A stretch of DNA of 64,000 nt from Terribacillus sp. DMT04. Lineage in GTDB: Bacteria > Bacillota > Bacilli > Bacillales > Amphibacillaceae. This document shows, in pieces, positions 1-64,000 of the stretch. Positions within the stretch are counted from its first letter, which is position 1, and each line of letters opens with the position of its first letter. Made by a program: the position numbers and the translations under genes. The notes beneath the pieces were generated by a model. It was not told the DNA's origin. It worked only from the letters and a program-made list of their open reading frames with translations, and did no database searches. The DNA is taken from the NCBI RefSeq assembly GCF_019056395.1, contig NZ_CP077639.1, positions 2,172,001 through 2,236,000 on the forward strand, read 5' to 3'.

Positions 1-137
1 TTCCGGATTTCCTCAAGTAAGGTGTTAAAGCCTGTCTGCGTGTGTCTTAGTTCCCCTTCAGCTAAACAGATTTCACCCTGATAAATGACTTTATAGCTTT
101 TCCCCATTGATACATCTAAAGCAATTACATACTCCAA
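1..137 (-). CDS. IS110-family transposase, N-terminal fragment (runs off the window)
   Basis: The minus-strand frame opens with TTG at 137-135, a GAGGAG ribosome site about 8 nt upstream, and stays open to the window edge. About 45 residues are visible. They begin LEYVIALDVSMGKSYKVIYQ, which resembles the start of IS110 transposases, where the Asp of the ALDVS stretch is the first residue of the DEDD (RuvC-like) active site. The rest of the protein, with its C-terminal Tnp20 domain and serine nucleophile, lies outside the window, so integrity cannot be judged. IS110 recombinases move through a circular intermediate and are guided by a bridge RNA from the element's non-coding end. A gene of this type does not belong to the conserved pheST neighbourhood, so it marks an insertion. 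Confidence 0.82.
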   Translation of the reverse strand, partial: MEYVIALDVSMGKSYKVIYQGEICLAEGELRHTQTGFNTLLEEIR

Positions 138-164
138 TTTATATCTCCTCTCACGTGTTTTGAA

Positions 165-310
165 AGGTCTTCACTTTTTCATTTCGATTCCAATTTCCTA
201 TACACGAGCTCCATTGGCCCCAACATACTTAAATCTGATTCAGAAATGAAAGTGAAGAAGCTCGGTTTTAAATTCGGATTCAAGATCCCAGAGGCTGATC
301 GAGCTTTCTT
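165..310 (-). ncRNA. Candidate IS110 bridge RNA
   Basis: Read on the minus strand, the region upstream of the transposase can fold into two consecutive long-loop hairpins. The first pairs 300-306 with 258-264 (7 perfect pairs) around a 35-nt loop. The second pairs 243-257 with 169-185 (15 positions, one 2-nt bulge) around a 57-nt loop, which holds an inner helix 213-217/190-194. Bridge RNAs of IS110 elements (IS621 type) are about 170-180 nt, lie in this same place, and have two internal loops that bind target and donor DNA. Which loop does which job cannot be read here. The fold was found by eye; no covariance was tested. Confidence 0.5.
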
Positions 311-330
311 TCACCTCTCACTATACTCCT

Positions 331-378
331 AAAAAGAAAAATAGTGGGCAAAGTCATCCGTCGATGACCTTACCCACT
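331..378 (-). terminator. Intrinsic terminator of pheT
   Basis: The stem is 363-378 paired with 343-358, 16 positions with few mismatches, around a 4-nt loop. A T-rich run follows on the minus strand (331-342). It lies 20 nt after the pheT stop and ends the pheST transcript. Confidence 0.88.
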
Positions 379-397
379 AATCTTAGTATGTTTTATA

Positions 398-2824
398 TTA
401 ACTTCTCAATTCCGCACCATGCGCTGCTTTCACAGCTTCCTTAATGCTGTTATAAGATGCTTCTACTTCTTCATCTGTTAGTGTGCGTGTTGGGTCTTGG
501 TACAGCACAGTATAAGCAATGGACTTCTTGCCAGCTTCCATGTGCTCGCCTTGGTATACATCAAAGATTTGCACTTGCTGCACTAGCTCACCACCTGCTT
601 CTTTGATCGTCCGCTGAATGTCGCCAGCATGTGCTGTTTCATCAACAACAAGCGCGATATCACGCGTGACAGACGGGTGACGCGGTACTGTGCGGAAGCT
701 TGGTTCTTCTTTATACTGATCCATCAAATAAGCCACGTCTAAATCGAATACATATGTTTCTTTCAAATCGTACGCTTTTTGTACGGTTGGGTGCAATTGT
801 CCTACCACACCAACTGTGCGGCCGTTATGGGAAACCGTTGCTGTACGTCCAGGATGATAGCCCTCTACTTGTGCCTGCTGGAAAACAGGTTCAAGGTCAA
901 GCTGTGCGAAGATGCCTTCAACTATTCCTTTTACAACATAGAAATCAACTGGCTTCTTCTCTTGCTGCCATGGCTGCTCCATCCACGTACCAGTAATTGC
1001 ACCTGCAAGACGGGCCGTTTCTTTAGGCTGCTCTGTCGTTTGCTCTTCTTCTGAAAGGAAAACACGACCAAATTCAAAGTAGCCTAAGTTATCTTGTTTA
1101 CGTGCCACATTATAAGACAGTGTGTCAACAAGTTCTGGAAGCAAGCTAATGCGCAGGTGACTGTGATCTTCACTCATCGGCATTTTTAATGCAACAGCGT
1201 GTACGCTTTTCTCTTTTACTTCTGGGCTGACAAGCATTTCTGTGCGTGCTTTGCTCGTTAGCGAGTAAGTGATTGTTTCCATCAAGCCAGCACCTTGCAA
1301 ATACTGTTTTAGCTGACGTTTTAAATATTGCTTTGTAGTCAGTTTACCAGCAAACGCTTCTCCTTCTGGCAGCGTGTAAGGAATATTATCATATCCGTAG
1401 ATACGAGCAATTTCCTCGAGCATGTCTTCAAACAAGCTGATGTCGCCGCGTCTTGTTGGGATAAAAACCGTGAATTGGCTCTTATCTTGTTCAAAACGGA
1501 ACTGCAATCTAGTCAAAATCGATGCGATTTCATCATCAGAGATTGTAGTACCTAAACGTGCGTTTACGCTTGTCGTATCTAGCTCGACTTTTTTCTCTTG
1601 GCGATCTAATTCGTCGAATTCAACAACACCTTCGGCAACCGTTCCGCCAGCGTATTCTGCTAGTAAGCGAGCAGCATAAGCGCCTGCTTTTTTGACACGA
1701 TTTGGATCAATGCCTTTTTCGTAGCGCGAGCTCGCTTCACTGCGTAAGTTATGATGCTTGCTGGAGCGGCGGATTGCACGGGAATCAAAGTAAGCTGCTT
1801 CCAGCAATACAGTTGTCGTTTGATTAGAAACTTCAGAGTTAGCGCCGCCCATCACACCTGCAAGCGCAATCGGCTCCTTGCCGTTTGTGATAACTAGCTC
1901 ATCACCTTTTAGTGTGCGTTTTTGATCATCCAGAGTTTGCATTGTTTCGCCTTCGTTCGCAGTTCGGACAACAATTTCTTTTGTTGCCACTTTGTCATAA
2001 TCAAAAGCATGCAGCGGCTGTCCGTAAACAAGCAGCACATAGTTTGTAATGTCGACAACGTTATTGATCGGGCGAATGCCTGCTGCCATTAAGTAATTGC
2101 GCATCCAAAGCGGAGATGGTGCAATCTTTACGTTTTCAATTACATAAGCGCCATAATAAGGATTAAGCTCAGCATCTTCTACTTTCACTTGTACAAAATC
2201 TGCTGCCTTGCTGTCGCTTGTCGCATACGCTTCCTCCGGCAAGTTAACTTCCTTATTCAGGATTGCCGCTACTTCGTAAGCAACACCAAACATGCTCATC
2301 GCATCAGCACGGTTAGGTGTCAAACCAAGCTCCAGAATCACATCATCTAAGTTAAGCAGTTCTGCAACAGGAGTTCCAACTTCCGCATCTTCAGGGAAAA
2401 CAAAAATGCCTTCTGCGAATTCTTTTGGTACAAATTTCTCATCAATTCCTAGTTCTTGAAGCGAGCAAACCATTCCGTGCGATTCGACGCCGCGCAGTTT
2501 TGCTTTTTTGATCTTCATGCCGCCAGGAAGACGTGCACCCGGAAGTGCGGCTGCGATTTTCTGCCCTTGTGCAATATTCGGTGCACCACAAATGATTTGG
2601 TAAGTTTCTGAACCAACATTGATTTGACAAAGATTTAATTTGTCTGCATTTGGATGTTGTTCGCAGCTTTCCACATAGCCGACTACTACGTTCGTGCTTT
2701 CTGGAGCAACGCGCTCAATGCCTTCTACTTCAATACCGGAGCGCGTAATTCTTTCTGCTAGCTCCTCCGGTGTAATGTTATCTATATTTACATATTGTTT
2801 CAGCCAATTTAAAGATACAAACAT
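398..2824 (-). CDS. pheT: Phenylalanine--tRNA ligase beta subunit
   Basis: This 808-residue protein has the full bacterial PheT layout: an N-terminal EMAP-type tRNA-binding domain (about 40-155), B3/B4 editing domain (about 215-390, which hydrolyses Tyr-tRNAPhe), B5 (about 405-480), a catalytic-like core, and a C-terminal ferredoxin-fold anticodon-binding domain (about 713-805, containing RHPSVTRDIALVVDE). It forms the (alpha-beta)2 enzyme with PheS and charges tRNAPhe in the cytoplasm. Length is normal for Bacillaceae. The gene starts 17 nt after pheS and is cotranscribed with it under the T-box upstream of pheS. Confidence 0.97.
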   Translation of the reverse strand: MFVSLNWLKQYVNIDNITPEELAERITRSGIEVEGIERVAPESTNVVVGYVESCEQHPNADKLNLCQINVGSETYQIICGAPNIAQGQKIAAALPGARLPGGMKIKKAKLRGVESHGMVCSLQELGIDEKFVPKEFAEGIFVFPEDAEVGTPVAELLNLDDVILELGLTPNRADAMSMFGVAYEVAAILNKEVNLPEEAYATSDSKAADFVQVKVEDAELNPYYGAYVIENVKIAPSPLWMRNYLMAAGIRPINNVVDITNYVLLVYGQPLHAFDYDKVATKEIVVRTANEGETMQTLDDQKRTLKGDELVITNGKEPIALAGVMGGANSEVSNQTTTVLLEAAYFDSRAIRRSSKHHNLRSEASSRYEKGIDPNRVKKAGAYAARLLAEYAGGTVAEGVVEFDELDRQEKKVELDTTSVNARLGTTISDDEIASILTRLQFRFEQDKSQFTVFIPTRRGDISLFEDMLEEIARIYGYDNIPYTLPEGEAFAGKLTTKQYLKRQLKQYLQGAGLMETITYSLTSKARTEMLVSPEVKEKSVHAVALKMPMSEDHSHLRISLLPELVDTLSYNVARKQDNLGYFEFGRVFLSEEEQTTEQPKETARLAGAITGTWMEQPWQQEKKPVDFYVVKGIVEGIFAQLDLEPVFQQAQVEGYHPGRTATVSHNGRTVGVVGQLHPTVQKAYDLKETYVFDLDVAYLMDQYKEEPSFRTVPRHPSVTRDIALVVDETAHAGDIQRTIKEAGGELVQQVQIFDVYQGEHMEAGKKSIAYTVLYQDPTRTLTDEEVEASYNSIKEAVKAAHGAELRS

Positions 2825-2841
2825 CGTTATCTAACCTCCCG

Positions 2842-3876
2842 TTATGCCTTATGGTATTGCGATAGGAATCGTACATCATTCGTATAGAAGTGACGGATAT
2901 CGTCAACGCCGTATTTAAGCATTGCGATACGCTCGACACCCATACCGAATGCGAAACCAGAGTATTCTTCTGGATCATAACCGCTCATCCGAAGAACATT
3001 GGAATGTACCATGCCGGCACCAAGGATTTCAATCCAGCCAGTGTGCTTGCAGACATTACAGCCTTTACCGTCACAAACTTTACACGTCACATCAACCTCT
3101 ACAGATGGCTCTGTAAATGGGAAGAAACTTGGACGCAAGCGGATTTCACGGTCAGCACCAAACAATTTACGAGAGAATTCAAGCAGTACGCCCTTCAAAT
3201 CGCTCATGCGAACATTCTTATCAATTAGCAGTCCTTCAATTTGAGTGAATTGATGAGAATGTGTCGCATCATCACTATCACGGCGGTATACAATACCTGG
3301 GCAGATCATCTTAATTGCCTTGTCGCCATTGTATTCCCGCATAGTACGCGCCTGCACTGGTGATGTTTGTGTACGTAAAAGCAGATGATCTGTAATATAA
3401 AATGTATCTTGCATATCACGTGCTGGGTGATCTTGCGGCAAGTTCAATGCTTCAAAGTTGAAATAGTCCGTTTCTACTTCTGGTCCTTCTTTAATTTCAA
3501 AGCCCATTCCAAGGAACAGATCCTCTACTTCTTCAATGATGCTCGTAAGCAAGTGCGGGCCGCCTGTTTTAACTGGACGTCCAGGCAGCGTCACGTCAAT
3601 CGCTTCTTTTTGCAGCTGTTCATTTAATGCTGCTTCTTCGAGCAAGTTCTTTTTATTATCCAATGCTGTTGCAATGGCTTCGCGAACTTTGTTTGCCAAT
3701 TCGCCGATTACCGGGCGTTCTTCTGGAGACAGTTTCCCCATTCCGCGCAGTACTTCTGTGATTGGTCCTTTTTTACCTAAGTAAGCAACACGCACGTCCT
3801 GCAAAGCTTGCAGGTTATCAGCTTGCTGTACTTTCTCGATGGCTTCTGCTTGTAGTGCTTCGAGTTTTTCTCTCAT
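2842..3876 (-). CDS. pheS: Phenylalanine--tRNA ligase alpha subunit
   Basis: PheS carries the class II aminoacyl-tRNA synthetase catalytic core and makes Phe-AMP and then Phe-tRNAPhe. The frame is open further upstream (to 4032), but that part is the T-box leader. The start is ATG at 3876, beginning MREKLEALQ, with AGGAGG nine bases before it. This gives 344 residues, the usual length. An N-terminal coiled coil (about 1-85) precedes the core. Motif 2 has FTEPSVEVD and motif 3 has [11 protein letters not shown] Cys-rich loop ([17 protein letters not shown]) between them is common in this family. Confidence 0.97.
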
Positions 3877-3902
3877 GCTTTTGCCTCCTATGATTTTGAG
3901 CA

Positions 3903-4176
3903 TAAAAAAAGCCCCTCCCTCCGAAAAGGGACGAGCTTTCATTCGCGGTACCACCCTTGTTGGTATACACTTGTACACCCAACTTGAAGCTTGATAACGG
4001 ATCTTGCATCCGGATACGCCTTTACTTGTCAAAAATAGACAAGGTCCCGGCGCCTGCTCCAGAGTGAAGGTTCATCCGCTGCCGCAGCCAGCATGCTCTC
4101 AGTCTAAGGCATGCCTTCCTGGTGCTGCGATTCGCAAGGGATTACTGACTCTTTCCACGCATCTCAATATGAATCT
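3903..4176 (-). promoter_or_regulatory. T-box riboswitch leader of pheST
   Basis: The T-box core AGGGTGGTACCGCG is at 3957-3944 on the minus strand, followed by a strong terminator (3904-3937). Uncharged tRNAPhe pairs with the specifier codon and the T-box and favours the antiterminator, so pheST is read when phenylalanine is short. A TTC (Phe) triplet followed by A lies at 4068-4066 in the stem I region and is my candidate specifier. It was not confirmed by folding. Confidence 0.92.
3904..3937 (-). terminator. Regulated terminator of the pheS T-box
   Basis: A GC-rich hairpin (AGCTCGTCCCT against AGGGAGGGGCT) is followed by seven T on the minus strand, directly after the T-box core and 28 nt before the pheS start. 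It competes with the antiterminator helix. Confidence 0.9.
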
Positions 4177-4182
4177 TGTTTT

Positions 4183-4211
4183 ATTATAGAAAATCCCGGC
4201 GCAACTTGCAA
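4183..4211 (-). promoter_or_regulatory. Sigma-A promoter of pheST
   Basis: The -35 TTGCAA (4211-4206) and a perfect -10 TATAAT (4188-4183) are 17 bp apart. Predicted start is near 4176, at the head of the T-box leader. Confidence 0.8.
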
Positions 4212-4218
4212 CCTGCTT

Positions 4219-4998
4219 TTATTTGTTTACTGTGTGATAAAGCAGGATTCCAGTTGCAATACTAACATTGAGTGATTCGGCTTTGCCGAAAATCGGGATT
4301 TTGACAGCCATATCGCTTTGGGCGATTAGCCGCTTGTCGATTCCTGCGCCTTCATTTCCGACTAGCAATGCTGTTTTCTCCGGAGCCGTTACTGCTCGGT
4401 AATCCACTGCTCCCTCTAGTGCAGCTGCCCAGACGGTATAGCCACTATCCTGCAGCTCAGGAAGCAATAATTCCAAGTCCGCGGTTAATACTGGCAAGTG
4501 GAAAATAGATCCTTGTGTTGCACGAATCACTTTGTCGTTGTAGCGATCAACAGATCCTTCGCCAACGTATATTGCATCATAGCCAGCAGCATCAGCTGTT
4601 CGAATGATTGTCCCTAAATTGCCTGGATCTTGGACGGCATCCAATAAGAGAATTCGATTATGGCGTTTCAGCTTTTTATCCTGCATCTGCACGACAGCAG
4701 CGATGCCTTGAGGCGTCTCTGTATCTGTAATTGACTTGAACACATGCTCACTGACTGTTTCTGCTTCTAAATGAGATGCCCATTCTGGCAGTTCCGTCTC
4801 CTCTCGAAGGATAAGCTGTTCAATCGTCCAGCCAGCTGTAATTGCTTCTTCAACTAAATGGAAACCTTCCACAAGAAAGGTGTTCGTCTTTGTCCGTTCT
4901 TTTTTTCGTTTTAATTTTTGCCACTGTTTTACTTGGGCATTTTGTGTTGATGTAATCAACGCACGTTCACTTCCCTTTCTCGACATATCCTCTATCAT
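4219..4998 (-). CDS. ysgA: TrmH/SpoU-family RNA 2'-O-ribose methyltransferase
   Basis: This is a SPOUT methyltransferase that uses S-adenosylmethionine to 2'-O-methylate rRNA or tRNA; the exact target nucleotide is not evident. The N-terminal SpoU substrate-binding domain (about 15-100, with [16 protein letters not shown]) is followed by the knotted domain (about 110-255). The latter has the SpoU motifs [29 protein letters not shown] and [13 protein letters not shown]. The longest frame starts at 4998. A TTG at 4959 ([11 protein letters not shown]) matches the usual family N-terminus better, so the start is uncertain. It sits between pheS and sspI as ysgA does in B. subtilis. Confidence 0.9.
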
Positions 4999-5053
4999 AC
5001 ATAGTTTTACAAAGCCCGGTCAAACTATAAAAAAGATAAGGAGGTGTTCATGT

Positions 5054-5269
5054 ATGGATTTGGACATCCGACGCGCTATTTTGGCCAATATCAAAAACAA
5101 TAATGAAGAACAGCTGGAAGCGACTATCACAGATTCCATTGGCGGCAGAGAAGTATTGCTGCCTGGTCTTGGCGTACTGTTTGAATTAATTTGGCAGCAT
5201 GCTGATGATAACGAAAAAGCCGAAATGGTTGATGCACTAGCAAAAGGCGTACAAGCGACGCAAAGCTGA
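5054..5269 (+). CDS. sspI: Small acid-soluble spore protein SspI
   Basis: The 71-residue protein ([17 protein letters not shown]...) matches the SspI family, minor spore-core proteins made in the forespore and degraded at germination. A very strong site (AAGGAGGTG) lies about 8 nt upstream of the ATG. An out-of-frame ATG at 5050 overlaps the start and is not used. The gene diverges from the RNA methyltransferase, as in B. subtilis. Forespore expression under sigma-G is known for the family; I could not find a convincing sigma-G site here. Confidence 0.95.
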
Positions 5270-5351
5270 TTATGGGACGAAAGAAAGTCTTGTCCGCCTG
5301 GTTCTTTTGAGCTACAATTGGACTAACAATATGTGACAGGAGATATGTTTT

Positions 5352-5969
5352 TTGGATACATCTTATCTGCTTTCGACACTTAGTCCTCTTATCCGCGCAT
5401 CTTACCAGCAGCAGACAGGACTTTCCCAATTGTCTAGTCCGAGCCAGTCATTCAGCGATGTGCTGATGCAGTCTATGCAAGCAAACATGCCAGTTCGTTT
5501 GAACCCTTATGTAACTACCAGCACCCCGTCACCAGTACAGAACGTCACGGCTGTGCAGTCCATCATGGAAAGCGCACCAGCCAGTTCAGGGAATAGTGCG
5601 ATTGATAGTATTATCTCCAGCGCAGCTTCCCGGTACGGCGTGGATGAAAAGCTTATCCGTTCTGTTATCAAAATGGAGTCAAACTTCAATCCGAGAGCGG
5701 AGAGCGGTGTGGGAGCGCAAGGCTTGATGCAGCTTATGCCGGCTACAGCAGCAGGACTTGGCGTTACGAACAGCTTTGATCCAGAGCAGAACGTCATGGC
5801 AGGTACAAAATACCTCAGCCAGATGCTTGACCGTTATAATGGCAATACAAGCTTAGCACTGGCGGCTTATAATGCCGGGCCAGGTAATGTGGATAAATAT
5901 AACGGCATACCGCCGTTCAACGAAACAACGAATTATGTCCGTAAAGTAATGGGCAGTTATCTCGCATAA
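5352..5969 (+). CDS. Lytic transglycosylase (SLT domain) protein
   Basis: The 205-residue protein has a low-complexity Ser/Pro/Gln-rich N-terminal half (1-80) and a soluble lytic transglycosylase domain (about 85-205). The catalytic Glu is E109 in VIKMESNFN. The GLMQLMP motif (about 124-130) and AYNAGPGNV complete the lysozyme-like fold. Such enzymes cleave the MurNAc-GlcNAc bond in peptidoglycan and leave anhydro-MurNAc. No signal peptide or membrane segment is visible, as in B. subtilis CwlQ (YjbJ), the closest relative I can name. The start is TTG at 5352, with AGGAG about 10 nt upstream; the nearby ATG at 5345 is out of frame. Confidence 0.88.
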
Positions 5970-5971
5970 AA

Positions 5972-5997
5972 AACCAGCTTCCTCGGGGAAGCTGGTT
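5972..5997. terminator. Bidirectional terminator
   Basis: An 11-bp perfect stem (AACCAGCTTCC with its complement) closes on TCGG and is flanked by A and T runs, so it can serve both the transglycosylase gene and the convergent ysdC. Confidence 0.9.
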
Positions 5998-6002
5998 TTT
6001 TA

Positions 6003-7082
6003 TTAGCCATAGGTAATCTTCTCAACTGTTTCTTTGTCAAGCTTCTCGATAACTGCGGTAAGCAATTTAACAGTGTTGTCATAATCATCTTCATGCAGCA
6101 TCGCAGCATGTGTATGAATATAACGAGTCGGAATACCAATCGTTAGAGCTGGAACACCTTCACCGGTCAAATGAATGCTGCCTGCATCCGTTGCGCCGCC
6201 TTTGATTGTATCGTATTGATAAGGAATTTTAAGCTCCTGTGCCGTCTGAATAACCAAATCACGCAAGCCTTTATGAGAAATATGCGCAGCATCGTATAAG
6301 ACGATTTGCGGACCACCGCCAAGCTTGCCATTCGCTTCTCTGTCGCTAATACCTGGTGTATCGCCAGCAATCCCTGTATCAACCGCAAAAGCGATATCCG
6401 GCCCAATCTTATTAGCAGAAGTAGTAGCCCCGCGTCTTCTGACTTCTTCTTGCACAGTTCCAACGCCATAGACTGTTGCTTCTTTGTCTGTATGATGTAA
6501 GTTTTTCAATACATCAATGGCAACAGCACAGCCAATCCGGTTGTCCCAAGCTTTCGCTAACAGCAGCTTTTCATTCTTCATCTTTGTGAATTCAAAATAC
6601 GGCACGACCGAATCTCCCGGACGAACACCAAATTCCTCTGCTTCTTCCCTGCTGCTGGCACCAATATCAATGAACATTTCTTCTATGACAGCTGGTTTCT
6701 TCCGTTTTTCGAGAGACAACAGATGCGGCGGCTTGGAGCCGATAATTCCGACAAGCTCTCCTTTACGTGTATGAACGGTAACACGCTGTGCCAGCATTAC
6801 TTGGCTCCACCAGCCGCCAAGTGTTTGGAAAAATAGATAGCCGTTCGCATCGATGCGTGTCACCATAAATCCAATCTCATCCAGATGGCCAGCGACCATT
6901 ACTTTCGGACCGTCTGGTTTGGAGCCTTTTTGCTTCGCAATTAAACTGCCCAAGTTATCGGTAGACACTTCTTGTGCATATGGTGATATATAATCTCGCA
7001 TTACATTTCGAATTGCAGCTTCGTCTCCAGATACACCAGGTGCGTCAGTTAAGTCTTTCAACATCTTCAGTTTGTCATTCAT
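6003..7082 (-). CDS. ysdC: M42-family metallo-aminopeptidase
   Basis: This cytoplasmic dinuclear-metal peptidase belongs to the glutamyl-aminopeptidase/endoglucanase-like (TET) family, which trims N-terminal residues from peptides in dodecameric particles. Metal and catalytic residues are recognisable: H66 in [10 protein letters not shown]180 in AWDNRIG, E212-E213 in TVQEEV, D235 in AVDTG and the His of RYIHTHA near residue 322. The PA-like lid domain is about 75-165. At 359 residues it is full length. The start follows GGGAGG. It lies just upstream of ysdB in B. subtilis too; here a dUTPase gene has come between them. Confidence 0.94.
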
Positions 7083-7098
7083 CTATGTGCCTCCCTGT

Positions 7099-7587
7099 TT
7101 AATAGCCTTCGTCCTGTCTCATATGATTCACTTCATTTTTTTGCTGATATGCCTTCAATATCGCTTGTTCATCAAAGCCTAGCAGCTGACCTAACAGCAA
7201 GAAGCTGCGGAACAATGTGTTGTAATTGTCTTGATTTGGTGCGGCATAAAACGCATGGATGGTACGGTAAAGCTCCAGAAATGCATCTGTTTGATCCCAC
7301 TCCTGATTAGGAAGCGGTGCTGATGCATACGTCAAGCCTTTATCCAATCCTACAGACAAAATAAAATGCAGGCCATCTACATATTCCTCCAAAATAACAG
7401 CTTGCTCACTTGGCCCTTTACGGCTCCAAAATTTGAAGCAGCGCGTTTCATTGGCCAATTCGCCAATTTCTACTTGCAATGCAAGTACTTTTTTCCGGAA
7501 AAGATCTTCCCGATTTGCTGACTCTAGGTTCTCTTCAATATAGGAATCCAGCTCCCGCTGCTTCCTGAATAGATATTCGTAATCCAT
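7099..7587 (-). CDS. Dimeric all-alpha dUTP diphosphatase-like protein
   Basis: The sequence matches the all-alpha NTP pyrophosphohydrolase superfamily (dUTPase_2, related to MazG). Two acidic metal-binding clusters are present: E40/E43 in VEIGELANE and E68/D71 in EEYVDGLHF. FKFWSRK between them is typical. The enzyme converts dUTP to dUMP and PPi, limiting uracil incorporation into DNA and feeding dTMP synthesis. It is 162 residues and soluble, and probably shares a transcript with ysdC (17-nt gap). Substrate specificity (dUTP against other NTPs) is inferred from the family. Confidence 0.85.
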   Translation of the reverse strand: MDYEYLFRKQRELDSYIEENLESANREDLFRKKVLALQVEIGELANETRCFKFWSRKGPSEQAVILEEYVDGLHFILSVGLDKGLTYASAPLPNQEWDQTDAFLELYRTIHAFYAAPNQDNYNTLFRSFLLLGQLLGFDEQAILKAYQQKNEVNHMRQDEGY

Positions 7588-7641
7588 GTATAAGACTCCT
7601 TCTTGCGTTTTTGCTATGTAACGAGGGTATAGTAGTAAAGA

Positions 7642-7670
7642 TGAAACTTCTTCTTAAGCGTAATCGTATC
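7642..7670 (+). promoter_or_regulatory. Sigma-W-type promoter of ysdB
   Basis: A perfect TGAAAC (7642-7647) is followed after 17 bp by CGTATC (7665-7670). This is the sigma-W pattern, and ysdB is a sigma-W regulon member in B. subtilis. The start codon is 32 nt further on. Confidence 0.8.
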
Positions 7671-7701
7671 TATACAAAATGTAAAGGGGGCCTGCTCGCT
7701 G

Positions 7702-8079
7702 ATGAAAATCTTTTTTCTCCTGCTTTTGGCAGGTGCGGCGCTTCTTTTGTTTTATACTGTGATGAAAGCAAAGAATTATGCTGCCAAAGATCTTTCTAAC
7801 GCAGAAACGGATGATGTCGAATTTCACGACCAGCAGCTTGATCAGTATTTTACATTAAGTTACCGAGGATACCGTATGATTGGCGAAAAACATATCCAGC
7901 CAAAAGAAGACAGCATTGAAGTAACAAAGGTGGTCATGACTGCTGCACAGCCGACCCGGTTAACTGGTTTTTCTCGGAATGATTTGTATCGGATGGAAGA
8001 ATGCATCCTCCAGCACTTCCCCTACACCTCCATTGAATGGCGCCATCCGATAAATGAGCTTGTCCTGACAGAAATCTAA
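7702..8079 (+). CDS. ysdB: YsdB, sigma-W pathway protein
   Basis: The 125-residue protein has one N-terminal membrane segment (about 2-19, ending at MKAKNYAAK) and a cytoplasmic remainder. Conserved stretches include YFTLSYRGYRMIGEKH and TGFSRNDLYRMEE. In B. subtilis YsdB affects the sigma-W response to envelope stress, acting after the first RsiW cleavage; the mechanism is not settled. Start ATG is preceded by AAAGGGGG. It has its own sigma-W-type promoter, which supports both identity and role. Confidence 0.88.
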   Translation: MKIFFLLLLAGAALLLFYTVMKAKNYAAKDLSNAETDDVEFHDQQLDQYFTLSYRGYRMIGEKHIQPKEDSIEVTKVVMTAAQPTRLTGFSRNDLYRMEECILQHFPYTSIEWRHPINELVLTEI

Positions 8080-8081
8080 AG

Positions 8082-8111
8082 AGAGCACAGAAGCTTGAAG
8101 CTTCGTGCTCT
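8082..8111. terminator. Hairpin between convergent ysdB and the VTT gene
   Basis: An interrupted stem (AGAGCAC and GAAGCTT with their complements) overlaps the stop codon of the minus-strand gene. T runs on either side are poor, so termination efficiency is uncertain. Confidence 0.5.
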
Positions 8112-8682
8112 ATGCACTTTCTTTGAAGAATTCTTCCCATTTGTAGGTGAACTCTTTTTTTCGCATTAAGTAGATAAACACAAGCAAAACGAGCATGACG
8201 CCTCCTATTGCTGCTGGCGGCAAGTAGCGCAGCCAAGTTCCCGCAAAGGAATACAGCGCTGCCAGCGGTATACTGGAAATAAAGGATGCTTTTCCGTACG
8301 ATTTCCAATCCCGATTCGTTTCCATCAAACACACACTCAGCATATGAAAATGAATGAATGGAATCATCCGCATGAGCGCGACCTGCGTCGTCGTAAAACT
8401 CGAGTGTTTGCCAATCAGCTTTTGTTTTAAAAAAAGGATTCGTTTCGCTGACTTCGGAAAACGCAGAGAAATAAAATAAAATAACAAACTTGAAGCGGTG
8501 ATACCGATGATGGAAAGAACCGTTCCAGCTACCGCACCAAATAAGATACCGCCTGAAATACAAAGAAATACAACAGGCAGAAATAAGGCGGGCCGAAGCA
8601 GATGCACGAGGATGAACAAAAGCGGTGCAAACAACCCACCTGTTGCGACGACTGTCATCATCTCCATGCCGACCTGGTTCAT
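8110..8682 (-). CDS. TVP38/TMEM64 (VTT/DedA-like) membrane protein
   Basis: This 190-residue integral membrane protein has about five hydrophobic segments (about 8-45, 50-75, 98-115, 130-150, 153-173). It has the VTT-domain signature: Pro/Gly-rich FLPVVFLCISGGILFGA followed by GITASSLLFYFISLRF and the Arg-Met-Ile-Pro element LMRMIPFIHFH. Members of the superfamily (DedA, VMP1, TMEM41B) are linked to lipid scrambling and undecaprenyl-phosphate recycling, but TVP38 subfamily substrates are unknown. It converges on ysdB. No promoter is obvious in the 77 nt before it. Confidence 0.82.
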   Translation of the reverse strand: MNQVGMEMMTVVATGGLFAPLLFILVHLLRPALFLPVVFLCISGGILFGAVAGTVLSIIGITASSLLFYFISLRFPKSAKRILFLKQKLIGKHSSFTTTQVALMRMIPFIHFHMLSVCLMETNRDWKSYGKASFISSIPLAALYSFAGTWLRYLPPAAIGGVMLVLLVFIYLMRKKEFTYKWEEFFKESA

Positions 8683-8759
8683 TGCTGCTCACTCCTCTCA
8701 GATGTCCCTAATATATATGACAGGAGACGAGCCTTTATGACAAGCACACAATACTTTTC

Positions 8760-9020
8760 TCAGAGAAGATACAGAATAAGTAGGACATGCATGACGATAA
8801 GACAAGGAAAGCCAAAAACAAAGGCTGTATGCTTCGTTTTATGCCGAAAAATCTGCATCGCCATCCAGCCGCCTGCAGCTCCGCCAATAACAGCAGTTAT
8901 CCACAGCCGCTTCTCACTGATACGCCACGCATGCGCGCGGGCTCTTCGCTTATCAATCGCCATCCAGCTAAACAGCAGCAGGTTTACAATGATTAGATAC
9001 AAACCTAGAAACAGCCACAC
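8760..9020 (-). CDS. ysdA: YsdA, DUF1294 membrane protein
   Basis: The 86-residue protein has three hydrophobic stretches (1-20, 39-55, 67-86). The DUF1294 core is visible in MAIDKRRARAHAWRISEK, followed by an Ala/Gly-rich helix and RHKTKHTAF. Function is unknown. It lies downstream of rplT as in B. subtilis, separated by a terminator. Confidence 0.85.
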   Translation of the reverse strand: MWLFLGLYLIIVNLLLFSWMAIDKRRARAHAWRISEKRLWITAVIGGAAGGWMAMQIFRHKTKHTAFVFGFPCLIVMHVLLILYLL

Positions 9021-9044
9021 ATTTTTCTCCCCTTTTTATACAAA

Positions 9045-9070
9045 AAGCCGCTATCAAGTGATAGCGGCTT
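9045..9070 (-). terminator. Terminator of the infC-rpmI-rplT operon
   Basis: An 11-bp perfect stem (AAGCCGCTATC with its complement) with a 4-nt loop is followed by T on the minus strand, eight bases after the rplT stop. Confidence 0.9.
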
Positions 9071-9077
9071 TTCTAGC

Positions 9078-9434
9078 TTATTTCAAAGCGTCTTTAGCTT
9101 TTGCAGCAAGCTGAGCGAATGCTTTCTCATCAGAGATTGCAAGCTCAGAAAGCATTTTACGGTTAACTTCGATACCAGCAAGCTTAAGACCGTGCATCAA
9201 ACGGCTGTAAGTAAGTTCGTTCATACGTGCAGCAGCGTTGATACGTGCGATCCAAAGTTTACGGAAATCACGTTTTTTCTGTCTGCGGTCACGATAAGCG
9301 TACTGACCTGATTTGATAACCTGTTGTTTTGCTGTTTTGAATAGTGCATGTTTCGCACCGTAGTAACCTTTTGCTAACTTAAGAACGCGTTTACGACGCT
9401 GACGCGTTACTGTTCCACCTTTTACACGTGGCAT
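9078..9434 (-). CDS. rplT: Ribosomal protein bL20
   Basis: The 118-residue, very basic protein ([19 protein letters not shown]) is the standard bL20. It binds 23S rRNA early in 50S assembly through its N-terminal tail and C-terminal globular domain. In Firmicutes it also binds the infC leader and represses its own operon by attenuation. Third gene of infC-rpmI-rplT. Confidence 0.98.
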
Positions 9435-9477
9435 TGTATTCCCTCCTATAGGACGAAAGCTTAACTTTCAGTTTTTA

Positions 9478-9672
9478 TTATTTTGGTAGCATTTGTTTGA
9501 TTCGTTTAAGGTCGCCAGCAGAAACTAGTGCATCTTTACGAAGCTTGCGTTTCTGTTTCGTAGACTTGTTAGCAGCCAAGTGGCTAGTATAACCGTGATG
9601 ACGGCTTACTTTTCCAGAACCTGTTTTTTTGAAACGTTTAGCAGACCCTTTGTGGGTTTTCATTTTTGGCAT
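9478..9672 (-). CDS. rpmI: Ribosomal protein bL35
   Basis: The 64-residue basic protein starts [20 protein letters not shown] and ends with KRIKQMLPK, as expected of bL35 in the 50S subunit. AAGGAGG lies just before the ATG. It sits between infC and rplT in the usual operon order. Confidence 0.97.
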
Positions 9673-9698
9673 CGTATTTCCTCCTTATATCCTTCGGC

Positions 9699-10223
9699 TT
9701 ACTGTTTCTCAGCTATAGGAGCAAGCATTAGGAACATGCTGCGGCCTTCCATTTTCGGTCTCATTTCAACCGTTGCAACATCTTTGCACTCTCCAGCAAG
9801 CTTTTCGAGAACTTCTTGGCCTAATTCTTTATGCGTAATGGCACGTCCGCGGAAACGAACAGAAGCCTTTACTTTATCGCCTTTTTCAAGAAACTTACGC
9901 GCGTTGCGAAGCTTCGTATTGAAGTCGTGATCCTCGATACCGGGGCTCAAGCGTACTTCTTTTACGTTGATTACTTTCTGGTTCTTACGCGCTTCTTTTT
10001 CTTTCTTCTGCATTTCGAAGCGGTATTTACCATAGTCCATAATCCGGCAAACTGGTGGTTTTGCATTTGCAGCCACAAGCACCAAATCAAGATTTCTCGT
10101 CTGAGCGATTTCTAATGCTTCCTGACGGGATTTAACGCCAAGCTGGTCACCGTTGGAATCAATGAGTCGCACCTCACGTGCACGAATTTTCTCATTGACG
10201 TTCATTTCTTTGCTAATAATCAT
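9699..10223 (-). CDS. infC: Translation initiation factor IF-3
   Basis: IF-3 binds the 30S subunit, prevents premature 50S joining and proofreads the start codon. The N-domain (about 1-80, [13 protein letters not shown]) is joined by a Lys-rich linker ([11 protein letters not shown]) to the C-domain (about 90-174), which ends in [10 protein letters not shown]. Three starts overlap: ATG at 10223, ATT at 10220 and ATT at 10217. GGAGG ends only 3 nt before the ATG but 6 nt before the first ATT. In Bacillus and Geobacillus IF-3 begins at AUU, so the AUU start is likely here too. This is discussed in the findings. Confidence 0.96.
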
Positions 10224-10239
10224 CCACCTCCAGGATATT

Positions 10240-10445
10240 TTGGGAAACTTATGATCGGGGACAAGATATCCGCCGCTAATCAGTTACACATGGTTGTAAA
10301 AAAAGCATAAAAAAAATGCCGGTACGCATACGGCACCCACACTTGTCCTAAAACACTGTTTATCAAACCTGCCAACTGCCAAGCGGCGTCAATCAGGTGA
10401 GAAGTGGGTACTTCTGCTTGTCTCAGATCATTATTTATTTCACTT
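10240..10445 (-). promoter_or_regulatory. L20-type leader and attenuator of infC-rpmI-rplT
   Basis: About 200 nt separate the promoter from infC. They contain several helices and a strong terminator-like stem (TGCCG.../...CGGCA, 10316-10335) followed by eight T on the minus strand. This matches the L20 leader of low-GC Gram-positives, in which excess L20 binds the RNA and favours termination. I infer the class from position and the attenuator; the L20-binding site was not modelled. Confidence 0.75.
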
Positions 10446-10450
10446 TTACA

Positions 10451-10479
10451 ATCTTATCATAGCTGATGTTAACTGTCAA
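10451..10479 (-). promoter_or_regulatory. Sigma-A promoter of infC operon
   Basis: A perfect -35 TTGACA (10479-10474) is 17 bp from -10 TAAGAT (10456-10451) on the minus strand, at the head of the leader. Confidence 0.75.
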
Positions 10480-10562
10480 TCATATTGAAGCCCGTTAATC
10501 CTGCTCAATTAATGTAACATATTCTTACGATACTGACAACCATCGATTTAAAATTATCTAGA

Positions 10563-10589
10563 CGAAACTTATTCCCCAATTGGTCCGTA
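10563..10589 (+). promoter_or_regulatory. ECF (sigma-W-like) promoter of the DUF1648 cassette
   Basis: CGAAAC (10563-10568; consensus TGAAAC) is followed after 17 bp by CGTA (10586-10589). Geometry is identical to the ysdB promoter in this window. The start codon is 24 nt downstream. Confidence 0.6.
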
Positions 10590-10613
10590 GGTAAACAAAG
10601 AGGTGATAAAATA

Positions 10614-11105
10614 ATGCAAAAACAGCTTCACCTGCCGAAAACTCAGAGCGAAAAAGTCTGGGATATTATTGGAATCAGCAGCTGGTTAACTACTGTCCTC
10701 TTCTTAATTATTATCTGGCCGCACCTACCTGAGCAAACGCCGCTTCACATGGGCATAACCGGTAAAGTCGATGATTGGGCCGCAAAAGAAAGTTTGCTGC
10801 TATTGCCCGCACTTAGTGTGATCAACTTCCTCCTTCTCCATTTGTTAGAAAAGAATCCGCGCCTGCACAATCAACCCGAACGCCTAAACGAGAAAAATGC
10901 AGCCGCATTCTATCTGCTAAGCCGTAAAACGGTGAACAAGCTAAAGAATCTAGGTGTACTGCTTTTATCTTCCATAGCAGTGGAATTCAGTATGATTGGA
11001 ATGCGGTGGATAAATCACGGCAGTACGTGGCTGATGATAATTGCATTGCCAGTTTATCTTTATCCGATAGTTGAAGTGATATGGAAGCAGCGTAAGATAA
11101 AGTAA
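10614..11105 (+). CDS. DUF1648 (SdpI-like) membrane protein
   Basis: The 163-residue protein has about four membrane segments (about 17-36, 59-77, 107-127, 134-153). Its first third resembles DUF1648, the N-terminal domain of the SdpI/YfhL immunity family: a membrane helix, then WPHLPEQTPLHMGITGKVDDW with the Pro, His, Gly and Trp of the family. SdpI protects B. subtilis against the SdpC toxin; for this protein immunity is only a possibility. AGAGGTG precedes the ATG by 8 nt. It stands where lytST-lrgAB lies in B. subtilis, under an ECF-type promoter and followed by a small membrane protein. Confidence 0.75.
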   Translation: MQKQLHLPKTQSEKVWDIIGISSWLTTVLFLIIIWPHLPEQTPLHMGITGKVDDWAAKESLLLLPALSVINFLLLHLLEKNPRLHNQPERLNEKNAAAFYLLSRKTVNKLKNLGVLLLSSIAVEFSMIGMRWINHGSTWLMIIALPVYLYPIVEVIWKQRKIK

Positions 11106-11138
11106 CTTGCTTTTACATACAAAAAAAGGAGAAACTCT

Positions 11139-11339
11139 ATGAAAAATATGCGAAATGTATTACGAACTGCAGCTGCACTACTTTTATTGGGCTCTTTAAT
11201 TCCTGCTTCTATCTTAAAAAGCTTTTCGAAAATAAATCCGGAGTATCTAGATACGTGGGTCTTCTTCGGCACACTCTCCGCCTTCGTTATCATTGTTATA
11301 TCTTTTCTTTTTCCAAGAAGCACCGACAAAACAAACTAG
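11139..11339 (+). CDS. Small hypothetical membrane protein
   Basis: This 66-residue protein has two membrane helices (about 9-26 and 40-58) and a short charged tail. I do not recognise a family. Support for its being real is an AAAGGAG site 7 nt before the ATG, the 33-nt gap to the DUF1648 gene in the same direction, and a terminator right after it. The two probably form one transcript. Confidence 0.6.
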   Translation: MKNMRNVLRTAAALLLLGSLIPASILKSFSKINPEYLDTWVFFGTLSAFVIIVISFLFPRSTDKTN

Positions 11340-11376
11340 AAATTCCCCTCTTTATTTAATACTTTACCAAACAAAA

Positions 11377-11411
11377 AATCCTTCCACCGCCATAGTGGCA
11401 GTGAAAGGATT
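11377..11411. terminator. Bidirectional terminator (thrS and the membrane cassette)
   Basis: A stem of about 15 bp with small bulges (AATCCTT...GCC with GGC...AAGGATT) is flanked by an A run and T run. It serves convergent transcripts. Confidence 0.85.
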
Positions 11412-11416
11412 TTCGA

Positions 11417-13363
11417 TTACTTACGCAATACGCGCTTGTCTACTTCTTCTTTGATTTCTGCTACGAAAGCTTTCAAATCTTTCGTTTCAGAGTCTTTTTC
11501 ACCGTAGCGGCGAATGTTTACTGCATGGTCTTTTACTTCCTGGTCACCTAAGACGATGGCGAACGGCACTTTTTGTACTTGTGCTTCGCGGATCTTATAG
11601 CCGAGTTTTTCTTCCCGCTCGTCTACTTGAACGCGGATACCTTCCATGCGAAGTGCATCTTCTACTTGGCGTGCATACGCAAGATGCGCGTCAGGAGAAA
11701 CTGGGATGATTTTCGCTTGGACTGGTGCAAGCCATGTTGGGAAGGCACCTTTGTATTCTTCAATCAAGAAGGCCACGAAACGTTCCATTGTCGATACAAC
11801 ACCGCGGTGGATAACAACTGGACGATGTTCTTTTCCGTCTTCTCCGATATAAGTTAAATCAAAGCGTTCTGGCAAATGGAAATCAAGCTGTACAGTAGAC
11901 AATGTTTCTTCTTTGCCGAGTGCTGTTTTCACTTGTACATCCAGTTTCGGACCGTAGAATGCTGCTTCGCCTTCTGCTTCTACATAATCCAATTCTAGAT
12001 CTTCCATTGTTTCTTTCAGCATTGCTTGTGCTTTTTCCCACATCGCATCATTATCTACATACTTCTCTTTGTCTTCAGGATCACGGTAAGATAAGCGGAA
12101 TTTGTAATCATCGATACCAAAGTCTTTGTACACAGCTTCTACAAGCTTCACCACTCGAATGAATTCATCTTTCAATTGATCTGGACGAGCAAAGATGTGC
12201 GCATCATTTAATGTCATGGCACGAACACGCTGCAAGCCAGCAAGCGCGCCAGACATTTCATGACGGTGCATCGTACCGAGCTCAGCAATACGGATTGGCA
12301 AGCTGCGGTAGCTGTGCAATTCGTTTTTATAAACCATCATATGGTGCGGGCAGTTCATTGGACGAAGAACAAGGTCTTCATTGTCCATTTCCATTGTCGG
12401 GAACATATCATCTTTGTAATGATCCCAATGTCCGCTTGTTTTGTAAAGATCTACACTGCCAAGTACTGGCGTATAAACGTGATCATAACCAAGCTTTTCT
12501 TCTAAGTCTACGATATAGCGCTCAATTGTGCGGCGAATTGTCGCACCTTTTGGCAGCCATAGCGGCAGACCTTGACCGACTTTTTGGGAAACAGTGAACA
12601 ATTCAAGCTCTTTCCCCAATTTGCGATGGTCACGCTCTTTTGCTTCTTCAAGCATTTTCAAATAGTCGTCAAGCTGGCCTTTCTTCTCAAAGGCTGTACC
12701 GTAAATACGCTGCAGCATCTGATTATTGCTGTCGCCTCTCCAGTATGCACCCGAAATGCTAAGCAGCTTGAATACTTTGATCTTACCTGTAGATGGTACG
12801 TGAATGCCGCGGCAAAGGTCGAAAAATTCACCTTGTTCGTAAATCGTTACATCCTGGTCTTCCGGAATTGCATCAATTAGTTCTATTTTCAGCTCATCAC
12901 CGATTTCGCGGAACATCGCCTTTGCTTCCTCACGAGAAACAACTTTGCGTACAATTGGAAGATTTGCATCAACGATTCGCTGCATCTCCTTCTCAATTTT
13001 CGGCAAGTCTTCTGGTGTGATAGAAGCTTCTAAGTCCATATCATAATAAAAACCATTCTCGATGACTGGACCAACGCCAAACTGTACGTTGCCATACAGA
13101 CGTTTTATTGCTTGCGCTAGCAAGTGTGCTGCAGAATGACGCATAATTTCTACGCCTTGCTCTTGTTTCAGTGTGACAATTTCGATTGCGCCGCCGTTTG
13201 GAAGCTCTGTGCGCAAATCATAGGCAATGCCATCAACGTTAACTGCAATCGCTTGTTTTTTTAGTCCTGAAGAAATAGAACCGGCAATATCTTCACCAGT
13301 TGTTCCAGCAGGAAATTCTTTTTTTGCTCCATCTGGAAAAATGAATTCTAGTACATCTGCCAT
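11417..13363 (-). CDS. thrS: Threonine--tRNA ligase
   Basis: The class II synthetase charges tRNAThr. The open frame runs back to 13600 through the T-box leader, but the real start is ATG 13363 (MADVLEFIF) with TAGGAGG nine bases before it, giving 648 residues. Domains in order: TGS (about 1-64), editing domain (about 70-225, with [14 protein letters not shown]), catalytic core (about 240-535, zinc ligands in RPMNCPHH and its downstream His residues) and anticodon-binding domain (about 540-645). Confidence 0.97.
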
Positions 13364-13384
13364 TTGTGTTTTCCTCCTAAATAT

Positions 13385-13643
13385 AAAAAGCCCGTCCCTT
13401 TGCACAATTGATGTGCAAAGGGACGAGCGTTTGTCTCGTGGTTCCACCCTAATTCCCGAAATATAATTCCGGCTCAAGAATCGGTAACGTCGATTGAACG
13501 CTGCCGGTTTTCTTTCGTCCTCCGGCAGAGCTGTAAAAGGTGGTAACAGCAAAGCGTATGCAGGAAGCTCCCAGCCTTGGCTTCCCTCTCTTATAAGCAA
13601 ACGGGTTTTACTATCGTGTCCTTTATTGTCGCTTCTTCATATA
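13385..13643 (-). promoter_or_regulatory. T-box riboswitch leader of thrS
   Basis: The T-box core AGGGTGGAACCACG lies at 13450-13437 on the minus strand. It is followed by a long terminator hairpin (about 13387-13427, CGTCCCTTTGCAC with its complement) and a T run. An ACC-ACC sequence at 13544-13539 offers a Thr specifier codon. thrS expression should rise when uncharged tRNAThr accumulates. Confidence 0.92.
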
Positions 13644-13649
13644 TTGTAC

Positions 13650-13678
13650 AGTATAAGCGCATCAGCCGGAAAATGCAA
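13650..13678 (-). promoter_or_regulatory. Sigma-A promoter of thrS
   Basis: TTGCAT (13678-13673) and TATACT (13655-13650) are separated by 17 bp on the minus strand, just before the T-box leader. Confidence 0.7.
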
Positions 13679-13684
13679 GAGCAG

Positions 13685-14509
13685 TCAAAAAGATACGAAA
13701 GGGAATTGATGTAAAGGAAGGTAGGTGGCTCTTTCTTGGAAAATGTTAATAACAGTCTGTGTTTTTGGATCCGTTGGGTGCTCCCCATACAAATATATTT
13801 TGCGGGGTGACATGGCTATCAAAGGTGTCAGGTTTATCTCTTGCTTGCCAATTCCTGCAAGTGCAAGTGGTTCTTGGGTTGCCAGTGTTTTGATTTCTTT
13901 ACCGGAAAATAAGCTTCCATCTTCTTTGTAAAAAGAGAAATCAGTTCCTTGAATAATATGAACAGCTTCATCACGAATTGGCTTCTTGCTAATGTACTGG
14001 CGCAGCGACTCCACGTACAGCTGATACTCTTCTTCCAGTTTGTATTCGTCTATAGCATCACCGACAACTGCTGTAAGTGCTTCTTTATAAGCACTGCTGC
14101 GAAACTGGATAACAGCATCAAAGAAAACTCGTATATGCTTTGCGGCTATTTCTTGAAAGATTTGCGTAATCTGCTGACGCGGTAAGCTCGGTTCCTTCTT
14201 TTCTTCATACTTATCTCCGACGAGAATCGTGTGCGTCAGCTCTGCTATGCGCTTGATCGCTTCCTCGTCCTTATAGTAGTACACTTCGCTGGCAATTTGC
14301 TTGATCCATGCTGTTTCACGATGATGGAGAAATGTTTCTACAAGCGCCGTTGCTATACGGCGATGGTAGCCATCCTGGATCGTCGCTTCATACCCCCACT
14401 GCTCATCCTCAGCCACGTATACTTGTTTCGTACCATCCAGCATTGCTAAACAAGAACAAAATGTATCCATCTCTCTCTTTGATTTGATAAACACTTTACG
14501 CAATATCAA
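13685..14509 (-). CDS. ytxC: YtxC-like sporulation protein
   Basis: The 274-residue soluble protein matches the YtxC family by sequence (IAMSPRKIYLYGEH near the C-terminus) and by its place between dnaI and thrS. The family is restricted to spore-formers and has been annotated as a sporulation protein, but its biochemical role is unknown. The start is TTG at 14509 behind GAGGGTGG; a second TTG two codons later is possible. The coding region ends seven bases from the -35 of the thrS promoter. Confidence 0.8.
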   Translation of the reverse strand: MILRKVFIKSKREMDTFCSCLAMLDGTKQVYVAEDEQWGYEATIQDGYHRRIATALVETFLHHRETAWIKQIASEVYYYKDEEAIKRIAELTHTILVGDKYEEKKEPSLPRQQITQIFQEIAAKHIRVFFDAVIQFRSSAYKEALTAVVGDAIDEYKLEEEYQLYVESLRQYISKKPIRDEAVHIIQGTDFSFYKEDGSLFSGKEIKTLATQEPLALAGIGKQEINLTPLIAMSPRKIYLYGEHPTDPKTQTVINIFQERATYLPLHQFPFVSF

Positions 14510-14572
14510 CCACCCTCGCCACTATCAACTGTTACATTATATGGGCAGAAAATGGAATTATGAGTTTAAAAA

Positions 14573-14597
14573 AAGACAAGCCGCATGGGCTTGCCTT
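14573..14597 (-). terminator. Terminator after dnaI
   Basis: A 10-bp stem (AAGGCAAGCC with a near-perfect complement) is followed by seven T on the minus strand. It lies between dnaI and ytxC and separates ytxC from the dnaB-dnaI transcript at least in part. Confidence 0.8.
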
Positions 14598-14603
14598 TTC
14601 TAT

Positions 14604-15539
14604 TCAATCATTTCTTCTGTTTTCACCAAATAAAGGAACCTCGGTTGCGACACGCTTGATGCGCTCCATGATTCGTCCTGCTTTCACTCTTTCCACATCA
14701 CCGCGATTCGTTGTCGCGATTTGCTGCTCCAATTGATTAATAGAATAGTTAGAGGTGAAAAAGACTGGCAATCGTTCCATCATCCGATAATGAAGAATCG
14801 AACCAAGTATCTCATCGCGGAACCAAGCAGACTGTGACTCCGCTCCAATATCATCAAGCATGAGAACTGGTGCTTTTTTAAACATCTCCACTTTCTCATT
14901 AACCGAATCATCTTTTAGAGATGCTTTAATCTCTCGTACAAATTCGGGCATATAAATGAGCATGCTGGAGATATTCCGTTCTGCCAAATAATTAGCGATA
15001 GCACCTAGGAAATATGTTTTGCCGACACCAAACGGCCCATAGAAATAAAGACCTTTTTCCGGAATTGTATCGCCTGTCTGCTGCAGAAACTGCAGCGTTT
15101 TCAGGATAGCCTGCTGGCGTTCGGCATCTCCATGATCGAGCGTTTCTGTTGATGCTTCTAAAATATCTTTTGGCATATACAAGCTGTTAATGCGAGCTTC
15201 CTGCTTCTCGCGCTCTTCATGCTGAAGACGGGTATGACATTTATCGTAAGCGAGTCGGATAACATGTCCCTCTACTTCCAATCTTGGTGTATAGCCATTC
15301 AATATATTTTTGCATTGACCAAGCGCCGGACAATCCTGACATGCTTTTGATGCTGTTGTATATTCGTAAAGCCGCATCAAGTTACGCTGAATATCCTGTT
15401 CTGTCAGCTGCGGATTTGCTTCCAGCACCGCTTTGACTTCTGGATTTTCTCTAACTTGCTGCTGCATACGTTCAAAGTTCTCTTTGAAATTATTGTTTTC
15501 CTGCATCCATTTTTTTAATGATGCCTGAATGGGCTCCAT
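14604..15539 (-). CDS. dnaI: Primosomal protein DnaI (helicase loader)
   Basis: DnaI loads the replicative helicase DnaC at oriC and at restart sites, working with DnaB and DnaD. The N-terminal domain has a zinc-binding cluster (C67, C70, C76 in CQDCPALGQC). The C-terminal AAA+ domain has Walker A GPFGVGKT (168-175) and Walker B VLMLDDIGAES. At 311 residues it is full length. It follows dnaB by 25 nt. Confidence 0.95.
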   Translation of the reverse strand: MEPIQASLKKWMQENNNFKENFERMQQQVRENPEVKAVLEANPQLTEQDIQRNLMRLYEYTTASKACQDCPALGQCKNILNGYTPRLEVEGHVIRLAYDKCHTRLQHEEREKQEARINSLYMPKDILEASTETLDHGDAERQQAILKTLQFLQQTGDTIPEKGLYFYGPFGVGKTYFLGAIANYLAERNISSMLIYMPEFVREIKASLKDDSVNEKVEMFKKAPVLMLDDIGAESQSAWFRDEILGSILHYRMMERLPVFFTSNYSINQLEQQIATTNRGDVERVKAGRIMERIKRVATEVPLFGENRRND

Positions 15540-15564
15540 ACGCGCACCCCCTTCCCGCTATCTC

Positions 15565-16950
15565 TTAAACGCCACGCTTATTGGCATTAAACTGTTTGAG
15601 CATTTCTGCAACATCCGCATCTGGTACAGCCGTCGTGCTCGGTGCTTCTGCTTTGCCTTTCTGATCAAACCATTCCGGCACAATCTCGGACCGGCCTCCG
15701 TTTTTCCGCCTTGCTGCTGGCTGCTTCACATTGTTATTGTTAGCTGTCGCGTTCCATGGCTGATTGCTGCTCTTGGCAATCTCCATTGCCTCTCTTACTG
15801 TGCTTACCTTTTTTCGCGCCCAATGTGCGGCAATTTTCTCCATGTACGCTTTTGATAATTTCATATCTGATTTCAGCAGCACGTAATAAACGAGCACATT
15901 CATAATTCCTGGCGCCATGCCTTGCTCTGCCATTACGTCCCGGATAACTTTCAAGTCAGACGCTGCTGCTGTTCCGTTGCCTGAAATATCTTCTAACAGC
16001 TGTTTTGGCGATATTGTCTCCAGCATGTGCACAAGCTTCTCTTGCTTGGAAGTTGCCTGCACTTCTTGTTTGGCATCCTTCTGGGTAAGCTCCATTACTT
16101 TTACTTCTGCTGTCTTCGGTCGTGCTAAAAACAGATCGTGACAAGCCGATTTAAATTCAGCCGGATTAAGCACATTGTCTTCCGAAACAGCCCATTGCAT
16201 CGCTTTGTCTAAATCGAGCGAAGTAAGGTTATAAAGCACGGCCATTGATTCGAGCAGTTTTTGATTACGAGGTGTCAGAACCGCTTCCGGATTCAGCATC
16301 CGCTGCTTGAGCGATTGACGCAGCCACTCAAAATCTACGACGTCCGTCTCAAAGGAAGGACCAGAATTCTCTTGCGCGACTGGTGCAGCGGGAGCTTTCA
16401 TCGGGAGCACACCTTGTTTAGCCAGCTTGTCCGCAGAAAACACAGCTTCAAATGATGCTGTAATCTCCTCCGCTGCGTCAGGCAGCTCTTCTGCGGCTAC
16501 TAAGGCTTGCTGCATGTCCTTATAACGGCTTTCGCCCAATTGATGATAAAGCAGCTGCGAAAGCATATCATCAGCAAAAAAGGCAGCTGGTGTAAACGGC
16601 GGATACACGTCGTAGGTAAACACGCGCTGCTCTCCCTGCTGTTTATACGTTCGGATAAGGCCAATCGCTTCCAGCTGCAGCCTCGCTTCGTATAATTGGT
16701 CCATCGGCATATCCAGCAATGTCATTAACAAATGATGAGTCTTTGGAGCGTACATGCCGCCATGCATCACATAGTCATTCACCATTGTTTGGTATAAAGT
16801 AACAGCCCTTAACCCTAGCAGCGGCTGATACAAATGCGTTAAGGCAACCGAATATCCATCATGAAGGGATCTTTTCATCCGGATCTGATACCCGTCAGCT
16901 GGCAGCAGTTTCCCGATATGCTGACTTTTCATACAATCTGTCCTTTCCAT
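15565..16950 (-). CDS. dnaB: Replication initiation and membrane attachment protein DnaB
   Basis: This is the Gram-positive DnaB (not the E. coli helicase), which acts with DnaD and DnaI to place the helicase. The N-terminal winged-helix domain (about 1-150, LTHLYQPLLGLRAVTLYQ) and two DnaB/DnaD-type helical modules (about 205-290 and 335-400) are recognisable. The tail (about 400-461) is charged and disordered. The 461 residues agree with the family. Operon: nrdR-dnaB-dnaI. Confidence 0.94.
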   Translation of the reverse strand: MERTDCMKSQHIGKLLPADGYQIRMKRSLHDGYSVALTHLYQPLLGLRAVTLYQTMVNDYVMHGGMYAPKTHHLLMTLLDMPMDQLYEARLQLEAIGLIRTYKQQGEQRVFTYDVYPPFTPAAFFADDMLSQLLYHQLGESRYKDMQQALVAAEELPDAAEEITASFEAVFSADKLAKQGVLPMKAPAAPVAQENSGPSFETDVVDFEWLRQSLKQRMLNPEAVLTPRNQKLLESMAVLYNLTSLDLDKAMQWAVSEDNVLNPAEFKSACHDLFLARPKTAEVKVMELTQKDAKQEVQATSKQEKLVHMLETISPKQLLEDISGNGTAAASDLKVIRDVMAEQGMAPGIMNVLVYYVLLKSDMKLSKAYMEKIAAHWARKKVSTVREAMEIAKSSNQPWNATANNNNVKQPAARRKNGGRSEIVPEWFDQKGKAEAPSTTAVPDADVAEMLKQFNANKRGV

Positions 16951-16968
16951 TCTTCCAAGCTGTTACAC

Positions 16969-17427
16969 TTATTTATCGGTTTTAATCAAGTCTTTCAATT
17001 CTTCCAGGAAGACACTGAGATCCTTGAATTGCCGGTATACAGAGGCAAAGCGAACATAAGCGACTTCGTCCACATCAGACAGACGCTCCATGACCATTTC
17101 ACCGATTTCCTTGCTCTGTATTTCCGAGGTACCGCCATTGCGTAATTCTTTTTCAACTTCCAAAACGATATGTTCAATCTGCTCCAGCGCTACAGGACGC
17201 TTCTCACAAGCTTTGATTAGTCCGCGCATAAGCTTCTCTTTGCTAAATTCTTCCCTTGTCCCTTCCTTTTTCACAACAATCAGCGGCGTGGCTTCAATCC
17301 GCTCAAATGTAGTGAAACGAAAGGCGCATTCTTCACATTCCCGGCGGCGCCGGATGGAACGTCCTTCTTCTATGGGACGGGAATCTAATACCTTTGTACT
17401 TTTATATTGGCAGTTTGGACATTTCAT
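16969..17427 (-). CDS. nrdR: Transcriptional repressor NrdR
   Basis: NrdR represses ribonucleotide reductase genes when dATP is high. The open frame extends to 17475, but the protein begins at ATG 17427 ([17 protein letters not shown]), giving 152 residues. An N-terminal zinc ribbon (two CxxC pairs, CPNC and CEEC) is followed by an ATP-cone (about 49-139, [19 protein letters not shown]). It precedes dnaB by 18 nt, as in B. subtilis. No ribonucleotide reductase genes are in the window. Confidence 0.96.
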
Positions 17428-17550
17428 GCCGATCCACCCCATTATTCTTTGCAAGCCTCGACAGGCTTCGCGCATTTACGACACGTTTGTATCGTCTTTT
17501 TCTTATTCTACCATGATTCAAGTGAAAAATCGAAGGAGCGCAGCAGAAAC

Positions 17551-17573
17551 AAAAAAGGCAGCCGAGGGCTACC
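17551..17573 (-). terminator. Terminator of fabF
   Basis: A short stem (GGTAGCC with GGCTGCC) overlaps the fabF stop codon and is followed by TTTTTT on the minus strand. Confidence 0.75.
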
Positions 17574-18804
17574 CTTTCCACTTGCGCAGTGCCAGCACCG
17601 CATTATGACCGCCAAAACCGAATCCATTAGACAAAGCCTGTGTCATATCTTTGCTGACCGATTCATTCGGCACATATGTTAAATCACATTCCGGATCGGC
17701 ATCTCGGTAATTAATTGTCGGAGGAACGATGCCATCTTGCAGTGCTTTTAGTGTAATAATCGCTTCCACTCCGCCAGCTGCGCCAAACAAATGACCCGTC
17801 ATAGACTTGGTAGCACTAATCAGTAAGTCATGTGCTTTGTCACCGAATACTTCTTTAATGGCTTTTGTTTCCGTTTTGTCACCTTCTGGTGTGCTCGTAG
17901 CGTGCGCATTGATATAATCAACATCATCTGCTTCCCAATCTGCCATTTGCATCGCCAGCTTCATTGCTTTTGCAGGTCCTAAGTAGTTTGGAGATGTAAT
18001 ATGATGAGCGTCTGTTGTCGATCCATATCCGACAACTTCTCCAAGGATAACTGCACCGCGATTTTGCGCATGCTCAAGTTCTTCCAGTACTAAAATACCG
18101 GCACCTTCAGACATAACGAAACCATCACGGTTTGTATCAAATGGTGAACTCGCTGTTTCTGGTGTATCGTTTTGTGTGCTCATTGCACGCATCTTTGTGA
18201 AACCAGCATAAGCAAATGGTGTAATGGATGCTTCAGCTCCGCCAGCAAGCATCGCATCGGAGTAGCCATGCTTAATATTCAGGAATGCTTCCCCAATCGC
18301 ATGGTTACCTGTAGCACAAGCAGAAACAGGAGCAAAGCTAGGTCCAGTAAAGCCTGTTTTAATAGAAACAATTCCTGTTGCCATATTGCTAATCATCATC
18401 GGTACCATAAATGGCGACACACGGCGCGGTCCTTTATCCAAAAGCTTTTCGTGATTGTCTAAAAGCGTATTGACCCCGCCGATTCCAGACCCAATATAAA
18501 TCCCTACTCGTTCTGGATTTACTGTTTCTTTGTTTAAATTAGCCTGCTCCATCGCTTCAACTGCTGCTCCATAAGCAAACTGGCTATATAAATCGTACCT
18601 TTCAATATCTTTTTTATCGAGGTATTTCTCTGGTTCAAACCCAGTTGCTGTTCCGCCAATTTGTGACGCAATTCCTGCGAATTTCTCTGCATCTAATTGC
18701 TTAATGCCGGATTTCCCTGCTTTTATGTTATTCCAAAATGTCTCCACATCCGAACCAAGCGGTGTGACAGCACCATATCCCGTAACTACGACACGTCTAT
18801 TCAA
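17569..18804 (-). CDS. fabF: Beta-ketoacyl-ACP synthase II
   Basis: This elongating condensing enzyme of type II fatty-acid synthesis joins malonyl-ACP to an acyl-ACP. The Cys-His-His triad is intact: C163 in VSACATGNH, H301 in NAHATSTPEGD and H338 in KSMTGHLFGAAGG. It has 411 residues. The start is TTG at 18804 with AGAAGG about 9 nt upstream. In B. subtilis fabF follows fabHA elsewhere; here it stands alone between speD and nrdR, so it may be the main FabF or a second copy. A FapR-like operator overlaps its promoter. Confidence 0.93.
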   Translation of the reverse strand: MNRRVVVTGYGAVTPLGSDVETFWNNIKAGKSGIKQLDAEKFAGIASQIGGTATGFEPEKYLDKKDIERYDLYSQFAYGAAVEAMEQANLNKETVNPERVGIYIGSGIGGVNTLLDNHEKLLDKGPRRVSPFMVPMMISNMATGIVSIKTGFTGPSFAPVSACATGNHAIGEAFLNIKHGYSDAMLAGGAEASITPFAYAGFTKMRAMSTQNDTPETASSPFDTNRDGFVMSEGAGILVLEELEHAQNRGAVILGEVVGYGSTTDAHHITSPNYLGPAKAMKLAMQMADWEADDVDYINAHATSTPEGDKTETKAIKEVFGDKAHDLLISATKSMTGHLFGAAGGVEAIITLKALQDGIVPPTINYRDADPECDLTYVPNESVSKDMTQALSNGFGFGGHNAVLALRKWKG

Positions 18805-18832
18805 AATAAATACCTTCTTTCTAGCAGTAACT

Positions 18833-18850
18833 ATTAGTACCTGCTATTAT
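18833..18850. promoter_or_regulatory. Candidate FapR operator of fabF
   Basis: ATTAGTACCTGCTATTAT is close to the FapR palindrome (TTAGTACC...TACTAA) that controls fatty-acid and phospholipid genes in Bacillus. It overlaps the -10 TATAAT (18851-18846, minus strand; possible -35 TTCGCA 18 bp upstream). FapR would repress and malonyl-CoA would release it. Confidence 0.65.
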
Positions 18851-18956
18851 ATCCGAAGTAATAAATAAATGCGAATAAATGCATTATTTCAAGCAGTACA
18901 ATGACTGCTTCACACTATATATGTTTACCATCTTTTCATGTACCAATACGAATTAG

Positions 18957-18986
18957 AAAACCCCGCTCCAGAATAAGAGCGAGGTT
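18957..18986 (-). terminator. Terminator of speD
   Basis: AACCTCGCTC pairs with GAGCGGGGTT, followed by a short T run on the minus strand, 14 nt after the speD stop. Confidence 0.8.
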
Positions 18987-18999
18987 GATTGTCCAAATA

Positions 19000-19374
19000 T
19001 TAACGTGATTTCGGCTGCACTGCCACAGGACCCATGCCCCGCGGAAGCTCGGCTTTCTCACATGTTTTAGCTTCAAGTGCGTCAATGATATAATCAGTAG
19101 CTACGTTCGGATCAATGATGTTACCGCAAGTGTAAACATCAATGCTCGCATAACCATGTTCTGGAAAACTATGGATTGTCAAATGTGATTCCGAGATAAT
19201 AACCACTCCGCTTACGCCATGCGGCGCAAATTTGTGGAAAGCGACTTCCCGTACTTCAGCACCTGACTTCAGTGCAGCATCAACAAAGATTTGTTCAATC
19301 TGCTGCATATCGTTCAACGTTTCAGTATTGCAATCCCATAGTTCTGCAATTACATGTCTTCCCATTGTATCCAA
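19000..19374 (-). CDS. speD: S-adenosylmethionine decarboxylase proenzyme
   Basis: SpeD makes decarboxylated SAM, the aminopropyl donor for spermidine. The 124-residue proenzyme cleaves itself between E62 and S63 ([11 protein letters not shown]); the new Ser end becomes the pyruvoyl cofactor. Active-site H68 and C83 (YTCGN) are present. The start is TTG at 19374 with AGGGGG seven bases upstream. In B. subtilis gapB and speD form an operon; here the gapB-speD gap is 236 nt and holds a separate promoter and a long leader. Confidence 0.96.
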
Positions 19375-19537
19375 TGTAATTCCCCCTTAGAATATTCACC
19401 TAAAAAATAGATGCATGAATTGCCACGGGGGAAAGTTAGTCCAGAGAGGTCCTAACCCTTTAAGCAAATCACTTGCTGCATAGATTCCTTAGGAAAACAG
19501 GCTTTAACGTACGTTTTCTTGCTGCATAAATGCATGC
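19375..19537 (-). promoter_or_regulatory. Long structured 5' leader of speD (class unknown)
   Basis: About 165 nt separate the predicted start from speD. On the minus strand it holds two copies of TATGCAGCAAG (19528-19518 and 19482-19472), a hairpin AGCAA/TTGCT (19477-19473/19467-19463), a hairpin GTTAG/CTAAC (19456-19452/19439-19435) with G/C runs outside, and a TGCATGCA palindrome. No known riboswitch core was recognised. Confidence 0.4.
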
Positions 19538-19544
19538 AAAAAGA

Positions 19545-19573
19545 AGTATATAATGTTTGTACCTGTTTGGCAA
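19545..19573 (-). promoter_or_regulatory. Promoter of speD
   Basis: TTGCCA (19573-19568) and TATACT (19550-19545) are 17 bp apart on the minus strand. The -35 overlaps a perfect palindrome TTGGCAAGCCAA (19567-19578), a possible operator of unknown owner. Confidence 0.6.
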
Positions 19574-19610
19574 GCCAACCTCCGAAATATAAGCAGGGGA
19601 AACACAAAGA

Positions 19611-20642
19611 TTATATAACTTCTGCGCTATTCGCTTCTCTTACGCCGTTACCGACTAATTTCGCCAGATCGACTACACGACACGAATAACCCCATTCGTT
19701 ATCATACCAAGCAATAACCTTTATCTTGTTTTCTTCCATAACAATAGTAGACAATCCATCAATGGTTGCCGACTGTTCTGTGGTTGTGTAATCAATGGAT
19801 ACAAGCGGCTCTTCATTGTAAGAAATAATACCGCGCATATCCGTCTGAGCAGCTGTCCGGAAAGCATCATTCACTTGCTCCGCCGTAACAGACGCTTCTA
19901 CATCTACTACCAAGTCTACAAGTGATACATTCGGAGTCGGCACACGTAAAGCCATACCATGCAGTTTGCCTTTCAAATGCGGAAGTACTTCTGCAAGTGC
20001 TTTAGCTGCACCCGTGGTAGTCGGTATGATGGACTGCGTACAGCCTCTCGCCCGGCGCAGATCTTTGTGCGGATTGTCGATATTTTTTTGATCATTTGTA
20101 AAGGAGTGCACCGTCGTCATTAACCCATTTTTAATGTTGAAACGTTCATCGAGTACTTTGACAACTGGTGCGAGGCAATTTGTCGTGCAGGAAGCATTGG
20201 AAACGATGTGATGGATATCGCTTTTATATGTCCGCTCGTTTACACCCATAACAATTGTTGCGTCCACATCTTTACCAGGAGCTGTAATGACAACCTTCTT
20301 CGCGCCAGCATCCAGATGTGCAGATGCAGCTTCTTGAGAACAGAACTTACCTGTAGCTTCGATGACAACGTCCACCCCAAGTTCTTTCCATGGAAGCAGT
20401 TCCGGGCTGCGTTCTCCTACTACAGCGATTTTTTTACCATCATATATAATGGCATCTGCGTCTGCATAGACCTCTTTATTTACATTACCGTGAACACTGT
20501 CATAACGCAGCAGATGAGCCAAAGTTTCTGCCGGGTAGGAGGCATTCACCGCCACAATCTCGAAATCAGGCAGCTCCATTGCTCGTCTGCAAACCAATCT
20601 TCCAATTCTGCCAAACCCATTAATCGCGATACGTATTGTCAT
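19611..20642 (-). CDS. gapB: Glyceraldehyde-3-phosphate dehydrogenase, gluconeogenic (GapB type)
   Basis: This GAPDH has the catalytic Cys C152 in SNASCTTNCLAP and N-terminal Rossmann motif NGFGRIGR. The residue after the second strand is Asn in VNASYPAETLAHLLRYDS, not the Asp of NAD-specific GapA, which fits the NADP-preferring GapB branch that runs in the gluconeogenic direction. RARGCTQSIIPTTTGAAKAL is typical. It has 343 residues. Position next to speD and coaE matches B. subtilis gapB. A CcpN-type operator at its promoter suggests repression by glycolytic carbon. Confidence 0.93.
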   Translation of the reverse strand: MTIRIAINGFGRIGRLVCRRAMELPDFEIVAVNASYPAETLAHLLRYDSVHGNVNKEVYADADAIIYDGKKIAVVGERSPELLPWKELGVDVVIEATGKFCSQEAASAHLDAGAKKVVITAPGKDVDATIVMGVNERTYKSDIHHIVSNASCTTNCLAPVVKVLDERFNIKNGLMTTVHSFTNDQKNIDNPHKDLRRARGCTQSIIPTTTGAAKALAEVLPHLKGKLHGMALRVPTPNVSLVDLVVDVEASVTAEQVNDAFRTAAQTDMRGIISYNEEPLVSIDYTTTEQSATIDGLSTIVMEENKIKVIAWYDNEWGYSCRVVDLAKLVGNGVREANSAEVI

Positions 20643-20691
20643 TGTATTGCCTCCTTTAATGTGTCACTCTATATTGTTTATCAGCATATAT

Positions 20692-20720
20692 AGTATAACA
20701 CATTAAGGAAGTATTGCGAA
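20692..20720 (-). promoter_or_regulatory. gapB promoter with CcpN-type operator
   Basis: TTCGCA (20720-20715) and TATACT (20697-20692) are 17 bp apart on the minus strand. TGTGTTATACT (20702-20692), which covers the -10, matches every position of TRTGHYATAYW, the B. subtilis CcpN consensus as I recall it. CcpN represses gapB and pckA on glucose. Confidence 0.7.
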
Positions 20721-20767
20721 TAAAAAAGACACCTAATTTTTAGATAAAGAACATTTAATCAAATAAA

Positions 20768-20793
20768 AAACGCTTGGATTTTTCCAAACGTTT
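20768..20793 (-). terminator. Terminator of the broken deaminase gene
   Basis: AAACGTTTGG pairs with CCAAGCGTTT around a 6-nt loop and is followed by a T run on the minus strand, 27 nt after the final stop of the pseudogene. Confidence 0.8.
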
Positions 20794-20819
20794 CTCGCAC
20801 AATAATAAATACTACCTTG

Positions 20820-21308
20820 TTATTTTGCGTATTTTTCTGGTAAGAGCTCTAACACCCTGCATTTTGCTAACTGTCTATTATAAGTTAGTATAACGTCGGT
20901 ATCTCTTCCATAGTCACTTATTAACTCACGGCACATACCGCAAGGAGCGACAACCCAGCAATTGTCTATATCTTCTTACGAATGAGGGTGCGCAACTGCT
21001 ACAATGGTTTCTAATTCAGTTTCTACTTCTGATATGGCTTTGCCGATAGCTATCGCTTCTCCACAAACAGTAATGCGGCCGACATTTGCTTCGATATGTA
21101 CTGCCGAAAAAACTTTACCTGATTTTGATCGTACGGCTGAGCCAATATGGTGACGACCATAGCTGTAGTTCTGTTTAATAACTTTCTCTGCTTCTTTTAT
21201 TAGCTGGCTATCTTGGTCATCTAGCGGTCTATATCTTAACAGTTTCTTCCCCCATCCTGCATTCCTTATCATTTCCATTGTAACCCAGAAGATGGAGGAA
21301 TAAAGCAA
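20820..21308 (-). pseudogene. Cytidine/blasticidin-S deaminase-like gene with in-frame nonsense codon
   Basis: The frame reads a zinc deaminase: the Cys-x-Glu motif VCGEAIAIGKA (C82, E84) and then, in the same frame, APCGMCREL (C123, C126), the second zinc motif. A TAA at 20978-20976 falls between them, after AHPHS. The frame then continues to a normal stop at 20822-20820. Both halves are conserved, so a single base change (for example Tyr TAT to TAA) would explain it. The protein made would be 110 residues without two zinc ligands. True start is uncertain; family members often begin near residue 25. A sequencing error is possible. Such genes are rare at this locus, suggesting acquisition. 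Confidence 0.85.
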
Positions 21309-21338
21309 AGGGCCAAATCATAATGTGATTTGGCCCTT
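21307..21338 (-). terminator. Terminator of polA-mutM-coaE
   Basis: A 14-bp perfect stem (AAAGGGCCAAATCA with its complement) follows coaE within 3 nt. A/T runs flank both sides. Confidence 0.85.
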
Positions 21339-21340
21339 TA

Positions 21341-21943
21341 TTACTTGTCTATCATTTCCCAAGCAGTTAGGAGCTTTTCAAGCTGGTCGCGTGTCTGCTT
21401 ACGGGTGCCATTATTGTCAATGACAGCATCCGCTTTGCTCGCTTTCTGATCTAACGACATCTGACTGTTGATTCGATCCAGTGCTGCTTGCTCCGTTAAT
21501 TCATTTCGCTGCATAAGCCGTTCCAGCTGGACGGATGAATCGACATGAACAACAACCACTTTATCGACTAGCTGCAGCTGCTTGCCTTCGAAAAGCAGCG
21601 GAATATCCAGCACAACAGCTGGATAAGTTTTTTTCAGCCGGTCACGTTCTGCTGTCATTCTCTCTCTCACAACAGGGTGCACAATATTATTCAGCAGCTC
21701 TCGTTTTTTCTCATCTTGGAAGATAATGCTGCCAAGCTTTGGGCGGTTAAGTGTTCCGTCTTGGAGCAGAATATCCTCCCCAAAACTTTCAATGATTGCT
21801 CTTAAAGCTGGCTCACCGGGTTCTACTGCTTCCCGTGCCACAACATCAGCATCAACCACTGGAATGTTGTATTCTCTAAACAAGTCACTGACGGTGCTTT
21901 TCCCGGATGCAATGCCCCCAGTTAATCCAATCACCAAGCTCAT
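21341..21943 (-). CDS. coaE: Dephospho-CoA kinase
   Basis: CoaE phosphorylates dephospho-CoA in the last step of coenzyme A synthesis. The P-loop GLTGGIASGKST (7-18) is complete, with the VVDADVVAREAVEPG stretch that binds substrate. The 200-residue length is typical. Operon polA-mutM-coaE; the ytaF gene found between mutM and coaE in B. subtilis is absent here (15-nt gap). Confidence 0.96.
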   Translation of the reverse strand: MSLVIGLTGGIASGKSTVSDLFREYNIPVVDADVVAREAVEPGEPALRAIIESFGEDILLQDGTLNRPKLGSIIFQDEKKRELLNNIVHPVVRERMTAERDRLKKTYPAVVLDIPLLFEGKQLQLVDKVVVVHVDSSVQLERLMQRNELTEQAALDRINSQMSLDQKASKADAVIDNNGTRKQTRDQLEKLLTAWEMIDK

Positions 21944-21958
21944 AGCTGGATCCCTCCT

Positions 21959-22783
21959 TTACTGCTGACAAGAAGTACAGAGATGCGTTCCTCTGCCGCC
22001 TACTTTTATCTTTATAATTTCCCGGCCGCAATTCGGGCATGGTGTACCTTGCTGGCTGTAAACTTGCAGCTCGTTCTGGAACGACCCAATTTTTCCTTGG
22101 CTGTTCACATAGCTGCGAATCGTGCTGCCGCCTTTTTCGACTGCTTCGAGCAGTGTTTCTGCAGCTGCTTGCTGAATCCGGACCAATTCCATATCGGTTA
22201 TGGAAGAGCCGCGTCGTTCTGGATGAACACCCGCTTTGAATAATGTTTCATCCACGTAAATATTACCCAAGCCGGCTACAACTGTTTGATCAAGCAGAAT
22301 ATTTTTGATCATCCGGCTGCTTTTTTGTACTTTTTCTTTGAAATAGTCCAGTGTAAAAGATTCATCAAAAGGCTCCGGGCCAACTAACGTTAACGGCGGT
22401 GCGTCGTTTTCCTGTCCTTCGTTAAACAAATGCATTGTACCAAACTTGCGCACGTCGTTATAACGCAGCTGTTCCCCATTTGTCAGCTGAAAAATAACAT
22501 GCGTATGCTTATCGTCTGGCTCTGTTTCCGGCTTTACCGAGAACTTCCCTTCCATTCGCAAGTGAGAGACAATAACATCTCCATCTAAATAGAATAAAAG
22601 AAACTTCCCTTTCCGCCCGACAGATCGAAACGTCTGTCCTTTCAATCGTTCGATAAAAGCATCTGTGCCTTCATCAAATTTAATAATTTTATGCCAGCGG
22701 ACAGTAATATCAGCAATTGTTTTGCCGACGATCAGCTGTTCCAATGTTCTTCTTGCTGTTTCAACCTCTGGTAATTCCGGCAT
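21959..22783 (-). CDS. mutM: Formamidopyrimidine-DNA glycosylase
   Basis: MutM (Fpg) removes 8-oxoguanine and formamidopyrimidines from DNA and nicks the abasic site. The N-terminal proline nucleophile and Glu are present (MPELPEVE: P2, E3). K57-type basic residue region (RSVGRKGKFLLF), the helix-two-turn-helix (about 150-220, with DQTVVAGLGNIYVDE) and the C-terminal zinc finger CPNC...CTSC are intact. 274 residues. It follows polA by 21 nt, linking two DNA-repair enzymes. Confidence 0.97.
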   Translation of the reverse strand: MPELPEVETARRTLEQLIVGKTIADITVRWHKIIKFDEGTDAFIERLKGQTFRSVGRKGKFLLFYLDGDVIVSHLRMEGKFSVKPETEPDDKHTHVIFQLTNGEQLRYNDVRKFGTMHLFNEGQENDAPPLTLVGPEPFDESFTLDYFKEKVQKSSRMIKNILLDQTVVAGLGNIYVDETLFKAGVHPERRGSSITDMELVRIQQAAAETLLEAVEKGGSTIRSYVNSQGKIGSFQNELQVYSQQGTPCPNCGREIIKIKVGGRGTHLCTSCQQ

Positions 22784-22804
22784 TTCCTGTCCTTCTTTCC
22801 GTGC

Positions 22805-25438
22805 TTATTTCGCATCATACCATGTCTTGCCGTATGAATAATCCACTTTTAGCGGCACATCGAGCTTCACTGTATGTTCCATCACATCCGGAACGACTTC
22901 TTTCAGCTTCTCAATCTCTGATTCAGGCGCTTCAAGAATCAATTCATCGTGTACAGAAAGCAGCAGCTTCGCTTCCATTTGTTCTGATTCCAAACGTTCT
23001 GCTAAGTCAATCATCGCTTTTTTAATAATATCTGCGGCACTGCCTTGGATAGGTGTATTCATCGCAGTACGTTCAGCAAAACTGCGCACATTGAAGTTAC
23101 GGCTAGTCAAATCCGGCAGGTAACGTCTGCGATTCATAATCGTTGTTACAAAGCCTTTTTGCTTCGCGTCCTGAACAATGTCTTCCATATATGTTTTTAC
23201 ACCTGGGAAGCTCTTGAAATAACGATCGATGAACTGCTGTGCTTCCTTCCTTGTAATCCCGAGACTTTGAGACAGTCCATAATCACTGATTCCATAAACA
23301 ATACCAAAGTTAACAGCTTTTGCTTGGCGTCGCATATTACTGGTAAGGTCTTTTTCTTCTACATGAAATACATCCATTGCTGTTCGGCTGTGAATATCCA
23401 TATCTTCATTGAACGCTTCAATCAGCTTGTCATCTTGGGCAATATGCGCTAGTACACGCAGCTCGATTTGGGAATAGTCAGCCGCAAAAATAACATAATT
23501 GTCTTTCGAAGGAACGAATGCTTGTCTGATTTTACGACCCTCTTCCAGTCGAATTGGAATGTTTTGCAGATTGGGTTCTGTTGAACTTAAACGACCTGTT
23601 TGGGTTAGTGCCTGGTTGAAACGCGTATGAATTTTATTGTCTTTGTCCACCACTTTCAGCAAACCTTCAATATAGGTGGACTGCAGCTTGCCTAATTGGC
23701 GGTACAAGAGAAGCTGCTCAATAATCTCATGCTGGTCTGCCAGCTGTTCCAATACATCTGCAGAAGTAGAATAACCTGTTTTGGTTTTCTTAATAACCGG
23801 TAAGCCCAGCTTCTCAAACAGAATCGGACCGAGCTGTTTTGGTGAATTAAGATTGAACTCTTCGCCAGCCAATTCATATACCTTTTGTTCAATTTCAGTT
23901 AATCTGCCGCCCAGTTGTTCTTTCATTTCCTGAATTTTTTCAACATCAACCTGCACGCCAAGGTACTCCATTTCACCTAGAATAGCAGCAAGCGGCAGTT
24001 CTAAACTCTGGAGCAGCTCCAGCTGTTCGTTCTCGGAAAGCTTTGCCTCTGCTTCTGGCTTCAAGTTATAAATCACCATTGCTTTTCTAGCTAAATGTTC
24101 GGCAAGTGCATCTACTTCCGGAACCTTCATCTTCGCGCCTTTTCCGTACACTTCTTCGTCATACAAAACATCTTTCATTCCGAAACGATGCCCAATCGCT
24201 GGGATATCGTGATGGTTTTCCGACGCATTGATTAAGTAGGATGCTAATAGCAAGTCGAAATTAGCATTTTCCAATGTAATACCGTGATGCAGCAGCGCTA
24301 CGACTGTTCGTTTCACATCAAATACCCATTTCGCTTTTGAGCTGTCTTGTGCCCATTCCTTGAATACGTCCGAATTGTATGCGACTTCAGATGGGATAAA
24401 GTAGGCACCATTCGCATTGGCAAGACCAAATCCTTCTACCTGCGCTGTATGATAATTGTCTGTCAGCATCTCAACGACTAGGGCGTCTTCACCAGTGAAC
24501 AGCTCGCTCTTTATGTCATCAACAATGATTACACCCAGCGGCGCAAGCTCTTGTGAAACTTCTTCTGTTTCTCCTTCTTCTCCAATCCGAGTTAGCAAGG
24601 ACTGGAAACCAAGATCTTTAAAGATTGTACTTAAAGCTGGCGTCTGGTAGCCATCATAATTAATATCAGCAAGACTTACTTCTATTGGCGCTTTTGTATC
24701 AATGGTAGCAAGCTCTCGGCTCATATAAGCAGAGTCTTTATTATCAGCAAGCTTCTGTTTGATGCTTTTTCCTGATACTTCATCCAGTTGCTCGTAAATG
24801 TGATCAAGCGTTTGGAATTGCTTTAGAAGCTTCACAGCAGTCTTCTGTCCGACACCTGGAACACCAGGAATGTTATCGGAACTATCGCCCATTAACGCTT
24901 TCATATCAACAATCTGATCTGCTGTGACTTCCATATTCTCCAGCAAGAAATTCGGCGTGTAGGAATCTGTTTCGCTGATCCCTTTTCTTGTCAGCTGAAT
25001 TGTCGTCTTATCACTAACAAGCTGCAGAAGATCCTTATCTCCGGAAATGACTTTCACTTCAAATTCATCCTGCTCTGCTTGTTTTGCTAATGTACCGATA
25101 ATATCATCCGCTTCATATTGACTGAGCTGATAATGTTTAATCGAAAAAGCGTCCAGCAATTCACGAAGCAGCGGGAACTGCTCTGATAATTCCGGTGGAG
25201 TTTTTTGTCGGCCGCCTTTGTATTCCTTAAACGTTTCATGTCGGAATGTCGTCTTGCCCGCATCAAAAGCAACAAGCATATGCGTTGGGTTTTCGTTTTC
25301 CAGAATACGAAGCAGCATTGTTGTGAAACCGTAGATAGCATTTGTGTGAATACCTTTATCATTATTTAACAGCGGCAGTGCAAAAAATGCACGATATGCG
25401 ATGCTGTTCCCATCAATTAAGACCAATTTTTTCGTCAT
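22805..25438 (-). CDS. polA: DNA polymerase I
   Basis: PolA processes Okazaki fragments and fills repair gaps. The N-terminal 5'-3' exonuclease/flap domain (about 1-290, LIDGNSIAYRAFFALP; DSSDNIPGVPGVGQKTA) is intact. The middle 3'-5' exonuclease-like domain (about 300-465) lacks the usual Asp/Glu metal ligands, as in other Bacillaceae, so no proofreading is expected. The polymerase domain has motif A DYSQIELRVLAH, O-helix RRQAKAVNFGIVYG and motif C SVHDELILE. 877 residues. Confidence 0.96.
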   Translation of the reverse strand: MTKKLVLIDGNSIAYRAFFALPLLNNDKGIHTNAIYGFTTMLLRILENENPTHMLVAFDAGKTTFRHETFKEYKGGRQKTPPELSEQFPLLRELLDAFSIKHYQLSQYEADDIIGTLAKQAEQDEFEVKVISGDKDLLQLVSDKTTIQLTRKGISETDSYTPNFLLENMEVTADQIVDMKALMGDSSDNIPGVPGVGQKTAVKLLKQFQTLDHIYEQLDEVSGKSIKQKLADNKDSAYMSRELATIDTKAPIEVSLADINYDGYQTPALSTIFKDLGFQSLLTRIGEEGETEEVSQELAPLGVIIVDDIKSELFTGEDALVVEMLTDNYHTAQVEGFGLANANGAYFIPSEVAYNSDVFKEWAQDSSKAKWVFDVKRTVVALLHHGITLENANFDLLLASYLINASENHHDIPAIGHRFGMKDVLYDEEVYGKGAKMKVPEVDALAEHLARKAMVIYNLKPEAEAKLSENEQLELLQSLELPLAAILGEMEYLGVQVDVEKIQEMKEQLGGRLTEIEQKVYELAGEEFNLNSPKQLGPILFEKLGLPVIKKTKTGYSTSADVLEQLADQHEIIEQLLLYRQLGKLQSTYIEGLLKVVDKDNKIHTRFNQALTQTGRLSSTEPNLQNIPIRLEEGRKIRQAFVPSKDNYVIFAADYSQIELRVLAHIAQDDKLIEAFNEDMDIHSRTAMDVFHVEEKDLTSNMRRQAKAVNFGIVYGISDYGLSQSLGITRKEAQQFIDRYFKSFPGVKTYMEDIVQDAKQKGFVTTIMNRRRYLPDLTSRNFNVRSFAERTAMNTPIQGSAADIIKKAMIDLAERLESEQMEAKLLLSVHDELILEAPESEIEKLKEVVPDVMEHTVKLDVPLKVDYSYGKTWYDAK

Positions 25439-25510
25439 ACATCAAGCTCCTTTTCCATCGTTCCTTACTCTTCTTTTTAGTTTACCATGTTTCTTTCTGG
25501 AAACAAAAAA

Positions 25511-25530
25511 GATCGTCCAAGTGGACGATC
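25511..25530 (-). terminator. Terminator of phoPR
   Basis: An 8-bp perfect stem (GATCGTCC with its complement) with a 4-nt loop is followed by six T on the minus strand, immediately after the phoR stop. Confidence 0.9.
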
Positions 25531-25531
25531 T

Positions 25532-26905
25532 TTAGCCAAGTGCTTTTGGCAGACGGATGGAAAATGTCGTACCTTTATTTACTTCACTGCTGACCGATAT
25601 GGTACCTCCATGCGCCTCGACGACGTGCTTGACGATAGCAAGTCCGAGTCCGGTTCCGCCGGTATTCCGGCTGCGCGCCTTATCAACCCGATAAAATCGC
25701 TCGAATATCCGATCAAGTGAATCTTCTGGTATACCGAGCCCTGTATCGGATATTTCAGCAAAAACGCTATCATTAGATTGGGTGAGTTGCAGCCTCACGC
25801 TGCCATTTGACGACGTGTAATTCACTGCGTTATTCATAAGATTGATAACAAGCTGCTTCAAGCGATCTTCGTCTCCTCGCATGATTACGCTATCCGGCAG
25901 TTCTAACTGCACTTGGATTTGCTTACTTTCCGCATGCTGTTCAATAATTGGCATGATTGTATCAACCATCGTACGGAAGTCCAGACGCTCCATTCGTATC
26001 TGCAGTTCATCCTTTTCCAACCGCGAAAGCTCAAGCAAGTCTTTTACCAATGCTTGAAGTCGCTGACTCTCGTTGTTAATGATAGTAAGAAAGCGCTCGG
26101 TAAGTTCTCGGTCCTCCAACGCTCCATCTTCCAGCAGCGTTTCTGAAAAACCGCGAATAGATGTCAATGGCGTTTTAAGCTCATGTGATACATTAGCAAC
26201 AAAGTCCTTACGCATCTCTTCTACCCGTTTCAACTCTGTAATCTCATAGAATACAAGTACCGCGCCTTTTAAGTCATAGGAATCATTAAAAATTGGCGCA
26301 GCAACAATTTCAAAAAAGCGTTTTTCCTTTTCCCGCTGCAAGATGAAAGCATCGCGGACTTTCTCTTCGTAAAGGAACGCCTCGGATACAACATGATGGA
26401 TATCACTTTGGGAAATAGTGTCGTGATAGACATGACCGATATAATCCTTATCTTTCCCGCCAAATACAGACAGAAATTTGCGATTGACCAGATGAACATA
26501 TCCTCTTTCGTCCACAAGCATCAAACCGCTTTCCATATTGTCGATCACTGTCTCCAGCTGGTCTTCCTGCATCTTTTCCAGCAATTCTAGTTCGTGGAGA
26601 TTTCGTGCAATCTGATTCACCGAGCGAATCAGCCGGCCGGCATCTCCATAGAAATTCTCATAATTCCTAGCCTTGTAATTGCCCTTCACTAGCTCTTCTG
26701 CTACGGCAGCAGTCATGGAAACGGGTTTGATATAGCGCTCTTGCAGCCGGTAAAGCACAGATGTGATCAACGCAGCGCCTATTAGCAAGACACTCCAAAG
26801 GATAAACCACTCAGAAGTGATTTGCATAAGGATAAAACCGATTGCCGCAAAGATCAGCAAAATAAGTGATCCATACACGACAATCCCATAAGAGCTGCGA
26901 CGCAT
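25532..26905 (-). CDS. phoR: Phosphate-responsive sensor histidine kinase PhoR, short form
   Basis: Two membrane helices (about 9-29 and 32-54) are nearly adjacent, so there is no extracellular domain. HAMP-like (about 55-108), PAS (about 117-225), HisKA with H241 in VSHELKTP, and HATPase (about 340-455, NNAVNY; DTGLGIPEDSLDRIFERFYR) follow. At 457 residues it is over 100 shorter than B. subtilis PhoR because the external PAS-like loop is missing. Sensing must then be internal or within the membrane. Its ATG shares one base with the phoP stop. Identity rests on phoP pairing, PhoP boxes and synteny with mdh. Confidence 0.88.
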   Translation of the reverse strand: MRRSSYGIVVYGSLILLIFAAIGFILMQITSEWFILWSVLLIGAALITSVLYRLQERYIKPVSMTAAVAEELVKGNYKARNYENFYGDAGRLIRSVNQIARNLHELELLEKMQEDQLETVIDNMESGLMLVDERGYVHLVNRKFLSVFGGKDKDYIGHVYHDTISQSDIHHVVSEAFLYEEKVRDAFILQREKEKRFFEIVAAPIFNDSYDLKGAVLVFYEITELKRVEEMRKDFVANVSHELKTPLTSIRGFSETLLEDGALEDRELTERFLTIINNESQRLQALVKDLLELSRLEKDELQIRMERLDFRTMVDTIMPIIEQHAESKQIQVQLELPDSVIMRGDEDRLKQLVINLMNNAVNYTSSNGSVRLQLTQSNDSVFAEISDTGLGIPEDSLDRIFERFYRVDKARSRNTGGTGLGLAIVKHVVEAHGGTISVSSEVNKGTTFSIRLPKALG

Positions 26906-27600
26906 TATTGCGGCTCCTCCATCTTATAGCCCAAACCGCGAATTGTTTTAATAAACACAGGATGCTTGGAATCAGGTTCAATCTTTTCACGCAAATGACT
27001 AATATGAACGTCTACAATACGTGTATCGCCAACAAAGTCATAATTCCATACAGAGCTGAGAAGCTGGTCACGCGACATAACCCGGCCTTTGTTTCTCGCC
27101 AAATACATTAAAAGTTCAAATTCTTTGCGGGTGAAACTTAAAGAATCACCGTTAATGGATGCTTCATATTGATCAGGAAAAATAGACAAGCCCGAAATCT
27201 TAATTTCACCGCTATCCATAAAACTATCATTTTTGTTTGTTCGGCGCAGAATAGCTTTAATTCGTGCGACCACTTCTTTTGGACTGAATGGTTTTGTAAG
27301 ATAGTCATCTGCACCAAGCTCAAGACCTAATACCTTGTCCAGTTCTTCGTCACGTGCAGTCAGCATTAGAATTGGAGTATCAATTTGCTTTTGACGCAGC
27401 TGCTTACAAACTTCTGTGCCATCCAGTTCCGGCAGCATCAAATCAAGCACAATAATGTCATATGTATTTTGCAATGCCTTCTGCAGACCAGTCATACCGT
27501 CGAAAGCTGTCTCTGTTTCGAATCCGGCTCTTTCTATATTGAACTGTAATAACGTTACAATAGATTCTTCGTCATCTACAATTAGTACTTTTTGTGCCAT
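26905..27600 (-). CDS. phoP: Response regulator PhoP (OmpR family)
   Basis: The receiver domain (about 4-116) has the acidic pair D9-D10 and phospho-acceptor D53 (VLDLMLPELDG), with T and K of the switch (MLTAR; LTKPF). The OmpR-type winged helix (about 130-228) ends in DVHISHLREKIEPD...IRGLGYKM. The 231 residues match PhoP, which controls phosphate-starvation genes. It overlaps phoR translationally. Tandem PhoP-box repeats upstream suggest autoregulation. Confidence 0.93.
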   Translation of the reverse strand: MAQKVLIVDDEESIVTLLQFNIERAGFETETAFDGMTGLQKALQNTYDIIVLDLMLPELDGTEVCKQLRQKQIDTPILMLTARDEELDKVLGLELGADDYLTKPFSPKEVVARIKAILRRTNKNDSFMDSGEIKISGLSIFPDQYEASINGDSLSFTRKEFELLMYLARNKGRVMSRDQLLSSVWNYDFVGDTRIVDVHISHLREKIEPDSKHPVFIKTIRGLGYKMEEPQ

Positions 27601-27623
27601 AGATACCAGCCCCCTCTATGCCC

Positions 27624-27652
27624 ATCATACCGTTTTCTAACTGTAAAGTGAA
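27624..27652 (-). promoter_or_regulatory. Promoter of phoPR
   Basis: TTCACT (27652-27647) and TATGAT (27629-27624) are 17 bp apart on the minus strand; the ATG of phoP is 24 nt further. It belongs to a 318-nt gene-free stretch (27601-27918) that also has the PhoP boxes and the mdh terminator; 27690-27828 shows nothing I recognise. Confidence 0.6.
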
Positions 27653-27672
27653 CAGTACTAATTCGCTTTCTC

Positions 27673-27689
27673 TGTTAAGAGTTTGTAAA
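27673..27689 (-). promoter_or_regulatory. PhoP-box direct repeat
   Basis: TTTACA and TTAACA are separated by exactly 5 bp on the minus strand. This is the 11-bp-phased TTWACA repeat bound by PhoP dimers. It lies about 20 bp upstream of the phoP -35. A further TTTACA is at 27647-27642 between -35 and -10. Confidence 0.7.
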
Positions 27690-27828
27690 TAAAGCAAAAT
27701 AGATAAGCTAAACACCGGAAACATTAGCATATAAAGGATTCTTGCGCTTTCCTTTGGTTGGGTGACACGGACAACATATAAAGTTTTGTTAATTCGGTTA
27801 AAGAAACTGCACAAACTGCAAACACTAA

Positions 27829-27878
27829 AAAACCGAACCTATGAAAACTCTGCAGAAGAATTTTCATGGTTCGGTTTT
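27829..27878 (-). terminator. Terminator of citZ-icd-mdh
   Basis: AAAACCGAACC pairs perfectly with GGTTCGGTTTT, with a second inner helix (ATGAAAA/TTTTCAT). T-rich DNA follows on the minus strand. Confidence 0.85.
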
Positions 27879-27918
27879 CTTTTAGATTAACACTTTATTA
27901 TTCTAGTCTCAGCTGCGA

Positions 27919-28857
27919 TTACTGAAGAACGCTCATGACTTTCTGTACAGATTCGACAGATTTGTCTAGCTGGGCTTTTTCATCGTCTGTAAGTTCAAGC
28001 TGAATAACATCCTCCAGACCGTTTCCGCCAATGATTGTCGGTACGCCTAGGAATAGATCGTTGTAGCCGTACTCCCCTTCCAAGTAAGCAATAGCCGGAA
28101 GGACACGGCGCTGATCTTTAAGGATTGCTTCCACCATGACTAGCAAGGATGCAGCTGGCGCATAATATGCGCTTCCGTTTCCAAGCAAGTTCACAATCTC
28201 ACCGCCGCCTTTACGTGTGCGTTCCACGATGGCATCCAGGCGATCTTTTGGAATCAATGTCTCAAGCGGAATACCCCCAGCGTAGGAATAACGGATAAGC
28301 GGCACCATGTCGTCTCCGTGTCCGCCAAGAACAAAACCGGTAATATCCTTGATGGAAAGGTTTAGTTCTTCCGCTACAAATGTACGGAATCGAGCCGTGT
28401 CCAGCACACCGGATTGGCCGATAACGCGATTGCGCGGGAACCCGGAAGTCTTGTAGACCGTGTATGTCATAGCATCAACTGGATTGGTCAATACGACAAT
28501 CACACTGTCTGGTGAATACTTTACAACTTGCTCTGTAACAGATTTCATAATCTTACTATTTGTGTTTACAAGATCATCACGGCTCATTCCTGGCTTGCGC
28601 GCTATACCGGCCGTAATAACTACTACGTCAGAGTCTTTTGTGTCAGCGTAATCTGCTGTTCCTTTTACATGGGCATCGAAGCCTTGAACAGGAGACGCTT
28701 CCAGCATATCCAATGCTTTGCCTTTTGTCGGATCTTCCATATCCGGAATATCGACCAATACAACATCAGCGAGTTCTTTCTGTGCGATGAGGAATGCTGT
28801 TGTTGCTCCAGTGAAACCACTACCGATTACGGATACTTTTCTTCGTTTTATTGCCAT
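27919..28857 (-). CDS. mdh: Malate dehydrogenase
   Basis: The NAD-dependent enzyme interconverts malate and oxaloacetate. It is the LDH-like MDH type: [12 protein letters not shown] dinucleotide fold, Asp of [11 protein letters not shown] for NAD, mobile-loop Arg residues in [14 protein letters not shown], and catalytic His in [10 protein letters not shown]. 312 residues. Last gene of citZ-icd-mdh, 21 nt after icd. Confidence 0.97.
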
Positions 28858-28878
28858 GATGATTCCTCCTTCGACAAG

Positions 28879-30150
28879 TTAGTCCATGTTTTTGATTAGT
28901 TCGTCACCAAATTCGGACGTCTTTACTTCTGTTGCGCCATCCATGAGACGAGCGAAGTCATACGTGACAACTTTAGAAGCAATCGTTTTGTCCATTGCTT
29001 TTGTAATGAGGTCAGCCGCTTCTCTCCAGCCTAGGTGCTCAAGAAGAAGCACACCAGAAAGGATAACAGAAGACGGGTTTACTTTATCTAAGCCTGCATA
29101 CTTCGGTGCTGTACCGTGTGTTGCTTCGAAAATGGCATGGCCCGTATCATAGTTGATATTTGCTCCCGGTGCAATACCGATACCGCCAACTTGTGCAGCA
29201 AGTGCATCAGAGATATAATCTCCGTTCAAGTTCATTGTTGCTACAACATCGAACTCTGCCGGACGTGTTAGAATCTGCTGAAGGAAGATATCAGCGATTG
29301 CGTCTTTCACGACGATTTTGCCCGCAGCTTCTGCTTCTTTTTGTGCTTCGTCAGCAGCTCCTCGGCCTTTTTCTTCTGCAATCTTGTCATACTGATTCCA
29401 AGTAAATACTTTATCACCGTATTCAGCTTCTGCAAGCTCATAGCCCCAGTTCTTGAAGGCACCCTCAGTGAATTTCATGATGTTGCCCTTATGGACAAGC
29501 GTCACGCTCTTTCTATTTTCCTGGATAGCATACTCAATTGCAGCACGCACGAGACGCTGCGTTCCTTCCTCTGACACTGGCTTGATACCAATACCAGAAG
29601 TTTCCGGGAAGCGAATGTTATGTACTCCCATTTCATTCTCAAGGAATTCGATGACTTTTTTCACTTCCGGTGAGCCTTTTTGCCACTCAATACCAGCATA
29701 GATATCTTCCGTGTTCTCGCGGAAAATAACCATATCCGTATCTTCCGGCTTCTTCACTGGTGAAGGTACACCTTTAAAGTAGCGGACCGGACGCAAGCAA
29801 GTAAACAAATCAAGCTCTTGTCTAAGCGCTACGTTCAAAGAACGAATACCGCCGCCGATAGGTGTTGTCAATGGACCTTTAATAGCGATCTTGTAATCAC
29901 GGATGACTTCAAGTGTTTCTTCCGGCAGCCATTCACCTGTCTTGTCGAATGCTTTCTGCCCTGCATAAACTTCTTTCCATTCAATTGACTTCTCGCCTTT
30001 GTAAGCTTTGTCTACTGCAGCCTCGAGTACACGGCTTGCGGCAGCCCAAATATCAGGACCTGTTCCGTCTCCTTCAATGAAAGGGATAACCGGTCGGTCT
30101 GGTACTTGCAGCGCTCCGTTAGTTACTGTGATTTTGTTTGCTTCAGCCAT
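28879..30150 (-). CDS. icd: Isocitrate dehydrogenase (NADP)
   Basis: Icd oxidises isocitrate to 2-oxoglutarate. The substrate-binding Ser region [13 protein letters not shown], the metal-binding Asp residues near [13 protein letters not shown], and the NADP-type [14 protein letters not shown] segment are present. The 423-residue length matches the NADP-dependent bacterial form. The middle gene of citZ-icd-mdh; the citZ-icd gap is 74 nt and has no clear terminator. Confidence 0.97.
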
Positions 30151-30224
30151 GTTCGATTCCTCCTAAAATAAAATATGATACTCTATCAGTTTAGCAAATA
30201 TTGGCCTCTATTGTTGTAAAAATA

Positions 30225-31343
30225 TTAGATTCTTTCTTCAAGTGATGTATAGGTACGATGCGTTTCTCCGACATACTCTGCTCGCGGACGGATCAAACGG
30301 TTATCTGCGAATTGTTCCAGAATATGTGCAATCCACCCGGAGAAGCGGCTCACCGTAAAGATTGGTGTATATAAATCATGATCAATTCCCAAGCTGTAAT
30401 ATACAGTTGCGGAGTAGAAATCAACATTCGCTGGGAGGTTCTTTTCCCGCTTGACGATGTCTTCTACTTTCACACTCATTTCATACCATTTCGATTGTCC
30501 TGAAATTTCGGTTAATTCACGAGACATTTCTTTTAAGAATTTCGCTCGCGGATCACCTTGTTTGTAAACGCGGTGCCCCATACCCATAATTTTTTCTTTT
30601 TTGGCGAACTTATCATCCAAATATGCTTCTACATTTTCAATCTCATTGATATCGAACAACATCTCCATTACTGCTTCATTGGCTCCGCCATGAAGCGGCC
30701 CTTTAAGCGCTCCAATAGCTGCCGTAAGACCGGAATACATATCAGACAATGTACCGACACAAACGCGTGCTGTAAAGGTAGATGCGTTTAATTCATGATC
30801 CGCATGAAGTACGAGTGCTTTGTTCATTGCTTCGACTTCAATGTCTTCTGGTTCTTTCTCGTTAAACATATACAAGAAGTTCGCTGCATAGCTGTAATCT
30901 GTTCTTGGAGCCACAGGCTCGTGACCAGAACGAATACGTGAAAATGCTGCTACCAATGTTGCGATTTGCGCCTGCAGACGGATCGCTTTTTTAGCATTGG
31001 CTTCTGGCGTATTTACTTCTGACTCTTCGTCATACAATCCAAGCAAAGATACTGCTGTACGCAGTGCCGACATCGGATGAACCGTTTTCAAATCATAGGA
31101 TTTCAAATGCTCGATCACTGGATCCGGAAGCTTTGCCTGCGCAGCCAGTTCCCCTCTCAGCTGTGCAAGCTGCTCCTCATTCGGCAGCTCATTATGCCAT
31201 AACAAATAAATTACTTCCTCGAAACTGGAATTACTAGCAAGATCATCAATGTTATAACCTGCATACGTCAGCTGATCATCTATAATTGAGCTAATCTTTG
31301 ACTCTGCCGCTATAACTCCTTCAAGCCCCTTAACTACTGCCAT
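30225..31343 (-). CDS. citZ: Citrate synthase
   Basis: CitZ condenses oxaloacetate and acetyl-CoA. The short Gram-positive type (372 residues) has the three catalytic signatures: His in KGPLHGGANEAVM, His in GMGHRVYKQGDPRA and Asp in ANVDFYSATVYY. First gene of the TCA branch operon. Its promoter region has a cre-like site. Confidence 0.97.
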   Translation of the reverse strand: MAVVKGLEGVIAAESKISSIIDDQLTYAGYNIDDLASNSSFEEVIYLLWHNELPNEEQLAQLRGELAAQAKLPDPVIEHLKSYDLKTVHPMSALRTAVSLLGLYDEESEVNTPEANAKKAIRLQAQIATLVAAFSRIRSGHEPVAPRTDYSYAANFLYMFNEKEPEDIEVEAMNKALVLHADHELNASTFTARVCVGTLSDMYSGLTAAIGALKGPLHGGANEAVMEMLFDINEIENVEAYLDDKFAKKEKIMGMGHRVYKQGDPRAKFLKEMSRELTEISGQSKWYEMSVKVEDIVKREKNLPANVDFYSATVYYSLGIDHDLYTPIFTVSRFSGWIAHILEQFADNRLIRPRAEYVGETHRTYTSLEERI

Positions 31344-31431
31344 GTTAATCTCTCCCCTTCAGTAAAAGTAAAAATCAATAACATGTGTAATAAAAACTTC
31401 AAATTGCCAGGTCTTTGAGTGAAGCACTTTC

Positions 31432-31460
31432 ATTATAAACATAATCTGCCTATTTGTGAA
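31432..31460 (-). promoter_or_regulatory. Promoter of citZ
   Basis: TTCACA (31460-31455) and a perfect TATAAT (31437-31432) are 17 bp apart on the minus strand, giving a leader of about 80 nt. Confidence 0.65.
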
Positions 31461-31461
31461 A

Positions 31462-31475
31462 TGAAAACGTTTTAA
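31462..31475. promoter_or_regulatory. Candidate CcpA (cre) site of citZ
   Basis: TGAAAACGTTTTAA matches the cre pattern TGWAANCGNTNWCA except at the penultimate base. It abuts the -35 of citZ. CcpA represses citZ in B. subtilis. Confidence 0.5.
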
Positions 31476-31517
31476 TTTTTTTGTTTTCTTTATAATCTGA
31501 TTCGTTTTAATTTTTTG

Positions 31518-31982
31518 TTATTTTGTAAACAATCCGATCACCTGAAGAATCATATAGGTGATACCTGCTCCAATTAATGGGCCGACTGCCACTCCGTTTA
31601 ACAGTACAACAGCAAGGATAGTGCCTATTACAAGCGCTACCGTAACCTGTGGATCAGATGCCATCAGATTGACACCATACTTGCCAAGAATTGCTACTAA
31701 GATACCGGCAGCGAGTGCCACCCAGGCATAATATGATTTCACACTTGCATATAAATCCTTAAAGCCAATTTCTCCGCTTGCAATAGGGACAAGCACAGCA
31801 ATCGTCAGTACGGTTATTCCGATACTCATGCCTTTGGATGCAAGAAAAGGAAACAGCTTATCATCGAGCTGCAGTACTTTTATGCCTAGCAGCACATACG
31901 CCGCTATGGTAATGGATTGATTTTTTCCAATTATTCCCAAAAGTAAAATGATGACTAAAAACAATGAAGATGTGTTTAACAA
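31518..31982 (-). CDS. ytwI: UPF0756 (DUF441) membrane protein YtwI
   Basis: The 154-residue protein has four to five hydrophobic helices covering most of its length. It is recognised as UPF0756 by GKNQSITIAAYVLLGIK, the repeated Gly-rich helices and GPLIGAGITYMIL. Function is unknown. The frame extends to 32030, but TTG 31982 has TTTGGAGGAA six to seven bases upstream, so I take that as the start. It lies between citZ and ytvI as in B. subtilis. Confidence 0.85.
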   Translation of the reverse strand: MLNTSSLFLVIILLLGIIGKNQSITIAAYVLLGIKVLQLDDKLFPFLASKGMSIGITVLTIAVLVPIASGEIGFKDLYASVKSYYAWVALAAGILVAILGKYGVNLMASDPQVTVALVIGTILAVVLLNGVAVGPLIGAGITYMILQVIGLFTK

Positions 31983-32028
31983 GATTATTTCCTCCAAATT
32001 TCTATAAATATATAAAAGGGGTGAGTTC

Positions 32029-33147
32029 ATGCAGATGACGCTGCTCCATCAGCTGCTTCGAACGTGTATTGTTCTCGGTTCTATCGTTGGCTGTATCGCA
32101 TTCATCATGCTTGCTGCACCTTATGTTTATCCATTTATTATATCTTTCATTTTAGCGATACTAATAAACCCGCTCATCCGCCTATTAGAAAATAAAACGG
32201 CGCTAAATCGGACAGCAGCCGTTGTTCTTGTTCTATTGATATTTTTAGGAATTTGTATTGGCGGGTTAGCATTAGCAGTTACAGAAATTGCCCAAGGCGC
32301 CACTTATTTAGCTAAAACAGTTCCCGCACATTTTACGGATTTTGTGAGCTATATCCAGAAGCTTTCGGAACAATATGTAATGCCTTATTATGAGCGGCTG
32401 ATGTCTTTTCAGCAGGAACTGGATTCCAGTCAGCAAGATGCACTTGATGAAAACCTGCAAGCTGTTGCCCAGCATTTATCTGTCACTCTAGGCGAAGGGA
32501 TTCAAGCAGCATTAGAAGCGGTTCCTTTGCTTCTTAGTAAGGCCCCGCTCTATATAAGCGTGTGTGTGTTTGCTTTACTCGGCACATTTTTCTTATGTAA
32601 AGACTGGGAGAGAATCAGTCGATTTTTGGAACGTGTTCTACCAGTCATGCTGCTGTCTTCTGGAAGACAAGTTGGCGAGGGTTTAAAAAAAGCATGCATT
32701 GGATTTCTCAAGGCCCAGGCATTGCTGCTAAGTCTTACGTTCCTTATCATGTGCATAGGCTTTACGGTGCTGCGGATTGAGCATCCTTTTGCTACTGCCT
32801 TCTTTATCGCACTCGTTGATATTGTCCCGTATATGGGCACTGGTATTGTCTTTGTTCCATGGATTTTATACAGTTTTCTAACCGGAAAATTCTCTGTAAC
32901 AATAGGACTAGCTGTCCTTTACCTTATCATTGTGCTTCAGCGGCAGCTTATGGAGCCGAACCTGCTTTCTGTTCAGATTGGACTGAATCCATTAGCAACG
33001 TTAATTGCTGTTTTTGCAGGTTTCCAATTACTCGGTTTTATTGGCTTGCTGGCCGGCCCCGTGCTGCTGGTGATCCTGCATACCCTTCATCAGACAGGTG
33101 TGCTGCATCTGTTATGGAACTATGTGAAATATGGCAAACAAATTTAA
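32029..33147 (+). CDS. ytvI: YtvI, AI-2E-family sporulation membrane protein
   Basis: A 372-residue permease-like protein of the AI-2E/PerM family with about seven to eight membrane helices (about 10-30, 31-50, 60-82, 165-190, 215-240, 245-275, 280-300, 310-350) and a soluble loop (about 90-160). The signature LVDIVPYMGTGIVFVPWILY and the C-terminal GFIGLLAGPVLLVIL are typical. The YtvI branch is linked with sporulation; its substrate is unknown. AAAGGGGTGAG precedes the ATG. Its end overlaps fxsA by 4 nt, tail to tail. Confidence 0.86.
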   Translation: MQMTLLHQLLRTCIVLGSIVGCIAFIMLAAPYVYPFIISFILAILINPLIRLLENKTALNRTAAVVLVLLIFLGICIGGLALAVTEIAQGATYLAKTVPAHFTDFVSYIQKLSEQYVMPYYERLMSFQQELDSSQQDALDENLQAVAQHLSVTLGEGIQAALEAVPLLLSKAPLYISVCVFALLGTFFLCKDWERISRFLERVLPVMLLSSGRQVGEGLKKACIGFLKAQALLLSLTFLIMCIGFTVLRIEHPFATAFFIALVDIVPYMGTGIVFVPWILYSFLTGKFSVTIGLAVLYLIIVLQRQLMEPNLLSVQIGLNPLATLIAVFAGFQLLGFIGLLAGPVLLVILHTLHQTGVLHLLWNYVKYGKQI

Positions 33148-33542
33148 CGGCGATACACACGAATAGTATTTTTCGCTACCAGCCGCATTAACAATGCTTG
33201 CACCCAATAGCGCAGCTTCCTGCGGCTGAATGGGAGCAAAAACAACAATCCTAGCAAGTCGCTAATAAAGCCTGGCAGCAATAACAGAAAGCCGCCAATT
33301 AATATACACATACCGTTTAATAGTTCATCCGTCGGGGGCTGTCCGTTCTGCATTTGCTCTCGTGCTCTCCTGTAAGTCTGCAGACCTTCACGCCGAGCCA
33401 ATGCCACTCCAAGCACGCCTGTTAGCATAATTAAAAGAAACAGCCACAAAAACCCGATTTCTGCCCCTGTCCAGATAAACACCGTAACCTCAAGCGCCGG
33501 AAATAAGATAAATAGAAACAGTAACGCTTTTTTCATATACAA
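33144..33542 (-). CDS. fxsA: FxsA-family membrane protein
   Basis: The 132-residue protein has an N-terminal pair of membrane helices (about 4-24 and 28-48) and a second hydrophobic pair (about 75-105). It matches FxsA (YtzA in B. subtilis): FPALEVTVFIWTGAEIGFLW, then ALARREGLQTYRRAREQMQNGQPP and LLLPGFISDLLGLLFLLP. E. coli FxsA relieves exclusion of phage T7 by F plasmids when overproduced; the normal role is unknown. Confidence 0.9.
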   Translation of the reverse strand: MYMKKALLFLFILFPALEVTVFIWTGAEIGFLWLFLLIMLTGVLGVALARREGLQTYRRAREQMQNGQPPTDELLNGMCILIGGFLLLLPGFISDLLGLLFLLPFSRRKLRYWVQALLMRLVAKNTIRVYRR

Positions 33543-33600
33543 CGCTCCATCATCATTTAGATTACTAATAGTTTACCACAGCCGTCTTACCAAACAAAAA

Positions 33601-33630
33601 AAGGAGAAGGGACTTATCCCCCTCTCCTTC
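33601..33630 (-). terminator. Terminator of pfkA-pyk
   Basis: AAGGAGAGGGGG pairs with CCCTTCTCCTT around a short loop, followed by seven T on the minus strand. Confidence 0.85.
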
Positions 33631-33645
33631 CTTCAACTTTCTTTT

Positions 33646-35406
33646 TTACAGGACGCTGGCATGTCCATCGTAAATATCACCTTTGGCTGCATCTACTGTT
33701 ACGTAGGCACCGCTGCTGATTTTAGAAGTCGCTTCTGCAACTCCTACAACAACTGGGATACCAAGGCTAAGTCCGACAACTGCTGCATGGGAAGTCAAGC
33801 CGCCTTCTTCTACAATCAGGCCGCCCGCTTTTTCGATTGCAGGCATCATGTCTTTATCCGTACCGTATGTTACAAGGATATCGCCCTCTTGAAGTTCTTG
33901 CAATGCTTCTTCCGCATTTTTAGCAACTACTGCTTTGCCGTACACACTGCCTTTGCCGATGCCTTGTCCTTTTGCAAGGATATCACCAATTACATGAACC
34001 TTCATCAAGTTCGTTGTACCAGTTTCTCCGACTGGAACACCTGCAGAGATAATGATGCGGTCGCCGCGTTTGAAGAGACCAGTAGAAAGGCCAGTGTCAA
34101 CTGCAAGATCAAGCATATCATCCGTTGATTCTACGCGCTCTCCTGTGATAGCTTCCACACCCCAAACAAGTGCAAGCTTACGATTGGTAGATTCATCAAA
34201 TGTAACAGCAACAATCGGCTGTTTCGGACGATACTTCGAAATCATTTTAGCTGTATAGCCGCTGGAAGTAGCCGTTACAATCGCACTCACACTCAAATTG
34301 ATTGCCGTGTGACCAACAGACTGGCTGATTGCGTCTGTAATCGTCATATCACTTGCTTTAGAGTTCTTATCAAGAATCGCTTTATGATCAAGTGCTGTTT
34401 CTGCTTTTTTCGCGATATTGTTCATCGTACGCACTGCTTCAACTGGATAATTACCAGCTGCCGTTTCACCAGAAAGCATAATCGCATCTGTTCCATCAAA
34501 GATGGCATTCGCAACGTCGGACGCTTCTGCTCTTGTCGGACGAGGGTTGCGCTGCATGCTATCCAGCATTTGTGTAGCAGTAATAACAGGTTTACCTGCA
34601 ATATTACATTGCTTAATCATTTCTTTTTGAGCCAATGGTACATCTTCTGCCGGGATCTCAACACCCAGGTCACCACGAGCAACCATTAAGCCATCACTCA
34701 CCTGCAGAATTGCTTGCAGATTGTCGAAACCTTCTTGGTTTTCGATTTTTGGAATGATTTGAATATGACCAGCTTCATTTTTTTCAAGCAATTCACGGAT
34801 TTCCAAAACGTCAGATGGGCGTCTAACGAAGGAAGCTGCGATGAAATCAATTCCTTGTTCGATACCGAACTGAATGTCATTTGCATCTTTGTCAGTAATA
34901 CCTGGCAAGTTTACGCTGACACCCGGGACATTCACTCCTTTTTTGTTTTTCAACAAACCAGAGTTTAATGCCTTTGTTTTAATTTCATTATTCGCTTTAT
35001 CGATGTCCAATACTTCCAGCTCAATTAAACCATCATCCAGCAGGAACTTAGATCCAACGTGAACATCATTAATCAGGCCTGGGTAAGTGACAGAAAATCT
35101 TTCTTTTGTCCCTTCCATTTCGTTCATGCTAACGAAAATCTCGTCACCTTTTTCAATATTCGCCTCGCCATCTTGCAGAATACCAGTACGGATCTCCGGG
35201 CCCTTCGTATCCAGCAGGAGACCAACTGTTCTGCCCGCACGGCGTGCTGCTTCGCGGATATTCTTGATACGAGCACCATGCTCTTCATAATCCCCGTGGG
35301 AGAAATTAAGGCGGGCGACATTCATGCCTGACTCAATAAGCTGGACTAGTGTTTCTACGGACTCAGACGCTGGTCCGATTGTACATACGATTTTTGTTTT
35401 TCTCAT
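33646..35406 (-). CDS. pyk: Pyruvate kinase with C-terminal PEP-utiliser domain
   Basis: Pyk converts PEP and ADP to pyruvate and ATP. The TIM barrel (about 1-70 and 170-345), B domain (about 70-168) and allosteric C domain (about 355-475) are complete. The catalytic Lys is in [13 protein letters not shown] and the metal-binding Glu in [10 protein letters not shown]. An extra domain (about 490-586) with the phospho-His-type motif [11 protein letters not shown] is typical of Bacillaceae Pyk. 586 residues. It follows pfkA by 33 nt in one operon. Confidence 0.97.
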
Positions 35407-35439
35407 TATGAGAATCCTCCTTCAGTAGTGCAACATCTA

Positions 35440-36423
<984 letters not shown>

Positions 36424-36536
36424 TTATAGAACTTTTGTACCCTCTCAAAGATAATCCTTATCCGACTAATTATCAAATAAAAACATATAATTTTCTTATT
36501 AAAAAAAGTGAGCGTCGAAAATCTGCAAAAATCCTA

Positions 36537-36551
36537 TGTAAAACGTTTACA
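36537..36551. promoter_or_regulatory. cre-like palindrome upstream of pfkA
   Basis: TGTAAAACGTTTACA is a near-perfect palindrome that differs from a cre by one extra A in the left arm. It lies between accA and pfkA, about 110 bp before the pfkA -10. Upstream placement would suit activation by CcpA. The one-base offset makes this uncertain. Confidence 0.35.
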
Positions 36552-36584
36552 GAAGCGGAAAATGCAGAGAATCTATTAAGTGAT

Positions 36585-37538
36585 CTATTCTGTGTAAGCA
36601 CCGATATTACTATATTTTTCCCATCTTCTCTCTAGTAATACTTGCTTGTCCATTTTTTCCAGCTGTGCAAGATTCTCTGTGAGGGCGTGATCGACTAGTT
36701 CAGCTTGTGATGCAAGGTCTCGATGAGCACCGCCGCGAACTTCAGGAATGATGTTATCAATAACACCTAATTCTTTCAAATCTTGTGCTGTTATCTTAAG
36801 TTTTTCAGCAGCTTCTTTTGCTTTTCCGCCATCTTTCCAAAGAATAGAAGCAGCTCCTTCAGGGGAGATAACAGAGAAAGTAGAATTCTCCAGCATAAGC
36901 AGTCGGTCTCCAACTCCTAACGCTAGTGCGCCGCCGCTTCCCCCTTCTCCGATAACGATACAGATGATCGGTACTTCAAAACCAGCCATCTCCATTAGAT
37001 TGCGGGCGATTGCTTCACTTTGTCCGCGCTCTTCTGCTGCGCGGCCGGGAAATGCTCCTTTTGTGTCAATAAAGCAAATGATAGGGCGGCCGAATTTGGC
37101 TGCTTGCTGCATGTGACGTGCTGCTTTACGGAACCCTTCTGGATGCGGCATCCCGAAATTACGGCGAATATTTTCTTTCGTCGATTTTCCTCGCTGATGC
37201 CCGACAACCGTGACAGGCTGACCTTTGTACTTTGCGATACCAGCAACAATGGCTGCATCATCTCCGTAATAACGGTCGCCGTGAAATTCCAGGAAGTCCG
37301 TAAATAGGTGTTCAATATAATCAAGCGTCGTCGGACGGTCTGCATGCCGTGCCATTTGAACACGGTCCCAAGGCTTAAGATTTGTGTAAATATCATTCTC
37401 AAGCTTCTCCAGCCTTGTTTCCAATTTTACAATCTCTTCAGACAGATCCAGGTCACTGTCCGTTGTGAATTTCTTCAGCTCCGCAATCTTTTCACGCAGG
37501 GCAATAACCGGCTTCTCGAATTCCAATACTTGTCTCAT
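36585..37538 (-). CDS. accA: Acetyl-CoA carboxylase carboxyltransferase subunit alpha
   Basis: AccA with AccD transfers carboxyl from carboxy-biotin to acetyl-CoA, making malonyl-CoA for fatty-acid synthesis. The crotonase fold has [30 protein letters not shown] and the coiled N-terminus (about 1-55). The 317 residues are typical. Its ATG overlaps the accD stop by 4 nt, so translation is coupled. Biotin carboxylase and BCCP are not in this window. Confidence 0.97.
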
Positions 37539-38392
37539 GATACGTTTCCTCCTGCTTGGTGAATATCGAGGATAGTAGTCAGGTACTTCTTCATATCATG
37601 GCGGTTGATGACAGCATCAAGCTGACCATGCTCCAGCAGAAATTCTGCTGTCTGGAAATCATCCGGCAGCTTTTCACGAATTGTCTCTTCAACAACTCGA
37701 CGGCCGGCAAAACCAATCAATGCACCTGGCTCAGCAAAATTATAATCGCCTAAAGAAGCAAAACTTGCAGACACTCCGCCATATGTCGGGTTTGTCATAA
37801 CAGAAATCATTAATCCGCCCGCATCACGGAAACGCTGAACTGCTGCTGATGTTTTCGCCATCTGCATCAAGCTTAGCGCACCTTCTTGCATTCTGGCACC
37901 GCCAGACGCTGTAAAGATAATAAATGGGATGTTCTCCTCACGAGCTTTTTCCAGCGCACGCGCGATCTTCTCTCCTACAACGGATCCCATACTTGCCATT
38001 CGAAAACGAGAATCCATGACAGCGAATGCTGTGCGGAAACCGTTAATTGTGCCTTCTCCAGTCACAACGGCCTCTTTCAACTCCGTCTTAAGCTGATCTT
38101 TCTCAAGCTTTTGTGAATAACTCGGGAATTCAAGCGGATTACCCGTTTCTAAATTTTTGTCATATTCCAAGAATGAACCTTCATCAAACAAGCTATTAAT
38201 TCGCTCGTCAGAGGGCAATTGATGATGGTGACCGCATTTCTGGCACACATATAATTGCTTTCTCATCTCTTCTCGGTAGTAGATTTTCCCACAACCCGAG
38301 CATTTGAGCATGAGTCCCTCAGGAATATCCTGCTTCGCCTCTTCACTAGGCTTGGAAGCATGTTTCTTCTTGCTAAAAAAATCTTTAAGCAA
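37535..38392 (-). CDS. accD: Acetyl-CoA carboxylase carboxyltransferase subunit beta
   Basis: AccD has an N-terminal four-Cys zinc ribbon ([20 protein letters not shown]...CGHH, about 31-56) and a crotonase-fold domain with [19 protein letters not shown] and [17 protein letters not shown]. 285 residues. It is translationally coupled to accA, matching the heterotetramer. The promoter probably lies in 38393-38486. Confidence 0.97.
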
Positions 38393-38486
38393 GGTAATTC
38401 CTCCTTTTGAACAAACGCATCTAACTATTTATTGTACCATCATTTCGTTATAAGTGCGCGTATAATTCCACTATGTAAAAACAGAT

Positions 38487-38540
38487 AACCTGCGTCCAGC
38501 AGACAATTTCCAACAATGGAAGCATCTGCCTTGGCAGGTT
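38487..38540 (-). terminator. Multi-helix terminator of the malic enzyme gene
   Basis: AACCTGC/GCAGGTT form the outer helix, with inner helices GCAGA/TCTGC and TTCCA/TGGAA. On the minus strand a short T run follows (CTGTTTTTAC). It separates malic enzyme from accDA. Confidence 0.6.
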
Positions 38541-38545
38541 TATTA

Positions 38546-39784
38546 TCAATCTTCGTCGATAAGTGTAAGCTGACGCGTTTTCTCTGCTACTTCTTCTGGA
38601 TCAATCGTAATACGGTTCACACCAGTGTCCATTGCTGCTTTCGCTACAGCTTTGGCAACAGCTGGAGCAACGCGAGGATCGAATGGAGCTGGGATTACGT
38701 AGTCTTCGTTCAAATCGCTCTCGTCAATTAGCTCAGCAATCGCTTTGGCAGCGGCGATTTTCATTTCTTCGTTAATACCGGTTGCGCGAACATCCAGTGC
38801 ACCGCGGAAGATTCCAGGGAAAGCTAACACGTTATTCACCTGGTTCGGGAAATCAGAACGGCCGGTACCGATAACACGGGCACCAGCTTCTTTCGCATCG
38901 GTTGGCAAAATTTCTGGATCAGGGTTTGCCATTGCGAAGATGATTGGATCTTTCGCCATTGTGCGCACGTCATCTTGAGAAAGCAGATTCGCAAGGGATA
39001 CACCGATGAACACATCTGCGTCCTTGATCGCATCAGACAGGCTTCCTTCTTGACGGTCACGGTTTGTAATTTTCGCAACGCGGTCTTTCATTTTGTTCAT
39101 GCCTTCTGGGCGGCCTTCGTAAATCATGCCTTTGGAGTCACACATAATAACGTTATTTACGCCAAGGCTGTGCAGCAATTCGATAATAGCAATACCAGCC
39201 GCGCCAGCACCGTTGGCAACAACTTTGATATTGTCAAAGCTTTTGCCAACCAATTTAAGGGCGTTCAATAGACCAGCAACTGTTACAATCGCAGTCCCGT
39301 GCTGATCATCATGGAATACAGGGATATCTGTTTCTGCTTTTAGGCGTTCTTCAATTTCGAAGCAGCGCGGTGCAGAGATATCTTCCAAATTGACACCGCC
39401 GAATGTTGGCGCCATTAGTTTAACTGTACGGACGATTTCGTCAACATCATTTGTATCCAGCACGATTGGGAAGCTGTCCACACCTGCGAAGCTCTGGAAT
39501 AGAACCGATTTTCCTTCCATCACTGGCAGAGATGCTTCTGGGCCGATATTTCCAAGGCCAAGTACAGCAGAACCGTCGCTGACAACGGCAACCATATTGC
39601 CTTTCATTGTATATTCATAAACGTCTTCTTTATTTTGATGTATTTCTTTACAAGGCTCTGCTACTCCGGGAGAGTAGGCAAGGCTTAAGTCTGTCGCGTT
39701 ACGAACAGGGATCTTCGACTTCATTGTCAGTTTCCCTTTGTTTTCGCGATGTATTTTCAGTGCATCTTCTCTAAGATTGGACAT
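38546..39784 (-). CDS. ytsJ: Malic enzyme (YtsJ type)
   Basis: The enzyme decarboxylates malate to pyruvate with NAD(P). It has the short bacterial form (412 residues): N-terminal substrate domain with AYSPGVAEPCKEI and the metal-binding EDISAPRCFEIEE...FHDDQHGTAIVTVAGL, then a Rossmann domain VVANGAGAAGIAIIELLHSLG. In B. subtilis YtsJ is the main NADP-dependent malic enzyme and is encoded beside accDA and dnaE as here. Cofactor preference is not evident from sequence. Confidence 0.93.
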   Translation of the reverse strand: MSNLREDALKIHRENKGKLTMKSKIPVRNATDLSLAYSPGVAEPCKEIHQNKEDVYEYTMKGNMVAVVSDGSAVLGLGNIGPEASLPVMEGKSVLFQSFAGVDSFPIVLDTNDVDEIVRTVKLMAPTFGGVNLEDISAPRCFEIEERLKAETDIPVFHDDQHGTAIVTVAGLLNALKLVGKSFDNIKVVANGAGAAGIAIIELLHSLGVNNVIMCDSKGMIYEGRPEGMNKMKDRVAKITNRDRQEGSLSDAIKDADVFIGVSLANLLSQDDVRTMAKDPIIFAMANPDPEILPTDAKEAGARVIGTGRSDFPNQVNNVLAFPGIFRGALDVRATGINEEMKIAAAKAIAELIDESDLNEDYVIPAPFDPRVAPAVAKAVAKAAMDTGVNRITIDPEEVAEKTRQLTLIDED

Positions 39785-39882
39785 ATTTTTTCATCCTTTG
39801 TGTAGTTTATAACATGATGGTCTGTGCAGACGTTTATCATTATAGGGACAACAACGCGCAGTGTAAAGGCAGGTGAACTGCT

Positions 39883-42800
39883 TTATTTGGATACTGCCAC
39901 GTTCTCCTTGCCAAACTGTTTCCTTAGCTCTGCCAAGCATGCTGCACTTAATTCAAGAGAGTATGTCTCTGCCAGCTGATAGCTCTTGCGCGTTTCTTTT
40001 TGCACAACAATGACAGGTACGTTGCCAGGGTATGTTTTCGTATATTTCCGAAGCACTTCAAGCACTTGGTCTTCATCATCATAACGAATAAATAATCGCT
40101 GCTTACTTTGCTGAAGCTGGTCCTCATGGAATGGTCGTCCTTCTTGCAGAATGAGCTGCTTTTCTCCATTTCTTTCTTCCAATTTTCCAACTAAATCCAG
40201 CAATGCTTCTTCTTCTAAGAATCGGCCAATTTGCCGATGCAAATCGGGAAAAACTACCGCTTCCATTTCGCCTGTTTCATCACCTAACGTTAAGAACGCC
40301 ATTGGCTGTCCTTTTTTCGTGCGGATGACGCGCTGCTGAAGTAAAACAGCGGTTAGTCGCACCTGCTTTTTTGGCGGCATGCTTTCGAGCTGTTGTACCG
40401 TTATATAGCCACTGCTGCGCAGGGTACTTCGATAGCTTGCGAGCGGATGACTGGAAATATACAGTCCGAGCACTTCTTTTTCGTACTTTAAAATTGCCAT
40501 CGGTGAAAATGGTTCTTGCTCATCGTACGACGCTTCAAATTCTACTTCTCCGAGCAAGGAAGGCTGTTCGTAAAGTTCCTTGAATAATTCAGCTTGTTCC
40601 ATTGCTTTGTCAATGGTAGCTAATAAAGATGCTCGATTGCTGTGTATAGAATCAAAGGCACCCGCCAGAATAAGCTGCTCTAAGGCGGTTTTGCTAATTG
40701 TGACGCGGATACAGAAGTCGAACAGATTTTTAAATGTTCCTTCTTTCCGGGCCGAGATAATTTCACGGACAACCTGAGCACCGATGCCCTTTATTGTCAG
40801 CATCCCCATTCGAATGTTCGTATACTCGACAGTGTATTTACCAAAGCTCTTATTTATGGAAGGAGGTAAAATATCAATTCCGCTTCCGCTTGCTTCCCGC
40901 ATATACTGGCGGATTTTATCCGGCTGATTCGCAACACCGCTCATTAATTCAGCAAAGAAGCTGGCTGGGTAATGCGCTTTTAAATAAGCAAGCTGATACG
41001 CTAGATAGCTGTATGCAACTGCATGACTGCGGTTAAAACCGTAGTTGGCGAATTTAACGATCCAGGAAAATACTTCCTTGGCAGTATCGGCTGTGTAACC
41101 ATTTTCTATACAGCCAGACAAGAAGCGGGATTCCTCTCGTTCCAGCACCTTGGCATCCTTCTTACTGACAGCTCGGCGCAGCATATCTGCCTCTCCCATT
41201 TTATAGCCAGCCATCGAAGCAGCAATCTGCATAATCTGCTCCTGATACACAAGTACTCCGTACGTTTTTTCCAGGATTGGAGCTAGATTTTCGTGCGGAT
41301 AGCTGATTGTTTCTTCTCCATGCTTCCGCTTAACAAAGACAGGAATGTAACTCATCGGGCCTGGACGATACAACGCGTTGACGGCAACAATATCTTCAAA
41401 TGAAGTAGGCTTCAGCTGCCGAAGTACTTGCTTCATACCGCTTGATTCAAACTGGAACACACCATTCGTTCGGCCATCGCGGAATAACTGAAACGTTATC
41501 TCATCATCAAGCGGGATACGGTCTAAATCGAGTGAAGGAGCTTGTCTGGCCACACTGGACAGCACTTGATCCATTAATGTAAGGTTGCGCAGCCCTAGGA
41601 AATCCATTTTTAAGATCCCCAGCTGCTCCAGTTCTTTCATGGCAAATTGCGTTAGCGCTACTTCATCATGCCCTTCGGTAAGCGGAACTGTGTTTACGAG
41701 CGGATCAGCACTAATTACCACGCCAGCCGCATGCGTTGACGCATGACGCGGCAGCCCTTCCAACTTCACTCCAATCCGGAATAAGCGTTTCAGCTGCTCC
41801 GATTCTTTCACATAAGCGGTTAGCTCCTCAGACGCTCGCAGTCCTTTCGATAAAGTAGGCGCATTAGTTGGAATTGCTTTTAACAGAAACGTTGCATCTG
41901 CTTGCGGTATTTCCATTGTTTTAATTAATTCACGCAGCAACGAACGAGCGGCGAACGTGCCGAATGTAATAATTTGCGCTACCCGATCTGCTCCATATTT
42001 GTTTTGTACGTAACGAATAACTTCATCTCGCCGATAGTCAGAGAAATCAATATCAATATCAGGCATTGTGATTCTTTCAGGATTAAGAAAACGCTCGAAT
42101 AATAATTCGTAAGCCAGCGGATCAACAGCTGTAATGCCAAGCACATAAGCGACGAGAGATCCTGCAGCCGACCCCCGACCAGGACCGACTCGGATGCCTT
42201 GTTCCTTTGCATAGCGTACAAAATCCCAAACAATAAGGAAATAATCACTAAAGCCCATCTCTTTAATGACGCCCAGCTCATAAGCAATCCTGTCTTGTGC
42301 ATCTTGACGATTGTGATATATCTCCGTTAGTTGCTGCTCGCATATACTTCTTAAATAAGCATCAGCCGTCTCTCCTTCTGGTACAGGATAAGCCGGCAAG
42401 CGTCGTTTGCCTATTTCAAGCTGCACGGTACAGCGCTCTGCAATGGCTCCGGCTTGAGTTAATGCTTGCTGCCACGTTTCACTTTGAGAAAGCTCCATCA
42501 TTTCGGATTGGGTTCGTAAGTGGTACAGTGATGGAGAATCAAACGGTGTTGGCTGCCATGTGGCTCCTTCCTGCATTGCAAGTAAGCATTCATAAGCATC
42601 CCTATCTTCTTCCTCTAAATAGCGAACATCTCCGGTTGCTGTAAAGCGTACATCCGTCTGCTGCTGCCAGTTGATGAGTGTCTGCTCGTCCAGAAAGCGT
42701 ACTTCATCAGGACTAATGCCAGCGTAAAGCCGCTCCCCATAAATCGCTCGCCAAGGCATGATATCCATTTGAATCAGCGTATGAGAAGGGACAATCGCAA

Positions 42801-43155
42801 TGACTCCTTGTGCATACTTATCCAGATCAGACAGTGTCAGCCGTTCGGCGCTGCCGGACTGCAGAAAGGTGCTTATTTCAACAAGTCTTTGATACCCTGA
42901 ATCATTTTCCGCCAATAAGAGAACTTTCATAACTTGTTCTTCTGCTTCAACTGGGACATGCACTCCGATAATTGGCTTTATATCAGCATCCAGGCAAGCA
43001 AGGTAAAATGGCACTGCGCCATGCATTACCCCATCATCCGCCAATGCCAACGTTTCAAAACCTGCTTCTTTAGCTTTACTTACTAACTGTGGAATTTTGA
43101 TTGTACTTTGATAAAAACTGTAGCTGCTTCTGATTTGCAGATGTGTGAAATCCAT
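39883..43155 (-). CDS. dnaE: DNA polymerase III alpha subunit DnaE
   Basis: This is the second replicative polymerase of Firmicutes (with PolC), which extends RNA primers at the fork. The PHP domain (about 1-270, FTHLQIRSSYSFYQ), palm with the catalytic Asp triad region (GRGSAAGSLVAY; PDIDIDFSDYRRDEVI), fingers, helix-hairpin-helix (about 790-840) and an OB-fold (about 925-1015, VRLTAVLLQQR) are in order. There is no inserted 3'-5' exonuclease, as expected for DnaE. 1090 residues. Confidence 0.96.
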   Translation of the reverse strand: MDFTHLQIRSSYSFYQSTIKIPQLVSKAKEAGFETLALADDGVMHGAVPFYLACLDADIKPIIGVHVPVEAEEQVMKVLLLAENDSGYQRLVEISTFLQSGSAERLTLSDLDKYAQGVIAIVPSHTLIQMDIMPWRAIYGERLYAGISPDEVRFLDEQTLINWQQQTDVRFTATGDVRYLEEEDRDAYECLLAMQEGATWQPTPFDSPSLYHLRTQSEMMELSQSETWQQALTQAGAIAERCTVQLEIGKRRLPAYPVPEGETADAYLRSICEQQLTEIYHNRQDAQDRIAYELGVIKEMGFSDYFLIVWDFVRYAKEQGIRVGPGRGSAAGSLVAYVLGITAVDPLAYELLFERFLNPERITMPDIDIDFSDYRRDEVIRYVQNKYGADRVAQIITFGTFAARSLLRELIKTMEIPQADATFLLKAIPTNAPTLSKGLRASEELTAYVKESEQLKRLFRIGVKLEGLPRHASTHAAGVVISADPLVNTVPLTEGHDEVALTQFAMKELEQLGILKMDFLGLRNLTLMDQVLSSVARQAPSLDLDRIPLDDEITFQLFRDGRTNGVFQFESSGMKQVLRQLKPTSFEDIVAVNALYRPGPMSYIPVFVKRKHGEETISYPHENLAPILEKTYGVLVYQEQIMQIAASMAGYKMGEADMLRRAVSKKDAKVLEREESRFLSGCIENGYTADTAKEVFSWIVKFANYGFNRSHAVAYSYLAYQLAYLKAHYPASFFAELMSGVANQPDKIRQYMREASGSGIDILPPSINKSFGKYTVEYTNIRMGMLTIKGIGAQVVREIISARKEGTFKNLFDFCIRVTISKTALEQLILAGAFDSIHSNRASLLATIDKAMEQAELFKELYEQPSLLGEVEFEASYDEQEPFSPMAILKYEKEVLGLYISSHPLASYRSTLRSSGYITVQQLESMPPKKQVRLTAVLLQQRVIRTKKGQPMAFLTLGDETGEMEAVVFPDLHRQIGRFLEEEALLDLVGKLEERNGEKQLILQEGRPFHEDQLQQSKQRLFIRYDDEDQVLEVLRKYTKTYPGNVPVIVVQKETRKSYQLAETYSLELSAACLAELRKQFGKENVAVSK

Positions 43156-43223
43156 ACAACATTACCGCCCTTTTTTACACTAGCTCTATTATATACGAAT
43201 TCCTTTCGACTTTGAAATGACTA

Positions 43224-43252
43224 ACATAACTTGTCCATTACAGCCATAGGGT
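43224..43252 (+). promoter_or_regulatory. Candidate sigma-E promoter of ytrHI
   Basis: ACATAAC (43224-43230) and CATAGGGT (43245-43252) have 14 bp between them, resembling the mother-cell sigma-E pattern (-10 CATACAMT). ytrHI are sigma-E genes in B. subtilis. Matches to the consensus are partial. Confidence 0.4.
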
Positions 43253-43283
43253 AGAAAAAGTACAAAAATAAAGGAGCTTCAGC

Positions 43284-43616
43284 ATGGAAGAACGCGTAAT
43301 CATTTCAATGATGCATTGTTATTTCATTGCATTAGGAGTTATGATCGGAGGCTGTTTCGTTGGCAGTATCGGAGCGTTTGCAACTGGCGAACCGCCATTG
43401 ACAGCAATCAAACGTATTTCGAATGGGATAAGAATTTGGGCAATTATTGCTGCTATCGGCGGCACATTTGATGCTATTAGCAACTTCGAAAAAGGAATTT
43501 ATCAAGGTGCAACATTTGATGTTATTAAACAGATTCTAATCATTGTGGCAGCGATGGGCGGTGTGAAAACAGCATTGCTGATTATTGGCTGGTTCGTTCA
43601 AGAGGATATTTCCTGA
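43284..43616 (+). CDS. ytrH: YtrH sporulation membrane protein
   Basis: The 110-residue protein has three membrane helices (about 11-33, 47-66, 80-104) and matches YtrH, a mother-cell protein needed for normal spore cortex or coat formation in B. subtilis; molecular function is unknown. AAAGGAG precedes the ATG by 8 nt. Its last base is the first base of the ytrI start, so the pair is tightly coupled. Confidence 0.9.
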   Translation: MEERVIISMMHCYFIALGVMIGGCFVGSIGAFATGEPPLTAIKRISNGIRIWAIIAAIGGTFDAISNFEKGIYQGATFDVIKQILIIVAAMGGVKTALLIIGWFVQEDIS

Positions 43617-44119
43617 TGCGGATTCCACCTCTTTATAAACAAGCTGGCTGGCAGCGCTTTTTAGTCGGTTTCTTCCTCGGCGGTATTATCTCTTACTTTG
43701 TTTATCTCTTCATGCATGGCACATTGTATGAAGAATGGGTCAAAGAAAAAGCCGAAATGGAAGGAACCATTCACGACCTGGAACGAGACATAGAAGTATT
43801 AAAAAATAACAATGAAGAAATAAATGAGCTTAAACAAGAGGGTATGGTTATTGATGAGATTACAGTACAGCTAGAAGCAGTTGAAAGTCTGGAACTGGAT
43901 AAGCTGATTGAGCATGAATTAAAGGAAGCTATTAAAGAAGAAGCGCGGCATATGATTGGCAGAAGTGTCAACGGCGCGGTCCAAAGCACCCCGTTATTGC
44001 TCGGAGCAATCGAAAATAAAGAATACGAATTGGAAGGGTTTCGGTATAAGGTCGCTGTCAAGCAGCTGATCATTTCGGAGATCCTCTACTTGACAGTGAC
44101 AGTGGAAACAGCTAATTAA
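43616..44119 (+). CDS. ytrI: YtrI sporulation membrane protein
   Basis: The 167-residue protein has one membrane helix (about 16-36), a coiled coil (about 45-85, rich in Glu and Lys) and a C-terminal domain ending in LIISEILYLTVTVE. It matches YtrI, the partner of YtrH in sporulation. The final codons overlap nrnA by 4 nt in convergent orientation, leaving no room for a terminator outside coding DNA. Confidence 0.88.
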   Translation: MRIPPLYKQAGWQRFLVGFFLGGIISYFVYLFMHGTLYEEWVKEKAEMEGTIHDLERDIEVLKNNNEEINELKQEGMVIDEITVQLEAVESLELDKLIEHELKEAIKEEARHMIGRSVNGAVQSTPLLLGAIENKEYELEGFRYKVAVKQLIISEILYLTVTVETAN

Positions 44120-45057
44120 TTCCAGTCAAACTCGCGGCATACTTCTTGTAAGTCCCGCTCCAGGTTGGCCGCTTCATTCCAGCTGTATACGGTCGCCCCT
44201 GAGGCAAATGCATGACCGCCGCCATTATATTTTCCAGCCAAGCCATTGATTACAGGACCTTTTGAGCGAATACGCACTCTGATTTGTTCTTCTTCTTCTA
44301 CAAAAAAGACCCATGCTTTAACGCCTTCCATATTGGCCATTGTTCCAACAAGCTGACTTGTTTCCAAAGACGTTACGTTGTAGGACGCTAAAATATCTTT
44401 GGTAATCCGGATGGACGACACGCCTGTTTCATGTACGGTGAAATGCTGGAGTATATAGCCTTGCAGTCTGGCAACATCTTGGCTGCTAGCATACAAGTTT
44501 TCATACAGATAGGTACGGTCAAATGCATACTCGACAAGCTCCCCGGCATAGCGGAACGTCTTTTCACTCGTTGACGGAAAAAGAAAACGGCCTGTGTCAC
44601 CGACAATGCCTGCATATAACAGCATGGCACCACGTGTTGACAGCTGCAGGTCTGAATCAGACGCAAACAGCTCATATATCATCTCGCTAGTCGAGCTCGC
44701 TGTCGGAACTACCCACTGTATATCGCCATATTCATCGACTACTGGATGATGGTCAATTTTGATGATTTCTTTCGCTAACTTATATCGCTGATCGGATATT
44801 CGCGGCCGGTTCGCTGCGTCACAAACAATGACCAGCGCATCCTCGAACGCATGGTCCTCGATTGTATCCATTTTCGCAAGGAATGTTAGGGAAGGATCTT
44901 CATCACCTACGACCCACACCTGCTTTTCAGGATAGGAAGCCTTGATAATCTCGCACAGCCCTACTTGTGATCCGTATGCATCTGGATCCGGGCGGACGTG
45001 CCGATGTATGATGATTGTGTGATATGCTCTTATTTTCTCTAAGATATGTTTGTGCAT
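44116..45057 (-). CDS. nrnA: Oligoribonuclease / pAp phosphatase NrnA
   Basis: NrnA degrades 2-5 nt RNAs and removes phosphate from 3'-phosphoadenosine 5'-phosphate. The DHH domain shows HVRPDPDAYGSQ, VCDAANRPR and IDHHPVVDEYGD; the DHHA1 domain ends with RSKGPVINGLAGKYNGGGHAFASGA. The open frame runs to 45072, but ATG 45057 has GGAGGAGGATAGG just before it. That gives 313 residues. It lies 26 nt after ytoI and is likely cotranscribed. Confidence 0.93.
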   Translation of the reverse strand: MHKHILEKIRAYHTIIIHRHVRPDPDAYGSQVGLCEIIKASYPEKQVWVVGDEDPSLTFLAKMDTIEDHAFEDALVIVCDAANRPRISDQRYKLAKEIIKIDHHPVVDEYGDIQWVVPTASSTSEMIYELFASDSDLQLSTRGAMLLYAGIVGDTGRFLFPSTSEKTFRYAGELVEYAFDRTYLYENLYASSQDVARLQGYILQHFTVHETGVSSIRITKDILASYNVTSLETSQLVGTMANMEGVKAWVFFVEEEEQIRVRIRSKGPVINGLAGKYNGGGHAFASGATVYSWNEAANLERDLQEVCREFDWN

Positions 45058-45082
45058 CCTATCCTCCTCCATAACAGTACTG

Positions 45083-46399
45083 TTAGCGATCCAGCAGCTG
45101 CGCCATAAGCAGTGCCTTTGCTACAAGTGTTTTCTTGTTACTATACACTTCAACGTCCATTTTTGCCAACTTGCGCCCAACCTCTAGGATGCGCGGTTTA
45201 ATTAAAATCGTACTCTCAAGCTGAACAGGGCGCAAAAAATAAACAGACACATTATCAACTACCATATCGCCTTTTTTCATTTTACGAACAAAACGACGGC
45301 TGGCTTCCGTAACGAATGTGGTTAAAACGCCTGTCGAAAGACTTCCTAGCTGGTTTGTCATTTGCGGTGTTACTTTTCCGCTGAATACAATGTCCGGCGC
45401 TTCGTCTTCGAGCAGCTCAATTTCCCTTGTAATGATATCTTCAATTGTTTCTCCGATTTGCGGCTGCAGCTGAATCTGCTGAAGTGCTTTTAGAACATCT
45501 TGTCTGGAGATAAGCCCTTGCAATTTATGCTGCTGGTCCACGACAGGAATTATCTCAATTCCTTCCCATACCATCATATGGGCTGCGTAAGCAAGCGTTG
45601 TGTGCGGCTGCACCGTGAGTGGATTTTTCGTCATAGCTTTTGCCACAGAGAGCTGTTTTTCTTTATTGATAATATCCTTGGAAGTAACCATCCCTGTTAC
45701 CTTTTCCGTATCATTCGTAACGGGGTATCTTGTATGTGTTGTGTCAGCGTTATATGTATACCATTTTTCCAGCGTGTCTGTTTCCTGCAAATAATATGTA
45801 TGGTCTAAAGGTGTATAAATATCTTCAACTACGATGATTTCTTTTTTTATCATCTGGTCGTAAATTGCCCGGTTAATCATTTCAGCGACTGTAAATGAAT
45901 CGTAGCTTGTAGAAATGACAGGCAGTTCTTTTTCGTCAGCCAGCCGTTTAATGCGGTCATCTGTATCAAATCCACCTGTAATCAGGACGGCTGCACCCGC
46001 TTTAATCGCCAGTTCATGTGCCTCAATGCGGTTGCCGACAATAAGCAAGGCATCTTTTTGGGTATACCGCATCATGGCATCAAGCTCCATTGCCCCGATG
46101 ACAAATTTATTTAATGTCTTATGCAAGCCATCTCTACCGCCAAGCACTTGCCCGTCTACGATACCTATAATTTCAGCGAAGGAAAGTCGGTCAAAGTTTT
46201 CTTTCATCTTTTTCTCAATGCGTACAGTCCCGACACGCTCAATCGTACTGACCAGTCCTTTGTTTTCCGCTTCCTTAATCGCACGATATGCAGTTCCTTC
46301 ACTTACATTCAACTCTTTTGCAATTGCTCGAACGGATATTTTTCCGCCAACTGGAAGGTTTTCAATATATTTAATTATTTGATCGTGTTTTGTTGACAT
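45083..46399 (-). CDS. ytoI: YtoI: HTH-DRTGG-CBS-hotdog regulator-like protein
   Basis: A 438-residue multidomain protein. An N-terminal winged-helix (about 1-62, LNVSEGTAYRAIKEAENKGLV) is followed by a DRTGG domain (about 72-180), a CBS pair (about 190-312, which usually binds adenine nucleotides) and a C-terminal hotdog thioesterase-like domain (about 335-436). This architecture is YtoI. The ligand and targets are unknown; CBS domains suggest nucleotide sensing. Upstream of nrnA, an enzyme of nucleotide turnover, which makes a functional link plausible. Confidence 0.88.
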   Translation of the reverse strand: MSTKHDQIIKYIENLPVGGKISVRAIAKELNVSEGTAYRAIKEAENKGLVSTIERVGTVRIEKKMKENFDRLSFAEIIGIVDGQVLGGRDGLHKTLNKFVIGAMELDAMMRYTQKDALLIVGNRIEAHELAIKAGAAVLITGGFDTDDRIKRLADEKELPVISTSYDSFTVAEMINRAIYDQMIKKEIIVVEDIYTPLDHTYYLQETDTLEKWYTYNADTTHTRYPVTNDTEKVTGMVTSKDIINKEKQLSVAKAMTKNPLTVQPHTTLAYAAHMMVWEGIEIIPVVDQQHKLQGLISRQDVLKALQQIQLQPQIGETIEDIITREIELLEDEAPDIVFSGKVTPQMTNQLGSLSTGVLTTFVTEASRRFVRKMKKGDMVVDNVSVYFLRPVQLESTILIKPRILEVGRKLAKMDVEVYSNKKTLVAKALLMAQLLDR

Positions 46400-46548
46400 T
46401 CCTTCACCATGCTCTCATCTGTACTAATCATTATTTATCTATTGTTATTGTACAGTTTTTACGAGGAGGTTTCAATTTCAGAAGAAAATTAGCTGCTTCC
46501 ACGCTAGTCTTTCAGTTCATTTATCAGTTTTTTACTATAACAGCTAAA

Positions 46549-46579
46549 AAAACAGCACCTTTTGGAAAGGTGCTGTTTT
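46549..46579 (-). terminator. Terminator of ytkL
   Basis: A 13-bp perfect stem (AAAACAGCACCTT with its complement) lies just after the ytkL stop. The stretch 46400-46548 between it and ytoI has no gene and presumably holds the ytoI promoter. Confidence 0.88.
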
Positions 46580-46581
46580 CT

Positions 46582-47262
46582 TTAGATTGTAAAGGATTGG
46601 CCAGGCTCCAAATGGACACCTTTACCCGGTTTAACTTTTTCTGCAAATGCTGCACCATCCTGCTCAATTAGCGGGAAAGTATTGTAATGCATCGGAATAA
46701 CTTGTTTTGCCTTGACCCACTCAGCAGCAATTAATGCATCTTCCGGTCCCATGGTGAAGTTATCTCCAATCGGCAAGAAAGCAACATCTATGCTGTTTGT
46801 ATCTCCAATTAGCTTCATATCAGAAAACAGCCCAGTATCTCCGGCATGATAGATTGTCTTTCCTTCAGCTGTAAATAATATCCCTGTCGGCATGCCCATA
46901 TAATGCGTCTGGCCATCTTCGTCAGTGAAAGCGCTGCTGTGAAATGCTTGAGTCAGTTTGACACGTCCAAACTCAAAGTTGTACGCTCCACCAATTCCCA
47001 TTGGGTGTGTGCGCAACCCTTTGCCTTCCAAGTAAACAGCCAGTTCATTTGGCGCTACGACAAGTGCACCTGTGCGTTTCGCTATGGAAACTGTATCTCC
47101 AACATGATCATTATGGCCGTGCGTCAGCAGAATGACATCCGGCTGGACTTCATCTGCATTCAAATCACATGTGCCATTTCCAGTGATGAATGGGTCGATT
47201 AGAATGGTATGTTTCTCGGTCACAATCTGTACAACAGCTTGTCCATGGAATGAAAGTTTCAA
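46582..47262 (-). CDS. ytkL: Metallo-beta-lactamase-fold hydrolase (UPF0173, YtkL)
   Basis: The protein of 226 residues has the HxHxDH zinc motif ([12 protein letters not shown], about 50-61), a downstream His (QAFHSS) and the Asp/His ligands in [12 protein letters not shown] and [12 protein letters not shown]0173 proteins are predicted metal-dependent hydrolases with unknown substrate. The start follows AAGGGGTTGG. It diverges from the M24 peptidase gene with 103 nt between them. Confidence 0.9.
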
Positions 47263-47365
47263 GTTTCCAACCCCTTTTCATTTTATCGCATCTAGTTTAC
47301 CACAGTCACCATTGGAAGAAACGTGATACGTTTTTTGTTATAATAAGAAAAAAGGAGGCTAACTT

Positions 47366-48463
47366 ATGCAACACAGAATTGATACACTTTTACGCCAACT
47401 AAAGGATAACCAAACAGACAGCGTGTTCATCACCTCCATGGAAAATGTATATTATGTGAGTAATTATTATACAGATCCGCACGAGCGACTTGTAGCTGTA
47501 TTCGCCGATCAGAAGGATGCACCGCTGCTCATTTTGCCGGCAATGGAGAAAGAAGATGCCTTGAAGGCCGGCTGGAAAGAAGAAATGCTTACATACCATG
47601 ACCATGAAGATGTATGGCAGTTGTTTAAAGCTTATTTAAAGGAACGCGGGCGCATGCCAGCATCCATGGGAATTGAGAAAGATCATATGTCTGTTATTCG
47701 CTTGGAAATGCTGCAGAAAATTTTGCCACAGGTATCCTTTGATGATGCAACAGAGTTCCTGCAGAACCAGCGCATCACCAAAGACAAGAAAGAATATACA
47801 TTACTCAAACAAGCAGCTGTTTTAGCTGATTATGGGGTAAAGAAAGGAATTGAAGCGATTGCTGCCGGCAAAAGCGAACTGCAAATAACTGCCGAGCTGG
47901 AATATGCTCTGAAGCAAGAAGGTGTTACTAGCATGTCATTTGCCACAACTGTGCTTTCCGGAGCAAAAACTGCTTCTCCTCACGGTACGCCTGACGGCAA
48001 ACAGATTGCACCTGGTGATTTGGTTCTGTTTGATCTCGGTGTGGTATTTGAAGGGTATTGCTCTGATATTACTCGCACTGTTGGTTACAAGCATGTAACA
48101 GCAGATCAGCAGCACATTCACGATACAGTGCGAGTTGCTCTCGAAAAAGCAACTGCAGCATCACAAGCCGGAACTGCTATCTCAGAGATTGATAAGGCTG
48201 CCAGAAGCCACATTGAACAAGCAGGATACGGTCAATATTTCACACACCGCGTCGGACACGGCTTAGGAATTGGCGTACATGAGTACCCATCACTTTCGAG
48301 CAATAACACGCAAGCAATGCAAGAAGGCATGTGCTATACAATTGAACCCGGCATCTATTTGCCTGGCGTTGGCGGTGTCCGAATTGAAGATGATATCTTC
48401 TTAACGAAAAACGGACCGGATGTACTTACTGCTTATCCGCGCGATTTGCAAATTATCGGTTAA
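47366..48463 (+). CDS. M24-family Xaa-Pro dipeptidase/aminopeptidase
   Basis: This pita-bread metallopeptidase removes residues before proline. The N-terminal creatinase-like domain is about 1-130. The catalytic domain (about 140-365) has all five metal ligands: two Asp in LFDLGVVFEGYCSDITRT, His in HRVGHGLGIGVHE, Glu in CYTIEPGIY and Glu in VRIEDDI. 365 residues, no signal peptide, so cytoplasmic. AAAGGAGG precedes the ATG, and a TATAAT lies at 47338-47343. The close B. subtilis relatives are PapA/PapB (YqhT/YkvY). Confidence 0.92.
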   Translation: MQHRIDTLLRQLKDNQTDSVFITSMENVYYVSNYYTDPHERLVAVFADQKDAPLLILPAMEKEDALKAGWKEEMLTYHDHEDVWQLFKAYLKERGRMPASMGIEKDHMSVIRLEMLQKILPQVSFDDATEFLQNQRITKDKKEYTLLKQAAVLADYGVKKGIEAIAAGKSELQITAELEYALKQEGVTSMSFATTVLSGAKTASPHGTPDGKQIAPGDLVLFDLGVVFEGYCSDITRTVGYKHVTADQQHIHDTVRVALEKATAASQAGTAISEIDKAARSHIEQAGYGQYFTHRVGHGLGIGVHEYPSLSSNNTQAMQEGMCYTIEPGIYLPGVGGVRIEDDIFLTKNGPDVLTAYPRDLQIIG

Positions 48464-48470
48464 TAAAGAA

Positions 48471-48496
48471 AGAGCATCTGCTTATGCAGATGCTCT
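48471..48496. terminator. Bidirectional terminator
   Basis: An 11-bp perfect stem (AGAGCATCTGC with its complement) with a 4-nt loop, A-rich on the left and T-rich on the right, lies between the convergent M24 peptidase and ald genes. Confidence 0.88.
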
Positions 48497-48500
48497 TGTT

Positions 48501-49619
48501 TTATGATAAAAGTAATGCACTAGCAGGCTTATAGACAAGATCATGCGCTTCTGCAACTGCTTGATACGTAACAAATCCATCTAACGTATTAATGCCTTTT
48601 GCCAAAGCAGGGTTATCTAAGCAAGCTTTCTTATACCCTTTGTTCGCCAGCTGCAGCGCGTAAGGTACCGTTACATTTGTCAATCCAATTGTAGAGGTAC
48701 GCGGTACAGCTCCTGGCATGTTGGCAACAGCATAATGAAGGACGCCATGTTTGGCGTACGTAGGATTATCATGGGTTGTGATTTTGTCGGTAGTAGCAAA
48801 AATACCACCCTGATCAATGGCAACGTCAACGATTACGGAACCCGCTTTCATGCTTGCAATCATTCCGTCCGTGACAAGCTTTGGTGCTTTGGCTCCTGGT
48901 ATAAGAACTGCACCAATCACCAGATCAGATTCTTGTACAGCTTCCGCAATATTTAATGGATTAGACACGAGTGTGTTAATGGTTTTGCCGAACAAATCAT
49001 CCAGTTCACGCAATCGCTGCGGACTTAAATCAATGATAGTGACATCCGCTCCAAGTCCGACGGCAATTTTAGCCGCATTTGTACCAACAACACCTCCGCC
49101 GATAATGGTAACTTTCCCTCGTTTCACCCCAGGAATACCAGACATCAAAATGCCGCTTCCCCCGTAAGGCTTCTCCAAAAATTGCGCCCCGACTTGTGAT
49201 GCCATCCTGCCTGCCACTTCACTCATAGGTGTCAGCAGTGGTAGGGAGTAATCCTCCAGCTGCACAGTTTCGTACGCTATTCCAACGACCTTCTTGTTGA
49301 TTAACGCATTTGTCAAAGGACCTTCAGCTGCAAGGTGCAGATAGGTGAAAAGAATGAGACCTTCATAGAAATAACCGTACTCCTCTGGAAGGGGTTCTTT
49401 TACTTTCATAACCATTTCCTGCATCCACACTTCCTTCGCTGTCGGAAGTATTACAGCACCAGCTTGTTCATACTGTTCATCCGTAAAACCAGAGCCGAGA
49501 CCTGCGCCGGTCTCAACGAATACGTCATGCCCTGCATCACGTAAGAGCGTAACACCAGATGGAGCCATCGCTACACGATTTTCACTATTTTTAATTTCCT
49601 TGGGTACCCCAATCTTCAT
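48501..49619 (-). CDS. ald: Alanine dehydrogenase
   Basis: Ald oxidises L-alanine to pyruvate and ammonia with NAD, supporting alanine catabolism and sporulation. The N-terminal [18 protein letters not shown] with catalytic Arg/Lys, the His in FTYLHLAAE, and the NAD fold [22 protein letters not shown] are intact. 372 residues, typical. The start follows GGGGGAAG. No regulator gene (adeR) is adjacent. Confidence 0.97.
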
Positions 49620-49701
49620 GCCTGCTTCCCCCCATCTTATATGTAAAAGGAACTCACTTACTTTTTCAGTATACCATTTCTAATTGTCATGAAAACGCAA
49701 A

Positions 49702-49738
49702 AAAGAGCTGGTCCCATCAAGTCTGGGACCAGCTCTTT
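49702..49738 (-). terminator. Terminator of ackA
   Basis: A 14-bp perfect stem (AAAGAGCTGGTCCC with its complement) with a 9-nt loop lies 7 nt after the ackA stop, and T residues follow on the minus strand. Confidence 0.9.
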
Positions 49739-49744
49739 GCTAAA

Positions 49745-50947
49745 TTATTTTGCTACAGTTTCAGAAAGACGAACTGTATCTCTGGCAATCATTACTTCTT
49801 CGTTTGTAGGAATGATAATAACTTTTACCGGAGAATGCGGGTATGTTAGGAATTGTTCTTTACCGCGAACATTATTCAATGCTGGGTCATAATAAACGCC
49901 CATGAATTCAAGACCTTTCAGTACGCGTTCACGTACTTCAGAACTGTTTTCACCAACGCCAGCTGTGAAGATAATTGCATCTACACCACTCATGCGCGCA
50001 GCATAAGAACCGATATATTTGTGAATTCTTTCAGCAAACACATCAAGTGCTAGCTCTGCACGCTCATCGCCTGCTTCAGATTTGCTCTCAATGTCTCGCA
50101 AGTCACTGGAGAAACCAGATAGTGCAAGCATTCCGCTTTCCTTGTTCAAGACATGCAGTACTTCGTCAGCAGTTTTGCCTGTTTTACGCATGATGAATGG
50201 AATCAAGGCAGGGTCAATGTTACCAGAACGAGTACCCATTGTTACACCTGCAAGCGGTGTGAAGCCCATAGATGTATCAACAGATTTACCGCCTTCGATC
50301 GCTGCGATACTTGCGCCGTTACCAAGGTGAGCAGAAATCAGACGAAGATCTTCTACTGGACGGTCAAGCAATTCAGCTGCACGCTGTGATACGTATTTAT
50401 GACTTGTACCATGGAAACCGTATTTACGGATGCCATATTGTTCATAGTAGTCATAAGGCAGGCTGTAAAGATACGATTCAGGCGGCATTGTTTGATGGAA
50501 AGCTGTATCAAACACAGCAACCGCTGGAATGTTTGGCAGGATCTCTTTAAATGCGCGGATGCCTGTCAAGTTTGCCGGGTTATGCAAAGGTGCTAGCTCA
50601 GAAACTTCTGCAATCTCGTCCATTACTTGTTCTGTAATTACAACAGAGTCACTGAATTTCTCTCCGCCGTGAACAACACGGTGGCCTACGCCGTCAATCT
50701 CATCAAGAGATTTAATAACACCTGTAGAAGTAAGCTTCTCAAGAAGCATTTTTACAGCTTCTTCATGATTTTCAATATCTTTAGTTGTTTCATCTTTTTC
50801 ACCATTGAATTTGATAGTGAAGATGGAATCTTTCAGTCCAATACGTTCTACTAGACCCACTGCCTTTACTTCTTCCTCAGGCATGCGGATTAGCTGGAAT
50901 TTCAAAGAAGAACTACCAGCATTAATTGCTAGAATATTACTCAACAT
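49745..50947 (-). CDS. ackA: Acetate kinase
   Basis: AckA interconverts acetyl phosphate and acetate with ADP/ATP, the last step of overflow metabolism. [11 protein letters not shown] (phosphate-binding, residues 7-17), HRVVHGG, the catalytic Asp in [18 protein letters not shown] and [13 protein letters not shown] are all present. 400 residues. pta is not in the window, as in B. subtilis. No clean cre was found in its leader. Confidence 0.97.
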
Positions 50948-50983
50948 GTTCAGCCCCTTGTAAACTTTTACGTACTTCCCTAT

Positions 50984-51013
50984 TTTACCTGTGTCGACAA
51001 GTCTTTTGCAAGA
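50984..51013 (-). promoter_or_regulatory. Promoter of ackA
   Basis: TTGCAA (51013-51008) and TAAAAT (50989-50984) are 18 bp apart on the minus strand. A direct repeat TGTGTCGA at 50992 and 51016 (24 bp apart) overlaps the spacer and the -35 upstream flank. Confidence 0.5.
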
Positions 51014-51049
51014 TGTGTCGAGAACTTGTTTGGGATTTCATTAATTTTT

Positions 51050-52051
51050 TTAGTTTTTTAAACCAGATAACTCGTTATCGAACCAATCATTGATCTGCTT
51101 CAGGACATTGGACATGGCATTTGGATTTTTAAACGAAGGTAGCTGCACGAGTAGCGCTTGCTTCGGCGCTGTTGTTAGCGTCCCCTTTTTCTGCAAAATC
51201 AAAACGCTTTTCGCCTGAGATTCATTTTTGAACATACTATCAGGGAACTGCAGCAATCCGACAATATGTGCATGCTCCTGCAGGAATGCGTGCAAGGAGC
51301 GAGCTTGGTCACTTTCAAATAAGAAATTTGGAACGACAAAGAGCAGGTAGCCGCCTTCTTTCGTGTAATGCAAGCTTTGCTCGATGAATAAATGGTGAGA
51401 ATACGAATGTCCTTCTTCTGCCTTCAACTCATACTGAGCTGCCTGGACATCATCAGGGTAATAACCTACTGGCAAATCACTTACAACAAGGTCAACTGGC
51501 TCCAGCAAAAATGGGCGTAAGCTGTCTTGATGGAAAAATTCAATTTGCCTTTCCTGCATATTCGCACTCATTACCGCCAGCTGAATCAAGGTTGGATCAA
51601 CATCACTTCCGTATGCTTGTACTTCTTTTTCTACTTGGTTGAGCACAGCTGTGAGCAAATTACCTGTTCCAACTGCTGGATCAAACAAACGGAAATTATC
51701 ATTTTTCCCAACTAGTTTATTCGTCAAATACCCAATTAGCATGGCAACGGTGTCAGGTGTCAGCATGTGCTGCTGCTGTGTTGCCCCTTTCATGCCTTTC
51801 AGAATTGCGAGCTGAATTCCTTTTCGAACTTCTTCTTTCTTATAGCCTTGTTTATCGAAAATGGCGGCATGTTTATCCAGCTGCTGCTTAACGAGCGGCT
51901 GATCTGTAAGCTCCGTTTCGCGATCAATTATATATTCCATTGCTGCACCTAGTGCATCAAGATAAGCTATGTTTTCACGTGTTTCCAGTGACTCAGCCAT
52001 GTGGTCTAGCGCCTGGTACACTTTTTCTACATTTTGTTGTTCCACGTTCAA
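51050..52051 (-). CDS. ytxK: YtxK, class I SAM-dependent methyltransferase
   Basis: The 333-residue protein has a helical N-terminal region (about 1-95) and an N6-adenine-methyltransferase-like domain with the SAM motif FDPAVGTGNLLTAV. The catalytic NPPY-type motif reads SDLPVGYYPDD, so it departs from true DNA methyltransferases; this is normal for YtxK. The substrate is unknown. Its gene follows ackA's upstream side in the same orientation, as in B. subtilis, and has no restriction partner nearby. Confidence 0.87.
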   Translation of the reverse strand: MNVEQQNVEKVYQALDHMAESLETRENIAYLDALGAAMEYIIDRETELTDQPLVKQQLDKHAAIFDKQGYKKEEVRKGIQLAILKGMKGATQQQHMLTPDTVAMLIGYLTNKLVGKNDNFRLFDPAVGTGNLLTAVLNQVEKEVQAYGSDVDPTLIQLAVMSANMQERQIEFFHQDSLRPFLLEPVDLVVSDLPVGYYPDDVQAAQYELKAEEGHSYSHHLFIEQSLHYTKEGGYLLFVVPNFLFESDQARSLHAFLQEHAHIVGLLQFPDSMFKNESQAKSVLILQKKGTLTTAPKQALLVQLPSFKNPNAMSNVLKQINDWFDNELSGLKN

Positions 52052-52129
52052 GTTCCTCCATTCCTCTACATCTGTCTTATTGTATCAAATGCTGCAGGCA
52101 GAAGCGAGAACAGGCATTTATGCAAGCAA

Positions 52130-52153
52130 AAAGCCCAGCCGAAGCTGAGCTTT
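52130..52153 (-). terminator. Terminator of maeN
   Basis: AAAGCTCAGC pairs with GCTGGGCTTT around a TTCG loop, followed by T on the minus strand, 10 nt after the maeN stop. Confidence 0.85.
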
Positions 52154-52162
52154 TTAATCTTA

Positions 52163-53527
52163 TTAAGAGACGAAATGCATCAATGCTGTTGCACCAATAA
52201 CTGTTGCAGCACCACCAAGACGAGTGGAGATCTGTGCGAATGGCATTAAAGCCATACGACCAGATGCAGATAGGATCGCAACGTCACCTGTTCCGCCCAG
52301 TCCACTGTGACAAGCTGTTACGATACAAGACTCAACTGGGTACATCTTCATCAATTTACCGACAAAGTAACCTGTTGCAGCCATTGCGATAACAACAGAC
52401 ATACATGTTACAGCAAAGCCAATTGTGAATACGCTTGCTACATCTTCAAGTGGAATGAAGACAATCCCCAAACCGACCATTAGCGGCCATGTGAAGGCAG
52501 TAGATACAAACTTGTACAGCTGCTGTGCACCAGTTTGCAGTTTCTCCGGAAGTAAGTTCCCAGATTTAATAATTGTAGCAGCAACGATCATGATAATTGC
52601 TCCGGATAAAGTAAATCCAGCGAATACATGAATCCAATGTTCTACTACTCCACCAAGAACAAACAAACTCATTGCAACAAGGAGACCCGCTCCCATCAAG
52701 CTGAAATCAATTGATTTATTTGTGTTCTGTTTAGCAGCTTCCAATACTTTATCGCCTTTTTCAGAGCGAACAAGTTTGTCATGTCCAGCAAGTTCCGGAC
52801 GTTTTTCACCAAGCTTTTTCATCAAACCAGCGATAATGATCGCACAAACGTTACCGATGATCGCAGCAGGGATAAGCTGAGAAACATATTCTCCAGCGCC
52901 ACCGCCAAGAATACCTGCATAACCTGCAGATAAAGGAAGGATACCTTCACCGATACCACCAGCAATGATTGGTACAACGATATAGAAGAAAGCGTGATGT
53001 GCACTGTATCCGAACAGCATACCAACTAGGGTACCAACTGTTACGGCAGCAATAGTTCCTGTAACCAATGGGATGAACATGCGGATGAAGCCTTGAATAA
53101 GGACTGTCCGATTCATTCCAAGAATACTACCTACTACAAGACATGCGATGTAGAAATAAAGGAAGTTTGATCCGCTTGAAGTCATCAGCTGATCGACAGC
53201 TTCCAATGTTGTTGAGCTTAATGTGTTATAAAACACAAGTACAGAAGGAACGAACAACGATAGAATTGCTGGTCCTCCGATGCTGTTGAAATACGGAATT
53301 CGCTGCCCAATATCCCCTAGCAGCACTCCGATTACCATGATGACAGCAAATCCGCCAATCATGTCAGTAGGTAATTGGTTTGTGTATGCAGCAATAAGTA
53401 CAATAATAGCTAAAACTATATACACAGGAAGTGGTATAACACCAACTTTCCAATCCATGACTTTTTTAAAGCCTTTTGGCTTATTGTCATGAGAATGGTT
53501 ATCGCTTGTATGCGATTTCATTTCCAT
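52163..53527 (-). CDS. maeN: 2-hydroxycarboxylate transporter, probable Na+/malate symporter
   Basis: This secondary transporter of the CitS/MaeN/CimH family has 454 residues and about eleven membrane helices, with a hydrophilic His/Asp-rich N-terminus (1-25). The two pore-loop motifs of the family are visible: AGILGGGAGEYVSQ and CHSGLGGTGDVAILSA. A malate substrate is inferred from the adjacent MalK/MalR-like two-component genes, which control maeN in B. subtilis; citrate is the alternative. AGGGGG lies seven bases before the ATG. The TCS genes and this transporter share orientation but are separated by 576 nt. Confidence 0.88.
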   Translation of the reverse strand: MEMKSHTSDNHSHDNKPKGFKKVMDWKVGVIPLPVYIVLAIIVLIAAYTNQLPTDMIGGFAVIMVIGVLLGDIGQRIPYFNSIGGPAILSLFVPSVLVFYNTLSSTTLEAVDQLMTSSGSNFLYFYIACLVVGSILGMNRTVLIQGFIRMFIPLVTGTIAAVTVGTLVGMLFGYSAHHAFFYIVVPIIAGGIGEGILPLSAGYAGILGGGAGEYVSQLIPAAIIGNVCAIIIAGLMKKLGEKRPELAGHDKLVRSEKGDKVLEAAKQNTNKSIDFSLMGAGLLVAMSLFVLGGVVEHWIHVFAGFTLSGAIIMIVAATIIKSGNLLPEKLQTGAQQLYKFVSTAFTWPLMVGLGIVFIPLEDVASVFTIGFAVTCMSVVIAMAATGYFVGKLMKMYPVESCIVTACHSGLGGTGDVAILSASGRMALMPFAQISTRLGGAATVIGATALMHFVS

Positions 53528-53840
53528 AGTATTTCCCCCTCTAAGTAGATACGACTATTCTAATTTAACCTAATTTACCTGTGTTATTATTTAACTAAAC
53601 TAAATGTAATATAACTTTTGTAATTAGAAAAATCGAGCTGAATTACTTATTAAATTATTCACTAAACAGGCGCTTGTTATCCAAAAAACGTTGAAATGAC
53701 CGAATATTTGAAAGAAAAGTTAATAATATAAATCTTTGTTTTCGGACAAGTTATTTTATGGAAGCCCTTTCAGTATCCGTTGTGAAAACATTAGAATTTA
53801 AGCAGTTTTTGTATCTTTACAATAAAAAAGGTCAAAATAA
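53528..53840. other. AT-rich maeN upstream region
   Basis: This gene-free stretch presumably carries the maeN promoter and MalR sites on the minus strand. It is rich in TTAAAT- and TTTAG-like sequences (53575-53610). No clear -35/-10 pair was chosen. An 89-codon open frame that begins at 53758 has no ribosome site and is not counted as a gene. Confidence 0.4.
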
Positions 53841-54097
53841 AGCTGGGACGCAACTGTTTATGCTATATAAAAATCCAAACAACACTGCAAGTAACAGCAG
53901 CGTCGTTTGGATTTTTGCATTGGAAGCGAAGATGAGAACAAGAAGCGATTGCCTTATCGGTATCTACTTTGATAGCCAATCTTATCCGGCGATAACAGTT
54001 AAAGTTGGAAAGGCAGCAGCCGTCTAGGGCTGCATTAAACAGTTTGAATCTAGTCATCGTTCGCTTTTAGGCTGAATTAACTTGTTTTGTCCCAGGC
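53841..54097. repeat. Nested inverted-repeat element with several hairpins
   Basis: The ends are AGCTGGGACGCAAC (53841-53854) and its inverted counterpart with GTCCCAG (54089-54095). Just inside, AACTGTTTATGC pairs with GCATTAAACAGTT (one extra base). Within lie a 10-bp hairpin AAATCCAAAC/GTTTGGATTT (53871-53880/53905-53914), a hairpin TTATCG...CGATAA and a GCAG/CTGC hairpin near 54012-54033. It sits downstream of malR. It could be a miniature element, a small RNA or a compound terminator. Confidence 0.5.
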
Positions 54098-54103
54098 TTC
54101 TTC

Positions 54104-54811
54104 TTAAATATATTGACTGATATGATGCGATGTATTGGCATTAACGCGATATTTAAATACTGGTCGTCCGATACTGCCATAATGCATTTCCACTTCCAAC
54201 AGCTGTACATCTTCCAAGAACTTCAAGTATTTTCGTACCGATACTTGAGACATTTCGGTTTCGTTGGCAATATCTTCTGTGGTGAAAAAGTTGTAACGGA
54301 AAGTGAGGATGCTATTCCATACTACCTTCAAAGTACTTCTGGTGAGTCCTTTCGGCAGCTGCATCATTTGTTCCTGTTCCGGCAGCAGCAGAAGCTGATT
54401 ATCCAGTTCTTGCTGGGTCATTTCTTCTTTGTTGCTAAAGATAAGCTGGCGCTTGCGATAGCCGCTTAATGCATGCTGGAACCGATCAAATTCAAATGGT
54501 TTTATCAGATAGTCTACAGCTCCATACTGCAGTGCTTCCCGGATCATTGGTTTTTCACTGGCAGCTGAAATGATAATAGCGTCCACTTGATAGTCCCGTT
54601 TTCGTGTTTCTTTAAGTAATTCAATTCCATTCTTGCCTTTCATATAAACGTCCAAAAGCAGCAAGTCTACATCGTTTTGCTGAATAAAATCAAGCGCGTC
54701 CTTGTAATTTTGAACAGCACCTACTGCCGCAAAACCGCTCATTTGTTTCACATAGCGTTTATTTAATTCACTAACCATCGGGTCATCTTCTACAATGAGT
54801 ACTTTAATCAT
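54104..54811 (-). CDS. malR: Response regulator, CitB/DcuR family (MalR-like)
   Basis: The receiver domain (about 1-120) has the acidic pair E8-D9-D10 and phospho-acceptor D54 (LLLDVYMKG). The C-terminal half (about 165-230) has the DcuR/CitB helix-turn-helix (TTEDIANETEMSQVSVRKYLKFL). The 235 residues equal B. subtilis MalR, which activates maeN in response to external malate. The start overlaps the kinase gene by 8 nt, so the pair is coupled. Confidence 0.9.
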   Translation of the reverse strand: MIKVLIVEDDPMVSELNKRYVKQMSGFAAVGAVQNYKDALDFIQQNDVDLLLLDVYMKGKNGIELLKETRKRDYQVDAIIISAASEKPMIREALQYGAVDYLIKPFEFDRFQHALSGYRKRQLIFSNKEEMTQQELDNQLLLLPEQEQMMQLPKGLTRSTLKVVWNSILTFRYNFFTTEDIANETEMSQVSVRKYLKFLEDVQLLEVEMHYGSIGRPVFKYRVNANTSHHISQYI

Positions 54812-56402
54812 TTATTGCATCCTCCTGTATATCATACGGCAGCTGGAGACTAAACGTCGTCCCTTCACCTAGTTCACTTGTCAGGACAAGGTAGCCGCCC
54901 AACTTCTGCACATAGTCTTCCACTTGATATAGTCCGAAACCACGGTCGCTACCTTTAGTAGAAACACCTTGTTTAAAAATCGTTTCCTGCTGTTCTTGAC
55001 TAATTCCTTTGCCTGTATCGGTCAGCTCAAGAAATAGCTGGCCATCAGAAAACTTCATCGACAGCTGGACACGTTTTTCCGGCTGCTGATCGACTGCGTC
55101 TACAGCATTATTCATGAGATTACCTAAAATCGTAATTAGCATTTGATTTGTTTTTTCTGAAGTATTTGGTATTGTATCGCTGCAATCCACTTCAAGCTGT
55201 ACGCCATTTTCCGCCATATAGCTCTTTTTTCCTAATAGGAAACCAGCTAATATTGGATTCTTCAAATAGTGAATCATCGCAATCGTAGCGGATCGTTCTT
55301 TACCGGCAACATTTTTCACATAACGTTCGAGCTGGTCATAATCTTCCAGTTCTAAAAGCCCAAGTATAACATGCAGCTTGTTCATAAAGTCATGCGTCTG
55401 CGCTCGCAGGGCATCTGCATACAGCATGGTATCTGTGAGCTTTTCATTTAAATGATTGTATTCTGTCCGGTCAATAAATGTAGCAATAGCGCCTGCTGTG
55501 TTTCCTTTGAGCTGGATTGGGATTTCGTTCATTACGAGCGCGAGACCGTTATGCTCTACTTGACGACCAATTATCGGTTTGTTCCAAGCAATAACTTGAT
55601 GAAGCTTTGTGACAGGAAGCACATCATCCACTTGCCGGCCTTTCAGCTCTCCGCTGATTCCCATCTCTTCCAGCAATCTTTTAGCTTCTTTATTGACCAT
55701 TTGAATCTTACCTTTTGTATCAACAGCTACCATACCATCTTTAATGGATTCGAGCATGGCAATTCGCTCACTAAGAAGCGCAGCAATTTCATCTGGCTCC
55801 ATGCCGTGCATGATTTGCTTGATTTTCCGCGCAAGCAGCACTGCTCCAATAAGTCCGATTAAAAGACTTAATACCGTCGCTAAATACAATGGCATACGGT
55901 TGCTGCGGATAATCTCATTCAATTCATTCATGGTGATTCCGACAGCCACAACTCCGACTTGTTCTCCTTGCTCATTATAAATCGGCGAAAAGGCACGCAG
56001 ACTTAACCCTAGCGTTCCTTTTCCTTTTGAGACGGATTCTTCTCCTGCCAAAGCCGATTTTTCATCTCCTCCGACAAAAGGATCCCCTATTTTATCTGGA
56101 TCTGGATGACTTAAACGAATTCCGTCCATGTTCATGACAACAACAAAATCAGCGTTTGTGATTTGCATTGCTTGTTGCGTAAACTGCTGAAGCATTTCTG
56201 AATCTTGTTGATCTGCCGCTTGAACTACGGACGGATCAACCGCCATCAGCTTGGCTGTTTGTAGCACTTGCGCCCGTTCTTGGGACTTGATATTCTGGCT
56301 TGTCTCTATTCCAATCATAATAAATGTCGTTGTGACAGCAAGTATAACAACGACAAAAACGAGTGCGGTCATTTGCGTCCGCAGCTTTATCTTTTGTTTC
56401 AA
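54804..56402 (-). CDS. malK: Sensor histidine kinase, DcuS/CitA family (MalK-like)
   Basis: A 532-residue kinase with membrane helices at about 12-32 and 172-192 around an extracellular PAS-like (CitA-type) domain that binds a dicarboxylate; RLSHPDPDKIGDPFVGGDE is the characteristic ligand-pocket stretch. A cytoplasmic PAS (about 215-312) follows, then a HisKA_5-type site with H337 in AQTHDFMNKLHVILGLLEL and a HATPase (NNAVDAV; DTGKGISQEQQ). This architecture and length match B. subtilis MalK. Confidence 0.9.
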   Translation of the reverse strand: MKQKIKLRTQMTALVFVVVILAVTTTFIMIGIETSQNIKSQERAQVLQTAKLMAVDPSVVQAADQQDSEMLQQFTQQAMQITNADFVVVMNMDGIRLSHPDPDKIGDPFVGGDEKSALAGEESVSKGKGTLGLSLRAFSPIYNEQGEQVGVVAVGITMNELNEIIRSNRMPLYLATVLSLLIGLIGAVLLARKIKQIMHGMEPDEIAALLSERIAMLESIKDGMVAVDTKGKIQMVNKEAKRLLEEMGISGELKGRQVDDVLPVTKLHQVIAWNKPIIGRQVEHNGLALVMNEIPIQLKGNTAGAIATFIDRTEYNHLNEKLTDTMLYADALRAQTHDFMNKLHVILGLLELEDYDQLERYVKNVAGKERSATIAMIHYLKNPILAGFLLGKKSYMAENGVQLEVDCSDTIPNTSEKTNQMLITILGNLMNNAVDAVDQQPEKRVQLSMKFSDGQLFLELTDTGKGISQEQQETIFKQGVSTKGSDRGFGLYQVEDYVQKLGGYLVLTSELGEGTTFSLQLPYDIQEDAIND

Positions 56403-56482
56403 GTATAACCTTCTCTCTTTCCGCTTTCCCGAATCAAGCTCATTTCTCTAAATTATAGCGGAATAATACAGGATTATAAACC

Positions 56483-56505
56483 AAAAAAAACCACCATGAG
56501 GTGGC
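56483..56505 (-). terminator. Terminator of ytfI-gerW
   Basis: CCACC/GGTGG with a 4-nt loop (56505-56492) is followed by eight T on the minus strand, seven bases after the gerW stop. Confidence 0.8.
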
Positions 56506-56511
56506 TTTTTC

Positions 56512-56952
56512 CTAATACACGGTCTCATCATCAAAGCGCTGGGGCTTTTGCTGCTTCTTTTGCTTAGGATTTTGTTTCAGCATTTCTTGGATCTTCTCTA
56601 CTGCTGCCGGAGCCGCCTCAATCAGTTTTTCATAAAGATGAGTCTGTTCATCCAGATGAATCATTTTCACGCCTTTATGACCTACAATTAAGAAAGCTAT
56701 CGGTGTGATCGAGACACCGCCACCGCTTCCTCCGCCAAATGGCAGCTCATTATTTTCACTTTTTCCTTGGGAACTGCTTCCCTCAAACTCGCTTCCTCCG
56801 GCTGCAAAACCGAAACCAACACGTGATACAGTTAAAATAATACTCCCATCCGGCGTTTCAACCGGATCGCCAACAATTGTATTAACATCAATCATTTCTT
56901 TTAGATTTTCCATTGCAGTTTTCATTAACCCTTGAATTGGATGGTCTCCCAT
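56512..56952 (-). CDS. gerW: GerW (YtfJ) spore germination protein
   Basis: The 146-residue protein (start ATG 56952, MGDHPIQGLMKTAMENLKEM, with AGGGGGC six bases upstream) has the YtfJ core: VGDPVETPDGSIILTVSRVGFGFAAGG, a Gly/Ser-rich loop (FGGGSGGGVSITPIAFLIV) and a basic Gln/Lys tail. In B. subtilis GerW is needed for germination with L-alanine, and its amount in spores is low. The open frame extends eight codons upstream inside ytfI without a ribosome site. Coupled to ytfI. Confidence 0.9.
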   Translation of the reverse strand: MGDHPIQGLMKTAMENLKEMIDVNTIVGDPVETPDGSIILTVSRVGFGFAAGGSEFEGSSSQGKSENNELPFGGGSGGGVSITPIAFLIVGHKGVKMIHLDEQTHLYEKLIEAAPAAVEKIQEMLKQNPKQKKQQKPQRFDDETVY

Positions 56953-56962
56953 AGTAAGCCCC

Positions 56963-57499
56963 CTATCTTCTGACATTGGATATAATAGCTTGTATAGCTT
57001 TCCCAGTACGAAAAGACACTATGCACTGAAAGTTACTATGGAAGACAGCTGTATGAAATACCGGATTCACTTGGATATCAATTGGCTTGTTCACTTTTAT
57101 ATGCAACGATATAAGCTGCTGTACAATCCCTTTAAATGTCCAGACAACGCCTGCCAAAGCGGCGGCAGATGCAGCATCCGCTGTACCAACTGTTGTATGC
57201 CAGCGTAATTGATGTAATTCAGCTGTCCTCGTTATATGCAGCAAATAAGGAAAGGCGTGCCAAAGCTTACGCAGATCTTCTGTCATTGTATCAAGTGATT
57301 CTTTCAGTTCCTCAGCTGCTGCCGATTGAATTGGCTTTTGCTGGGAAAACCGTTTCTTATACACCACTATTCCAACTATACTTACTTTCATTCGCCAACG
57401 TTTTTCTTCGTAATAAATATGTAGCATAACATTTGCTGATAAAGTGATAATCAGAAGAACCAATACTATAATTGCGCCAATGATAATAGTCATCCACAT
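56963..57499 (-). CDS. ytfI: YtfI, DUF2953 protein
   Basis: The 178-residue protein has one N-terminal membrane helix (about 3-25) and a DUF2953 domain (HIYYEEKRWRMKVSI; LHQLRWHTTVGTADAA; NPVFHTAVFHSNFQCIVSFRTG). Function is unknown; the family is found in spore-formers and is paired with gerW. The start is ATG 57499 behind GGGGAGGG; the frame runs 13 codons further upstream. The gap to gerW is 10 nt. Confidence 0.85.
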   Translation of the reverse strand: MWMTIIIGAIIVLVLLIITLSANVMLHIYYEEKRWRMKVSIVGIVVYKKRFSQQKPIQSAAAEELKESLDTMTEDLRKLWHAFPYLLHITRTAELHQLRWHTTVGTADAASAAALAGVVWTFKGIVQQLISLHIKVNKPIDIQVNPVFHTAVFHSNFQCIVSFRTGKAIQAIISNVRR

Positions 57500-57551
57500 G
57501 TCCAGCCCTCCCCTACCTATAGCATGGGTCAGCTTCATCGTTTTTACACAG

Positions 57552-57580
57552 AAAAAGGAGCAGCTGATGCTGCCCCTTTT
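57552..57580 (-). terminator. Terminator of sspA
   Basis: AAGGGGCAGC pairs with GCTGCTCCTT around a 4-nt loop, followed by TTT on the minus strand, 18 nt after the sspA stop. Confidence 0.85.
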
Positions 57581-57597
57581 GTGCCATTCATATGAAA

Positions 57598-57792
57598 TTA
57601 TCTGTTTAATTGCTCTTGTGCTGTACGTACTAGACGTTTTGTGATTTCTCCTCCAACAGAACCGTTGGCACGAGAAGTTTCGCTTCCGCCAAGCTGTACA
57701 CCGAATTCCTGTGCAATTTCGTACTTCATTTGATCTAGAGCTTGCTGCGCTTGAGGTACTACTAGCTGATTGCTTGAGTTGTTGTTAGCCAT
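57598..57792 (-). CDS. sspA: Alpha/beta-type small acid-soluble spore protein
   Basis: The 64-residue protein saturates spore DNA and protects it from UV and heat; it also feeds the germinating cell after cleavage. Both family signatures are present: the germination protease site region [13 protein letters not shown] (cleaved at the Glu-Phe/Ile type bond) and [28 protein letters not shown] precedes the ATG. It lies beside thiI, as sspA does in B. subtilis, and a sigma-G-type promoter is found upstream. Confidence 0.95.
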
Positions 57793-57815
57793 TTGATGTC
57801 ACCTCCTTGTACATG

Positions 57816-57846
57816 TAGCATGTGTCATCAAGGGAGGTAACATACA
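57816..57846 (-). promoter_or_regulatory. Candidate sigma-G promoter of sspA
   Basis: TGTATG (57846-57841; consensus TGAATA) and CATGCTA (57822-57816; consensus CATACTA) are 18 bp apart on the minus strand. This fits forespore expression. Confidence 0.5.
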
Positions 57847-57867
57847 GATTATTTTAATGGGAAGTTC

Positions 57868-59070
57868 TTACAGCAAATCAGCGAATGGTGCTTTTTCTTC
57901 CAGCTCAGGAACAGCCGTAATAATTTCCGTTCCTTTTACGGCTTTTTCAATCTCCGATGAGAAATCAATTGTGCCTTCATACAAATGCACTTTCTCACGA
58001 CGAGGCTTTGTTTTTGGTGAGTCTGGCACGAAAACGGTACAGCAGTCATCGTAAGGACGCGTGGATATGTCATAGGTGTCTATTTGCTTTGCAATATCGA
58101 TGATCTCTGACTTGTCCATTGTAATAAGCGGTCGCAAAATGGGATAATTCGTTACTTCGTTAATCGTATGCATACTTTCCATCGTCTGACTGGCAACTTG
58201 ACCGAGGCTTTCTCCAGATGTTAAAGACAAGATACCGTTTTGTTCCGCAATCCGCTCACTTATTTTGAGCATCATACGGCGCATAACGGTCATGCTGTAA
58301 CCGAAAGGAATTTCTTGATGTACTTTCACCTGTAAATCGGTAAATGGTACAACATGAATTTTTACTTTCGCTCCAAATTTAGAAAGCGTCTGGGCCAAAT
58401 CAATGACTTTCTGCTTCGCTCGTTCGTTTGTATAAGGAGGGGAATGAAAATGAATTGCTTCAATCTCAACACCACGTTTCATAGCCAAATATCCAGCTAC
58501 TGGGCTGTCTATTCCGCCAGAGAGCATCAATAGTGTCTTTCCTGAGCTTCCAGCTGGCAATCCGCCAGGCCCTTTTATCTTTTGCCCTGTTACATAAGTT
58601 GCTTGCTCGCGAATTTCAACCATAATATCAACACCAGGCTTATGAACGTCCACAGGATAACCTTCACTGTTTTGCAAAACGTATGCGCCAATACGCTGAT
58701 TCATTTCTTGCGAGTCAATCGGGAATTTCTTATTCGTCCGGCGGCACGATATCTTGAAAGAGGTGCCTGCCGGGTTGTCGAGCAGCAGCTGAAGCGCGGC
58801 TTGTTTGATTGCCAGTTCTTCATTCGCTGTCCGTATTGCCAAACTAAAGCTGTGAATACCGAAAATATGACGGCATGCTTCCACGATAGGTTCATGGTCT
58901 TCCCCGTGCAGATGGATATACATACGATCGCGCGTACGCTCCACTTTCGCTTTTCGATAAGATCTAATTTGATCTTTCACATTATGCTCCAGCTGTCTGG
59001 TAAAATGCTTCCGGTTCTTTCCCTTTAGTGCCATTTCTCCGTAACGTATTAATATATGATCATATTGCAT
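57868..59070 (-). CDS. thiI: tRNA 4-thiouridine synthase ThiI
   Basis: ThiI activates U8 of tRNA with ATP and inserts sulfur taken from a cysteine desulfurase. Ferredoxin-like and THUMP domains (about 1-165) precede the PP-loop ATPase domain with SGGIDSPVAGYLAMKRG. The 400-residue form lacks the C-terminal rhodanese domain of E. coli ThiI, as in Bacillus, so sulfur transfer differs. It follows the desulfurase gene by 4 nt, which supports partnership. Confidence 0.95.
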   Translation of the reverse strand: MQYDHILIRYGEMALKGKNRKHFTRQLEHNVKDQIRSYRKAKVERTRDRMYIHLHGEDHEPIVEACRHIFGIHSFSLAIRTANEELAIKQAALQLLLDNPAGTSFKISCRRTNKKFPIDSQEMNQRIGAYVLQNSEGYPVDVHKPGVDIMVEIREQATYVTGQKIKGPGGLPAGSSGKTLLMLSGGIDSPVAGYLAMKRGVEIEAIHFHSPPYTNERAKQKVIDLAQTLSKFGAKVKIHVVPFTDLQVKVHQEIPFGYSMTVMRRMMLKISERIAEQNGILSLTSGESLGQVASQTMESMHTINEVTNYPILRPLITMDKSEIIDIAKQIDTYDISTRPYDDCCTVFVPDSPKTKPRREKVHLYEGTIDFSSEIEKAVKGTEIITAVPELEEKAPFADLL

Positions 59071-59074
59071 TTGT

Positions 59075-60214
59075 TTATCTCATCACTTTCTTTAGTTGTG
59101 TTAGTGCTTCTTGCAGCACTACAAGGAAATATTTCACTTCTTCCATCGTGTTGTCATAAGAGAAACTAACACGAATTGCTGATTCTGCCTGCGCTTCAGG
59201 AACACCGCAAGCCAGCAGTACAGCACTGGCATCACTGTTTTTTGACGAGCAAGCCGACTTGGTTGATACATAAATATCTTTCTCCCCAAGTGCATGAACA
59301 AGTACTTCCGGCTTTAACCCAGGTACAGAGAAATTAACGATATGCGGTGCACCAGCGGGTGGAGAATGAAGGATAACATCTTCCATTTCCGCAAGCCCTT
59401 CCCATAGTTTTTCCCGCAATTCAAATAAACGAGCTGGCTGATTCTGTACATTTTCCGTCGCCAAACGGAAAGCCTTTACCATAGCTGTTATGCCCGGTAC
59501 ATTTTCGGTTCCGGAACGCAATGCCTGTTCCTGTCCGCCTCCGGAAAGCTGCGGCGCAATAAATATATCTTTGTCTTTAAAAAGTATGCCGCTTCCTTTC
59601 ATGCCATGAAACTTATGCGCAGATAGTGTACAAAGATGAATATGGCTTTTCTTCAGATCCAGTTCTACCTTTCCCGCTCCTTGAACATAATCCACATGAA
59701 AGGAGATATTCGGATATTCTGTCAGCATCTTGCCGATGGTTTGAATTGGCTGAATTGTCCCAATCTCATTGTTCACGTGCATGACACTTACCAGTATTGT
59801 TTTGTCTGTAATGGCAGCTCTAATTTTATCTGCTGTAACATACCCGTATTTATCCACATCTACATACGTCACTTGGAAGCCTTGTTTTTCTAGTTCCGCA
59901 CATGTTTCCAGAACCGAAGGATGCTCCACCGTTGTCGTAATGATGTGATTTCCGATTCTTTTCTTTCGGAATGCTGTTCCTTTTATCGCCAGATTATTTC
60001 CCTCTGTACCGCCCGAGGTGAAAATAATCTCATTTTCTCCAACACGGAGCAGTTGTGCTGCCTGTTTGCGGCAAGCAGTCAACAGCTGTTCTGCTTTGCC
60101 GCCCATACGATGAAGAGAAGACGGATTAGCGAAATACGTCTGCGCCGCTTCGGTATAGCTAGACAGCGCATCTCGATGCGGTCTGGTGGTCGCACTATTA
60201 TCAAAGTAGATCAT
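59075..60214 (-). CDS. Cysteine desulfurase (NifS/IscS-like) serving ThiI
   Basis: This PLP enzyme takes sulfur from cysteine and holds it as persulfide. PLP Lys is in LSAHKFHGMKGSG (about residue 201) and the active Cys in STKSACSSKNSDASAV. HVNNEIGTIQP and RSGTENVPG are family landmarks. Start ATG 60214 (MIYFDNSATTRPH), with AGGAGAG upstream, gives 379 residues; the open frame runs 22 codons further. The gene pair with thiI corresponds to B. subtilis nifZ-thiI. The long loop with two added Ser/Lys after the Cys is typical of this branch. Confidence 0.94.
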   Translation of the reverse strand: MIYFDNSATTRPHRDALSSYTEAAQTYFANPSSLHRMGGKAEQLLTACRKQAAQLLRVGENEIIFTSGGTEGNNLAIKGTAFRKKRIGNHIITTTVEHPSVLETCAELEKQGFQVTYVDVDKYGYVTADKIRAAITDKTILVSVMHVNNEIGTIQPIQTIGKMLTEYPNISFHVDYVQGAGKVELDLKKSHIHLCTLSAHKFHGMKGSGILFKDKDIFIAPQLSGGGQEQALRSGTENVPGITAMVKAFRLATENVQNQPARLFELREKLWEGLAEMEDVILHSPPAGAPHIVNFSVPGLKPEVLVHALGEKDIYVSTKSACSSKNSDASAVLLACGVPEAQAESAIRVSFSYDNTMEEVKYFLVVLQEALTQLKKVMR

Positions 60215-60256
60215 CGTCCATCTCTCCTCTGTTTCAAAACTGTCTTTTACTAAAAT

Positions 60257-60291
60257 AAAGCAATCCCTCGTTTGTGACAAGGGATTGCTTT
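60257..60291 (-). terminator. Terminator of ezrA
   Basis: An 11-bp perfect stem (AAAGCAATCCC with its complement) with a 13-nt loop, followed by TTTATTTT on the minus strand, just after the ezrA stop. Confidence 0.85.
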
Positions 60292-60296
60292 ATGAA

Positions 60297-61988
60297 TCAG
60301 CTGGGAACCTTGATATGTTTTTCCAAGCGTTCCAATGCTTTCGGTTCTATATCTTGCAAGGCACGCGCCGCACGCTCTAAAGCCTGCTCATATTGATATT
60401 CCCGGAATAACTTCTCCGCTTCCAGCATTTCAGCCGCCAGCATTGGATATTGACTCCGATATCGGTTGGAGTATTGGATGACTACTTCTGCTAAATAAGC
60501 TTGTTCGAGCAGAAGTTCAATTTTCTCAACAGTTGCATTGCTTACTTCTTCTGCTTGCTGCAAAGTCGTACTAACTTCCGCCATATCAAGCGGATGCCCA
60601 TCAAGTATTTCCATTGCTTGAGAAGTTTTCTCCTGACTTTCTTCTACCATCTTCCAAACTTCTTGCGGTACTCCAGGAATATTGCTTTTTTGCAGCTTCC
60701 GATTTACATCGTAAAGCTTCTGACGCATATCAGCAATCTTCTCTTTGGCATCCAATTCATCTTTGCGAAGCGTCTTTATCTTCTCTCGAATTACTTCATG
60801 CTCTTCTTCAATTGCACTTAGTTCCCGGAACCCTGCTTCTAACTCTTCTTTTAGTTTTGCATGTGAAAACTGATCGTCGTCAATTTCTTGTTGTAAGTTA
60901 TCAAGCTGATGCGCCAGCCTGGAAATCTTAGATTCAAGTTTTACATGAAACTCTACATCATTGTCTGTAAAGAAATAAGACTCTCGCAGCAGATCAACTT
61001 CTTCTTTCGTTTCAAGAAATGCCTCTGCCTTCTTTTCAACCGTTTGAACATACTGATCAAACTTCGAATCGACATAGTTCTTCGCCACAGCTTCATTTTC
61101 CAGAAGCTGGTACATTTCTTTGATTCGGCTTTCTAAAGCAGGAATAACTAATTTCGTCTCCTCTGCGTCTCCGGATTCCAGCTGCTGAATCAAATGTCCA
61201 AGCCGTTCATTTTCTTTTTTCAATTCGTCTTCAAAACCAAGATGATGGACACGATATCCATCTTGTTTCATTTCCCGGATTCCTCCTAAAAGGTCGGAAA
61301 TTTGTGCCGGCAAATCTTGTTTTACCTGCTTATAGGCTGTAGGGAACGCTTCAATCTCTGCTGCTAGCGTTTCTGTCTTTTCCTTAACGTCCATAATAAG
61401 CTGATTGGCTTCAAAGTAGTTTCCAGATTCAATTAGTGCATGATAAGCAGCCAGCTGTGCGATTTGCTCTGCAATCGCTGCTTCAAAGCGCACATCCGCT
61501 TTACCAAATTGATGACGCTGCTGCGAAATGGTGCGTTTCAGCCCCTGTAATGTCGGCTGCAATTCCTCGGCCTGTTTCCGAGCTTCTTCTTCTGAAGCAA
61601 GCAGATGATCAAGCTCGCGGAACATCTCTTCAATTTTCTCTTCTACCTGAGTAAGGATATCCTGCACTTGCTGCAGATGCTGTCTCGCTTTCTTGAAACG
61701 GTAGCGGTCCGCTCCTTCTTCCGCATCAAAAAGAGCCTCTTCTGTATCTGGAAGCTCTTTCGTCACGATATGATCCCAGCGTTCCTTCCACGATTCAAAT
61801 TTTTCCTGTGTCTCCCCAGATAGGTTCAACGCTTTCACTTTTGCTAATTCTTCTGATACATTGCGGTTTGTAATGTCCAGTTTCCAGCTCTCGAGCCGAT
61901 CCACTTCATCATAAACCCGCTTTCTCATAATCAGCCCCAGGATAATAAGGGCGATGATTACTATAATTCCTCCGATGATGTACGGCAA
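60297..61988 (-). CDS. ezrA: Septation ring formation regulator EzrA
   Basis: EzrA is a membrane-anchored, spectrin-like regulator of FtsZ ring placement. The start is TTG 61988 with TTAGGAGG eight bases upstream, giving 563 residues; the open frame extends further without support. One N-terminal helix (about 3-22) has its end outside, then RKRVYDEVDRLESWKLDI and five long coiled-coil repeat segments to the C-terminus. The conserved QNR-type patch region near the C-terminal end is not obvious. It lies between the desulfurase and refZ; braB of B. subtilis is absent. Confidence 0.94.
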   Translation of the reverse strand: MPYIIGGIIVIIALIILGLIMRKRVYDEVDRLESWKLDITNRNVSEELAKVKALNLSGETQEKFESWKERWDHIVTKELPDTEEALFDAEEGADRYRFKKARQHLQQVQDILTQVEEKIEEMFRELDHLLASEEEARKQAEELQPTLQGLKRTISQQRHQFGKADVRFEAAIAEQIAQLAAYHALIESGNYFEANQLIMDVKEKTETLAAEIEAFPTAYKQVKQDLPAQISDLLGGIREMKQDGYRVHHLGFEDELKKENERLGHLIQQLESGDAEETKLVIPALESRIKEMYQLLENEAVAKNYVDSKFDQYVQTVEKKAEAFLETKEEVDLLRESYFFTDNDVEFHVKLESKISRLAHQLDNLQQEIDDDQFSHAKLKEELEAGFRELSAIEEEHEVIREKIKTLRKDELDAKEKIADMRQKLYDVNRKLQKSNIPGVPQEVWKMVEESQEKTSQAMEILDGHPLDMAEVSTTLQQAEEVSNATVEKIELLLEQAYLAEVVIQYSNRYRSQYPMLAAEMLEAEKLFREYQYEQALERAARALQDIEPKALERLEKHIKVPS

Positions 61989-62141
61989 TGTCCAGCCTCC
62001 TAACCAATACTCGGGAAAAAGGAGTAATACCCTATTAGTCGTTATCTTTTTAATACTACAATGATACCATGTTAAGGACAAATTTGGCTAAATTTTTTCA
62101 AATTTCTCAGGTAATTTCCACCTATTCCCTTGTACGTGCTT

Positions 62142-62777
62142 TTAATTGGCTGAGACAGCCCGTAAACGATGGGAGGAGACGGTCGCCAATGTATCGAGCC
62201 AATGGTGAATGCTTGACGTATACATCGAACAGAAGTAAGCACGGGATTCCTCTGTGACCAACACACCTTTCATCTCTTTACTCATCGTAAATGGAGCTGC
62301 CAGCATACCTGACAGCTGCATATAGAGGTAAACACCTTCACGTTCCCGTATGTCATGCATCTCCAAATAGTCCCTAAACGCTTGTTTTAGTATATGGGTC
62401 TCTTTTGCCAAGTACGTGACAGCCATTTCTCGGACAAAGATGGAATCCAGCATTAGTTCGCGCTGGATAAAAGCAGAGAATTGATTGCGAGTAAGCTTAT
62501 ATTGTATAATTGCTTCAATTAATCGTTTCAGATAGATACTGGCGTTATCCTGCTGAGCAGGCGTAACTTGATCCAGATAAGCCAGATAGTCTTCGTAATA
62601 CAACACGACAGCTGCTTCCAAAAGACCTTGCTTGCTTTTATAATAATAGTTAATTAAGGAGACATTGACCGAAGCTTTTCCCGCAATATCGCGGACGGAT
62701 GTCCCATGATAGCCTTTTGTGTAGAACAATTGACAAGCAGCGTCCATCACTTTCTGTTTCGTGTCATTTTTTTTCAA
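62142..62777 (-). CDS. refZ: RefZ, TetR-family regulator of FtsZ
   Basis: The 211-residue protein has a TetR helix-turn-helix (about 8-55, FYTKGYHGTSVRDIAGKASVNVSLINYYYKSK) and a helical ligand or dimer domain. In B. subtilis RefZ binds sites near the origin and acts on FtsZ to shape chromosome capture at the polar septum in sporulation. Identity is supported by its place next to ezrA and ytsP. The start is TTG at 62777 with AAAGGAG ten bases upstream. No RefZ-binding motif was identified in this window. Confidence 0.88.
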   Translation of the reverse strand: MKKNDTKQKVMDAACQLFYTKGYHGTSVRDIAGKASVNVSLINYYYKSKQGLLEAAVVLYYEDYLAYLDQVTPAQQDNASIYLKRLIEAIIQYKLTRNQFSAFIQRELMLDSIFVREMAVTYLAKETHILKQAFRDYLEMHDIREREGVYLYMQLSGMLAAPFTMSKEMKGVLVTEESRAYFCSMYTSSIHHWLDTLATVSSHRLRAVSAN

Positions 62778-62899
62778 TCTTTTCAGCTCCTTTCTTAGTT
62801 GTATACGACAGTGAGTGGTGCATTCCTGCGTCTTTCACTCGTCAAATCTCGCACTATCTGTCGAATGATCGAAAATAATTGTATGGAGGAAATAAAATT

Positions 62900-63385
62900 A
62901 TGTTTGAAACTGCAGCCTATAGCGGTTCCCGCGAAAAAGATTATGATTTACTTGTAAAACAGCTTGACGCATTGCTAACAGGAGAAGAAGATGAAATCTC
63001 CCATTTGGCAAATGCCTCCGCCCTGCTAAATCAGTTTTTAGATGATGTAAACTGGGTTGGATTTTATCTTCATAAAGGAGAGGAATTAATCCTCGGCCCA
63101 TTCCAAGGGCTTCCAGCTTGTGTGCGCATCAAAATCGGAAAAGGCGTATGCGGAACAGCAGTCGCTGAAAACAAAACACAGCTTGTAGAAGATGTAAATC
63201 AGTTCCCAGGTCATATCGCCTGTGACGCTGCCAGCCAATCTGAAATTGTAGTTCCAATTACAGTTGACGGCAAATCTTACGGTGTACTGGATATTGACAG
63301 CCCGTCTAAAGCTCGCTTTGACGAAACGGATAAGGAATACCTAGAAAAATTCGTTGCTGTACTCATCAAGCACCTACAAAAATAA
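62900..63385 (+). CDS. Free methionine-(R)-sulfoxide reductase, GAF domain
   Basis: The 161-residue GAF-domain protein has the three conserved Cys of fRMsr: C74 (GLPACVR), C84 (GKGVCG) and C108 (HIACDAASQSEIVVPI). These reduce free Met-R-sulfoxide with thioredoxin. It corresponds to B. subtilis YtsP. The open frame begins at 62879, but ATG 62900 (MFETAAYSG) has GGAGG nine bases upstream and is the start. It diverges from refZ. Confidence 0.92.
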   Translation: MFETAAYSGSREKDYDLLVKQLDALLTGEEDEISHLANASALLNQFLDDVNWVGFYLHKGEELILGPFQGLPACVRIKIGKGVCGTAVAENKTQLVEDVNQFPGHIACDAASQSEIVVPITVDGKSYGVLDIDSPSKARFDETDKEYLEKFVAVLIKHLQK

Positions 63386-63389
63386 AAGA

Positions 63390-63420
63390 AAAGCAGCCTC
63401 CCAACACGGAAGGCTGCTTT
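63390..63420. terminator. Bidirectional terminator
   Basis: AAAGCAGCCT pairs with AGGCTGCTTT around an 11-nt loop and has A and T runs on its sides. It serves the fRMsr gene and the convergent cyclase gene. Confidence 0.87.
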
Positions 63421-63423
63421 TTG

Positions 63424-64000
63424 TTATACACAATATCTGTTTTTACCTAATCGTTTCGCATCATACAGCTTACAATCAGCTTGGGAAAACAGCTGATGCA
63501 CTTCCGGACGCGCTTTCTCTGTCCACGTGGATATACCGCAAGAAACCGTAACTGCTGGACGGGTTGAGCTTGCTACACTTCCTACAATTTCTTCTGCTTT
63601 CTTAATGGTCTGTTCAAAGGTAGCATGCGGCATGTAAACCGCCAGCTCTTCTCCTCCCCACCTGGCAGCCACATCGTTGGGACCAAGCAGATCTTTCACT
63701 AAATTTGCCACTTGAATCAGGAGATAATCGCCAGTATTGTGGCCATATGTATCGTTTACTTTCTTAAAGTCATCCACATCAATCAAGATAAAGCCTCCTT
63801 GTGCATCATCTTGGATGTGCGTGCGCATCCGATCGTCCAAATAGCTGCGCGAACAAAGATTGGTTAAATAATCTGTTATGACTAATCGCTCAAGTTTTTC
63901 CTGCAGCATCGAATTGACAATCGACAAAGAAGAGTGCTGCACCAGAGACTCGATCAACCGGAAAGATTCGAAAGTAAAAAAACTTGGGTTGCGATGCAGC
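63424..64000 (-). CDS. dgcP: GAF-GGDEF diguanylate cyclase, C-terminal part (runs off the window)
   Basis: The frame is open to the window edge, so the 5' part is missing. The visible 192 residues have the tail of an upstream (GAF-like) domain and a complete GGDEF domain starting ERLVITDYLTNLCSRSYLDDR. The active-site loop is RWGGEELAVYMP, that is GGEEL, a functional variant, and the metal/nucleotide residues DVDDFKKVNDTYGHNTGD are intact. It should make cyclic di-GMP. There is no Rxx D inhibitory site five residues before GGEEL (PNDVAARW). In B. subtilis YtrP (DgcP) lies at this place. Confidence 0.88.
   Translation of the reverse strand, partial: LHRNPSFFTFESFRLIESLVQHSSLSIVNSMLQEKLERLVITDYLTNLCSRSYLDDRMRTHIQDDAQGGFILIDVDDFKKVNDTYGHNTGDYLLIQVANLVKDLLGPNDVAARWGGEELAVYMPHATFEQTIKKAEEIVGSVASSTRPAVTVSCGISTWTEKARPEVHQLFSQADCKLYDAKRLGKNRYCV

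What the first reader, a model, noticed from the sequence alone, without database searches (positions are those of the whole stretch)
138..330. Bridge-RNA-like two-hairpin fold upstream of an IS110 transposase
The non-coding end folds on the transposase strand into a 7-bp stem (300-306/258-264, 35-nt loop) and then a 15-position stem (243-257/169-185, 57-nt loop with an inner 5-bp helix). Size, position and two-loop plan fit the bridge RNAs of IS110 elements, whose loops bind target and donor DNA. The element abuts the perfect hairpin of the pheT terminator, so its target may be terminator-like DNA. This would be a specific, possibly undescribed member. Seen: stems and reading frame. Known: IS110 bridge RNA biology. 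Inferred: loop roles and target.
Basis: partly seen in the sequence, partly recalled or inferred. Interest (0 to 1): 0.75.

Follow-up and report, generated by a model that had tools for sequence, protein, structure and literature searches.

The report
Flipped-guide bridge RNA of IS110 element
A bacterial jumping gene carries a small guide RNA that chooses its landing sites next to gene ends, and in this family the two halves of each guide are read in the opposite order from the best-studied relative although the gene layout is the same.

Summary
Window 1-394 is the left end of a ~1.6-kb IS110-type element with four near-identical copies in this genome. Its upstream non-coding end encodes a real bridge RNA by sequence evidence: helices co-vary across 33 homologue clusters, a donor guide co-varies with the element's left end, and the 5' target guide matches the right flank (z 11.3, 52 insertions). 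Two corrections to the finding. (1) The 'pheT terminator' hairpin belongs to the element; it is in all four copies and, with a U-tract, in 33 of 33 clusters. A same-genus relative shows a near-empty site with pheT followed by the target repeat. (2) Guide order is reversed relative to IS621: 5' guides pair with the right target half and the element's left end; 3' guides read like the left target half and the right end. This is the order reported for IS1111, but the RNA lies upstream of the transposase as in IS110, and the transposase groups with neither IS621 nor IS4321/IS5075 in a 25-row tree; two outgroup elements keep the IS621 order. Targets are intergenic GAGRCTGGGACAAAAC repeats or hairpins; one copy differs by one guide base that matches its GAGACT target. 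New variant of a known kind. No RNA or transposition data.

The parts
392..393 (-). Proposed AA core; left target half lies at 394-400 and beyond, overlapping the pheT stop
   Evidence: Boundary from four copies, homologues and relative G001; exact core uncertain within the A-run
385..391 (-). Left-end donor half (ACATACT), partner of the 5' donor guide
   Evidence: Covariation with 222-229 on the 33-row alignment
380..385 (-). -10-like TAAGAT, 17 nt from TTGACT of the right end when the ends are joined
   Evidence: 17-nt spacing in 31 of 33 clusters
342..379 (-). 5' stem-loop, 17 bp, terminator-like; the finding's 'pheT terminator'
   Evidence: Fold; in four copies; own-versus-cross pairing z -14.0, 33 of 33 better than row median
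331..341 (-). U-tract after the 5' stem-loop
   Evidence: At least 5 T in 8 nt in 33 of 33 clusters
320..325 (-). TATAGT, conserved TAnnnT box, possible -10 of an internal RNA promoter
   Evidence: TAnnnT in 33 of 33 clusters; function inferred
161..313 (-). Core of the bridge RNA, closed by outer stem 308-313/161-166
   Evidence: Outer stem own-versus-cross z -5.6; model R1 matches 156-323 at 159 bits (the window element is among its 33 training rows)
258..306 (-). Target-binding loop: stem 300-306/258-264, inner hairpin 285-288/276-279
   Evidence: Stem z -11.4, inner hairpin z -8.1; covariation
290..297 (-). 5' target guide CAGCCTCT, complementary to the right target (AGAGGCTG)
   Evidence: Right-flank test z 11.3 (52 insertions), 8.7 (33 clusters); C294 is T in copy c106, whose target is GAGACT
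266..274 (-). 3' target guide, reads like the left target before the AAA
   Evidence: Positions -1, -2, -3 match in 26, 21, 13 of 33 against 13.4, 14.3, 8.2 expected; local-score test not significant
169..257 (-). Donor-binding loop, stem 243-257/169-185
   Evidence: Own-versus-cross z -10.5, 32 of 33 better than row median
222..229 (-). 5' donor guide AGTATGTT, complementary to the element's left end AACATACT
   Evidence: 97.0% of cells paired, covariation 0.341 against 0.082 shuffled
194..202 (-). 3' donor guide TATAGGAAA, reads like the right end GTAGGAA
   Evidence: Listed against right ends of 33 clusters; joint changes in L085, L033, L048, L107
145..151 (-). Ribosome-binding site AGAGGAG of the transposase
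   Evidence: Sequence, 7 nt before TTG
1..137 (-). Transposase N-terminal part, TTG start at 137; gene runs out of the window to about G000:C1:2170920
   Evidence: ORF in L005, Pfam

Best explanation
The non-coding end upstream of the transposase encodes a bridge RNA on the transposase strand. The first loop holds target guides and the second donor guides, as in IS621. [quoted passage not shown] the element's left end, which is the right half of the circle junction), and the 3' guide reads like the left half (left target; the element's right end). Seen from the recombinase, the RNA-plus-transposase cassette sits the other way round between the ends than in IS621. Shown by sequence comparison: the helices, the guide-DNA matches and their order. 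Inferred from IS110/IS1111 biology: a circular intermediate, a promoter rebuilt at its junction, binding of the RNA by the recombinase, and exchange at an AA core. Further inference: since targets lie behind genes and the left end begins with its own terminator-like hairpin, insertion would replace the upstream gene's terminator with the element's and so limit harm.
For: Order test on the same loops: 5' loop against complement of right flank z 11.3 (52 insertions) and 8.7 (33 clusters), against sense of left flank z -1.2 and -0.5; 3' loop against complement of right flank z -0.8 and -0.2. 3' guide against left flank by position z 5.5 over three bases. Donor guide covariation. Helix covariation. 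One-base guide change with matching target in copy c106. Loci found later fit on the right in 2 of 2 with a right end and on the left clearly in 3 of 7. Strand: 69 G-U against 15 A-C cells in 20 pairs (my tally of the tables). IS621 control in the opposite order; IS4321/IS5075 control in the same order.
Against: No RNA or transposition data. In the unrestricted search the best right-flank match lay at the guide in 29 of 52 only, elsewhere in 23 (my count); in the restricted test 47 of 52 beat the row median. The own copy c3067 (L020) matches its guide poorly. The left guide is not significant by local score (z 1.5 and 0.9; z -0.4 and -0.2). Spacing between the end and GAGGCTGGG varies by 1-3 bases. 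For the donor guide only two of six columns vary on both sides, and two of five measures do not exceed shuffles. Clusters are related, so z-scores overstate independence.
Confidence: 0.88

Rival explanations
1. An ordinary IS621-type bridge RNA whose 5' guides read like the left target half.
For: RNA upstream of the transposase, target loop before donor loop, as in IS621.
Against: Both tests of this order are null (z -1.2/-0.5 and -0.8/-0.2); the 5' donor guide is the complement of the element's left end.
Confidence: 0.04
2. A true IS1111-group element whose RNA moved upstream (as reported for ISMtsp17), so the guide order is inherited rather than newly flipped.
For: Same guide order as IS4321/IS5075; a 7-bp subterminal inverted repeat GATTAGT/ACTAATC, exact in 19 of 33 clusters.
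Against: In the 25-row tree the clade is apart from IS4321/IS5075 and next to a Peribacillus element with the IS621 order; 405 aa against 330-350 aa given for IS1111.
Confidence: 0.15
3. The stems are only a leader or attenuator of the transposase mRNA without guide function.
For: A strong terminator-like hairpin with a U-tract lies in front.
Against: Guide-target and guide-donor matches that follow the locus.
Confidence: 0.03
4. The functional RNA is made from the opposite strand.
For: Complementarity alone does not fix the strand.
Against: G-U outnumber A-C cells 69 to 15 (tally); U-tract and TAnnnT are on the transposase strand; on the other strand the order would fit neither IS621 nor IS1111.
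Confidence: 0.03

Closest known systems
IS621 bridge RNA (IS110 group, PMC11208160)
   Same: RNA upstream of a DEDD transposase; 5' stem-loop, then target loop, then donor loop; junction promoter
   Different: Guide order reversed; AA instead of CT core; strong terminator-like 5' stem-loop with U-tract; outer stem around both loops; different targets
IS1111-type seekRNA (PMC11187229; IS4321/IS5075 examined here)
   Same: Top-strand complement of the right target comes first, left-sense match second; inner hairpin between them
   Different: RNA upstream instead of downstream; transposase 405 aa and outside IS4321/IS5075 in the tree; exact inverted repeat only 7 bp or less
ISSep2 (Staphylococcus, about 42% identical protein)
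   Same: Same ends and RNA layout by eye; RNA model match 110 bits
   Different: Other target; right flank begins AGAGCATATG and forms a hairpin with ATATGCTCT. I found no account of its RNA in the searches
IS4321/IS5075, which target the ends of Tn21-family transposons (Partridge and Hall 2003, seen only as a reference-list entry)
   Same: An RNA-guided DEDD element that uses a repeated sequence as landing site
   Different: Here intergenic repeats and hairpins at gene ends

Membership tests
IS110 family (DEDD recombinases) | DEDD_Tnp_IS110 and Transposase_20 domains | tested here: met
   Pfam E 2.2e-18 and 3.3e-21
IS110 group (IS621-like) | Structured RNA upstream of the transposase with target and donor loops | tested here: met
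[quoted passage not shown]
IS110 group (IS621-like) | Promoter rebuilt by joining the ends | tested here: met
   Sequence only: 17-nt spacing in 31 of 33 clusters
IS1111 group | Long non-coding region downstream of the transposase | tested here: not met
   Long region is upstream (about 255 nt against about 125 nt downstream)
IS1111 group | Top-strand complement precedes bottom-strand complement in the RNA | tested here: met
   control IS4321/IS5075
IS1111 group | Subterminal inverted repeats of 7-17 bp | tested here: inconclusive
   7 bp exact in 19 of 33, 6 in 2, 5 in 8, 4 in 4; the window's own element has 5
IS1111 group | Transposase within the IS1111 branch, 330-350 aa | tested here: not met
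   405 aa; separate branch in a 25-row, midpoint-rooted tree with only two IS1111 references
Bridge RNA / seekRNA | RNA is expressed, binds the transposase and is needed for movement | not testable with these tools
   No expression or biochemical data held

The most novel reading that the evidence does not exclude
A third architecture of RNA-guided DEDD elements: in an upstream-RNA lineage the RNA-transposase cassette became inverted between the ends on the stem of this Bacillota clade, giving IS1111-type guide order from an IS110-type position; the clade favours landing sites behind genes (repeats and terminator arms) and carries its own terminator at the end that faces the upstream gene.
Probability: 0.55. 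Interest if true: 0.72.

Novelty: new variant of a known kind. Interest (0 to 1): 0.6.

Why it matters
Guide order was reported as a difference between IS110 and IS1111, from one IS110 member and four IS1111 members (PMC11187229). This clade separates guide order from RNA position, so the order cannot be read off the layout; annotating or reprogramming such an RNA by the IS621 rule would put the guides on the wrong target halves. It offers a natural system for asking how the recombinase tells left from right, and shows a one-base guide change with a matching target inside one genome.

Tried and rejected
Rfam gave no useful match in window 1-800 (one chance hit), but loci with IS621 and IS5075 also gave none, so this says nothing. 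Local-score tests of the 3' target guide were not significant. The first positional test had a register error and came out negative; it was corrected. RNAalifold on the MAFFT alignment missed the donor-loop stem, whose 3' part is poorly aligned; I replaced it by own-versus-cross pairing. The covariance model kept 8 base pairs, so I used it mainly to find more loci. A model match at window 49639-49766 (E 0.03) was taken as chance. Guide order was not worked out for ISRel25, ISMex12, ISEc45, IS5708, ISShdy1 or ISLin1; for L. plantarum L154 it was unclear, although the model matches it at 60 bits.

Rows dropped: of 81 loci with both gene ends located, 8 lacked a recognised left or right end and L070 had too short a flank; removal of duplicates left 52 insertions in 33 clusters. 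The loop position of L103 was set by hand. Three of 28 transposases (translated to the first stop, under 290 aa) were left out of the tree. Of 25 loci returned with the model, 10 were known insertions, 7 were new and read (L187, L189, L190, L193, L194, L197, L198; L189 has nearly the RNA of a training locus, at another site), and 8 were not resolved.

The idea that hairpins are the rule at the target holds for a part only: mean right-flank hairpin energy -7.9 against -4.5 in shuffles (sd of the mean 0.7), 13 of 46 flanks at p up to 0.1, and 9 of 46 left flanks also have one at -8 or lower (right 19 of 46).

Full report
What is there. Window 1-394 is the left end of an IS110-type element. The genome holds four copies (matches at G000:C1 2172001, 3067804, 275006 and 106378) that agree over about 1.6 kb; against the window copy, c3067 differs at 1, c275 at 0 and c106 at 9 positions, and the outer flanks differ. 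The transposase (405 aa, minus strand, TTG start at 137) matches DEDD_Tnp_IS110 and Transposase_20. None of nine other same-genus genomes has the gene at E up to 1e-20; 10 of 159 family genomes, the own one included, have it at E up to 1e-60; 74 relatives came from the named genome collection, by their titles bacilli, lactobacilli, enterococci, staphylococci and similar.

The 'pheT terminator'. The 17-bp hairpin 379-342 and its U-tract are in all four copies and in the aligned homologues; 33 of 33 clusters have a U-rich tail. It is the element's own 5' stem-loop. In relative G001 (L165) the pheT stop is followed by TATAAAAAGATAAAGATAAGGCTGAAAC and, further on, a hairpin ending in TTTGGATTTTTT; in this genome the element sits between these two parts, apart from 6-8 extra bases (an AAGATA-like repeat) in G001. 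So the stretch that follows pheT in G001, with its hairpin, lies on the far side of the element here. The other eight same-genus genomes have other sequences behind pheT.

The RNA. Of 81 loci with both gene ends, 52 distinct insertions in 33 left-end clusters were usable. Pairing each 5' strand with its own 3' strand, against strands of other clusters, gives z -14.0 (5' stem-loop), -11.4 (target-loop stem), -8.1 (its inner hairpin), -10.5 (donor-loop stem) and -5.6 (outer stem). On the alignment all 20 tested pairs have a change on both sides in at least one sequence; covariation 0.723 against 0.257 shuffled and at most 0.171 slid. The window fold is unusual for 138-394 (z -5.88), not for 138-330 alone (z -1.42).

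Donor guides. RNAalifold by itself paired the first bases of the element with the second loop: AACATACT with AGTATGTT, with joint changes in the lactobacilli. 97.0% of cells pair; covariation 0.341 against 0.082 shuffled and at most 0.040 slid; only two of the six columns vary on both sides, and two of five measures do not exceed shuffles. The 3' side of that loop reads like the right end, with joint changes in L085, L033, L048 and L107 (list).

Target guides and their order. With both orders tested on the same loops, the 5' loop matches the complement of the right flank (z 11.3 for 52 insertions, 8.7 for 33 clusters; 47 of 52 and 28 of 33 above their row median) and not the left flank in sense (z -1.2, -0.5); the 3' loop does not match the complement of the right flank (z -0.8, -0.2) and only weakly the left flank in sense (z 1.5, 0.9). 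By position, the 3' guide reads like the left flank just before the AAA: 26, 21 and 13 of 33 at -1, -2, -3 against 13.4, 14.3 and 8.2 expected. In the unrestricted search over the whole target-loop region the right-flank signal is z 10.6 and 7.9, but the best match lay at the guide in 29 of 52 only (my count). Loci found later with the RNA model: on the right, TCTAACTTT in L197 against AAAGTTAGA and ACAGCTC in L190 against GAGCTGT, the two with a right end; on the left, shared TGTACAATAAAC in L189, TGTCAAAC in L193 and ACCCCAAAC in L194 (AAAC included), while L187, L190, L197 and L198 share little beyond the A-run.

Comparison. [quoted passage not shown] E. coli locus L149). In IS1111-type seekRNAs the top-strand complement comes first, in ISEc21 (IS110) last (PMC11187229: abstract, passages, sections 6, 13 and 14). 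In IS4321/IS5075 I see AAAACGGAAA, a hairpin, then TATATTTTC downstream of the transposase, with TCCGTTTT on the right and GCTTTATTT on the left of IS5075 (by eye). The present clade has that order with the RNA upstream. In a 25-row, midpoint-rooted tree it forms one group with ISSep2 (100/100), next to a Peribacillus element (98/97), apart from IS621 and from IS4321/IS5075. Peribacillus elements (TCCTGCCC and CGCACCCG shared with the left flank) and an E. faecium element with a plasmid empty site and CT core follow the IS621 order, by eye. A flip on the stem of this clade is therefore the simplest reading; it rests on two outgroups. ISSep2 shares ends and layout. Five paper searches, in a library of open-licence papers only, listed nothing with this combination in title or abstract; of PMC12045711 I saw passages, of PMC11208158 only the listing.

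Targets. Up to one mismatch, GAGRCTGGGACAAAAC occurs 26 times in the genome, the reversed-pattern control 0 times. The 26 places, printed, are followed by at least three kinds of repeated sequence; two of them abut an IS110 copy or remnant (L123, L125). Of the four copies, the window copy, c3067 and c106 lie at the start of members of these three kinds, the first two with mismatches; c275 lies at GAGGCTGAATCACTTATTCAGCCCC, a hairpin. Copy c106 has one difference from the window copy in the guide-bearing left end upstream of the gene, at base 294, which turns AGCCTC into AGTCTC, and its target is GAGACT. Frames on the left side end within 3 bases of the element's first As in three of four copies; only pheT was checked as a gene. 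Across 46 distinct right flanks, hairpins starting there are stronger than in shuffles (-7.9 against -4.5).

Expression (inference). Joining the ends gives TTGAC[TA], 17 bases, and TAAGAT or TAAAGT in 31 of 33 clusters, so a circle promoter would read into the terminator-like hairpin. A TAnnnT box lies just before the RNA core in 33 of 33 and may start the RNA in the integrated element, though no -35 was seen. Which promoter makes the RNA is open. The idea that the element's left-end terminator replaces that of the upstream gene is untested.

Noticed in passing
G000:C1, 26 places (L123-L148): Intergenic repeats starting GAGRCTGGGACAAAAC, at least three kinds by what follows, some in inverted pairs about 370-430 bp apart (473680/474049, 1029977/1030388, 2998912/2999264, 3013254/3013639). 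Function unknown; several contain hairpins.
   Followed up: partly
L022, G000:C1:858910-859074 and 858766: Remnant of a related element: last 54 residues of the transposase, right end CTTGACTAATCGTAGGAA and the same target GAGGCTGGGACAAAAC.
   Followed up: partly
L024, G003:C13:1628696-1628797: A left-end piece 84% identical to window 291-393 in a genome without the transposase gene; probably a remnant.
   Followed up: no
G013 (L034, L037, L039, L041-L048): Eleven near-identical copies of a 43%-identical relative lie in a larger shared sequence, and the RNA model finds 16 places; the element seems to ride in, or to have targeted, another repeat.
   Followed up: no
right ends of L050, L054, L059-L063: Distance from GTAGG to GAGGCTGGG varies by 1-3 bases, as if exchange slips within the A-run.
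   Followed up: no
L049/L028: In the Ornithinibacillus element a second copy of the last 37 transposase residues follows the gene.
   Followed up: no
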